The notes beneath the pieces were generated by a model. That model was not told where the DNA came from. It did not search any database and was given only the letters and a program-made list of their open reading frames with translations. From the NCBI GenBank assembly GCA_005879315.1, contig VBLC01000069.1:1-36033 (forward strand): a stretch of DNA of 36,033 bases, given 5' to 3'. The DNA is from Deltaproteobacteria bacterium. Lineage in GTDB: Bacteria; Myxococcota; Myxococcia; Myxococcales; 40CM-4-68-19. The translations under genes were made by a program, and so were the position numbers. This document shows positions 1 through 36,033 of the stretch, in pieces; the first letter of the stretch is position 1; each line of letters starts with the position of its first letter.

Positions 1-942
1 CAGTACGCCCAGCACCCCAGCCTCCTGGCACGAGGGCGCCAGCTCCGGCGGCGGCGGCTCGGGAAAGAGGCAGCGATAGCAGGGACGGTTGTCGCCCGGG
101 ATGAACGTCGTCGCCTGCCCGTCGAAGCGGAAGATCGATCCGTGCACGTTGGGCTTCTGCAAGATGACGCAGGCGTCGTTGACCAGGTAGCGCGTGCCGA
201 AGTTGTCGGAGCCGTCGACGATCAGGTCGTACTGGGAGAACAGCTCGAGCGCGTTGTCGCGGTTGAGCCGCACGCGGTGCTCGTCGACCATCACGTCGGG
301 GTTGAGGGCGCGCAGCGTCTTCTTCGCCGACTCCGTCTTGGGCATGCCCACTCGCTCGGTCGAGTGGAGGATCTGCCGCTGCAAGTTGGATTCGTCGACC
401 ACGTCGTCGTCGACGATGCCGAGCCGGCCCACGCCCGCCGCCGCGAGATAGAGCGCCGCAGGCGAGCCGAGCCCGCCCGCGCCGATGAGCAGCACCTTCG
501 ACTTGAGCAGCTTCGTCTGACCCGCCTCGCCGACCTCGGGGATGGTGAGATGGCGGGCATAGCGCGCCCGCTGCGCCTCGCTCAGCCGTGCGGGGACCTC
601 GACGGGCAGCCCCGCATCCTTCCATGCGCCGTATCCGCCGGCCAGGCTGCGCACGCGGCCGTAGCCCATCTCGCGCAGCGTGCGTCCGGCGAGAAGCGAG
701 CGCGTGCCTCCTGCGCAGTAGAGGACCACGTCGGCGTTGTGGTCGGGGACCGCCTCCTCGATACGCAGCTCGAGGTATCCGCGGGGCACGTGCTTCGCGC
801 CCGGCAGGGTGCCCAGGTCCACCTCCTGCTTCTCGCGCACATCGATGAGGAGGGGCCGCGGCGACTGCCGGCTCAGCTCCGCCGGAGTCACCTCAGGAAC
901 CTCGGTACGGGCCTGCTTGAGCAGCTCTGTCTTGGTCTTCAT
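1..942 (-). CDS. moeB: Rhodanese-MoeB/ThiF adenylyltransferase (3' end cut by window)
   Basis: E1-like enzyme that should adenylate the C-terminal glycine of a MoaD/ThiS-type sulfur carrier for molybdopterin or thiamine synthesis; cytoplasmic. 314 residues are visible and the reading frame runs off the left edge. Residues about 15-115 form a rhodanese domain with active-site Cys76 in the loop CAGGTRS. Residues about 120-314 are the ThiF/MoeB fold: nucleotide loop GAGGLGS (154-160), DDDVVDESNLQRQ (178-190), DGSDN (243-247) and the first zinc pair CYRC (288-291). The second zinc pair would lie outside the window. The rhodanese domain is N-terminal, whereas MOCS3/Uba4/MoeZ carry it at the C-terminus; N-terminal versions are known in some proteobacterial MoeB proteins. 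It is divergent from the flippase gene, with about 100 bp between them. The split between MoeB and ThiF cannot be settled without the carrier-protein context. Confidence 0.9.
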   Translation of the reverse strand, partial: MKTKTELLKQARTEVPEVTPAELSRQSPRPLLIDVREKQEVDLGTLPGAKHVPRGYLELRIEEAVPDHNADVVLYCAGGTRSLLAGRTLREMGYGRVRSLAGGYGAWKDAGLPVEVPARLSEAQRARYARHLTIPEVGEAGQTKLLKSKVLLIGAGGLGSPAALYLAAAGVGRLGIVDDDVVDESNLQRQILHSTERVGMPKTESAKKTLRALNPDVMVDEHRVRLNRDNALELFSQYDLIVDGSDNFGTRYLVNDACVILQKPNVHGSIFRFDGQATTFIPGDNRPCYRCLFPEPPPPELAPSCQEAGVLGVL

Positions 943-1040
943 GCTTCGCCCATTGTAGCGCCCTCCCGGCGGCCGGGCAGGCGCCCGCTGTCCGCTGCAG
1001 CGGCCGTGCGCACCATCTCTGCCGGGGAGGGTGTCACGGA

Positions 1041-2492
1041 ATGAAGATGCTCGCGCGCCTGCGCGGGTTCGCCCAGGGCATTCTTGGCGCCTCGGGGCCT
1101 TTGGTGGCCTCGCGGCTCGCCTCGGCTGCGCTCACCTTCGGCCTGCCGCTAGCGCTCGTCCGCCTGCTCGATCCGGCGGCCTTCGGCACCTACAAGCAGT
1201 TCTTCCTGGTGGGCCAGACGCTGATCATGGTCGGCCAGATCGGCCTCACTCAGTCGCTCTATTATTTCCTGCCCCGCGGCGGCGAGAAGCGGGGCGTCTA
1301 CCTCGCGCAGGTGCTCTTCTCGCTCTCGCTGGTGGGAGCGCTCATCGGCGCGGGCGTGTACCTGCTCGGACCTGCCCTGGCGGGCTTCATGGCTTCGCCC
1401 GAGCTCGCCGGCCTTCGTCTGCCGCTGGCTGTCTTCTCCGGCTGCATGCTGGCGGCGACCCCGCTGGAGAGCACTCTCGTCTGCGAAGGCCGCATGGGCA
1501 AGGCCGCCCTCGCCTATATGGTCTCCGACGGCATCCGCGCCGCCGGGATGGTGCTCGCCGCCTGGCTCCTCGGCGCGCGCTGGCTCTTCTGGGCCGCCGC
1601 GGCCGTCGCCATGCTCAGGCTTGCCGTCCTCTGGATTTCGCTCATGGCCCGCGCGCTGCCCTTCGCCTGGCCGGGATGGACGACGCTGCGCGCGCAATTC
1701 GCCTACGCGCTGCCCTTCGGCGCAGCCAGCCTCCTCTACGTGGCGCAGCGCTACCTCTCGCAGTACGCCATCTCGGCCAGCTTCGACCCGGCCACCTTCG
1801 CGCTCTTCGCCGTGGCCTCCTTCCACATGCCGATGGTCGACATCGTCTACACACCCATGTCGGAAGTGCTGATGGTGGAGATCGGTCGCGCAAAAGGCGC
1901 AGGTCTCCTCCGCTCCTGGCACGGCGCCGTCGACAAGCTCGCAACCATTCTCTTCCCGGCGGCCTGCGGCTCCTGGCTGCTCGGGCCGATGCTCTTGCCT
2001 TTGCTCTTCACCGAGAAGTACGCCGCCTCGGTGCCCCTCTTCATCCTCGCGACGGTGGAGATGCCGCTCTGGATCCTGCCCTGCGATGCGCTCTTGCGCG
2101 CGGCAGGCGAGACGCGCTTCTTCTTCCTCTTCAATGCCGCGCGGCTGCCGGTCACTGCAGTCGCGGTGGTCCTGGCCATCCGCTTCTTCGGCCTGCCGGG
2201 CGCCATCGCCGCCGGCATCTTCTGCGAAGGCGCCGGCCGGATCGTGCTGGCCCTGCGCGGAAGCCGCTTCCTGCAAGCGCGCGCGCGCGACCTCTTCGAC
2301 TGGAGCGGCCTCGGCCGCATCGCCGGGGCCGCCGTCCTCGCCGTCATCCCGGCGTGGGCAGTCCGGCTGCTGATGCACGCCGGACTGCCCGCCGTGTTCA
2401 CCACTGCCGCGGTCTATGGCGTCGCGTACTTCGCGCTGCGAGCGCTCTTCATGCCGCGCGCGCCTGCCGTGCCGCTCGCCGCCGCAGCATGA
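1041..2492 (+). CDS. Wzx-type oligosaccharide flippase
   Basis: Membrane protein of 483 residues of the polysaccharide-transporter/MATE-like (MOP) superfamily, expected to flip lipid-linked glycans across the inner membrane. The sequence is almost entirely hydrophobic helices separated by short Arg/Lys loops, consistent with 12-14 transmembrane segments. The N-terminal stretch, with LVRLLDPAAFGTYKQFFLVG near residues 40-59, is typical of Wzx/RfbX-like proteins (gain of a conserved D-P-x-x-F-G-x-Y motif). The chosen ATG has GGGGAGG about 10 nt upstream. Its 3' end overlaps the convergent DUF4091 gene by 44 bp. With the ligase and glycosyltransferase downstream it fits an O-antigen or exopolysaccharide locus. 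The substrate cannot be predicted from sequence. Confidence 0.85.
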   Translation: MKMLARLRGFAQGILGASGPLVASRLASAALTFGLPLALVRLLDPAAFGTYKQFFLVGQTLIMVGQIGLTQSLYYFLPRGGEKRGVYLAQVLFSLSLVGALIGAGVYLLGPALAGFMASPELAGLRLPLAVFSGCMLAATPLESTLVCEGRMGKAALAYMVSDGIRAAGMVLAAWLLGARWLFWAAAAVAMLRLAVLWISLMARALPFAWPGWTTLRAQFAYALPFGAASLLYVAQRYLSQYAISASFDPATFALFAVASFHMPMVDIVYTPMSEVLMVEIGRAKGAGLLRSWHGAVDKLATILFPAACGSWLLGPMLLPLLFTEKYAASVPLFILATVEMPLWILPCDALLRAAGETRFFFLFNAARLPVTAVAVVLAIRFFGLPGAIAAGIFCEGAGRIVLALRGSRFLQARARDLFDWSGLGRIAGAAVLAVIPAWAVRLLMHAGLPAVFTTAAVYGVAYFALRALFMPRAPAVPLAAAA

Positions 2493-4269
2493 AGAAGAGC
2501 GCCGCGGGGACCATCAGCCACGCCGATTGCACGCCGGTGCTCGAGCAGCCGCCGCCCTGGGACGAGCCCTGGGTCGTGACCGCCGCCCCATTGCAGCCCG
2601 TGGTGCTGCAGCTGCTGCTCACGTCCTTGCCCAGCGCGTGAAGGATGAGCGCGGCCAGCTCGGCGCGCGCCGAGTCGATGGCCGCCGGGCTCGAGGTCGC
2701 CTGGTACGTCTTGGGATAGACGCCCTGGGCGATCTGCTTGGCCTTGTCGCCCTGACCGAGCTTGGTCGCGAGCGCGAGCAGCTCGTAGTCCTCCATGCCG
2801 TCGCGGATGCCCTTCAGGCGCAGCGATTCGACGGGGATGTCGGTCGACCCGCCGATCTTCGCCGGCGTGCCGGGATAGAAGAGGGTGCCGTCCCCGGTGC
2901 CGCCGAAGGCGAACTGGTTGTTCCAGGGGTCGCCGCTGAATGACATGGTCATCTCGTAATACAGCTCACCCTGCATGTTGTAGGTGAACGAGAGCCACTC
3001 CATTGCGCGGTTGCGGGTGCCGTCGGTGTCGACGGCGTAGCTGGGCCAGCCCGACTCGCCCGAGCCATCCAGGCCGCCGCCCACGCCCGAGCAGCCGAAG
3101 GACATGCAGCTCTGGTACCACCAGGCCACCGCCGGATACTTGGAGCGCTGGTTGCCGGCGTGATCAGAGCCCGGCTTGCCCTCCATGTAGTTCACCACCG
3201 GCGTGAAGAGGTCGATGCCGTTCACGCCCTGCTGCTGTGCCTGAACGCTGGTGGTGGTCACCAGTGTCGGCACCGAGGGATCGGCGGCGCGCGAGGCGGA
3301 GATGCGATTGTTGATGTCCGACCATGGGCAGGTGAGAGGCGGCTCGTCGCAGACGTAGTCGAAGAGCGCCGGGAACCAGCCCTTGTTCTTGAAGTGCTGC
3401 GCCCAGGCGGCCACGACCGGCGTCGTGCTCGGGCCGTTCACCTGCACCGCCGTCAGCTTCGCTCCCGGCAGGCGCGTCGGGGCGGTGCCGTCGAGGAACG
3501 GACCGGCGTAGGCGTCGAAGTCGCCCCAGTTGGGCGAGCCGTCCGCAGCGACCGTCGAGGTGTAGTAGGGCGCGTAGATCGAGACGTGGTTGTCGAGCGC
3601 CGCCTGCACATAGCTCGCGCGCAGCTTCATCTCCGCCGCGAAGTTGGCGCAGCTCGGGTCGCCGTGGCCGGCGCAGGGGCCATTCCACGACATGCCGAAG
3701 GCGCTCTTCAACGTCGAGGTCGAGGGGATGTCGAAGTCCCAGACCGTCAGCTCGACCGGCACCTGCGCCGTGACGCCGCCGTTGATGTTGATCATGCCCT
3801 TGTACACGCCGGCCGGGGTGCCCTGCGGCGCATGGATGTCGACCAGCACCGCGCGGCTCTCGCCGGCGGGCACATCGAAGGGGAAGGCGTTGCGCTTCTC
3901 GCCGGCGATGGGGTCCACGTCGGGGACGAGCGCATCCGGCCACATCCCGGCCGCGCCGTCGCCGCCGGTGGGCTGCGGCACGTTGAGGAGCGCCTCGCGA
4001 TAGAGGACCACGTCGCGGCCGCTGATGGTGTGGCCGTTTCCGTCATTGAGACCTTCCAGCGCCATCGACACGCCCGAGGCGGGTCCGCTGACGACGACAT
4101 GGAAGGATTCGAATTCGTTCTTGGCGGCCGCGATCTTCGCGGTCGTCGGCGCGCTGGCGGGCGCCGCGGTGTTGGGGCGGATCTTCTGTGCCGCGGGGGC
4201 GACCCAGACCTGGGCGGCCGAGACCGAGCCGGCGGCGAGCAGAGTGACGAACAGGGGGAGCGTCTTCAA
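2449..4269 (-). CDS. DUF4091 (GH123-like) surface protein with MYXO-CTERM-like tail
   Basis: Predicted secreted protein of 606 residues. It has a signal peptide (hydrophobic LPLFVTLLAAGSVSA, cleavage near AQV), an N-terminal beta-rich domain with the phrase KNEFESFHVVV, then a TIM-barrel-like domain, and near the C-terminus the DUF4091 signature RLKGIRDGMEDYELLALA. DUF4091 is related to glycoside hydrolase family 123, so glycan hydrolysis is plausible but unproven. The last 35 residues follow the MYXO-CTERM layout: Gly-rich, Cys (GGGCSS), hydrophobic helix, then RRRAAR. That suggests processing and surface anchoring. The start is TTG, chosen because AAGGAGG lies 7 nt upstream and the signal peptide begins there; a longer frame upstream has no such support. 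It overlaps the flippase gene tail to tail. Confidence 0.82.
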   Translation of the reverse strand: MKTLPLFVTLLAAGSVSAAQVWVAPAAQKIRPNTAAPASAPTTAKIAAAKNEFESFHVVVSGPASGVSMALEGLNDGNGHTISGRDVVLYREALLNVPQPTGGDGAAGMWPDALVPDVDPIAGEKRNAFPFDVPAGESRAVLVDIHAPQGTPAGVYKGMININGGVTAQVPVELTVWDFDIPSTSTLKSAFGMSWNGPCAGHGDPSCANFAAEMKLRASYVQAALDNHVSIYAPYYTSTVAADGSPNWGDFDAYAGPFLDGTAPTRLPGAKLTAVQVNGPSTTPVVAAWAQHFKNKGWFPALFDYVCDEPPLTCPWSDINNRISASRAADPSVPTLVTTTSVQAQQQGVNGIDLFTPVVNYMEGKPGSDHAGNQRSKYPAVAWWYQSCMSFGCSGVGGGLDGSGESGWPSYAVDTDGTRNRAMEWLSFTYNMQGELYYEMTMSFSGDPWNNQFAFGGTGDGTLFYPGTPAKIGGSTDIPVESLRLKGIRDGMEDYELLALATKLGQGDKAKQIAQGVYPKTYQATSSPAAIDSARAELAALILHALGKDVSSSCSTTGCNGAAVTTQGSSQGGGCSSTGVQSAWLMVPAALFFMLRRRAARQARAA

Positions 4270-4276
4270 AACAGTG

Positions 4277-4283
4277 CCTCCTT
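4277..4283 (-). promoter_or_regulatory. Strong Shine-Dalgarno that fixes the TTG start of the DUF4091 gene
   Basis: The minus strand reads AAGGAGG followed by 7 nt and TTG. The near-perfect anti-16S complement compensates for the weak initiation codon and places the signal peptide exactly at the N-terminus. Confidence 0.8.
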
Positions 4284-4287
4284 GGTT

Positions 4288-4329
4288 GGCTGCTTCCCGG
4301 AACGGGGAGTGCTCTTCGTTCCGGCAGCC
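4288..4329 (-). promoter_or_regulatory. Bulged hairpin in the leader of the DUF4091 gene
   Basis: CCGGAACG and CGTTCCGG pair perfectly (8 bp, 12-nt loop). Outside them GGCTG pairs with CAGCC across a 4-nt bulge. The structure ends a few nucleotides upstream of the Shine-Dalgarno site, where it could affect translation or mRNA stability, or be an operator. No protein or ligand can be named. Confidence 0.45.
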
Positions 4330-4736
4330 CAACTGAGGGGCCCTGCCTCTTCTTCCATGGCCTCTGTGCTGCGCCGTGCGCAGATTCGAGCGTCTATCGG
4401 CTCGGCGGGGTATTGCGCGCACGCCTGCGCACCGTGGCGCAGGGCGGAGGCAGAAGACGCACATCGGCCGTTTGCGCCAGCTCCAGCGCTTACAGACGTG
4501 TTTGCGCTCTACGAACGTCCTTGCGCCCGGCTTCGCGAGGAGCGGGCGATCGGGCAAGCGCAGGACAGACCGCTCCCCCGACGGCAGGAAGCGGCACGAA
4601 GAGAGGCTCCTCCACAGGCGGACCAGCGCATTGCGCCCGGCCTGCTGTCCGCTTCAGGACACGAACTTCTCGCCCCGGGTCCAGTGCTTATCTTGCCGGC
4701 TTGCGTGCGGCTGCCCGGCGGCCGCGGGAGGGCGGC
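4330..4736. other. Intergenic stretch between divergent DUF4091 and ligase genes
   Basis: About 400 bp that presumably contain both divergent promoters. Apart from a short imperfect CTGCGC/GCGCAG inverted repeat near 4427 I see no tRNA, repeat array or convincing conserved ORF. Frames crossing it in the same phase as the ligase are Arg/Ala/Ser-rich and look non-coding, so the ligase start was placed downstream. Confidence 0.5.
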
Positions 4737-6041
4737 GTGCAGCAACCGGCGGAGGCAATCGCTCCCAGCATCGCGCTTCCTGACAGCGCGCCGAGCGCGC
4801 GTGAGTGGCAGGGGCGCAAGGCGTCGCAGATCGCGTTCGGCGCGACGGCGCTCTTCGCGGTACAGCTCTATCTCGCGCCGGCGCAGTGGTTCCCGCAGCT
4901 CGACCCGCTCCACCTGGCGCTGATCCTTTCCTTCATCGGACTCGCGGCGCTCTGCGTGCAGCGCGTGCTCACCAACCAGCCGCTCTGGATGGGCTGGCGC
5001 ACGGCCTTTCTCGCCGTTTACACCGGCGAAGCACTGCTCTCGCCGATGTGGACCATGGACCGGCCGAGCACGATCCCCGGCGCGATCGAGGTGGCCAAGC
5101 ACTTCCTCTTCTTCGTCGCGCTGACGAACACGGCGACGAGCGCGAAGCGGGTGCGCATCGCCCTGACCCTCTACGCCGCCGCCGCCATCGCTCCCGGGTG
5201 GGGCACCTTCAACAACTGGCTGCACGACCAGCTCCTGGTGGAAGGCTTCCGCGGCCGCTGGCTGGGCATGATGGCCGACCCGAACCACGACGCGATGGCG
5301 CTGGTGGGAGCCATTCCGATCCTTCTCTTCCTCGCCGTCGGCAAGGGACACGGCTGGTCGAAGCGCGCCATCGGCATCGCCGGCACCGCGGCCTGCATCA
5401 TGGGAGTGGTCGCGACGCACTCGCGCGGCGGATCGATCGGTCTGGCGGTCGCGGTGCTGGTCTTCGCGCTGCTCTCGCGGCGCAAGGCCCTCGCCGGCAC
5501 CGTCGCGCTGATCGCGACGGCGGGAGTGCTCCTCTTCGCGCCGCGCAGCTTCTGGCAGCGCAACGAGACCATCGCCGAATACGAAGCCGACGCCTCGGTG
5601 CAGGGACGGATGCAGGCGTGGCAGGTCGCCTTCGGCATCTTCCGCGATCACCCGCTCATCGGCGTGGGCGAGTCGGCTTTCCTCGAAGCCTGGAGCCAGT
5701 ACGCGCCGATCGACGCCGGCCACCGGCGCTACGTGGCCCACAACCTGTTCCTCGAGGTGCTGGGGCAGCTCGGCCTGGTGGGCCTCTTCGGCTATCTCGG
5801 CTTCACCCTCTGCGCCTTGTGGTCGGCGTGGCGGGCGCGAAACGGTGAATTGGGAGGCGAGGCGCGCGCCATCCTCGCCGCGCTCATCGGGTATCTCGTC
5901 TGCCAGCAGTTCTCGGGGTACTCGCTCAGCTGGTTCCTCTACACGCTCTGCGCCTTCGCCACCTGCTGCGACGCATACGGGCGGAAGAGCGCCCCGCGGC
6001 CCGCGGACGGAGGCGCTCTCGACGAGGCCTTCGCGCCGTGA
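4737..6041 (+). CDS. O-antigen ligase/polymerase family membrane protein
   Basis: Protein of 434 residues with about 10-12 hydrophobic helices. It carries the Wzy_C/WaaL-type periplasmic region: HSRGGSIGLAVAVLVF, then FRDHPLIGVGESAF and HNLFLEVLGQLGLVGLFGY. These match the family that either polymerises O-units or ligates glycans to lipid A core or protein; sequence alone does not separate the roles. The start is GTG at 4737, preceded by GGGAGG with 5-nt spacing. A longer in-frame extension to 4413 is rejected as low-complexity Arg-rich translation. The stop overlaps the next glycosyltransferase start by 4 nt (GTGA), so the two are translationally coupled. Confidence 0.85.
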   Translation: MQQPAEAIAPSIALPDSAPSAREWQGRKASQIAFGATALFAVQLYLAPAQWFPQLDPLHLALILSFIGLAALCVQRVLTNQPLWMGWRTAFLAVYTGEALLSPMWTMDRPSTIPGAIEVAKHFLFFVALTNTATSAKRVRIALTLYAAAAIAPGWGTFNNWLHDQLLVEGFRGRWLGMMADPNHDAMALVGAIPILLFLAVGKGHGWSKRAIGIAGTAACIMGVVATHSRGGSIGLAVAVLVFALLSRRKALAGTVALIATAGVLLFAPRSFWQRNETIAEYEADASVQGRMQAWQVAFGIFRDHPLIGVGESAFLEAWSQYAPIDAGHRRYVAHNLFLEVLGQLGLVGLFGYLGFTLCALWSAWRARNGELGGEARAILAALIGYLVCQQFSGYSLSWFLYTLCAFATCCDAYGRKSAPRPADGGALDEAFAP

Positions 6042-7180
6042 AGGAGCCGGCGGCGGTCCTGCAGCTCGTCAACCAGTTTGCCATCGGCGGCGCGGAAGGG
6101 CAGTTCGTCGAGCGGGTGCGCTGCCACCCCGAAGGCTTCCGGCCCGTCGTCGCCTGTGTGAACAGGGCAGGGCCTCATCTCGAGACGCTGCGCCAGCTCG
6201 GGTTCCACGTCGAGGAGTTCGGGCTGCGCGGCAGCTTGCTCCAGCTCAACACCGGCCATCAGATCTTGCGGCTCGCGGCCTTCCTCCAGCGCGAAGGCGT
6301 CCGGCTGGTGCACGCCAACGACTTCTACGCGAACGTGCTCGCAGTCCCGGCCGCGCGGCTGGCGGGGGCGAAGGTGATCTGCAGCCGCTTCGATCTCGGG
6401 CACTGGTACTCGCGCGCACATCATGTCCTCGAGGCTCTCGCCTGCCGAGGCGCCGACGCCATCTTCGTCAACGCCAACGCCGTCCGCGACCTGTGCGTCG
6501 ACGAGGAGGGCATCGCGGCCGAGAAAGTCGCGGTCATCCGCAACGGCATCGACCTGCGCGCTTTCGACGCGGCGGCGAAGCTCCCGCTGGAGAAGGAAGT
6601 GCCGCCGTCCCGGCCGACGGTGGCGATGGTCGGCAATCTCCATCCGGTCAAGGGCCACTTCAACCTGGTCGAGGCCGTCGCTCTGCTCAAGCCGCAATTC
6701 CCCGATCTGTTGGTCCTCTGCGCCGGAGAGGGGCCGATGCGGCCGGTGATCGAACAGCAGATCGCGCATCATGGATTGCGCGAGACGATGCTGCTGCTCG
6801 GCCACCGGCGGGACGTGCCGGCGCTGCTCTTGCGCGCGCAGGTGGCAGTGCTGCCCTCGCACGCCGAGGGGATGTCGAATGCGCTGATCGAAGCGATGGC
6901 GGCTTCGCTTCCGGTCGTCGCGACGGCGGTGGGCGGAAATGTCGAGCTGGTGGTCGAGGCAGGGGCGGGCGCGACCGGACATCTGGTGCCCCCCCACAAG
7001 CCAGCGCAGCTCGCCGAGCGCCTGGCCGGCCTTCTGCGCGATCCGCAGCGCTGCCGCGCGCTCGGCGCGGCTGGACGGAAGCGCGTGGAAGGGGAGCTGA
7101 CGCTGGAGGCGATGACCCGTCGCATCGGCGAGCTCTACCGCTCTTTGCTCCAATCGACTGCGCAGCGGCAGGCCGCTTGA
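6038..7180 (+). CDS. Glycosyltransferase family 4
   Basis: Cytoplasmic GT-B glycosyltransferase of 380 residues, expected to transfer a sugar from a nucleotide donor onto a growing lipid-linked glycan. The N-terminal acceptor domain begins VLQLVNQFAIGGAEGQFVERV, with the small-residue GGAE loop typical of GT4 enzymes, and contains LVHANDFYANVLA. The C-terminal donor domain shows VAMVGNLHPVKGHFNLVEA, LCAGEGPM and the E-x7-E region HAEGMSNALIEAMAASLPVVAT. The GTG start overlaps the ligase stop (GTGA), indicating one operon. Donor and acceptor sugars are unknown. Confidence 0.92.
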   Translation: MKEPAAVLQLVNQFAIGGAEGQFVERVRCHPEGFRPVVACVNRAGPHLETLRQLGFHVEEFGLRGSLLQLNTGHQILRLAAFLQREGVRLVHANDFYANVLAVPAARLAGAKVICSRFDLGHWYSRAHHVLEALACRGADAIFVNANAVRDLCVDEEGIAAEKVAVIRNGIDLRAFDAAAKLPLEKEVPPSRPTVAMVGNLHPVKGHFNLVEAVALLKPQFPDLLVLCAGEGPMRPVIEQQIAHHGLRETMLLLGHRRDVPALLLRAQVAVLPSHAEGMSNALIEAMAASLPVVATAVGGNVELVVEAGAGATGHLVPPHKPAQLAERLAGLLRDPQRCRALGAAGRKRVEGELTLEAMTRRIGELYRSLLQSTAQRQAA

Positions 7181-7181
7181 A

Positions 7182-7210
7182 TTGACACTCCGGCGCCTTC
7201 GCGCTACATC
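7182..7210 (+). promoter_or_regulatory. Sigma-70-like promoter for tRNA-Ala
   Basis: A perfect TTGACA at 7182-7187 is followed after 17 nt by TACATC at 7205-7210. The -10 is weak but the spacing is optimal, and the predicted transcription start is about 35 nt before the tRNA. It lies directly after the glycosyltransferase stop codon. Confidence 0.6.
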
Positions 7211-7252
7211 GCTGCGCCGCGCTGCCGCCCAGGGTCGCGCCAAATCGCATAC

Positions 7253-7328
7253 GGGGCATTAGCTCAGCTGGGAGAGCGCCTGAATGGCATTCAGGAGGTC
7301 GGCGGTTCGATCCCGCCATGCTCCACCA
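7253..7328 (+). tRNA. tRNA-Ala (anticodon GGC)
   Basis: A complete cloverleaf of 76 nt including an encoded CCA. The acceptor stem GGGGCAT pairs with ATGCTCC and contains the G3:U70 wobble pair, the main alanine identity element. The D arm starts GCTCAGCTGGGAGAGC. The anticodon stem CCTGA/TCAGG encloses loop ATGGCAT with anticodon GGC. The T arm is GGCGG-TTCGATC-CCGCC. It reads GCC and GCU alanine codons. No integrase or att duplication is visible next to it. Confidence 0.97.
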
Positions 7329-7350
7329 CGAATCGTCCGGACAATCTAGT

Positions 7351-7373
7351 AGCTTGCGGCTTCAGCCGAAGCT
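7351..7373. terminator. Candidate bidirectional terminator hairpin
   Basis: AGCTT and CGGC pair with GCCG and AAGCT around a TTCA loop, with one bulged G. It sits between the convergent tRNA-Ala and the lipoprotein gene, where a shared terminator is expected. There is no T-run on either strand, so intrinsic termination is only a suggestion. Confidence 0.4.
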
Positions 7374-7381
7374 GAGGCTGT

Positions 7382-8437
7382 CTACTCGCCGACCGAGAGC
7401 ATACCGATCGCGAATCCGCTCTTGGGTACCACCGGCGAGAGAGCTGAGGAGAGCAGCACCGCCCCGAACGCGGTGTCGTCGAAAACCTTTCCCGCGGCAG
7501 CGCCGGATTTCATGTCAAAGGAGAATCGGGCCAGCAAAGCGCCGGCCGCCAATACCTGATCGAGGTCGGCTGGCCCCGTCTTGCGGTGCGCGATGCCGGC
7601 GACCAGTACACCCGCCAGCGGACCGGTCGAAGGAACGATCGCCTTTGCGGCGATCTCGCCGTTGGCGTTGGGCGCGAGCGCGCTGCCTGCGATATCGAAC
7701 CCGGTGGCGGCGTCGAACGTCGCGCGGCCTGTATCGACTGCAAGATCGAGCGCCAGCCCGAAGGCGCTTTGCGGCGACGAACCGACGATCAGATCGAGCA
7801 CAGCTCGTGTCGAGGTCGAGGCGGCATTGCGAACCAGTCGCGCTGCGCCGCCCGGCGCCGGGTCGGAGTATTGCAGCCGCAGGACGTGCACCGTCGCGGT
7901 GGCGGTCACCGTCGTGCCTTCGCCAGTTGCGGAGAGGATATAGGCGGTTGTCTGGTCCGGACTGACGGATTTCGAAGTGCCCGCGACCGTGCCCACCCCC
8001 TGACTGATGGAGAGCGATGTCGCATTGCTCACGCTCCACGAGAGCGTCGAGGACTGGCCGGCCATGATGGTGCCAGGAGACGCCGTGAACGACGAGATGA
8101 CAGGGACCAGTGGATTGACGGTCACTGTAGCCGCCGCGGTGCTCGAGCCGAAGCTGTTGCTGGCAGTAAGCGTGTACGTGGTGGTTGCCGTGGGCATGAC
8201 GGTCGCGGACGCGCCGGTAGGCGTTCCCACGCCGTGATCGATGCTGAGGCTGGTGGCGCCGGTCACCGACCATGTCAGCGTCGACGAGGCGCCCGCCGCG
8301 ACGCTGGTTGGGGAGGCGCTGAATGAATCGATGGTCGGCTTGCTGTCCGACGTGCCCGAGGTGCCCGAAGTGCTCTTGCTGCAGGCGATCGACAAGACCG
8401 ACGCGGCGACCGCCAGCGTGCGCAGGGGGGCGTTCAT
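7382..8437 (-). CDS. Lipoprotein with two Ig-like repeats and a cohesin-like C-terminal domain
   Basis: Predicted lipoprotein of 351 residues: hydrophobic N-terminus ending LSIAC (Cys19 as lipidation site), then a Ser/Thr/Gly linker. Residues about 34-108 and 111-184 are two copies of the same Ig-like repeat (PTIDSFSASP / PVISSFTASP, STLTWSVTGATSLSI / STLSWSVSNATSLSI). Residues about 200-349 look like a cohesin module: AVLDLIVGSS, AFGLALDLAVDTGRATFDA, then GALLARFSFDMKSG, the usual beta-strand pattern of cohesins. Its ATG overlaps the stop of the upstream propeller gene (ATGA), and that protein ends in a dockerin-like module. The likely role is an outer-membrane or periplasmic anchor that binds the propeller protein. 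The Ig-like assignment is firm; the cohesin call is from pattern only. Confidence 0.7.
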   Translation of the reverse strand: MNAPLRTLAVAASVLSIACSKSTSGTSGTSDSKPTIDSFSASPTSVAAGASSTLTWSVTGATSLSIDHGVGTPTGASATVMPTATTTYTLTASNSFGSSTAAATVTVNPLVPVISSFTASPGTIMAGQSSTLSWSVSNATSLSISQGVGTVAGTSKSVSPDQTTAYILSATGEGTTVTATATVHVLRLQYSDPAPGGAARLVRNAASTSTRAVLDLIVGSSPQSAFGLALDLAVDTGRATFDAATGFDIAGSALAPNANGEIAAKAIVPSTGPLAGVLVAGIAHRKTGPADLDQVLAAGALLARFSFDMKSGAAAGKVFDDTAFGAVLLSSALSPVVPKSGFAIGMLSVGE

Positions 8438-11208
8438 GGCCGGCCTCCGAACTTCGCCAACAGCGCGACCATGTCGTCCCATGTGATCGAGTTGGTCGCT
8501 CCAGTGAGATTCGCCTTGGGGTCGTAGCCCGGTGAGGTGACGTCGGTGTCGAGCTGGAGCGCCTCGATCACCAGATCGATTCCATCGACGACCTGGTTTC
8601 CGTCGAGGTCCCCGTTGCCGCGCATTGCCGAGGGCACCGCGGCCTTCGGATATAGCTCCCAGAAGCCGCGCCCGTAAGTGGCGACGCGCACCGATGTGCC
8701 GTCGGAGGCTATGGAGAGATCGTTCACCTTGACCGACGGCATACCGCCGAAGCGCGTCCAGTTCGCGCCGCTGTCGCTGGAGACGTAGAGGCCGATGTCG
8801 GTGCCCACGTAGATCCGGCTGGAACCGAGCGGATCGACGCGGACCACGTTCGCCGGCACGTCCGGCAGCGGATTCGCTCCGCCTCTCCCGGACACGTCCG
8901 TCCAGGTCGGCGAAGCGTTGGTGGCGTTGGTCGTCTTGAAGACGTGGCTGCCGCCGTTGGGACCGGCATGGCTGGCGATCCAGACCGTCTGTCCGGTGGA
9001 GTCGCCCGGATCGAACGCGGCGCTGCCAAGCGGTTGCCACGCAGTGTTGACGGCGGGGCTTCTGCTCCAAGTGATGGGTGTGCTCCCAGACGCGTTCGTT
9101 GTTACGAAGATGCGGCCCCCCGAGAACGCGACGTACTTGCCCGACGACGTTGGGTGCGTAGTGACGCCGAGCAGCATTCCATCGAAGAGCCCGCCTGCGG
9201 CGGTGGTGCCGGTGACGGTACCGGTGATGTCGGCCCAATTGGCGGCGCCGTCCGCAGTGCGGAAGACTTGCGCGGTGATGGTCGCTGCCGGAGCGGAGTT
9301 GATCGGTGTGAGAAAAGTCTGCGCTGTCGCGTCGCTGGGGTCGTTGGCGATCTGCATGTGGAAGTTGGTCTGCTGGTCGATCGGGTTGGGCAGTCCCGTC
9401 ACCGCATCGTTGAAGGTCGCTCCCGAGTCGATCGAGCGGTTCACGAATGCGGGATAGGTGGTGATCACGAGCGAACCGAATGCGCCGGTGCTGCCGGCCT
9501 TGCCCACCCCGCAGCCGATGCCGTCGCCGCCAGTGACCATGTCGAAGAGCGTCGGCGTGCCGGTGTTGCGCAGGCGCGAGCCGTTGTCCTGCAAGCCGCC
9601 GAGGACGACGTTCGGCGCGCCGACCGCCTCCGACCCTGCGCAAATCTTCTGAAGGAGATGGGTTGGAAGCCCCCGATTCATCGCGTCGTCGAAAGTGGGC
9701 GAGACCGTGCCGCCGGGGCCAGTCGCGGGGACGCCGGGTGCCGCCGTAAGCGTGTCCTTGGACCGAAACAGGCCGCCGTCCGTACCGGCATACAAGACGC
9801 GCGCGCTGCCCGCGGTGCCGATCGCCATCGCGTGGTAGTCGGCATGGACGTAAGGGATCCCCAGCGCGTTGAAGGTGACGCCCGCGGCGGTCGCGTTATA
9901 AGGGAGCCAGTTCGCCACCACGTTCCAATGCGCCCCGCCATCCGTCGAGCGCACCAGCGACAAGTTCCCGCCGACGAATACGGTATCGCCGTCGGCCTGG
10001 ATCGCCTGGTTGTACCAAGCCTGGTCGTGCATCACGTTCAGGTCGGTCTGATCACTGTTCGGGTTCGTCGGCGGATTGTTGCTGTTGACGCCCAGCGCCG
10101 TGAACAGGGCTCCGCCGTCCACCGACTTGAACACGTCGAGTTGGTGGAAACCACCCACGTCCGAAGCGAGCACGTACATCCGCGCTGACCCCGGCGTGCT
10201 TGCGTCGCCTGCGGACGAAGAGACTGTCATGCGCCCGGGTGGCGTAACGGTCTGGTTCAAGCTGACTGCGGGCAGAGAGATCGGATTCCAGCTCGCGCCG
10301 TCGTCGGTACTGCGCCACAAATAGCCCGTTCCCCAGTAGCCAGCATTGCTGTCGTCGGTGCAGGCGAGCATCCAGGTGGTGCGGCCCACCCATGCCACGC
10401 TCCAGCAGTCCATCGGCGTGTGCGGCACGGTGGTCGGCATCTCGATCAACGTCCAGCTGCCGGTGGCGTGGGCCGTATTGCGGAACAGCCCGATGTTGGT
10501 GGCGGCGAGGACGATGCCGGTGTTGCCCCCGTTGAACTTCAGGTCGCGGACGGAGGTCGAGGTGCCACAAAGGGGCGGCGCAGCGGCGTAGCAGCCGGTC
10601 AGAATGGTTGGCGTGCTCCACCTCACGCCGCCATCGTCCGAGGTGAAGACGCCCGGCATTGGGATGTCGAACGGATCGCCCATTCCGAGGACCAGCGAGT
10701 CGGGGCTGTGGGGATCGAGGGCGAGCGAACCGATGCCCAGCCCGGGCAACTGCTCGTCCGTGATCGATTCCCAGTGCGGCTGCGCCGCGGTGGCATCGAA
10801 GGTTTTCCAGACCCCGCCGCCCGCGTTGGCGAAGTAAAGGACGTCGTTGTTCGTCGGATGCGGCAGGATGGTGCGGGCGCGCCCGGAGTCCAGGTTGCCG
10901 AACAGGACGCCATTCCAGTCGAAGGTGGAGCCTTCGGGCCCCACGTTCACCAGCACCCCCGGCGCAATCGGCGTCGCAACGGCAGCGCCGGGAGCGGACG
11001 GGGCTTGCCTCTGGAGCCGCGACCGCGACAGCTCCTGCTGTGCCGTCTGCTGCACGCGAAGCAGCGCCTCCGGCGAAAGCAGTCCCTCGCGCAAGATCCG
11101 CGACTGCATTCGCAGCGCAGGATCGTCTTTCTCTGCGCGTCCGCGCTCGAAGGCGTGCGAAGCCGTGGCGCAAAGCAACGAAACCGTTGCGACCAGGACC
11201 CGGTGCAT
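8434..11208 (-). CDS. Secreted BNR/sialidase-like beta-propeller with C-terminal dockerin-like module
   Basis: Protein of 924 residues with signal peptide MHRVLVATVSLLCATASHAF. Most of it is a beta-propeller made of BNR/Asp-box repeats: TSDDGGVRW, STDDGASW, SVDGGALF, STDGGAHW, SIDSGATF and SSDSGANW are all visible. The catalytic residues of a true sialidase cannot be recognised, so binding or an unknown lyase/hydrolase role is possible. Residues about 861-924 form a dockerin-like tail. The first calcium loop starting GDLDGNQVVDGID has D, D, N, D and D at loop positions 1, 3, 5, 9 and 12; the second, NLTGATNSITWDD, is degenerate; the helix DDMVALLAKFG follows. It is the upstream gene of a coupled pair with the cohesin-like lipoprotein. 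GAGGT lies 4 nt before the ATG. Confidence 0.8.
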   Translation of the reverse strand: MHRVLVATVSLLCATASHAFERGRAEKDDPALRMQSRILREGLLSPEALLRVQQTAQQELSRSRLQRQAPSAPGAAVATPIAPGVLVNVGPEGSTFDWNGVLFGNLDSGRARTILPHPTNNDVLYFANAGGGVWKTFDATAAQPHWESITDEQLPGLGIGSLALDPHSPDSLVLGMGDPFDIPMPGVFTSDDGGVRWSTPTILTGCYAAAPPLCGTSTSVRDLKFNGGNTGIVLAATNIGLFRNTAHATGSWTLIEMPTTVPHTPMDCWSVAWVGRTTWMLACTDDSNAGYWGTGYLWRSTDDGASWNPISLPAVSLNQTVTPPGRMTVSSSAGDASTPGSARMYVLASDVGGFHQLDVFKSVDGGALFTALGVNSNNPPTNPNSDQTDLNVMHDQAWYNQAIQADGDTVFVGGNLSLVRSTDGGAHWNVVANWLPYNATAAGVTFNALGIPYVHADYHAMAIGTAGSARVLYAGTDGGLFRSKDTLTAAPGVPATGPGGTVSPTFDDAMNRGLPTHLLQKICAGSEAVGAPNVVLGGLQDNGSRLRNTGTPTLFDMVTGGDGIGCGVGKAGSTGAFGSLVITTYPAFVNRSIDSGATFNDAVTGLPNPIDQQTNFHMQIANDPSDATAQTFLTPINSAPAATITAQVFRTADGAANWADITGTVTGTTAAGGLFDGMLLGVTTHPTSSGKYVAFSGGRIFVTTNASGSTPITWSRSPAVNTAWQPLGSAAFDPGDSTGQTVWIASHAGPNGGSHVFKTTNATNASPTWTDVSGRGGANPLPDVPANVVRVDPLGSSRIYVGTDIGLYVSSDSGANWTRFGGMPSVKVNDLSIASDGTSVRVATYGRGFWELYPKAAVPSAMRGNGDLDGNQVVDGIDLVIEALQLDTDVTSPGYDPKANLTGATNSITWDDMVALLAKFGGRP

Positions 11209-11317
11209 ATCGACCTCGGTTTTTCGGAACTCCCCCGAAATCAGTCTCTGCCCGAGCCCCGTCGTCCGTCAAGCCGTGACCCGAGCGCGAGCAGTTCGTC
11301 GATCTCGCGCGCGTACT

Positions 11318-11355
11318 GTCCGCTATCGCGAGAGGCGGTCCGCGAAGTAGCGGAC
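11318..11355. other. Two-step hairpin upstream of the propeller gene
   Basis: GTCCGCTA and TCGCG pair with CGCGA and TAGCGGAC (8 bp plus 5 bp, with a 2-nt bulge and 10-nt loop). It lies about 110 bp before the propeller start codon in its presumed leader or promoter. It could be an attenuator, an operator or an RNA stability element. The pairing is direct; the role is unknown. Confidence 0.45.
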
Positions 11356-11498
11356 TGATGCCGCGCGCGATTTTTGCGCCAGCGAACAGTTCCGCCGTTG
11401 CTGGTGTCCGGCGATGCCTGCGGCCAGCATGACGATCGCCTCCTGGTGGCGACCAGCACCTCGGCTGCGACCCCGCCGCCCGTTGCGACGTTCAAGAG

Positions 11499-11535
11499 GC
11501 CTGAGGCGCTGCCGCGATGAGGCAGCGCCTCAGGC
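11499..11535 (-). terminator. 15-bp perfect hairpin, terminator candidate after the CocE gene
   Basis: GCCTGAGGCGCTGCC pairs perfectly with GGCAGCGCCTCAGGC around a 7-nt loop, starting 15 nt after the hydrolase stop codon in its direction of transcription. The following bases are TCTTGAACG, so the U-tract is poor; position and stem strength still favour a terminator. Confidence 0.65.
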
Positions 11536-11550
11536 GCCCAGCGCCGGAGC

Positions 11551-13407
11551 CTACGGGGCGTGCACCCCTGGCGCGACGAAGATCATCAGTCTCGACGGAT
11601 GGCCCTCGTCGTGCAGGATGGTCTGGTGCGCGACCGCGGTGTCCGACGTCCACGTCGAGTTCTCGCCGGTATTCAGGTTGCGCGCGTAGTGGGGGAAATT
11701 GGAGGAAGAGATTTCCAGGCGGATGTGATGTCCCTTCTTGAAGATGGTCCCGGCGTTGCCGACCGGGATCGTGTACTCGTACGCCTCTCCGGGCTCGATG
11801 TTGGAGGGTGGCAGCTTGGAACCCGCGCGCAGGCTCGCCCGCACCACGCGATCCAGCACGTTGTGAGAGTTGCCGTCGAGGTGCACGTCGACGAGCTTGG
11901 CGGTGAAATCCGTGTCCGGCGCCGACGAGCGCGCCCACAGCGTCACCTCGACCGGTCCGATCACCGCGACGTCGTGCGGGAGCGCCGCCGTCGTATAGAC
12001 CAGCACGTCGTTGCGCAGCTCCACCTTGCCCTGGTCCTGCGCGCCGTTGGCGAGCAGCACGCCGTTGCAGCACATGTTCCCGCCAGTCGTCGGCGCGGGA
12101 TTCGCCGGGTCGTAGGCGAACCGATCCGGCGAGCTGTCCTCTGGCGCGGCGCCGACGAGCTTGCCATCGCCGTTGCTCGTGTTGGCGTGGCCGTGGCTCG
12201 CCAGGTACAAGCTCACGGTTTCCGAGCCCGGCAACGGATAGGAGGCGCCGGTGACGTAGAAGCCGCTGCCCGCGTTCCCTGTGTCGGGCGGAACGAGCAC
12301 GTACATCTTTACGTTCGGCGTTTCCTCCCAACCATTGTCGATGCCCTTGAGGTAGCGATCGTAGTACGCCACGAGCGTATCGATGGGCAGGAGGGCGGCG
12401 TCGCTTCCGAAGGTGGGTTTGCCGCTGTCCCCGGCGTGGCCGTAGGCGCCGACGTACAGCTTCGTCCCCGCCCGCGCCGCCATCGTTCCGGCCGACGTGC
12501 GCATCCCTTGGTAGTTCTTGAACGCGCCGACCTGGAAGATGTCATACCAGGCGGTGGTGTTCAGCGCCGGGACCTTCACGTCCCGGTAGCGCGTCTCGAC
12601 GTCGAGCGCCGCCCAGAAAGCGTCATAGAAGGGATGGTCGACCCAATCGTAGAAATAAGGCGCCATCGTGGTGAACTGATCGAACCCCGTGAGCGGAAGC
12701 TGCCAGACCCACTTCGTCGCCAGGTTCGCATTCACGTTTGCGTTCCACTGCCCTTCGACCGTGTCTGCCTGGCCAGGCGGCCACTGGCTGGCGCGGCCGA
12801 AGCGCTGGATCTGATCGCCGACAAACGCGAGCGCCGGCCAGCTCATCCCGAACCAGAGGTCGAAGACGCCGTTCACGTACTGCCAGTTGTCGTGGTAGTC
12901 GCTCGCGGTGATCTGCGGATTGATCGCCGCGAGGTGCGGCGGCGTGTGGATCGCCGGCTGCCACTGCGTGAGCCCGAGATAGGAGCCGCTGGTCGTGCCC
13001 ACCTTGCCGGTGCTCCACGACTGCGTGCCGGCCCACTGGATCGCATCCTGGCCGTCCTGCGCTTCCTGCACCATCTCGCGGAAGGGGCCTTGCGCGCGGT
13101 CCGTGCCGCGGCATTCCTGCGCCAGCGCGTAGTAGCCGTGCTGCGCGAAGGGCGCGATGCTCGCTCCCAGCCCATTGAAGCAGCCGCTGCCGATGAGATG
13201 GCCGTAGGGATTGCGGAGCATGATGACCGGATGCCTGCCACCGCCGGCGGGACTGTACTTGTCGGTGGCGAGCAGGGTGCCGTCTCTCATCGGCACCTGG
13301 ATGGTTTCGCAGACCACGCCGGGGAAGTTGGGGTTGGTGACAGCGAGGGCTGCGGAGGAGATGGAGATCGCCAGCGCGGCGAGCGCGGCACGGAGCATCG
13401 CTTTCAT
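11551..13407 (-). CDS. Secreted CocE/NonD-family (X-Pro dipeptidyl-peptidase S15-like) hydrolase
   Basis: Serine hydrolase of 618 residues with signal peptide MKAMLRAALAALAISISSAALA, so exported. The alpha/beta-hydrolase domain begins VCETIQVPMRDGTLLATDKY. The nucleophile elbow is GTTSGSYLGLTQ with Ser142, corresponding to the G-x-S-Y-x-G motif of CocE-like esterases and acylases. The C-terminal jelly-roll domain shows the family hallmarks APDTDFTAKLVDVHLDG and KKGHHIRLEISSSNFPHYAR. Known members cleave esters (cocaine esterase), glutaryl amides or X-Pro peptides; substrate is not predictable here. AAGAGGG lies 8 nt before the ATG. A strong hairpin follows the stop. It sits between two secreted propeller genes, suggesting a shared extracellular theme. 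Confidence 0.88.
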   Translation of the reverse strand: MKAMLRAALAALAISISSAALAVTNPNFPGVVCETIQVPMRDGTLLATDKYSPAGGGRHPVIMLRNPYGHLIGSGCFNGLGASIAPFAQHGYYALAQECRGTDRAQGPFREMVQEAQDGQDAIQWAGTQSWSTGKVGTTSGSYLGLTQWQPAIHTPPHLAAINPQITASDYHDNWQYVNGVFDLWFGMSWPALAFVGDQIQRFGRASQWPPGQADTVEGQWNANVNANLATKWVWQLPLTGFDQFTTMAPYFYDWVDHPFYDAFWAALDVETRYRDVKVPALNTTAWYDIFQVGAFKNYQGMRTSAGTMAARAGTKLYVGAYGHAGDSGKPTFGSDAALLPIDTLVAYYDRYLKGIDNGWEETPNVKMYVLVPPDTGNAGSGFYVTGASYPLPGSETVSLYLASHGHANTSNGDGKLVGAAPEDSSPDRFAYDPANPAPTTGGNMCCNGVLLANGAQDQGKVELRNDVLVYTTAALPHDVAVIGPVEVTLWARSSAPDTDFTAKLVDVHLDGNSHNVLDRVVRASLRAGSKLPPSNIEPGEAYEYTIPVGNAGTIFKKGHHIRLEISSSNFPHYARNLNTGENSTWTSDTAVAHQTILHDEGHPSRLMIFVAPGVHAP

Positions 13408-13619
13408 TTTGGGATCCCTCTTGGAGCGCCGCGGTCGGTCCGAAGGAGACCTCGTCGGGCGGCTCCCGCCGCGCAGAATGGTGAAACGAACCAGTCGTTC
13501 AAGTCCCGGCGCGTTACGCAGCTACTCGCGCGAATCGGGGGTCTCGAATAATTCTTGTCCGCTCGATCACCCCGGAGGCGCCGGATGAAATGGTCGCCCA
13601 CCTCCGCACGAGCAGTGGC

Positions 13620-16565
13620 TTAGTCGTCGTCCCCGCCGCGGTCGTCGTCGCTGGCGCCGCGCAAGAGAAGGCGGTACCCGCCGCGGCCGTGCGTCGCGGC
13701 ATAGAGCACGCGCCCCGATTGCGACAGCGTCAGGTAGGGGACTTCCACCGGAGGCAGGCCCGAGCCGGCCATGTGCCAGTGAGTGGTCCCCGCCGGCTGG
13801 CGCAGGACCCCGAAGTCGGTGGAGACGAAGAGGTCGCCGGTCGCGTCGTCGCGGGCGATGGAGTCGACCGGCAGATCGCCCATCGGGCCGGTGCCGTCGT
13901 CGATCGGGACCCAGGTGGCGGTGACGCCGTCGTAGTCGATCTCGAAGACGTGGCCGGGTTTGTTGGGCTCGGCGCCCGTTGGTGCCACGGTCCCGCTGTA
14001 GCCGCCATAGGAAATCCAGGCGTGGAACGAGTTGTGTGGGTCGACCACGATCCCGCTCACGAAGCGGGGCGGCGAGTTGGCCGCGAACGTGTCGAGCCGA
14101 TGGTAGGTCACCGCAGCGGCCGGACCGTCGGCGTTGGTGGAGATGAAGACGCGCCCCATGCCCGTCGCCGCCCACAGCGTGTTGGTGTCGCTGGGCGTGC
14201 GGGCCACGACCGAGACGCCTCCGAGAGGTCGCGTGCCGCGCGCGGGGTCGGTCAGGTCGCCCGCGGCGCCGCCCAGCTCGACGAAGTCGCCGCAGGTAGG
14301 CTTCTCCCCGGTCGAGAGGGACTGGCAGTTCGCCTCCAGGAAGGCAGGGTTGCCGCCGTTGTCCTGCGTGCGCCAGACGCCCTGCGAGCCGGCGAAGATG
14401 GTGTCGGCCGCCTTGGGGCTCGGGTCGTAGATGATCGGCATGTAGAAGTAAGAGCCTTCCGGGCTGAAGAGGATCGGCCCGCCGATGTGGTACCAGCCGG
14501 CCGGATCGTTCCCTTTGCGGGTGCCGTGAACGTGCTGGCCGAAGTTGGTGCGTAGCCGGAAATTGGGCCGCGCCACGTTGTATCCGGAGAAGCCGCCGTC
14601 GCCTCCGCCGGTCTGCTTCCAGGTCACGCGCGAGCCGGTGAAGGCGAAGGTGCCGTTGTCCTGCGTCCCGCCCAGGAGCGAGCTGCGTGGCTTGGTCGGG
14701 TGCGCCGAGAGCATCTGGAACTGGATGGTGTTGAGCCCGAAGTTCATGTTGATGAAGGCGCTGGGGATGCTGGAGAGAAGCCGCTTGCAGGTGATGCGCT
14801 GGTCGGGCGTGAGCGGAGTCCCGTCGAAATTGCTGCGCGAATCGCACTGGGCCGAGGCGTCCACGTAGCGGCCGCTCGCGCGCATCAGGCCGCCATCCGA
14901 GCCTTCGAACCAGATCCCTGGCCGGCCCGGCACGAAGACGATGGCGTGCTGGTCGGGGTGGATCGAGTTCGGCGTCGTGGCGGAGGTGGCGTCGAAGGTC
15001 TGGTCGGTGAAGGTCCGGTTGTTGTGGCCCGGGTCGGGCTCGCCCGCGGTGAGCGAGCGCAGAACGGCGCGCGCGTTGGTGAAGGTGAACGACTCGTTGT
15101 ACTGGAAGGAGCCCAGCACGAACACCGTGTCCGGATGACCGGGCGGAGTGACGACCGCGTTGTCGTACCAGCACTGGCCGGTGCAGAAGTTGTAGGTCGC
15201 GTAGCCGGGATCGGCCACGGCGGAGCGGGTCAGCTTCTTCCATAGCCCAGGAACGCCCGGCGAAGCAGTCTGCGAGGCGAGCAGGACGGCGGCGGGCACC
15301 TCCGCAGTGTCGGCGCGCCACACCTGGCTCTCGAAAAAGCCGGGCGGACTACGGCCCACAGAGCCGTCGCCGGCGTAGATGCGAGTGTGGCCGTCCTTGA
15401 CGGTCAAGGCGAACTGGGTGCGATCCGTATTCCCCGCTGGGCTAGTCGGCATGAAGATCTGGGCGAACGGCGCGCCTCCGTCGCTGCGCCAGATGCCGAC
15501 CTGGAAGGCCGACGCATAGACGACGCTTCCATCGCGCGGGTCGACCCGCACCTCGATCACGCCGCGCAGCGTGGTGCTCCCGTTCCAGATGCGCGAGAAG
15601 GTCTTGCCGCCGTCGGTCGATTTGTAGAGGCCCAAGGGGGCCGGGTTCTGGGGAGGCGGCGGCGTGGAAATCCCGCCGCCGTCGCTCGCGGTCAAGCCGC
15701 GAATGCCGCGCGCCAACGCGACGTAGATGGCGCCGGCCGGATCGATGGCCAGCGAGGCCACCGATCGGCCCTTGGGGAAGTTGGGGAACACGCCTGCGCC
15801 GACGGTCGCGACCGCGGGCAAGAGGGTCCAGGTGTCGCCGCCGTCGGTCGACTTGTAGATGCCCACGCCCGCCTCGGAGTCGACGGAGGCGTTGGGCTCG
15901 CCGGTTCCCACGTAGAGGGTGTTGCCGCTGCCGTCGTTGGGATCGACCAGCAAGGAGCCGATGGCGTTGGAGCCGAGCGGACCGGAGATCCACTTCCAAT
16001 TGAAGTCCTTCGGTTCGTCGGACAGCGCCTTGTCGGTGCGCCAGACGCCGCCGCCGGCAGCGGCCAGCCAAAGGCGGCAGCGCTCCTCGCCGCAGTTCGG
16101 GTCGATGGCCAGGTCGGTGATGCGACCGGAGCTGACGTAGGGCGCACCGGTGCGGCCGAGGATGGCGGGATAGAAAGCGTTGGTGGGCCCCAGCGGCTGC
16201 CAGTTGAAATCCATCTTCTCGTCGTCGTCGTGGCGGGAAGCCACCTCGCGAAAGACGGAGGGTGCGGCGAGGCTCGCGTCGAGCGGCACTTCGTCGCCCG
16301 GCCAGGCGCGGTTCAGGTACTTCTCCTCGGCAACCGTGAACGGTCCGCCTTCTGCCTCGGCCACTGCGCCCGGAGCGTCGAGGTCACCTTGGCTCGCGAC
16401 ATCTGGACCGAGTTGCTTGGCGTGGAGGCGAGGCGCGCGAGCTTTCGCAGGCGAAGGATTCGTTCGCGCGACGTCGCCGAGGATCGGACTCAGTAGAAGG
16501 GAGACGAAAACGAGCGGGAACGCGCTGATCAAGATGCGCGGGACGCGCTGGAGCGACGCGAGCAT
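13620..16565 (-). CDS. Giant secreted BNR/VPS10-like beta-propeller protein
   Basis: Protein of 981 residues with an N-terminal hydrophobic export segment (ILISAFPLVFVSLLLSPILG). After a charged linker, residues from about 120 on contain many BNR/Asp-box repeats such as STDGGDTWTLL and STDGGKTFSRI, plus WLAAAGGGVWRTD, the same opening motif as the 924-residue propeller (ANAGGGVWKTF). The two propellers are therefore relatives. It lacks the dockerin-like tail and instead ends in an acidic stretch (DDDRGGDDD). The second of two nearby ATGs is chosen because GAGGGGG lies 6 nt upstream of it; the other would add 5 residues. The function is unrecognised beyond a secreted sialidase/sortilin-type propeller. 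Confidence 0.8.
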   Translation of the reverse strand: MLASLQRVPRILISAFPLVFVSLLLSPILGDVARTNPSPAKARAPRLHAKQLGPDVASQGDLDAPGAVAEAEGGPFTVAEEKYLNRAWPGDEVPLDASLAAPSVFREVASRHDDDEKMDFNWQPLGPTNAFYPAILGRTGAPYVSSGRITDLAIDPNCGEERCRLWLAAAGGGVWRTDKALSDEPKDFNWKWISGPLGSNAIGSLLVDPNDGSGNTLYVGTGEPNASVDSEAGVGIYKSTDGGDTWTLLPAVATVGAGVFPNFPKGRSVASLAIDPAGAIYVALARGIRGLTASDGGGISTPPPPQNPAPLGLYKSTDGGKTFSRIWNGSTTLRGVIEVRVDPRDGSVVYASAFQVGIWRSDGGAPFAQIFMPTSPAGNTDRTQFALTVKDGHTRIYAGDGSVGRSPPGFFESQVWRADTAEVPAAVLLASQTASPGVPGLWKKLTRSAVADPGYATYNFCTGQCWYDNAVVTPPGHPDTVFVLGSFQYNESFTFTNARAVLRSLTAGEPDPGHNNRTFTDQTFDATSATTPNSIHPDQHAIVFVPGRPGIWFEGSDGGLMRASGRYVDASAQCDSRSNFDGTPLTPDQRITCKRLLSSIPSAFINMNFGLNTIQFQMLSAHPTKPRSSLLGGTQDNGTFAFTGSRVTWKQTGGGDGGFSGYNVARPNFRLRTNFGQHVHGTRKGNDPAGWYHIGGPILFSPEGSYFYMPIIYDPSPKAADTIFAGSQGVWRTQDNGGNPAFLEANCQSLSTGEKPTCGDFVELGGAAGDLTDPARGTRPLGGVSVVARTPSDTNTLWAATGMGRVFISTNADGPAAAVTYHRLDTFAANSPPRFVSGIVVDPHNSFHAWISYGGYSGTVAPTGAEPNKPGHVFEIDYDGVTATWVPIDDGTGPMGDLPVDSIARDDATGDLFVSTDFGVLRQPAGTTHWHMAGSGLPPVEVPYLTLSQSGRVLYAATHGRGGYRLLLRGASDDDRGGDDD

Positions 16566-16687
16566 GGAAGACCCCCTCATTGGCCCCGAGACGCCTGTTG
16601 GTCTATCGGGCGGGCGACTTACCGGGAGGCTGGCGTCTAGTCAAGCTGCACTGCGTCCACCTATGCTTCAATTTGAAGGGAGTGGAC

Positions 16688-17476
16688 ATGGCGCGGATGC
16701 CGATCTCGTTTCTCGGTCATGGCAATCCGATGAATGCCATCCAGACCAATTCCTGGACGGAGGCCTGGGCGAAGCTCGGGCGGGAGTTGCCGCAGCCGCG
16801 CGCGATCTTGTCGGTGTCCGCGCATTGGTACGTGCCAGGCTGCAGGGTCAGCGCGGAGGAGAGGCCGCGGACCATCCATGACTTCGGCGGGTTCCCCAGG
16901 GCGCTCTATCAAGTGCAATACCCGGCGCCCGGATCGCCCGCTCTGGCCGCAAGGGTGCGCGACCTGCTCGCGCCGGCGAGCGTCGAAATGGATCAGAGCT
17001 GGGGTCTCGACCACGGCACCTGGTCCCTCCTGGTCCACATGTACCAAGGGGCGCAGATACCGGTCGTGCAGCTGGGCATCGACGAGACTCTCCCTGCTCG
17101 CGAGCATTTCGCCCTGGCCCGCCGCCTGCGGCCGCTGCGCGAGGAAGGCGTGCTCATCCTCGGCTCCGGTGACGTCGTCCACAACCTCCACACCTATGCC
17201 TGGGGCCGCAAGATCGTCGAGCCGTACGACTGGGCGCTCGCCTTCGAAGGGCGCATCCGCCGGCTGATCGAGGCGCACGACTTCGACCCGGTCGTCGACT
17301 ACGAATCGATGGGAGAGGAAGCGGCTCTCTCTGCGCCGACGCCGGACCATTTCCTTCCGCTGCTCTACGTGCTGGCGCAGGTCGAGCGGGAGGACGCCAT
17401 CTCTTTTCCCGTCGAGGGATTCGACGGCGGCTCCGTCTCGATGCTCGGCGTTCTCGCCGAGCCTCAGCGGCGATAG
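16688..17476 (+). CDS. ygiD: 4,5-DOPA dioxygenase-like extradiol dioxygenase (LigB superfamily)
   Basis: Protein of 262 residues, the same length as E. coli YgiD, which opens the ring of L-DOPA. The class III extradiol/LigB fold is clear: FLGHGNPMNA at 8-17 (His11), SAHWYVPG (His46), GLDHGTWSLLVHM (His109), GSGDVVHNLHTY (His165) and PDHFLPLLY (His221) supply candidate metal ligands and acid/base residues. GAAGGGAG lies just upstream of the chosen ATG. The last 13 bp overlap the convergent ybhB remnant. A role in catechol or pigment chemistry is inferred from the family only. Confidence 0.9.
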   Translation: MARMPISFLGHGNPMNAIQTNSWTEAWAKLGRELPQPRAILSVSAHWYVPGCRVSAEERPRTIHDFGGFPRALYQVQYPAPGSPALAARVRDLLAPASVEMDQSWGLDHGTWSLLVHMYQGAQIPVVQLGIDETLPAREHFALARRLRPLREEGVLILGSGDVVHNLHTYAWGRKIVEPYDWALAFEGRIRRLIEAHDFDPVVDYESMGEEAALSAPTPDHFLPLLYVLAQVEREDAISFPVEGFDGGSVSMLGVLAEPQRR

Positions 17477-17880
17477 GTGCCGGTCAGAGTCGCCTTGGCG
17501 AGGGTGTGGCCGAGCAGGTTGAAGCCGACGAAAGCGGCGGTCGCCGATGCCGGGACGTCCAGCTTGTCGACGTCGAGAGCGAAGACGGTGAAAATGTAGC
17601 GGTGCGGCTTCTTCCCCGGTGGAGGGCAGGGCGCGCCGTAGCCGGGCTTGCCGAAATCGGTGTTGCTTTGCACCGCGCCGGAGGGCAGCGCGCCGGGTTT
17701 GGTGCTGCCCGCGCCGGCCTCCAACCTGGTCGCGTTGGCAGGGATGTTGAAGACGACCCAGTGCCACCAGCCGCTGCCGGTGGGCGCGTCGGGATCGAAG
17801 ACGGTGAGCGCGAAGCTCTTGGTGCCGGCAGGCGCGCCGCGCCACTCCAGCGCCGGGTACCCTGCGAGCGCGATCGATTC
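17464..17880 (-). pseudogene. 5'-truncated YbhB/YbcL (Raf kinase inhibitor-like) gene
   Basis: The open frame encodes the conserved core of a YbhB/YbcL phosphatidylethanolamine-binding-like protein: YPALEWRGAPAGTKSFALTV, FDPDAPTGSGWWHWVVFNIP, GYGAPCPPPGKKPHRYIFTV and the C-terminal TLAKATLTGTYRR. The usual first 30 or so residues, including the CDGxNxSP segment before PALEW, are missing. There is a stop at 17902-17904 and no ATG or GTG in the frame before the core; the first possible start is a TTG at 17724, which would discard half the domain. It sits 60 bp downstream of pit on the same strand. It is probably a decayed gene, though a sequencing frameshift upstream of 17860 could also explain it. 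Confidence 0.7.
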
Positions 17881-17940
17881 AAGCCCACTTCTCCCGCGCG
17901 ATCAGGGCCGCGACGCGGCGCGCGCCGGGCACGACCGGGG

Positions 17941-18960
17941 CTACATCAGCGCGAGCAGCGTGCGCGCACTCACGTAGACTGCCGCCGCCACTGCTGCCGA
18001 GGCGGGGATGGTGAAGACCCAAGCCCAGACGATGCGGCCGGCTACGCCCCAGCGCACCGCACGGTTGCCCTTGGTGGCGCCTACTCCGACGATGGCGCCG
18101 GTGATGGTGTGCGTGGTGGAGACGGGGATGCCCAGCTTGGCGATGGCGAGGATGGTGACGCCGCCGCCCGTCTCGGCGCAGAAGCCGCCGATGGGTTGCA
18201 GCTTGGTCAGATTGTGACCCATGGTCCGAACGATGCGCCAGCCGCCCGCGGCGGTGCCCAGGCCCATCGCTGCGTGGCAGAGGAGCACGACCCAGAAGGG
18301 GACCGCGAAGGGACGGTCCGCCCAGATCGTGCCGTAGAGGATGACCGAGATGATGCCCATGGTTTTCTGCGCGTCGCCGGTGCCGTGGCTGTAGGAGAAG
18401 ATCCCGCTCGACACCAGTTGCAGCCGCCGGAACCACTTGTCCACTTGCAGTGGCGCGCGGCGCCGCACCAGCCATGCAGTGGCGATGGTCATGGAGGTGC
18501 CCAGCACCATGCCGATCACCGGCGAGAGAACGATGAAGAGTGCGATCTTCCCGATGCCGTCCCAGACCAGGCCACTCGCGCCGAGAGCGGGGAGCGCGCC
18601 GCCGATCAGCCCGCCGGCCAGCGCGTGCGAGGACGACGAGGGCAATCCCCACCACCAGGTGATCAGGTCCCAGACGATGGCGCCGACGAGCGCGGCGAGG
18701 ATCACCACCAGAACCGACTCGGTGCCGAGCGCCTTGAGCTGATCGAACTGGATGATGCCCTTGCCCATGGTGTTGGCGACCTTCACTCCTCCGCCGAAGG
18801 CCGCGATGAAGTTGAAGAAGGCCGCCCAGAAGACGGCGACGAGAGGAGAGAGCACGCGCGTCGAGACCACCGTCGCAATGGAGTTGGCGGCGTCGTGGAA
18901 GCCGTTGATGAAGTCGAAGACCAGCGCCAGCGCGATCAGTCCGACGACGATGGCGAACAT
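17941..18960 (-). CDS. pit: Low-affinity inorganic phosphate transporter, Pit family
   Basis: Inner-membrane proton- or metal-coupled phosphate permease of 339 residues. Both PHO4 signatures are present: near the N-terminus FDFINGFHDAANSIATVVST, and in the second half KLGIPVSTTHTITGAIVGVG. Other conserved parts are GLPSSSSHALAGGLIGG and SHGTGDAQKTMGII. About 9-10 transmembrane helices are evident. The ATG has GGGGGG a few nucleotides upstream. It lies 28 bp downstream of the DUF47 gene on the same strand; DUF47-Pit pairs are a common conserved operon in which DUF47 tunes transport. The upstream phoB and candidate Pho box support phosphate-responsive expression. Confidence 0.95.
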   Translation of the reverse strand: MFAIVVGLIALALVFDFINGFHDAANSIATVVSTRVLSPLVAVFWAAFFNFIAAFGGGVKVANTMGKGIIQFDQLKALGTESVLVVILAALVGAIVWDLITWWWGLPSSSSHALAGGLIGGALPALGASGLVWDGIGKIALFIVLSPVIGMVLGTSMTIATAWLVRRRAPLQVDKWFRRLQLVSSGIFSYSHGTGDAQKTMGIISVILYGTIWADRPFAVPFWVVLLCHAAMGLGTAAGGWRIVRTMGHNLTKLQPIGGFCAETGGGVTILAIAKLGIPVSTTHTITGAIVGVGATKGNRAVRWGVAGRIVWAWVFTIPASAAVAAAVYVSARTLLALM

Positions 18961-18988
18961 GAGCCCCCCGAAAAGGACATCGTCGCAA

Positions 18989-19615
18989 CTACGCGTGCTC
19001 GAGCACGACGCCCTCGATGACGTCGGCAACGTCCTCGCAGCGGTCGGTGGCGGTCTCCATCAGGTCGTAGATCTCCTTCCACTTGATGATGCTCAAGGCA
19101 TCGGCCCCGCTCTTGAAGAGGGCGGCGATGGCGCCGCGGCCGAGCGCGTCGGCGGCGCTCTCCAGCCCCTTGATCTCGCGGCAAGCGGCGAGGATCTGGC
19201 TGGGGTTCTTGATCTTGCGCATGAGCCGGACCGCCTCCTGCATCTTTTCGCAGGTCGGCACCAGCACGCGGGCCATGTCCTTGGCTGCTTGCGGAACCGG
19301 GCCCACCTCGTAGAGCAGCAGCCTCTCGGCGGTGGCGTCGGTGAGGTCGAGCACGTCGTCGATGCGGCCGAGCAGTCGGTGGATCTCGGCGCGATCGAAG
19401 GGCGTGATGAACTGCTTGTGCAGCCGCTCGAAGGCGCGGTGCGCGATGTCGTCGCCTTCGTGCTCCACTTCCTTGATGGCGGCGACCTTGCGCTCCACGT
19501 CGGTGAAGTCCTCGAAGAGGGCGAGGAGCAGCTTGGCGCCGCGAACGGTGGCGTCCGCCTGCGCGTCGAAGTCGTCGAAGAACTCGTCCGACCTGGGCAT
19601 CAGCTTTTCGAGCAT
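18989..19615 (-). CDS. DUF47 (PhoU-like) phosphate transport regulator
   Basis: All-helical cytoplasmic protein of 208 residues, of normal family length. DUF47/PF01865 proteins are PhoU-like and are usually encoded next to Pit transporters, whose activity they adjust. Recognisable parts are MPRSDEFFDDFDAQADATV, IKEVEHEGDDIAHRAFERLH (metal-binding type E-x-x-x-D motif), FDRAEIHRLLGRIDDVLDLTD and WKEIYDLMETATDRCEDVAD, the last two forming a second metal-type E-D cluster. The chosen ATG has AAGG upstream. A Pho-box-like repeat starts about 22 nt upstream of the start, and pit follows 28 bp downstream. Confidence 0.93.
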   Translation of the reverse strand: MLEKLMPRSDEFFDDFDAQADATVRGAKLLLALFEDFTDVERKVAAIKEVEHEGDDIAHRAFERLHKQFITPFDRAEIHRLLGRIDDVLDLTDATAERLLLYEVGPVPQAAKDMARVLVPTCEKMQEAVRLMRKIKNPSQILAACREIKGLESAADALGRGAIAALFKSGADALSIIKWKEIYDLMETATDRCEDVADVIEGVVLEHA

Positions 19616-19636
19616 GCGGCCTTGTATACGCGCTTT

Positions 19637-19654
19637 GTGACGGGCGTGTGACAC
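19637..19654 (-). promoter_or_regulatory. Candidate Pho box upstream of DUF47-pit
   Basis: The minus strand reads GTGTCACACGCCCGTCAC: two 7-mers similar to CTGTCAT, spaced 11 bp start to start as in PhoB-binding sites. TATACA follows 8 nt later as a possible -10 element. That promoter would give a very short leader, so the box may instead act with another start. It is placed directly between phoB and the transport genes. Confidence 0.5.
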
Positions 19655-19677
19655 CTTCCGGCGGAGGGCACTGCCCT

Positions 19678-20367
19678 TCACACTCCCGCCGGATCCGTCA
19701 TGCGATATCCGATGCCGCGCACCGTCTCGATCAGATCGCGCCCGCTGCCCAGCTTCTCGCGCAGCCGCTTGACGTGCGTGTCCACCGTGCGCGTCTGCAT
19801 CTCGGGCGAGACGGTCCACACGTCCTGCAAGAGCTGCTCGCGTGTCTGGACCCGGCCGACCCGCGACATGAACGTCTCGAGCAGGCGGAACTCCAACGCG
19901 GTGAGCGCGATCTCCTGGTCCTCGACGAAACAGCGGTGCGCCGCGGGATCGATGCGCAGAGGTCCGACCTGCTCGCGCACCTTCTCCACCGGATCTTGCC
20001 GCCGGAGGATGGCCTTGATGCGCAGCACCACCTCGCGCACCGAGAAGGGCTTGGTGATGTAGTCGTCGGCGCCCAGCTCGAAGCCGACGATGCGGTCCGC
20101 CTCGTCGCCGCGGGCGGTGAGCATGATCAGAGGGATGGCGCTGGTCCGCGCGCTCGACTTGAGCTGCCGGCAGATTTCGGTCCCGGGAATGTCGGGCAGC
20201 ATCAGATCGAGCAGGATGAGGTCGGGCGCCTTCTCGCGGATGCGCGCCAGGGCGTCGAGACCGTTGCCGGCAGCGATGGTCTCGAAGCCCGCCTGGCGCA
20301 GCGCGAACTCGAGCACCTGCACGATGTCGTCCTCGTCATCGACGACGAGGATGCGCTGTCGGCCCAC
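19678..20367 (-). CDS. phoB: PhoB-type OmpR-family response regulator
   Basis: DNA-binding response regulator of 229 residues. The receiver domain (1-120) has the acidic pair D10/D11, phospho-acceptor D54 in LILLDLMLP, T84 and K106 (DDYITKPFS). The winged-helix domain (about 135-225) contains ALTALEFRLLETFMSRVGRV, VDTHVKRLREKLG and VRGIGYRM. Overall it is closest in pattern to PhoB, and the downstream DUF47-pit genes support that name. The start is GTG. No sensor kinase (PhoR) is in the window on this strand. It begins 36 bp after the acyltransferase gene, so it may be cotranscribed with it. Confidence 0.85.
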   Translation of the reverse strand: MGRQRILVVDDEDDIVQVLEFALRQAGFETIAAGNGLDALARIREKAPDLILLDLMLPDIPGTEICRQLKSSARTSAIPLIMLTARGDEADRIVGFELGADDYITKPFSVREVVLRIKAILRRQDPVEKVREQVGPLRIDPAAHRCFVEDQEIALTALEFRLLETFMSRVGRVQTREQLLQDVWTVSPEMQTRTVDTHVKRLREKLGSGRDLIETVRGIGYRMTDPAGV

Positions 20368-20403
20368 GCCATCGTTCTCGCGGTTCTGCCGCGCGGGCGC
20401 AAC

Positions 20404-21024
20404 TCAGCTGGCCAGGCGGGCGGCCTCTACGCCGGTCGGGAGCGGATCGCGCTCGCCCAGGTAAACGAGGTCATCGGAGCCGAGCTTGCTCACCACCCGC
20501 GCGGGATTGCCGATCACGGTCGTCCCGGCCGGAACGTCCTCGAGCACCACCGCGCCGGGCGCGAGCGCGGCGCGATCGCCGACCTTGACAGAGCCGATCA
20601 CCTTGCAGCCGTGGCCGAGATAGACGCGCGCGCCGATCTGCGGCGCAGCGTCCGCCGCCGCCACCGCCGCGCCCACGTAGGCCATCTGCCCGATGTTGCA
20701 GTCGGGGCCGATGACGCTCCCGCGGCCGACGAAGATCGCTCCGTGGTGGCCGACGTAGAATCCGGGCGCGATGCGCGCCTCGACGTCGAGATGGATTCCC
20801 GTCGCGAGGCGGACAAGCAGCTCCCAGATGCGAAAGACGGGCCAGAAGATCATTGCGGCGCCCCCGCGGGTGAGGAGGGCTCGGCCGAAGCGGTAGACCG
20901 CCATCGCCCAGATGCCTTCGACGAGGAAGCAGATGGAGAGCTTCTTCAGCGCTCCGGCCTGCGGCTGGTAGACGAAGTGGCGGAAGAGATCGCGGCGGAA
21001 GTTTTCCCGGAAGGGCTCGGTCAT
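20404..21024 (-). CDS. Serine acetyltransferase-like left-handed beta-helix acyltransferase (second of pair)
   Basis: Protein of 206 residues with an N-terminal helical part (AMAVYRFGRALL) and a hexapeptide-repeat C-terminal domain: IAPGFYVGHHGAIFVGRGSVIGPDCNIG, IGARVYLGHGCKVIGSVKVGDRAALAPGAVV and VPAGTTVIGNPARVVS. The His-Gly pairs resemble the CysE active site, but the context is polysaccharide and acyl-carrier genes rather than cysteine synthesis. It probably acylates a glycan or a lipid-linked sugar. Its ATG overlaps the stop of the partner acyltransferase by ATGA. phoB follows 36 bp later. Confidence 0.8.
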   Translation of the reverse strand: MTEPFRENFRRDLFRHFVYQPQAGALKKLSICFLVEGIWAMAVYRFGRALLTRGGAAMIFWPVFRIWELLVRLATGIHLDVEARIAPGFYVGHHGAIFVGRGSVIGPDCNIGQMAYVGAAVAAADAAPQIGARVYLGHGCKVIGSVKVGDRAALAPGAVVLEDVPAGTTVIGNPARVVSKLGSDDLVYLGERDPLPTGVEAARLAS

Positions 21025-21596
21025 GCGGGCACCAGGAGCGCGGGGTCGCGCTTGAAGCGCAGGGCGGGCGAACCAAGCCAGGGGCCTTTCCCCGAAGGCG
21101 AGCTGGTCAAGAGCGTGTTGGGGCCGACCACCGATCCGTCCGGCACATCGACGGGGCCGACGACGGAGGCGCCCGGACAAAGAACGACGTCGCGGCCGAT
21201 CGCCGGCACGCCGCGCCGCTCGCGCGGCCCGCCGGAGCCCAGCGTCACACCGCCGTAGATGCGCGCGCCGCGCCCCACGCGCCTCGCCCCGATGAAGATG
21301 GGAGCATAGGACTCGAACCACACGTCCGCTTCGATCTCCACCCAGCGGTGGAGGAGCACGCCTGTCGCGTGCCGCACCACCTCGAAGAGCACCAGGTAGA
21401 GTACGCGCAAGGCCCGCGAAGGCGTGCGCTCCACCCACTTCCCGAAGCGGTACACCGCCAGCGCCCAGAGCGACGGCGCCCGCAGCAAAAGGAGCATCCG
21501 GTCGAGGCGAGTCGTCGCCTTCTGGACGGTGCAGTAGTGAGCGAAATCCGCGCGCATCGCGCGCCACCCTGCCGGAGTCTCGAACCGCCCGTCCAT
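21021..21596 (-). CDS. Left-handed beta-helix acyltransferase (first of pair)
   Basis: Protein of 191 residues, related in layout to its coupled neighbour: an N-terminal helical region with LWALAVYRFGKWVERTPSRA, then hexapeptide repeats around ADVWFESYAPIFIGARRVG, ARIYGGVTLGSG, IGRDVVLCPGASVVGPVDV and VPDGSVVGPNTLLTSSP. The pair shares the AVYRFG helix and so may be an old duplication or a heteromeric pair. It lacks the HHGAIF-type active-site His-Gly seen in the neighbour, so it could be a non-catalytic or differently specific partner. It is transcribed divergently from the FkbH gene, with 96 bp between the start codons. The SD before the ATG is weak. Confidence 0.75.
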   Translation of the reverse strand: MDGRFETPAGWRAMRADFAHYCTVQKATTRLDRMLLLLRAPSLWALAVYRFGKWVERTPSRALRVLYLVLFEVVRHATGVLLHRWVEIEADVWFESYAPIFIGARRVGRGARIYGGVTLGSGGPRERRGVPAIGRDVVLCPGASVVGPVDVPDGSVVGPNTLLTSSPSGKGPWLGSPALRFKRDPALLVPA

Positions 21597-21692
21597 GCGA
21601 GGCAAAGTGGTTCGCGCCAGGGCTCTCGGCAAGCCGACCTGTCGCGCAGCGGACATTGCAGCGCGCGCCGCGCGTGCGCATCTCGGCTGCGA

Positions 21693-23318
21693 ATGGAACT
21701 GGACGACGAGGTCCGGGCGTGGACCGGCGCCCGGCGGCTGATGTCGACGCTGCCGCGCGGGAGCGAGCTGCGCCGCATGAAGAAAGCGGGGGGCGGGCGC
21801 GCGCTGCGGCTGCGCTGCGATCGATCGCTGCCGTTCGAGTTCATCGCCGAGTTTCTCGACCCCTACCTCTCCTTGTGGGGAGCGCGCGCCGAGCTGTCGC
21901 TCTCCGACTACGACCCGGCGCTGTCGCAGCTGGGAGAGGCGGCGCCCTGCGACGTGCGCATTCTTTTTCTCGACTGGCGATTGAACAAGCTCCCGCCGGC
22001 GCAGGCGGCGAGCTTCATCCGCGAGCGCGCGAGGGAGGCCGCCCGAGAGGCGCCGGTCCTGCTCAACAACTGGCCCGGCTCTCACGAGCTGAACGAGCGG
22101 CTGGCGGAGCTGCGCGTGCCGGGGCTGACGCTGATCGATCTGCACGCCCTCAAGGTGGATTTCGATCCGCGCAACGACTCCGTCAGCAACTTCCCCTTCT
22201 CCGGCCCCGCCGCGGTCGCCATCGCGCGGCACCTCGCGCTCGATCTCTTGCCGCCGCTCGCGGGGGAGCGGATCAAAGGCGTCATCCTCGATCTCGACGA
22301 CACTCTCTGGCGCGGTGTGCTTGGCGAGGAAGGTCCGCAGGGCATCGTCATCGGGGAGGGCCACCGGGCGCTCTCGGCGAGGCTCGCGGCGCTGCGCAAG
22401 CGGGGCCTCATGCTCGCGATCTGCTCGCGCAACGAGCTGGAGGATGTTCGCGCCGCGTTCAAGCTGCGGTCCGAGCTCGGGCTCTCGCTCGACGACTTCG
22501 CTTCGGTCCAGGTGAGCTGGGCGCCCAAGGTCGAGAACATCGGCGCCATCGCGCGCGAGCTCAACGTGCACCCATCCTCGCTCCTGTTCGTCGACGACAA
22601 CCCCGCCGAGCTGGCGAAAGCGCGCGGGGCGGTCGAAGGCTTGCGCGTGCTGCTCGCGGATCCTGACGGCGCGCAGACGGCCGCGGCGCTCGATCACTTC
22701 CCCGGGATCTTCGCGGTCTCGCAGGACGCGGCCGCCTCCGTACGCACCGCGGACGTGCGCGCCAACCGCGAGCGCGAGAAGCTGCGCGAGCAGGCGGGCG
22801 ATCCGCGCGCCTTCCTGGCTGCCTTGCAGATGGAGGTGGAGCTCTTCCGCAACTGCGCAGCGCACGCCCAGCGCATCCACGAGCTGAGCCAGAAGACGAA
22901 CCAGTTCAACCTCGCGCTGCAGCGCCTCTCCGCAGCGCAGGCGGCGGAGGCGGTCGGGTCCGACCAGGTGACCATGACCGTCTCGCTGCGCGACGCGCTT
23001 TCCGAGAGTGGCCTCATCGGCGTGCTGATCGCTCGCGTCGAAGATGGGGAGGCCGCGGTGCGCGAAGTGCTCTTCAGCTGCCGCGTGCTCGGGCGCGATG
23101 TGGAGACGCTCTCTCTCCTGCACTTCTGCAAATGGCTGCTGCAAGAGGGCGCGCGGCGCATCCGCTTCGAGGTCGCCGAGGGTCCGCGCAACCATCCCGC
23201 CCGCGACTGGCTCGCGTGCCTGCTGCCGCAAGGGCCTTCGGGCGAGCTGTCCGAGCTGCACGCGCGCCTCGAAGAAAGATGCCGCGCTCATCCTGCAACC
23301 GTGGTGGAGCATCGATGA
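21693..23318 (+). CDS. FkbH-like HAD-superfamily protein
   Basis: Protein of 541 residues with the three-part FkbH layout. The N-terminal domain (about 40-190) includes LNNWPGSHELNERLAEL. The HAD domain (about 194-330) has nucleophile motif GVILDLDDTLWRGVLGE (D200, D202), CSRNE (244-248), and the acidic DDN (301-303). The C-terminal GNAT-like part carries INRIHELSQKTNQFN-type sequence (RIHELSQKTNQFNLALQRLS). In characterised polyketide clusters FkbH enzymes take 1,3-bisphosphoglycerate and load glyceryl-phosphate-derived glyceryl groups onto an acyl carrier protein; many homologues in glycan loci are unstudied. It overlaps the ACP gene by ATGA. ATG at 21693 is used; the upstream extension is non-conserved. 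A few residues either way are possible at the start. Confidence 0.85.
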   Translation: MELDDEVRAWTGARRLMSTLPRGSELRRMKKAGGGRALRLRCDRSLPFEFIAEFLDPYLSLWGARAELSLSDYDPALSQLGEAAPCDVRILFLDWRLNKLPPAQAASFIRERAREAAREAPVLLNNWPGSHELNERLAELRVPGLTLIDLHALKVDFDPRNDSVSNFPFSGPAAVAIARHLALDLLPPLAGERIKGVILDLDDTLWRGVLGEEGPQGIVIGEGHRALSARLAALRKRGLMLAICSRNELEDVRAAFKLRSELGLSLDDFASVQVSWAPKVENIGAIARELNVHPSSLLFVDDNPAELAKARGAVEGLRVLLADPDGAQTAAALDHFPGIFAVSQDAAASVRTADVRANREREKLREQAGDPRAFLAALQMEVELFRNCAAHAQRIHELSQKTNQFNLALQRLSAAQAAEAVGSDQVTMTVSLRDALSESGLIGVLIARVEDGEAAVREVLFSCRVLGRDVETLSLLHFCKWLLQEGARRIRFEVAEGPRNHPARDWLACLLPQGPSGELSELHARLEERCRAHPATVVEHR

Positions 23319-23519
23319 TCGACAAGCTGCGTGCCCTCGTGGGCGAAGTGCTGGAGATGGACATTCCACCGGACGCCGACGTGCAGCGCGCCTCGACTGC
23401 GGCATGGGACTCGCTCAATCACCTGCGCCTGGTGATGACGGTCGAGGAAGAATTCGGGGTGCGCCTCGATCCCGATCAGGTCGCCAGCATCGGCTCGCTC
23501 TCCGATCTCGAACGCCTGA

Positions 23520-23545
<26 letters not shown>
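23315..23545 (+). CDS. Acyl carrier protein
   Basis: Small acidic carrier protein of 76 residues with the phosphopantetheine site TAAWDSLNHLRL, where Ser33 would carry the arm. It is typical of stand-alone ACPs paired with FkbH-like enzymes. Its ATG overlaps the FkbH stop codon (ATGA), so the two are made together. Its last 26 bp overlap the convergent apaG gene. A coupled transferase domain is not in this direction; the nearest acyltransferases are the divergent pair to the left. Confidence 0.92.
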
Positions 23546-23897
<352 letters not shown>

Positions 23898-23944
23898 GGC
23901 GCAAAGGTTGCCAGCAGGTCTCTCTTGGGGCAACTGCAGAGCCG

Positions 23945-24412
23945 ATGGAGAAGAAGTACATCACCCGCGCAGGCTTCGAGCGCCTGCGGGCCGAGTTCCA
24001 TCAGCTGCTCACGGTTGCGCGGCCGCGCACCGCGCAGGAGGCGGCCACCGCGGCGGCGCACGGCGACCGCAGCGAGAACTACGAGTACAAGCTGGCGAAG
24101 AAGAAGCTGCGCGAGATCGACGCGAGGCTGCACCGGCTGCAGAAGCAGATCGAGCAGTTCGAGGTGGTCGATCCGGCAGCGCGACCCAAGACCGACCGCG
24201 CCTTCTTCGGCGCCACCGTCACCGTCGAGGACGAGGACGGCGCGCAGGCGACGTACCAGATCGTCGGCAGCGAGGAGCTCGGCCCGGGTCGCATCAGCTA
24301 TGAAGCGCCGCTCGGCCGCGCGCTTTTGGGCAAGCGGCAAGGCGAGAGCGTGCGGGTGCGACGGCCGGCGGGGGAGGTGGAGCTGATCGTCGTGCGAGTG
24401 GAATGGAAGTAA
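23945..24412 (+). CDS. greB: Transcription elongation factor GreB
   Basis: Protein of 155 residues that should bind the RNA polymerase secondary channel and stimulate transcript cleavage. The N-terminal coiled coil includes GDRSENYEYKLAKKKLREID (40-59) with tip acidic residues D41 and E44. The C-terminal FKBP-like domain begins near FFGATVTVEDEDGAQATYQIVG and ends EVELIVVRVEW. The GDRSENYEY signature with the KKKLREID continuation fits GreB better than GreA. It is followed within 20 bp by the inverted-repeat element. Confidence 0.92.
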   Translation: MEKKYITRAGFERLRAEFHQLLTVARPRTAQEAATAAAHGDRSENYEYKLAKKKLREIDARLHRLQKQIEQFEVVDPAARPKTDRAFFGATVTVEDEDGAQATYQIVGSEELGPGRISYEAPLGRALLGKRQGESVRVRRPAGEVELIVVRVEWK

Positions 24413-24446
24413 TTAGCCAAATCGCAGGAAAGGGAAAAGGAAAGGG

Positions 24447-24492
24447 TGCAGGCGCGCGCCAACGCCTACCGGCGTTGTCACTGGCGCCTGCA
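24447..24492. repeat. Left cruciform hairpin of the element
   Basis: TGCAGGCGC pairs with GCGCCTGCA (9 bp). Inside, AACGCC pairs with GGCGTT around a TACC loop, with an asymmetric interior loop between the stems. The matching right copy has a compensating base-pair change. Confidence 0.8.
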
Positions 24493-24515
24493 TTTTGGGG
24501 AAAGTAAAAGCGCCG

Positions 24516-24528
24516 GCGCCTTCGGCGC
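24516..24528. repeat. Short GCGCC/GGCGC hairpin, left copy
   Basis: GCGCC-TTC-GGCGC, a 5-bp stem with a 3-nt loop, preserved at the same place in the right arm at 25289-25301. Confidence 0.6.
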
Positions 24529-24543
24529 GTCTGTTTCTCGGGA

Positions 24544-24615
24544 TTCCAGTCGTTCGTCATCGCCGGCTCCTCGCTGCGCTTTCTTGAGAGGAGCCGGCGA
24601 TGACGAACTTTGGAA
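24544..24615 (+). promoter_or_regulatory. 21-bp perfect hairpin that encloses the Shine-Dalgarno and start codon
   Basis: 24552-24572 is the exact reverse complement of 24588-24608, with a 15-nt loop. The right arm of the hairpin contains GAGGAG (24588-24593) and the ATG (24600-24602). TTCCA and TGGAA outside the stem (24544-24548, 24611-24615) add 5 bp across a small interior loop. In RNA both the ribosome-binding site and the start codon would be base-paired. It could be a translational switch, an autoregulatory site for the encoded protein, or a recombination structure. Confidence 0.75.
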
Positions 24616-24959
24616 GTCTTCCCTTTGAGAAACTGATCGCTTACCAGGAGGCTCGCAAACTGCTCGAGGCCGTGCGCGAGGCGGCCATCAGCGATGGTCG
24701 CCTGCGCGATCAAGCCCTGCGGGCTGCGACCAGCGTTTGTTTGAACATCTCGGAAGGCGCTGGCCGGGCGGGTTCGGCCGACAAAGCCCGGGTCTATGCG
24801 ATCGCCCGCGGTGAGAATTGTGAAGCGGCAGCAGCGCTCGACATCGCGCTGGCCGCCGGGACCTGCAAGCAAGAGCCTGCCCGGCGGGGTATTCTGCCCG
24901 CGCGCGCCGTGCACGCCCTGCTCTCGGGGCTCATCCGGCGATTTGGAATCTGCGGATGA
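24600..24959 (+). CDS. Four-helix-bundle protein (23S rRNA IVS-type family), left copy
   Basis: Protein of 119 residues of the TIGR02436/PF05635 family, whose members occur in 23S rRNA intervening sequences and as stand-alone genes; the retroelement accessory protein Avd is a structural relative. Conserved parts are LPFEKLIAYQEARKLLEAVR, GRLRDQALRAATSVCLNISE (Q/R-x-x-x-S-x-x-x-N-I-x-E-G core) and GAGRAGSADKARVYAIARGE. RNA binding is suspected in the family but not established. GAGGAG lies 6 nt before the ATG, inside a hairpin. Its 3' end overlaps the oppositely oriented copy by 29 bp. Two closely related copies as an inverted repeat are unusual. Confidence 0.85.
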   Translation: MTNFGSLPFEKLIAYQEARKLLEAVREAAISDGRLRDQALRAATSVCLNISEGAGRAGSADKARVYAIARGENCEAAAALDIALAAGTCKQEPARRGILPARAVHALLSGLIRRFGICG

Positions 24960-25275
24960 GACCCGACAACAAAGCGTGGACTGCCCGCGCATGGAAGCGC
25001 CCGCGAGCGGGTTCCGCCACACAGAGTCCTCCCGCCAAGGCGATGTCCAGGGCCGCCGCAACCTCGCAATTTTCGCCGCGGGCGATCGCATAGACCCGGG
25101 CTTTGTCGGCCGAACCCGCCCGGCCAGCGCCTTCCGAGATGTTCAAACAAACGCTGGTCGCAGCGCGCAGCGCTTGATCCCGCAAGCGGCCTTCCGAGAT
25201 GGCGGATTCCCGCACGGCGTCGAGCAACTTGCGCGACTCCTGGTAGGCATGAAGCTTTTCAAAGGGAAGATTTCC
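24931..25275 (-). pseudogene. Four-helix-bundle protein gene, right copy, start codon lost
   Basis: Uninterrupted frame from GNLPFEKLHAYQESRKLLDAVR to the stop; it matches the left copy almost residue for residue (RLRDQALRAATSVCLNISEG, RAGSADKARVYAIARGENCE, ARAVHALLSGLIRRF). The block that holds the ATG and hairpin in the left copy is absent: the sequence reads CTCTGGGAAATCTTCC across the junction. The only in-frame starts are later, such as a TTG at 25227, which would remove helix 1. It is either a silenced copy or expressed as a shortened protein. The open frame argues that loss was recent or that the frame is still selected. Confidence 0.65.
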
Positions 25276-25322
25276 CAGAGAAGCAGGCGCGCCGAAGGCG
25301 CAGGTTTTTTCCTTCCCACAAT

Positions 25323-25365
25323 GCAGGCGCCAGTGACAATGCCGCAGGCATTGGCGCGCGCCTGC
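25323..25365. repeat. Right cruciform hairpin of the element
   Basis: GCAGGCGC pairs with GCGCCTGC; inside, AATGCC pairs with GGCATT around a 3-nt loop. Compared with the left copy, one C-G pair of the inner stem has become T-A on the same reading strand, with both partners changed. Confidence 0.8.
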
Positions 25366-25424
25366 TGCCCCTTCCCTTTCCCGCTTCCAGGCTCTCGCGA
25401 GCCTAGGCGTTCAAGAGATGCGCG

Positions 25425-26555
25425 CTACTCCGCGACCGCGCCCTCGACGTCGACGGTCTGCGGCTCGCGCACCTTGGGCCGCTTCTTTAGATCTCGCGCC
25501 TCCGGACGCCTTCTCCGCGGCTGCCAGGAGAGATGGATGGGCCGCCCCTCCCGCGCCGAGCGGAGGACGGCATCGATGATCCGCACGTCGCGCAGGCCTT
25601 CCTCGCCGTCCGGCTCGATCTCGCGGTCCTCGAGCACTGCATCGGAGAAGGCGATCAGCTCCGGCGCGAATTGATCGACGCTGGGGAAGGTCCGGGTGCG
25701 GGACTTTTCCTTGATGGTGATGGTGAGCTCCCGCTCGCCGACGTATTCGTAGGCGTTGTCGAGGCAGAGGTCACCCTTGGTGCCGGTGACGCGATACGTG
25801 CTGGTGGTCGCCGCGCCGAAGCTGACGTTGAAGACGCCGAGACGCTCGTCGGGAAACTTCATCACCGCGCTGATGCCCTCGTGCACCTGGGCGAACCGCT
25901 CGTCGCTGGGGCGGTCGGCGCGCATGGCGAAGATCTCGACTGGCTCAGCGCGGAAGCAGTAGCGGGCGGCGTTGATGCAGTAGATGCCGATGTCCCAGAT
26001 CGGCCCGCCGCCGTGCTCGGCCGAAGTGCGGATGTTGCCCGGCTTCACCTGGTAGCTGAAGTCGGAGCTGAACAGTCGCGTCTCGCCGATGGCGCCTTTC
26101 CCGATCAGCTTGACCACCTCGAGGTTGGCGGGCTCGAAGTGCAGCCGGTATGCTGTCATCAGCTTCACGCCCGCGTTCTCGCAAGCGTCGATCATCCGGC
26201 GGCACTCGGCTTCGGAGAGCGCGAGCGGTTTCTCGCAGAGCACGTGCGCGCCTGCCTGCGCGCAGCGGACCGCGTAGTCGGCGTGCAGGTTGTTGGCGAG
26301 GGCGATGTAGACGGCGTCGACGTCGTCGCGTGCGAGCACATCCTCGAGATCGCGATAGCCGAAGGCGGGAACGCGATACTTGCGGGAGAGCTTGCGCCGC
26401 TTCCCCTCGTCGTCCGAGACCAGCGCCGCGAGCCGGGAGTTCTTCTTCGCGTGCGCGAAGGCGGGCAAGACCGCGACCTGCGCGATGTGCCCCAGCCCGA
26501 TCACTGCATAGCCGACCTGCCGAGCGCCCCTCTTCCTGCCGTTCGTAGGAGCCAT
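25425..26555 (-). CDS. Gfo/Idh/MocA family NAD(P)-dependent oxidoreductase
   Basis: Cytoplasmic sugar oxidoreductase of 376 residues. The Rossmann motif is YAVIGLGHIAQVAVLPAF (G20-x-G22). The substrate and catalytic Lys motif is HVLCEKPLALSEAE (EKP 108-110). The C-terminal alpha/beta domain includes GGPIWDIGIYCINAARY with the conserved D-I-G-x-Y/H-C-I-N pattern. Members act on glucose-fructose, inositols or nucleotide sugars; with glycosyltransferases nearby a nucleotide- or free-sugar substrate is possible. A basic C-terminal tail (RRRRPEARDLKKRPK) is atypical. It starts 9 bp after the FHA gene stop, so the two are likely cotranscribed. Confidence 0.93.
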   Translation of the reverse strand: MAPTNGRKRGARQVGYAVIGLGHIAQVAVLPAFAHAKKNSRLAALVSDDEGKRRKLSRKYRVPAFGYRDLEDVLARDDVDAVYIALANNLHADYAVRCAQAGAHVLCEKPLALSEAECRRMIDACENAGVKLMTAYRLHFEPANLEVVKLIGKGAIGETRLFSSDFSYQVKPGNIRTSAEHGGGPIWDIGIYCINAARYCFRAEPVEIFAMRADRPSDERFAQVHEGISAVMKFPDERLGVFNVSFGAATTSTYRVTGTKGDLCLDNAYEYVGERELTITIKEKSRTRTFPSVDQFAPELIAFSDAVLEDREIEPDGEEGLRDVRIIDAVLRSAREGRPIHLSWQPRRRRPEARDLKKRPKVREPQTVDVEGAVAE

Positions 26556-26564
26556 GCCCCCAAG

Positions 26565-27497
26565 TTAGGCACGCGCGGCATGCACGACTGGCGACCAGCG
26601 CAGGCTGAGCGCGTCGGCCAACACTAGCTGCGTCTCGCCGGTGAGCAGGAGCTGGCGGAAGGGCACGCCGCTCTGCACGCGCGTCCCATTGGTGCTGGCC
26701 GTGTCGATCGCCCAGACCTCATCGTCGACGCTGAGCAGCACCAGGTGGACGCGCGAGAGGTTGCCTTCTTCCAGGCCGCCGTGGCTGCAGCGGTCGTCGC
26801 GGCCGACGAGGATGCCGCGCTCGAGCTGGTCGCTCCAAACGGCGTGCGTCGAGGTCAGATCGCCCGCCTGCGGCGAGCTGGACTGGATGGTGATGCTCGC
26901 CAGCCTCACCGCATTTGGCGCCGGAGCTGCGCGGGACTTGAGCGGCTGCGGCGGCGGCAGGATCTCCTGGTCGCGCGGAGCGAAGCCGCGCCAGGTGTCG
27001 TCGGCGTCGTCGGCCCAGGGCCTGACTTGCGGCCCGGTGGGCAGGAAGAAGAGCACGTAGCTCGCCACCTGGAGAAAGAGCGGGCCCTTGCTCGCGATCG
27101 CTTCGCAGCGCTTGCCGTCCTCGGAGAGAAGGCCGCAGCGCGAGCGGAGATCGATGGCGCGCAGCTGCAACTGTCCGTGCAGTCCGCGGGTGGTGCGCAC
27201 GAGCAGATGACGGAGCGACACGTCGCTGTCGCGCGAGAGCACCACGTCGCACCGCTCGTGCCGGCCGATGATCAAGTGCGCGATTCCCGAGGACGGCAAG
27301 CGGAGATGGGCATGCGCATCGAAGAAGCCGTTGCCGTCGACCGCCGCGATCAGCACCCCCTCGTGGGGCTGCGCCTTGTGCGCGGCCTTGAGCGCGGCGA
27401 AATGCTTGCGGAAGACCGCGGCGAAGGGCTCCGCGGCCAGGTCCGCCGGCCAGAGCTGGCGGGAGAGAGGTCCTTCGTCCGCCGGGTCGCGGGACAT
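26565..27497 (-). CDS. Protein with two FHA-type domains
   Basis: Protein of about 310 residues with two forkhead-associated-like folds and no kinase domain or transmembrane helix. The N-terminal copy is centred on LIIGRHERCDVVLSRDSDVS-LRHLLV. The C-terminal copy has GILVGRDDRCSHGGLEEGNL, SRVHLVLL and IDTASTNGTRVQ, which retains the G-R, S-x-x-H and N-G residues that bind phosphothreonine. The N-terminal copy has SLRH in the S-x-x-H place and is more divergent. It likely recruits a phosphorylated partner of a Ser/Thr kinase, common in myxobacteria; no kinase is in the window. ATG at 27497 is preferred to GTG at 27506, but both are possible. Gfo/Idh/MocA follows it. Confidence 0.8.
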   Translation of the reverse strand: MSRDPADEGPLSRQLWPADLAAEPFAAVFRKHFAALKAAHKAQPHEGVLIAAVDGNGFFDAHAHLRLPSSGIAHLIIGRHERCDVVLSRDSDVSLRHLLVRTTRGLHGQLQLRAIDLRSRCGLLSEDGKRCEAIASKGPLFLQVASYVLFFLPTGPQVRPWADDADDTWRGFAPRDQEILPPPQPLKSRAAPAPNAVRLASITIQSSSPQAGDLTSTHAVWSDQLERGILVGRDDRCSHGGLEEGNLSRVHLVLLSVDDEVWAIDTASTNGTRVQSGVPFRQLLLTGETQLVLADALSLRWSPVVHAARA

Positions 27498-27567
27498 CGG
27501 TCTCACGATAACATGGGCCGCGCGGAGCGCCGGTTTCCGTTAAACTGGGAAGTTTCGGAGGCCGGAA

Positions 27568-29481
27568 GTGCTGAAAGAAATCGCCGGACGGGACGAGACC
27601 GTCGAGGTCAAGCAGGAAGAGCTGCGCGTCGGCTACCAGGGCGAGCCGGGCGCCTATGGCCAGATCGCCGCCGCCGCCCACGGCGGCGTTCCCCAGGGAT
27701 TCGCCAGCTTCGAGAAGGTGATCGAGGCGCTCCGCGACGGCCTCATCGACGAGGCGGTCCTTCCCATCGAGAACGCCGTCGTCGGCGCCATCACCGAGGC
27801 GCTCGAACCGCTCGCGAATTACGTGGCTGCCGGGCTCGAGCTGGTGGCGGTCGGCCTCACTTCCGTGCCGGTGCGGCTGGCGCTGGCGGCCCGGCCCGGG
27901 ACTCCGCTGGGCGATGTGAAGCGCGCGTGGTCGCAAGCCCCGGCGCTGCGGCAGTGCACGCATCGGCTGACGCAGATGGGCATCGAGCGCGTCGTCTGCT
28001 ACGACACCGCCGCCGCGGCGCAGATCGTCGCGCACGATGCTTCGACCGACGCCGCGATCTGCTCGCGCACGGCCGCCGAGCGCTACGGCCTCGAAGTCCT
28101 CGTCGAGGACGTCTCCGACAAGGAACAGAACGGCACGCGCTTCGCGCATCTGCGCATGGCCGAGCACGCCCGCGCGCAGGTGCCGCTCGCTTTTCTGCGC
28201 ACTTCGAGCATGACCGCCACCGCCCGGCTCGACGTGCTCACCGGCGCGACTCTCTTGCCGCTCGCGGGCAACAGCGAATTTCCCGTCCGCATGTGGGTCC
28301 TGGGCGCGGATGCCGCGCGGCTGCAGGCGCTGGCTCCGGCGCGCGACGTGCAGGTCATCTCGCTCGGACAGCCGGCCGCGCACGCCGCTCGCCATGTCCC
28401 GCCCAAGCAGGGCACCGAGCCCGTCATCAAGTCGCTGCCGCACGCGACCGCGCGCAAGCCGCCCACGGTGGTCGAGGTCGGGCCCTGGCGCGTCGGCGCC
28501 GGATCGCGCGCGGTCATCGCGGGGCCCTGCTCGGTGGAGACGGCGGAGCAGGTGATGCGCATCGCCAAGCAGGTGGCGGCGTGCGGCGCTTCCGCTCTGC
28601 GCGGCGGAATCTTCAAGCCGCGCACCAATCCTTACGCCTTCCAGGGCCACGGCCTCGAGGCGCTCGACTGGCTCGTCGCCGCCGGCAAGGAGACCGGGCT
28701 TCCCGTCGTCACCGAAGTGATGGCCGTCGATCAGGTGAAGCCGGTCGCCGAGAAGGCCGACGTGCTGCAGATCGGCGCGCGCAACATGCAGAACTTCGAT
28801 CTCTTGCGGGCGGTGGGCCGGGCGGGAAGGCCGGTGCTGCTCAAGCGCGGCGCGGGCGCGACCGTAGACGAATGGCTGGGCGCTGCCGAGTACGTCATGG
28901 CGAGCGGCGAGACCCGGGTCGTTCTCTGCGAGCGCGGCATCCGCACCTTCGAGACCTCGACCCGCAACACTCTCGACGTGGGCGGAATGCTGGCAGCGCG
29001 GCCGCTCACGCATCTGCCCATCCTCGCCGATCCTTCGCACGCCGCGGGGCGCGCCGATCTGGTCGAGGGTCTCGCGCGCGCTGCCTGGGCTGCGGGCGCC
29101 GATGGCCTGATCGTCGAAGTCCACGACGATCCCGCGCGCGCCTTGAGCGACGCCGAGCAGGCCCTGGTGCCGCAGCGCTTCGCCGAGCTGGCGCGCGCGC
29201 TGGGGCTCAATCCCGATCAGCGGCTGCCCCTGGCGCAGCTGCGCGCCTGGGTCGACGCCATCGACGCCGACCTGGCCCATCTGGTGCATCGCCGGCTGGA
29301 AGTGGCCAAGGTCATCGGCGCCTCCAAGCGGCAGACGGGCCGCGCCGTGCTCGACCCGCGCCGCGAAGCAGCGGTCCGGCGCACGTATCACGAGGCGCTC
29401 CCGGGCGAGCGCGACCTCGCCGACCGGCTGGTCGACCTGCTCATCCTCGCGGCGCGGCAGCAGCAGTCGATCGAGGATTGA
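27568..29481 (+). CDS. Triple fusion: prephenate dehydratase, DAHP synthase, chorismate mutase
   Basis: Cytoplasmic enzyme of 637 residues joining three aromatic-amino-acid steps. Residues about 20-197 are prephenate dehydratase: VGYQGEPGAY, PIENAVVGAITEALE and the catalytic NGTRF (T190-R191-F192). The ACT regulatory ESRP signature was not found. Residues about 303-548 are DAHP synthase of the type Ibeta/KDO8P-like fold: AGPCSVE (318-324), KPRTNPYAFQG (350-360), QIGARNMQNF (401-410), CERGIRTFE (454-462), DPSHAAGR (488-495). Residues about 555-637 are AroQ chorismate mutase: LRAWVDAIDADLAHLVHRRL, EVAKVIGASKRQTGRAVLD. Residues 206-268 may be a ferredoxin-like or degenerate regulatory domain. 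GTG start with GGAGG 6 nt upstream. Divergent from the FHA gene. Confidence 0.92.
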   Translation: MLKEIAGRDETVEVKQEELRVGYQGEPGAYGQIAAAAHGGVPQGFASFEKVIEALRDGLIDEAVLPIENAVVGAITEALEPLANYVAAGLELVAVGLTSVPVRLALAARPGTPLGDVKRAWSQAPALRQCTHRLTQMGIERVVCYDTAAAAQIVAHDASTDAAICSRTAAERYGLEVLVEDVSDKEQNGTRFAHLRMAEHARAQVPLAFLRTSSMTATARLDVLTGATLLPLAGNSEFPVRMWVLGADAARLQALAPARDVQVISLGQPAAHAARHVPPKQGTEPVIKSLPHATARKPPTVVEVGPWRVGAGSRAVIAGPCSVETAEQVMRIAKQVAACGASALRGGIFKPRTNPYAFQGHGLEALDWLVAAGKETGLPVVTEVMAVDQVKPVAEKADVLQIGARNMQNFDLLRAVGRAGRPVLLKRGAGATVDEWLGAAEYVMASGETRVVLCERGIRTFETSTRNTLDVGGMLAARPLTHLPILADPSHAAGRADLVEGLARAAWAAGADGLIVEVHDDPARALSDAEQALVPQRFAELARALGLNPDQRLPLAQLRAWVDAIDADLAHLVHRRLEVAKVIGASKRQTGRAVLDPRREAAVRRTYHEALPGERDLADRLVDLLILAARQQQSIED

Positions 29482-29533
29482 AGGTCCGCGCGCCGCGCGA
29501 CCTCCGCGCACCTCCGGCATCTGATCGGCCGCG

Positions 29534-30397
29534 ATGAAGAGCGATCGGCTCCGCGTCTGGCTCGCCCTCGCCGCCCTCTACGTGATCTGGGGGTCGACGT
29601 ACATCGGCATCCGCATCGCGCTCGAAGGATTTCCTCCGCTCCTGATGGCGGGGATGCGCTTCGTCATCGCCGGCGCGACCCTCTACTTCGTCGTGCGCGC
29701 GCGAGGCGCGGAGCATCCCACGCCGCGCCAGTGGGGCGGCTCGCTCCTGGTCGGCACGCTCCTGGTCTGCGCCAACGGCTGCGTCTCCATCGCCGAGCAG
29801 TGGGTCAGCTCCGGAGTCGCCGCGGTGGCCATCGCCTCCGTGCCGCTCTGGGCGGCGCTCTTCGCCGGGCTCTTCGGCCGCTGGCCGTCGCGCGGCGAGT
29901 GGGTCGGGCTCGCCGTGGGAATTTGCGGCGTCTTCATCCTGCAGAGCGCAGGGGAGATGCGAGCGAGCCCCCAAGGAGCGCTAGTCCTCACCATTTCCTG
30001 CGTGAGCTGGGCGCTCGGCTCGATGTGGAGCCGGCGGCTGCCCTTGCCGCAGGGATTGATGGCGAGCGCGGCGCAGATGCTGGCCGGAGGAGCGGTGCTG
30101 CTCGCGGCTGCGCTCGTGCACGGCGAGCGGCTCGACGCGCTGCCCTCGCCGCGGCCGCTGCTCGCGTTCGCCTATCTGGTGCTCATCGGGTCGATCGTCG
30201 CCTACAGCGCCTATGCCTTTCTCCTCCAGCGCGTGCGGCCGGCGCTCGCCACCAGCTACGCGTACGTAAATCCCGTGATTGCGCTTGCGCTCGGCGCTGC
30301 ACTCGCCGGCGAAGCCATCGCGCCGCGGTCGCTCGGCGCGCTCGGCCTCATCCTCGGCGGCGTGGCGATGGTGGCCCTCAGCCGGGCGCCCGCCTGA
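29534..30397 (+). CDS. EamA/DMT-family transporter
   Basis: Inner-membrane protein of 287 residues with about 10 helices in two EamA repeats (for example ALYVIWGSTYIGIRIAL and VSWALGSMWSRRLPLPQG). It resembles YedA-type drug/metabolite exporters. DMT members move amino acids, nucleotide sugars or drugs; substrate is undetermined. Placed 52 bp after the aromatic fusion enzyme and 18 bp before a glycosyltransferase on the same strand, so export of an aromatic compound or a sugar precursor is equally possible. Confidence 0.9.
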   Translation: MKSDRLRVWLALAALYVIWGSTYIGIRIALEGFPPLLMAGMRFVIAGATLYFVVRARGAEHPTPRQWGGSLLVGTLLVCANGCVSIAEQWVSSGVAAVAIASVPLWAALFAGLFGRWPSRGEWVGLAVGICGVFILQSAGEMRASPQGALVLTISCVSWALGSMWSRRLPLPQGLMASAAQMLAGGAVLLAAALVHGERLDALPSPRPLLAFAYLVLIGSIVAYSAYAFLLQRVRPALATSYAYVNPVIALALGAALAGEAIAPRSLGALGLILGGVAMVALSRAPA

Positions 30398-30415
30398 TGC
30401 TGCAACGGATTTCCC

Positions 30416-31510
30416 ATGCCTATCTTGACCGCGATGGTCGCGGTCGCGCACCTGATGTATGGCCTCCAGCTGGGCGGGCTGGAGCAGCTGGTCGTGCAGC
30501 TCGCTGCGCGCACGCAGGCGCGCGGCATCGCGACCTCGATCGTCGCGCTCGGTCCCGAGGGCCCGGTGCGCGAGCTGGCGGAGCGGCAGGGCGTCACGGT
30601 CGAGCGGCTCGAGGAGCCGGGGATGAGCCTTCCCGCTCTGCTGGGGATCCGCCGCGCGCTGGAGAGCATCCGCGCCAATGTGCTGCACGCGCACGATCTC
30701 GGCCCTTGGCTGAACGCCGTCGCGGCGCGAATGTTGCGGCCGAGCACACGGGTCGTCGCCACCTTCCACGAAGAGCGCGCGCCGAGCGGCCGCAAACGGG
30801 GAGCGGCGAATCTGGCCGCGCGTCTCTCCGATGCGCTGGTCGCTTGCGGCGATCGCGTTCGCGACGAGATCCGCGGCTGGGCGCCTGCGGGGGCGAGGAT
30901 CTCGGTCATCGCCAACGGCGTGCCGCTCGAGACCCCGACCGAGGAAACGCGGGCGACGGCGCGCGCCCGGCTGGGCGTGCCCGCCGGCGCGGTGGCCATC
31001 GGCTACGCCTGCCGCTTCAGGGAGATCAAAGGCCCCGACAAGCTCTTGTACGCGTTCCTCGATCGCTTCGCGCGCCGCGACGACGTGCACCTCTACCTGA
31101 TGGGGACGGGGCCGATGGAGGAAGACTTGCGCCGCGCCGCCGAAGGGCAGGGCAATGTCCACTTCACCGGCCTGGTGATGAACGCGGCGCGCCTCTTGTC
31201 CGGCCTCGACATCTACGCGCAGACCTCGCTCAGCGAAGGCCGCTCGCTCTCGATGCTGGAGGCGATGGCCGCTGGCCTGCCCACCATCGCCCACGAGCTC
31301 GAGCCGGTGAAGGAGATCCACCAGCACGACGCGACCGCGCTTCTGGTGCCGCTCGGCGATGGCGATGCGCTCGGCCGGGCGCTGGAGCAGCTCGTCGCCG
31401 ACGCGCCGCTGCGCGAGAGGCTGGGCGCCGCCGCGCGCGAGCGGGCCCAACAGTATTCCATCGAGCCGATGGTGGACGCCTACACCGCGCTCTATCGTGA
31501 GGTGGCGTGA
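30416..31510 (+). CDS. Glycosyltransferase family 4
   Basis: GT-B enzyme of 364 residues. N-terminal LMYGLQLGGLEQLVVQLAAR carries the GGLE loop; LHAHDLGPWLNAVAAR follows. The donor domain has VAIGYACRFREIKGPDKLLY, LMGTGPMEEDLRRAA, and SLSEGRSLSMLEAMAAGLPT with the E-x7-E pair. It extends to the next gene with a 4-nt overlap (GTGA). ATG at 30416 is used; ATG at 30434 is an alternative. It belongs with the next glycosyltransferase and the EamA gene in one plus-strand unit. Sugar specificity is unknown. Confidence 0.9.
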   Translation: MPILTAMVAVAHLMYGLQLGGLEQLVVQLAARTQARGIATSIVALGPEGPVRELAERQGVTVERLEEPGMSLPALLGIRRALESIRANVLHAHDLGPWLNAVAARMLRPSTRVVATFHEERAPSGRKRGAANLAARLSDALVACGDRVRDEIRGWAPAGARISVIANGVPLETPTEETRATARARLGVPAGAVAIGYACRFREIKGPDKLLYAFLDRFARRDDVHLYLMGTGPMEEDLRRAAEGQGNVHFTGLVMNAARLLSGLDIYAQTSLSEGRSLSMLEAMAAGLPTIAHELEPVKEIHQHDATALLVPLGDGDALGRALEQLVADAPLRERLGAAARERAQQYSIEPMVDAYTALYREVA

Positions 31511-32604
31511 TCCCGGTCCTCCATCTGCGCCAGGCGACCGGGCTCTACGGCGCCGATCGGGCCGTGCTCGAGCTCGCCGCTGCGCAAGGCGAGCCGTTCG
31601 CGCCGCTGGTCGGCTCGATCGTGCGGCCCGGACTGCGCGATGCGCTCGGCGAAGAAGCTCGACGGCGCGGCCTGCGCACGCTGCGCTTCGATAGCGCGGC
31701 GCGATTCGATCTCGCCTGTGCTCGCGCCATAGCGCGGGCCGCGGCCGCCGAGGGCGTGCAGCTCCTTCATGCGCACGACTTCAAGGCCCTCTTCCTCGCC
31801 GTCAGCGCCGGTCTGCTGGCGCGCCTGCCGGTGGTGGCGACTTATCACGGCGACACCGCCAGCAGCTGGCAAGTGCATCTCTACGAGGCGGCGGGCCGCG
31901 CGCTAGGCAACCTCACCCGAGGGGCGGCGGCGGTCTCGCGATCGCTCATGCGCAAGCTCCAGCGCTCGATCGTCGCGGCGCCGGTCGAGTTCATCCCCAA
32001 CGGCGTCGTCGCCGGAGCGCCCATCTCGGCGGCGGAGCGCGAGCAAGCCCGGGCGCAGCTCGGCGTCGAAGGATATTGCGTCGCGGTCCTCGGCCGCCTC
32101 TCGCCGGAGAAGGGCCAGGCGGTCCTGCTCGATGCGCTGCGCAGGATGGAACGTCCGCCGCTCGTCCTCTTCGCCGGCGATGGCCCGCTCCGCGCCGAGC
32201 TGGAGAGAAAGGCGCGCGGCCTGCCAGTGCGCTTTCTCGGCTTCGTTGAAGACCCGCGCGCGATCTACGCGGCGGCCGACGTGATCGCGCTGCCCTCGTT
32301 GCGCGAAGCCCTGCCGCTGGTGGCGCTGGAGTCGCTCGCGCTCGGAGCCTGCCTGGTCGCGAGCGCCGTGGGCGAGCTGCCCGAGGTCCTCTCTCAGGGG
32401 GCCGGCCTGTTGGTGCCGCCGGGCGACGCGGCGGCGCTGGGCGCGGCGCTCGGGCAGCTGCGCGCGGCCGAGGCGCGCGCTGGAATCGCCGAGCGCGCCG
32501 TGCAGCGCTCCCGTTCCTATGACGTGGCCGCGATGGCCGGGGCGTACGCCTCGCTGTACGCGCGCGCGCTCTCGCTCGAGCCGATCCCCAGCTCCTCGCG
32601 ATAG
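31507..32604 (+). CDS. Glycosyltransferase family 4
   Basis: GT-B enzyme of 365 residues: LHLRQATGLYGADRAVLELA at the N-terminus with the GADR loop, LHAHDFKALFLAV, VVATYHGDTASSW, VAVLGRLSPEKGQAVLLDAL, LFAGDGPLRAELERKA and SLREALPLVALESLALGACL, with the E-x7-E region. GTG start overlaps the upstream glycosyltransferase stop. The last 88 bp overlap the convergent glycosyltransferase gene, so the last 29 residues are read from both strands. Confidence 0.9.
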   Translation: MIPVLHLRQATGLYGADRAVLELAAAQGEPFAPLVGSIVRPGLRDALGEEARRRGLRTLRFDSAARFDLACARAIARAAAAEGVQLLHAHDFKALFLAVSAGLLARLPVVATYHGDTASSWQVHLYEAAGRALGNLTRGAAAVSRSLMRKLQRSIVAAPVEFIPNGVVAGAPISAAEREQARAQLGVEGYCVAVLGRLSPEKGQAVLLDALRRMERPPLVLFAGDGPLRAELERKARGLPVRFLGFVEDPRAIYAAADVIALPSLREALPLVALESLALGACLVASAVGELPEVLSQGAGLLVPPGDAAALGAALGQLRAAEARAGIAERAVQRSRSYDVAAMAGAYASLYARALSLEPIPSSSR

Positions 32605-33785
32605 TGTCGCGCCACCGCCGCGGCGATGTGATCGGCGGTGAAGGGTGAGACCGTGCGCCGCGCCTCGGCGATGAGGCGCTCGGCCAGCGGCCGATCGCGC
32701 CAGAGCCGCACCAGCGCACGCGCGAATTCGTCGGGCTCTTCGGCGAGCAGCAGATCGATTCCGTCGCGATAGGGCAGCCCCTCCGCCGCGATGCGGCTCG
32801 CCGCCACCGGCACGCCGGCAGCCCAGGCCTCGAGGATCTTGATGCGTGTCCCCGATCCGGCGCGCAGCGGAATGGCAGTGGCGAAGGCGGCGTCGAGGTA
32901 AGGCTGCACCGAGGACACGCTGCCGGTGACGATCACGTCGCGGGCGGCGAGCGCCCGGACCGCGCTCGGGGGATTGCGCCCCACCAGGACCAGCCGCGCG
33001 CCGGGGAGCATGCCGCGGCAGAGTGGCCAGATCTGCCGCGCCAGCTCCACCGCTGCGTCGGCGTTGGGCCGCCAGTCGAGCGAGCCGACAAAGATCACGT
33101 CTCGCCGCTGCGCCACCGCGCTGGGCGAGAGCGGCGGCACGCCGTTGGGCACGACGCAGACGCGGGGCGCGCCCATCGCGGCGAAGACCTCCGCGTCGCG
33201 CTTGGAGCAGGCGATCACCAGATCCATCTCGCGCGCCACTTCGCGCTCCAGCGCGCGGATGCGCCGCGCCTGCCAGGAGAGCGCGCCGCGCTGCCAGAAG
33301 GGCGCGCTCGACGCCAGCCGCTCGATGATCTCCGCCTCGACGTTGTGCGCGTCGAGCACCAGCTTGGCCCGCGCCTGTAGCCTGCGCACCAGCGGCCAGC
33401 AGAGCGCGGTGTGCGGATGATCGAAGTGGACCGCGGCGAACTCCTGCGTCGCCAGCACTTCGCGCAGCGCAGCGGGATACCAGCCGTAACGGCTGTAGCC
33501 TGCCGGCAACCCCGCGGCGACCCCGGCGGCCTCCGCGACCATCGTATCGACGGCCGTCGAGCGCCGCACGAGTTGCAGACGGCCTGCGAGGACGCGCTCG
33601 AGCTCGCGCGGATCGGCGCCATCGCGATCCCAGGCGACGGCGGTGACGTCGAAAGCGCGATCGAGCGCGCGCAGGACGCTCAGCGCGCGGATCGCGCCGC
33701 CGGTGTTCGCGGGGAGGGGAATGCCCGGCAGAAGGCAGAGAACGCTCGGCCGGCCGTTCGCTCCTCCTGCGATCGTGCGCTCCAC
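32517..33785 (-). CDS. Glycosyltransferase family 4 (minus strand, convergent)
   Basis: Protein of 422 residues with N-terminal VLCLLPGIPLPANTGGAIRA (small-residue TGGAIR loop), VLDAHNVEAEIIERL, then donor domain VIFVGSLDWRPNADAAVELA, ARLVLVGRNPP and IPLRAGSGTRIKILEAWAAG, the latter being the E-containing donor motif. This is the WsaF/RfaB-like subgroup pattern. GTG at 33785 is the only in-frame start before the Rossmann strand. It overlaps the convergent glycosyltransferase by 88 bp, an unusually long overlap for two conserved enzymes; the terminal residues after HYREELG may be dispensable. Confidence 0.88.
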   Translation of the reverse strand: MERTIAGGANGRPSVLCLLPGIPLPANTGGAIRALSVLRALDRAFDVTAVAWDRDGADPRELERVLAGRLQLVRRSTAVDTMVAEAAGVAAGLPAGYSRYGWYPAALREVLATQEFAAVHFDHPHTALCWPLVRRLQARAKLVLDAHNVEAEIIERLASSAPFWQRGALSWQARRIRALEREVAREMDLVIACSKRDAEVFAAMGAPRVCVVPNGVPPLSPSAVAQRRDVIFVGSLDWRPNADAAVELARQIWPLCRGMLPGARLVLVGRNPPSAVRALAARDVIVTGSVSSVQPYLDAAFATAIPLRAGSGTRIKILEAWAAGVPVAASRIAAEGLPYRDGIDLLLAEEPDEFARALVRLWRDRPLAERLIAEARRTVSPFTADHIAAAVARHYREELGIGSSESARAYSEAYAPAIAATS

Positions 33786-33880
33786 GCCGCCCTCCGCGAA
33801 TCACGGCTCGCAGCTCAATGGTGAACACCGATGAGCGGACCTGCACGGCGCGCGTCAGCCGAGCGCGACTGCCCATGGCA

Positions 33881-34783
33881 TCAGCGGCGCCGGATCGGCA
33901 CTCCCGGCACTGAGCTTGTCGGCGTGACCGCTGGCATGCGCATCTGGCGGCGCTCCTCGGACAGCTCGCTCAACCGCTGCAGGATGACGAAGGGGTCGTT
34001 CTCCAGCTGAGCGGCGAAGAGGCGCAGCCGCTCCGCCAACGCCCGCGCCGCCTGCGGCATGAAGCGGTTGAGCGCCGCGGCGCCGCCCAGCGTGCCGTCG
34101 CCGGCCAGGCGGGTCGTGTCGCGAAATCCGCCCGCCGCCAGCTCGCGCGCCAAAGGAGCGACGTCGCCGGCGGCGAGCAGCGCATCGACCACGGCCGCTG
34201 CCCCGAGATACGGCAGGTGGGAGGCGAACGTCACCGCGCGGTCGTGCACGGCGGCGTCGACGTCGAGAATCTTCTCGGCGCCGGCCGAGGTCCAGAGCGC
34301 GCGCACCTTTGCGGCCGCGCCCTCGACGGGAGCGCCCACCGAAGGGCAGAGCGCCACGGTGCAGCCGTCGAACAGCGCAGGGGTGGCGGCGACGAAACCG
34401 CGATACTCGGTCCCCGCCATCGGATGGCCGCCGACGAAGGCCACCCGATCCTGCGCCGCGCCGGCAGCGCAGATCAGCTCCTTCGCTCCGCACACGTCGG
34501 TGAGCACCGCGCCGGGCCGCATCCGCGCCGCGACCTTCGGCAGCATGGTCAAGAGCGCCTGCGCCGGCGTGGCGAGCACCACCAGGTCGCAGACGTCGAG
34601 CGGCGCATCCTCCGGCGCCGTCGCCGCGTCGACCGCGCGCTCCTCCAGCGCCTGCTCGCGCGGGCGCGGGTCGTCGTCGACGCCGATGATGCGCAGTCCC
34701 GGCAGCGCGCGCCGCAGCGCCAGCGCGAGCGATCCGCCGATCAGTCCCAGCCCGACGATGGCGATCCGCTCGGCTTCGGCCAC
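33881..34783 (-). CDS. tyrA: Prephenate dehydrogenase
   Basis: NAD(P)-dependent enzyme of 300 residues making 4-hydroxyphenylpyruvate for tyrosine. N-terminal Rossmann motif IAIVGLGLIGGSLALAL (GxGxxG at 11-16). The catalytic GGHPMAGTEYRGF carries His120. The helical dimer domain includes HDRAVTFASHLPYLGAAAVV, and GGFRDTTRLA is the usual late motif. The GTG start is required because the Rossmann strand begins five residues later; the purine-rich AAAGAGAG abuts it closely. With the PDT-DAHPS-CM fusion 4.4 kb away it completes the branch from chorismate. Divergent from the lipoprotein gene. Confidence 0.93.
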   Translation of the reverse strand: MAEAERIAIVGLGLIGGSLALALRRALPGLRIIGVDDDPRPREQALEERAVDAATAPEDAPLDVCDLVVLATPAQALLTMLPKVAARMRPGAVLTDVCGAKELICAAGAAQDRVAFVGGHPMAGTEYRGFVAATPALFDGCTVALCPSVGAPVEGAAAKVRALWTSAGAEKILDVDAAVHDRAVTFASHLPYLGAAAVVDALLAAGDVAPLARELAAGGFRDTTRLAGDGTLGGAAALNRFMPQAARALAERLRLFAAQLENDPFVILQRLSELSEERRQMRMPAVTPTSSVPGVPIRRR

Positions 34784-34887
34784 CTCTCTTTTCTATCCCA
34801 TCAGGCGCGGCGGGTCAGCAGGCGCCCGCCCGCTGCGGAAGGGGATTTCCCGTTGGCTGCGCGGCGGCTGCTACGCAGCTTCACCGC

Positions 34888-36033
34888 ATGCGCGCAAGAT
34901 GGATGCTGACGGCATTCTTGGTGGCGGGCTGCGGCGGCAAGACGAACACGGCACAATCGGTAGTGCCCTCGCAAGCGCAGCTCAACATCTCCATCCAGGG
35001 ACCGGGCCTGGTGCACGGCGACGGCTTCGATTGCCACGGCTCCTGTAGCAGGCCGTACACGGCCGGCACCCAGCTGCACCTCCAGGCGATCCCCGATCCG
35101 GGCGCGACCTTCGCCGGCTGGAGCGGCGCCTGCAGCGGCACGGCGCCGTGCGACCTGAAGATCGACGCCGATCGAACGGTGGCGGCGAAATTCGAAACGC
35201 CGCCGCCTCCGCCGCCGGGCAAAGCGCGCCTGACGGTCGCGGTCGACGGTCACGGCAGCGTTCGATCGGCGCCGGCCGGAATCGATTGCGGCGGCGCCTG
35301 CAGCGCCACGTTCGACGTCGGCACTTCGGTCGCGCTCGCCGCCACGCCCGACGACGGCTGGACCTTTTCGGGCTGGAGCGACGGCTGCGTCGGCAGCGGC
35401 GGCTGCGCGCTCACGCTGAACGGCGATGTGCGCGTGTCGGCGAAATTCAATCCGCCGCCTCCGCCCCCGGCCGTGGTCACGCTCGCCCCAGCCGACGGCA
35501 CCAACATCGGCGTTCTCGCGCTCAACTCCTCGAGCGTCTTCTTCGTTCGCAGCGGCAACAACATCAGCGGAATCTGGTCGGTGCCGAAGACCGGGGGGAC
35601 GGCCTCCCTCGTCGCCACCACCTATTGGCCCAGCGACGTCGTCGCCGATGACCAGTACGTCTACTGGACCAACTGGTCTTCGATCCAGCGCGCGCCGGTG
35701 TCCGGCGGCAAGGCCGAGCAACTCTACACCGGTAACAGCATCATCAAGCTGGCTCTCGACGGCGCCAACATCTATTACACGAGCTGGAGCTACACGACCA
35801 ACGGCGGCGCCAGCGCCTCGATCCTGGTCGGCCCGACGAGCGGCGGCACTCCGACCGTACTCGCGACGGGCCATCCCTCTTCGGGTGCTCTCGCCGTCGA
35901 CACGCAGCATGTCTACTGGACCGACAAGGACTGGTCGAAGGGCACTGGATCGATCAGTCGCGTGCCGAAGGCCGGCGGCACGGTGGAGACTGTCGTCGCC
36001 TGCGGCAGCTGCACTCCCGTCGTCATCCGCCTC
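34888..36033 (+). CDS. Lipoprotein with InlB-like repeats and a propeller-like domain (3' end cut by window)
   Basis: The frame is open to the right edge, 382 residues visible. The signal peptide MRARWMLTAFLVAGC ends in a canonical lipobox LVAG-C15. Two Cys-rich divergent InlB-B/bacterial repeat units follow: FDCHGSCSRPYTAGTQL with GATFAGWSGACSGTAPC, and IDCGGACSATFDVGTSV with GWTFSGWSDGCVGSGGC, each linked by a Pro-rich stretch (PPPPPP). After about residue 200 come repeats of the type YVYWTNWSS-IQRAPVSGGKAE and HVYWTDKDW, a DUF5050-like YWT propeller. Related proteins are frequent in Myxococcota surface proteomes; ligand or role is unknown. Confidence 0.85.
   Translation, partial: MRARWMLTAFLVAGCGGKTNTAQSVVPSQAQLNISIQGPGLVHGDGFDCHGSCSRPYTAGTQLHLQAIPDPGATFAGWSGACSGTAPCDLKIDADRTVAAKFETPPPPPPGKARLTVAVDGHGSVRSAPAGIDCGGACSATFDVGTSVALAATPDDGWTFSGWSDGCVGSGGCALTLNGDVRVSAKFNPPPPPPAVVTLAPADGTNIGVLALNSSSVFFVRSGNNISGIWSVPKTGGTASLVATTYWPSDVVADDQYVYWTNWSSIQRAPVSGGKAEQLYTGNSIIKLALDGANIYYTSWSYTTNGGASASILVGPTSGGTPTVLATGHPSSGALAVDTQHVYWTDKDWSKGTGSISRVPKAGGTVETVVACGSCTPVVIRL

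Follow-up and report, generated by a model that had tools for sequence, protein, structure and literature searches.

Two overlapping reverse-strand genes from a Deltaproteobacteria bacterium (assembly GCA_005879315.1) are likely to encode a dedicated, monovalent cohesin-dockerin anchor unit that works outside any cellulosome and would hold a propeller protein at the cell envelope. The window, that is, the whole stretch of DNA analysed, comprises the 36,033 nucleotides at positions 1-36,033 of the forward strand of contig VBLC01000069.1. In the mechanism that we propose, overlapping translation would cause the propeller and its receptor to be made together, both proteins would be exported, and the receptor would be lipidated at Cys19, with an Ig-like stalk bearing the cohesin at its far end. 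The C-terminal dockerin of the propeller would then plug into that cohesin, presumably in a calcium-dependent manner, so that the propeller would be retained at the envelope, most probably at the outer face of the outer membrane.

Architecture of the gene pair

The upstream gene (8434..11208, reverse strand) encodes a 924-residue secreted protein with a Sec-type signal peptide, a VPS10/BNR-like propeller of ~770 residues and a C-terminal dockerin. Its TGA stop codon overlaps the ATG start of the downstream gene in an ATGA tetranucleotide (8434..8437, reverse strand), and the open reading frames, coordinates and overlap given in the earlier note are correct as read. The downstream product is a 351-residue lipoprotein (7382..8437, reverse strand) that opens with a signal peptide carrying the lipobox LSIA-C19 (8381..8437, reverse strand), the combination of signal peptide and lipobox cysteine that characterizes bacterial lipoproteins. 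It continues with two Ig-like repeats, which would form the stalk (residues about 33-185; 7883..8341, reverse strand), and ends in a cohesin-like domain (residues 188-351; 7385..7876, reverse strand). The Ig-like repeats give a weak Pfam I-set match (E 3.8e-4, below the gathering score) and are accompanied by Ig-region matches across relatives; in a tblastn search of a plasmid collection, Deinococcus sequences match mainly over these same repeats. A promoter and terminator scan returned no site, and a tRNA-Ala (GGC) gene at 7253-7328 on the forward strand converges on the pair.

The propeller itself matches Sortilin-Vps10 in Pfam with an E-value of 3.9e-7, below the gathering score, and the NCBIfam F510_1955 glycosylhydrolase family in part, with an E-value of 1e-14, also below the cut-off; its activity would probably consist in binding or cleaving a polymer. 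The propeller family is present in 30 of 145 genomes of one Myxococcota class. A few kilobases from the pair, at 13620-16580 on the reverse strand, lies a distant 986-residue propeller relative that lacks a dockerin and shares about 25% identity with the dockerin propellers.

A dockerin-like module at the propeller C-terminus

Motif and family profile together support a dockerin-like module at residues 861-924 of the propeller (8437..8628, reverse strand). Its first calcium-type EF loop (8575..8610, reverse strand) reads D867-L-D869-G-N871-Q-V-V-D875-G-I-D878, with ligand residues at positions 1, 3, 5, 9 and 12, and positions 1, 9 and 12 are aspartate in 40/40 aligned paired sequences. In this propeller the second loop (NLTGATNSITWDD) is degenerate, whereas type I-like dockerins usually, though not obligatorily, have a calcium-competent second loop as well. 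The single intact calcium loop described in the earlier note therefore holds for this propeller and its close relatives but not family-wide: the second loop is intact in a same-genome paralogue on contig C19 (L098; DTNSDGNLDDTD), in L099 and in the M4 peptidase class described below. Because the L098 paralogue and L099 retain it, its loss in this propeller is probably secondary.

The dockerin profile search that the earlier note had called for was answered by the family rather than by the copy at hand, as this propeller's dockerin has no Pfam match on its own whereas Dockerin_1 is matched by 27 of 42 family members when matches at E up to 10 are taken (best E 1.5e-5). Among solved structures, the best match of the dockerin family profile is the dockerin 2y3n_B (E 6e-5), in an alignment that spans positions 14-75 and hence both halves of the tandem F-hand repeat. 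A stand-alone model of the module was weak (pLDDT 61, with two helices visible) and Foldseek returned no chain for it, so the dockerin assignment rests on sequence.

In every member the tail forms the very C-terminus of the protein, and its last residues are a near-invariant G-x-x-P, as might be expected of a calcium-dependent sorting signal read in transit, for which the cohesin-like lipoprotein would serve as chaperone or secretion receptor and not as a permanent anchor. We consider this improbable, as both fold and motif match those of modules known to serve for stable docking. Moreover, the terminal proline codon, CCA or CCG in 36/39 cases, supplies the A or G of the downstream NTG start (8434-8442 and homologues), so that codon and residue conservation are entangled and the proline may be conserved for coupling.

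Cohesin-like fold of the lipoprotein C-terminus

AlphaFold2 models residues 188-351 of the lipoprotein with a pLDDT of 95.3 and a pTM of 0.89. When the model was compared with solved structures by Foldseek, the first 21 chains were all cohesins, although only one of these matches had an E-value below 0.001 and the query TM-scores were moderate (0.35-0.61). VIA-align likewise placed cohesin modules in its first 47 rows (Z 11.1 to 7.8), the best of them with Z 11.1 and an rmsd of 3.0 over 138 aligned residues, ahead of the first non-cohesin fold at Z 7.4. The predicted model thus displays the cohesin beta-sandwich when set against solved cohesins, as the earlier note had anticipated from the strand pattern. 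The profile search that it had also proposed gave the opposite outcome: the Pfam Cohesin profile, which is a diagnostic aid and not a defining feature of cohesins, has no match among 40 family members or in the bacterium's own genome, and a PDB sequence search with the domain returned nothing. The lipoprotein C-terminal domain is therefore supported as cohesin-like by predicted structure and not by sequence.

Recurrence of the pair across Myxococcota

The searches yielded about 40 dockerin-propeller/cohesin pairs in a single class of Myxococcota, all related by descent and thus non-independent as counted events. Separate cohesin- and dockerin-profile searches of the class genomes converge on neighbouring genes, and widening the search to 195 genomes of the phylum brought almost no additions outside the class. 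Recurrence across genomes rules out chance resemblance. Among the 39 pairs in which the cargo gene precedes the receptor gene, 37 keep an in-frame 4-nt NTGA overlap (13 ATG, 23 GTG, 1 TTG), so that the ATGA-coupled order is indeed shared with other Myxococcota, and a lipobox is present in 37/37 receptors read from the overlap start, in agreement with a lipoprotein anchor. Departures from the arrangement comprise a reversed gene order (L093), a gap between the genes (L099), an apparent frameshift (L075) and two dockerin propellers preceding one cohesin (L066); in L069 and L103 the dockerin propeller lies near a contig end and its partner may be cut off. An S15 peptidase gene upstream of the window's own pair was not found beside the other pairs.

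By family profile, the bacterium's own genome holds three dockerins and three single-cohesin proteins, all of them paired (contigs C74, C50 and C19). A cellulosome was rejected as the setting, given the lack of any multi-cohesin scaffoldin and of Pfam Cohesin or Dockerin_1 matches in this genome, and the non-cellulosomal context proposed in the earlier note stands. Its claim of an exclusive one-to-one pair is only partly right, being too strong in view of three paralogous pairs in this genome and of two dockerin propellers per cohesin in L066. Adjacency in itself amounts to co-expression and not to contact, and the three pairs could cross-bind, which leaves room for a reading in which the genes are merely co-expressed and each of the two modules has its binding partner elsewhere in the cell. 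We regard this as very improbable, since exactly three modules of each kind are found, all paired; searches of the genome with Pfam Dockerin_1 (E <= 1e-3) and Pfam Cohesin (E <= 10) gave no match, and absence of the tail accompanies absence of the cohesin gene.

That last association comes from propeller homologues without a tail. In 19 Myxococcota loci, no cohesin or dockerin match was found in the fetched flanks even at E 1 (0/19; one more contig, the Acidobacteriota L033, has less sequence), and hence dockerin tail and partner gene are present or absent together. A Fisher test of this association counts related loci as if independent, and its value is descriptive. Eleven tail-less homologues align up to residue 854 of the window's propeller and end there, directly before the dockerin. 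Dockerin distances correlate with cohesin distances over 40 pairs (0.85); within-genome shuffling of partners gives a mean of 0.68, and 0/5000 shuffles reach the observed value. The pairs thus duplicate and travel as units; as linked genes are inherited together whether or not their products bind, the correlation is a measure of co-inheritance and not of contact.

Peptidases as a second cargo

The domain profiles also retrieve M4 (thermolysin-type) peptidases of 1,400-1,500 residues with a C-terminal dockerin, which in L126 scores above the Pfam gathering threshold. Behind each lies the gene for an Ig-cohesin lipoprotein, which starts 4-7 nt past the stop codon (L124-L135, L141 and L142, with only the C-terminal part of the cargo present in L131). 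Compared by hhalign, the M4 and propeller sets score 98.8% for the cohesin and 98.4% for the dockerin. Profiles built from the M4 set yield 24 strong dockerins in 145 genomes, and comparison of coordinates shows that 24/24 are followed, in the same orientation, by a strong cohesin. As the M4 set was itself retrieved with the propeller-pair domain profiles, it provides an independent check that the modules stay together when the cargo changes.

Further peptidases extend the picture less regularly. In L138 (4068-6637), a single M1-peptidase-dockerin protein has an ATGA overlap with a short lipoprotein that reads, from its sequence, like an autonomous cohesin. M1-type peptidases with a C-terminal dockerin also occur at L139 (3595-5472) and L140 (3480-5672), with no recognised cohesin neighbour, and genome G092 encodes four cohesin-like lipoproteins (L136, 3089-7211, and L137), one of them located behind a protein whose dockerin-like tail is divergent.

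These cargoes and their receptors also bear on the side of the membrane at which the propeller would be held. A lipobox alone is no proof of surface exposure and we identified no surface-export signal, which is compatible with a periplasmic tether, in which the lipoprotein would face inward or reside in the inner membrane and its dockerin partner would be kept in the periplasm. Such a location appears unlikely, if less so than the other alternatives considered here: receptors across the pairs range from 294 to 2,101 residues, the longest seemingly exceeding what a tether in the periplasm would require, and the M4 peptidases are of a secreted type. With anchoring at the outer surface as the favoured arrangement, we tentatively envisage, at somewhat less than even confidence, a class-wide system of envelope display, in which propellers, M4 and perhaps M1 peptidases carry a C-terminal dockerin and have as their gene neighbour a dedicated, monovalent cohesin lipoprotein with an Ig stalk, perhaps so that hydrolases stay on the surface during predation or matrix building.

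Comparison with known systems

Cohesin-dockerin pairing is best known for holding cellulosomes together. The cellulosomal type I and II pairs, as in C. thermocellum CipA and Bacteroides cellulosolvens (2y3n), share the cohesin fold and the F-hand dockerin and provide the best structural and profile matches to the modules described here. The myxobacterial pairs differ from them in having one cohesin per receptor without a scaffoldin array, a lipoprotein anchor, overlapping genes and propeller or protease cargo. If our reading is correct, predatory and social Gram-negative bacteria would have put the module to a separate use, in a conserved and duplicated version with a single cohesin, a lipoprotein anchor and exchangeable cargo. 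This use would assign a location to orphan secreted proteins and offer new binding pairs for surface display.

A literature search combining dockerin with myxobacteria or VPS10 returned no account of such pairs, a result that applies to those search terms and does not establish absence from the wider literature. Outside cellulosomes, cohesins and dockerins are known from archaea, clostridia, and ANME archaea and their partners, according to portions of two published accounts (PMC9012536, PMC10553843). For ANME archaea and their sulfate-reducing partners, those portions propose a non-cellulosomal extracellular attachment and report adjacent cohesins and dockerins together with Ig-like domains, some proteins with scaffoldin-like multi-cohesin arrays, and cargo that includes ABC-transporter binding proteins; unlike the present case, they describe no overlapping dedicated pair (PMC9012536, PMC10553843). 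TMEM132 likewise combines Ig-like and cohesin domains, but it is an animal protein with another domain order and no known dockerin partner (PMC6030884).

The same fold recurs in non-cellulosomal cohesins from Archaeoglobus fulgidus (2xdh) and C. perfringens glycoside hydrolases (2vo8, 2jh2), which VIA-align matches to our model at Z 8.9-9.6. In C. perfringens, cohesin-dockerin modules join enzymes to each other, whereas in the pairs described here the cohesin is carried by a dedicated, lipidated Ig-stalk receptor encoded beside its cargo.
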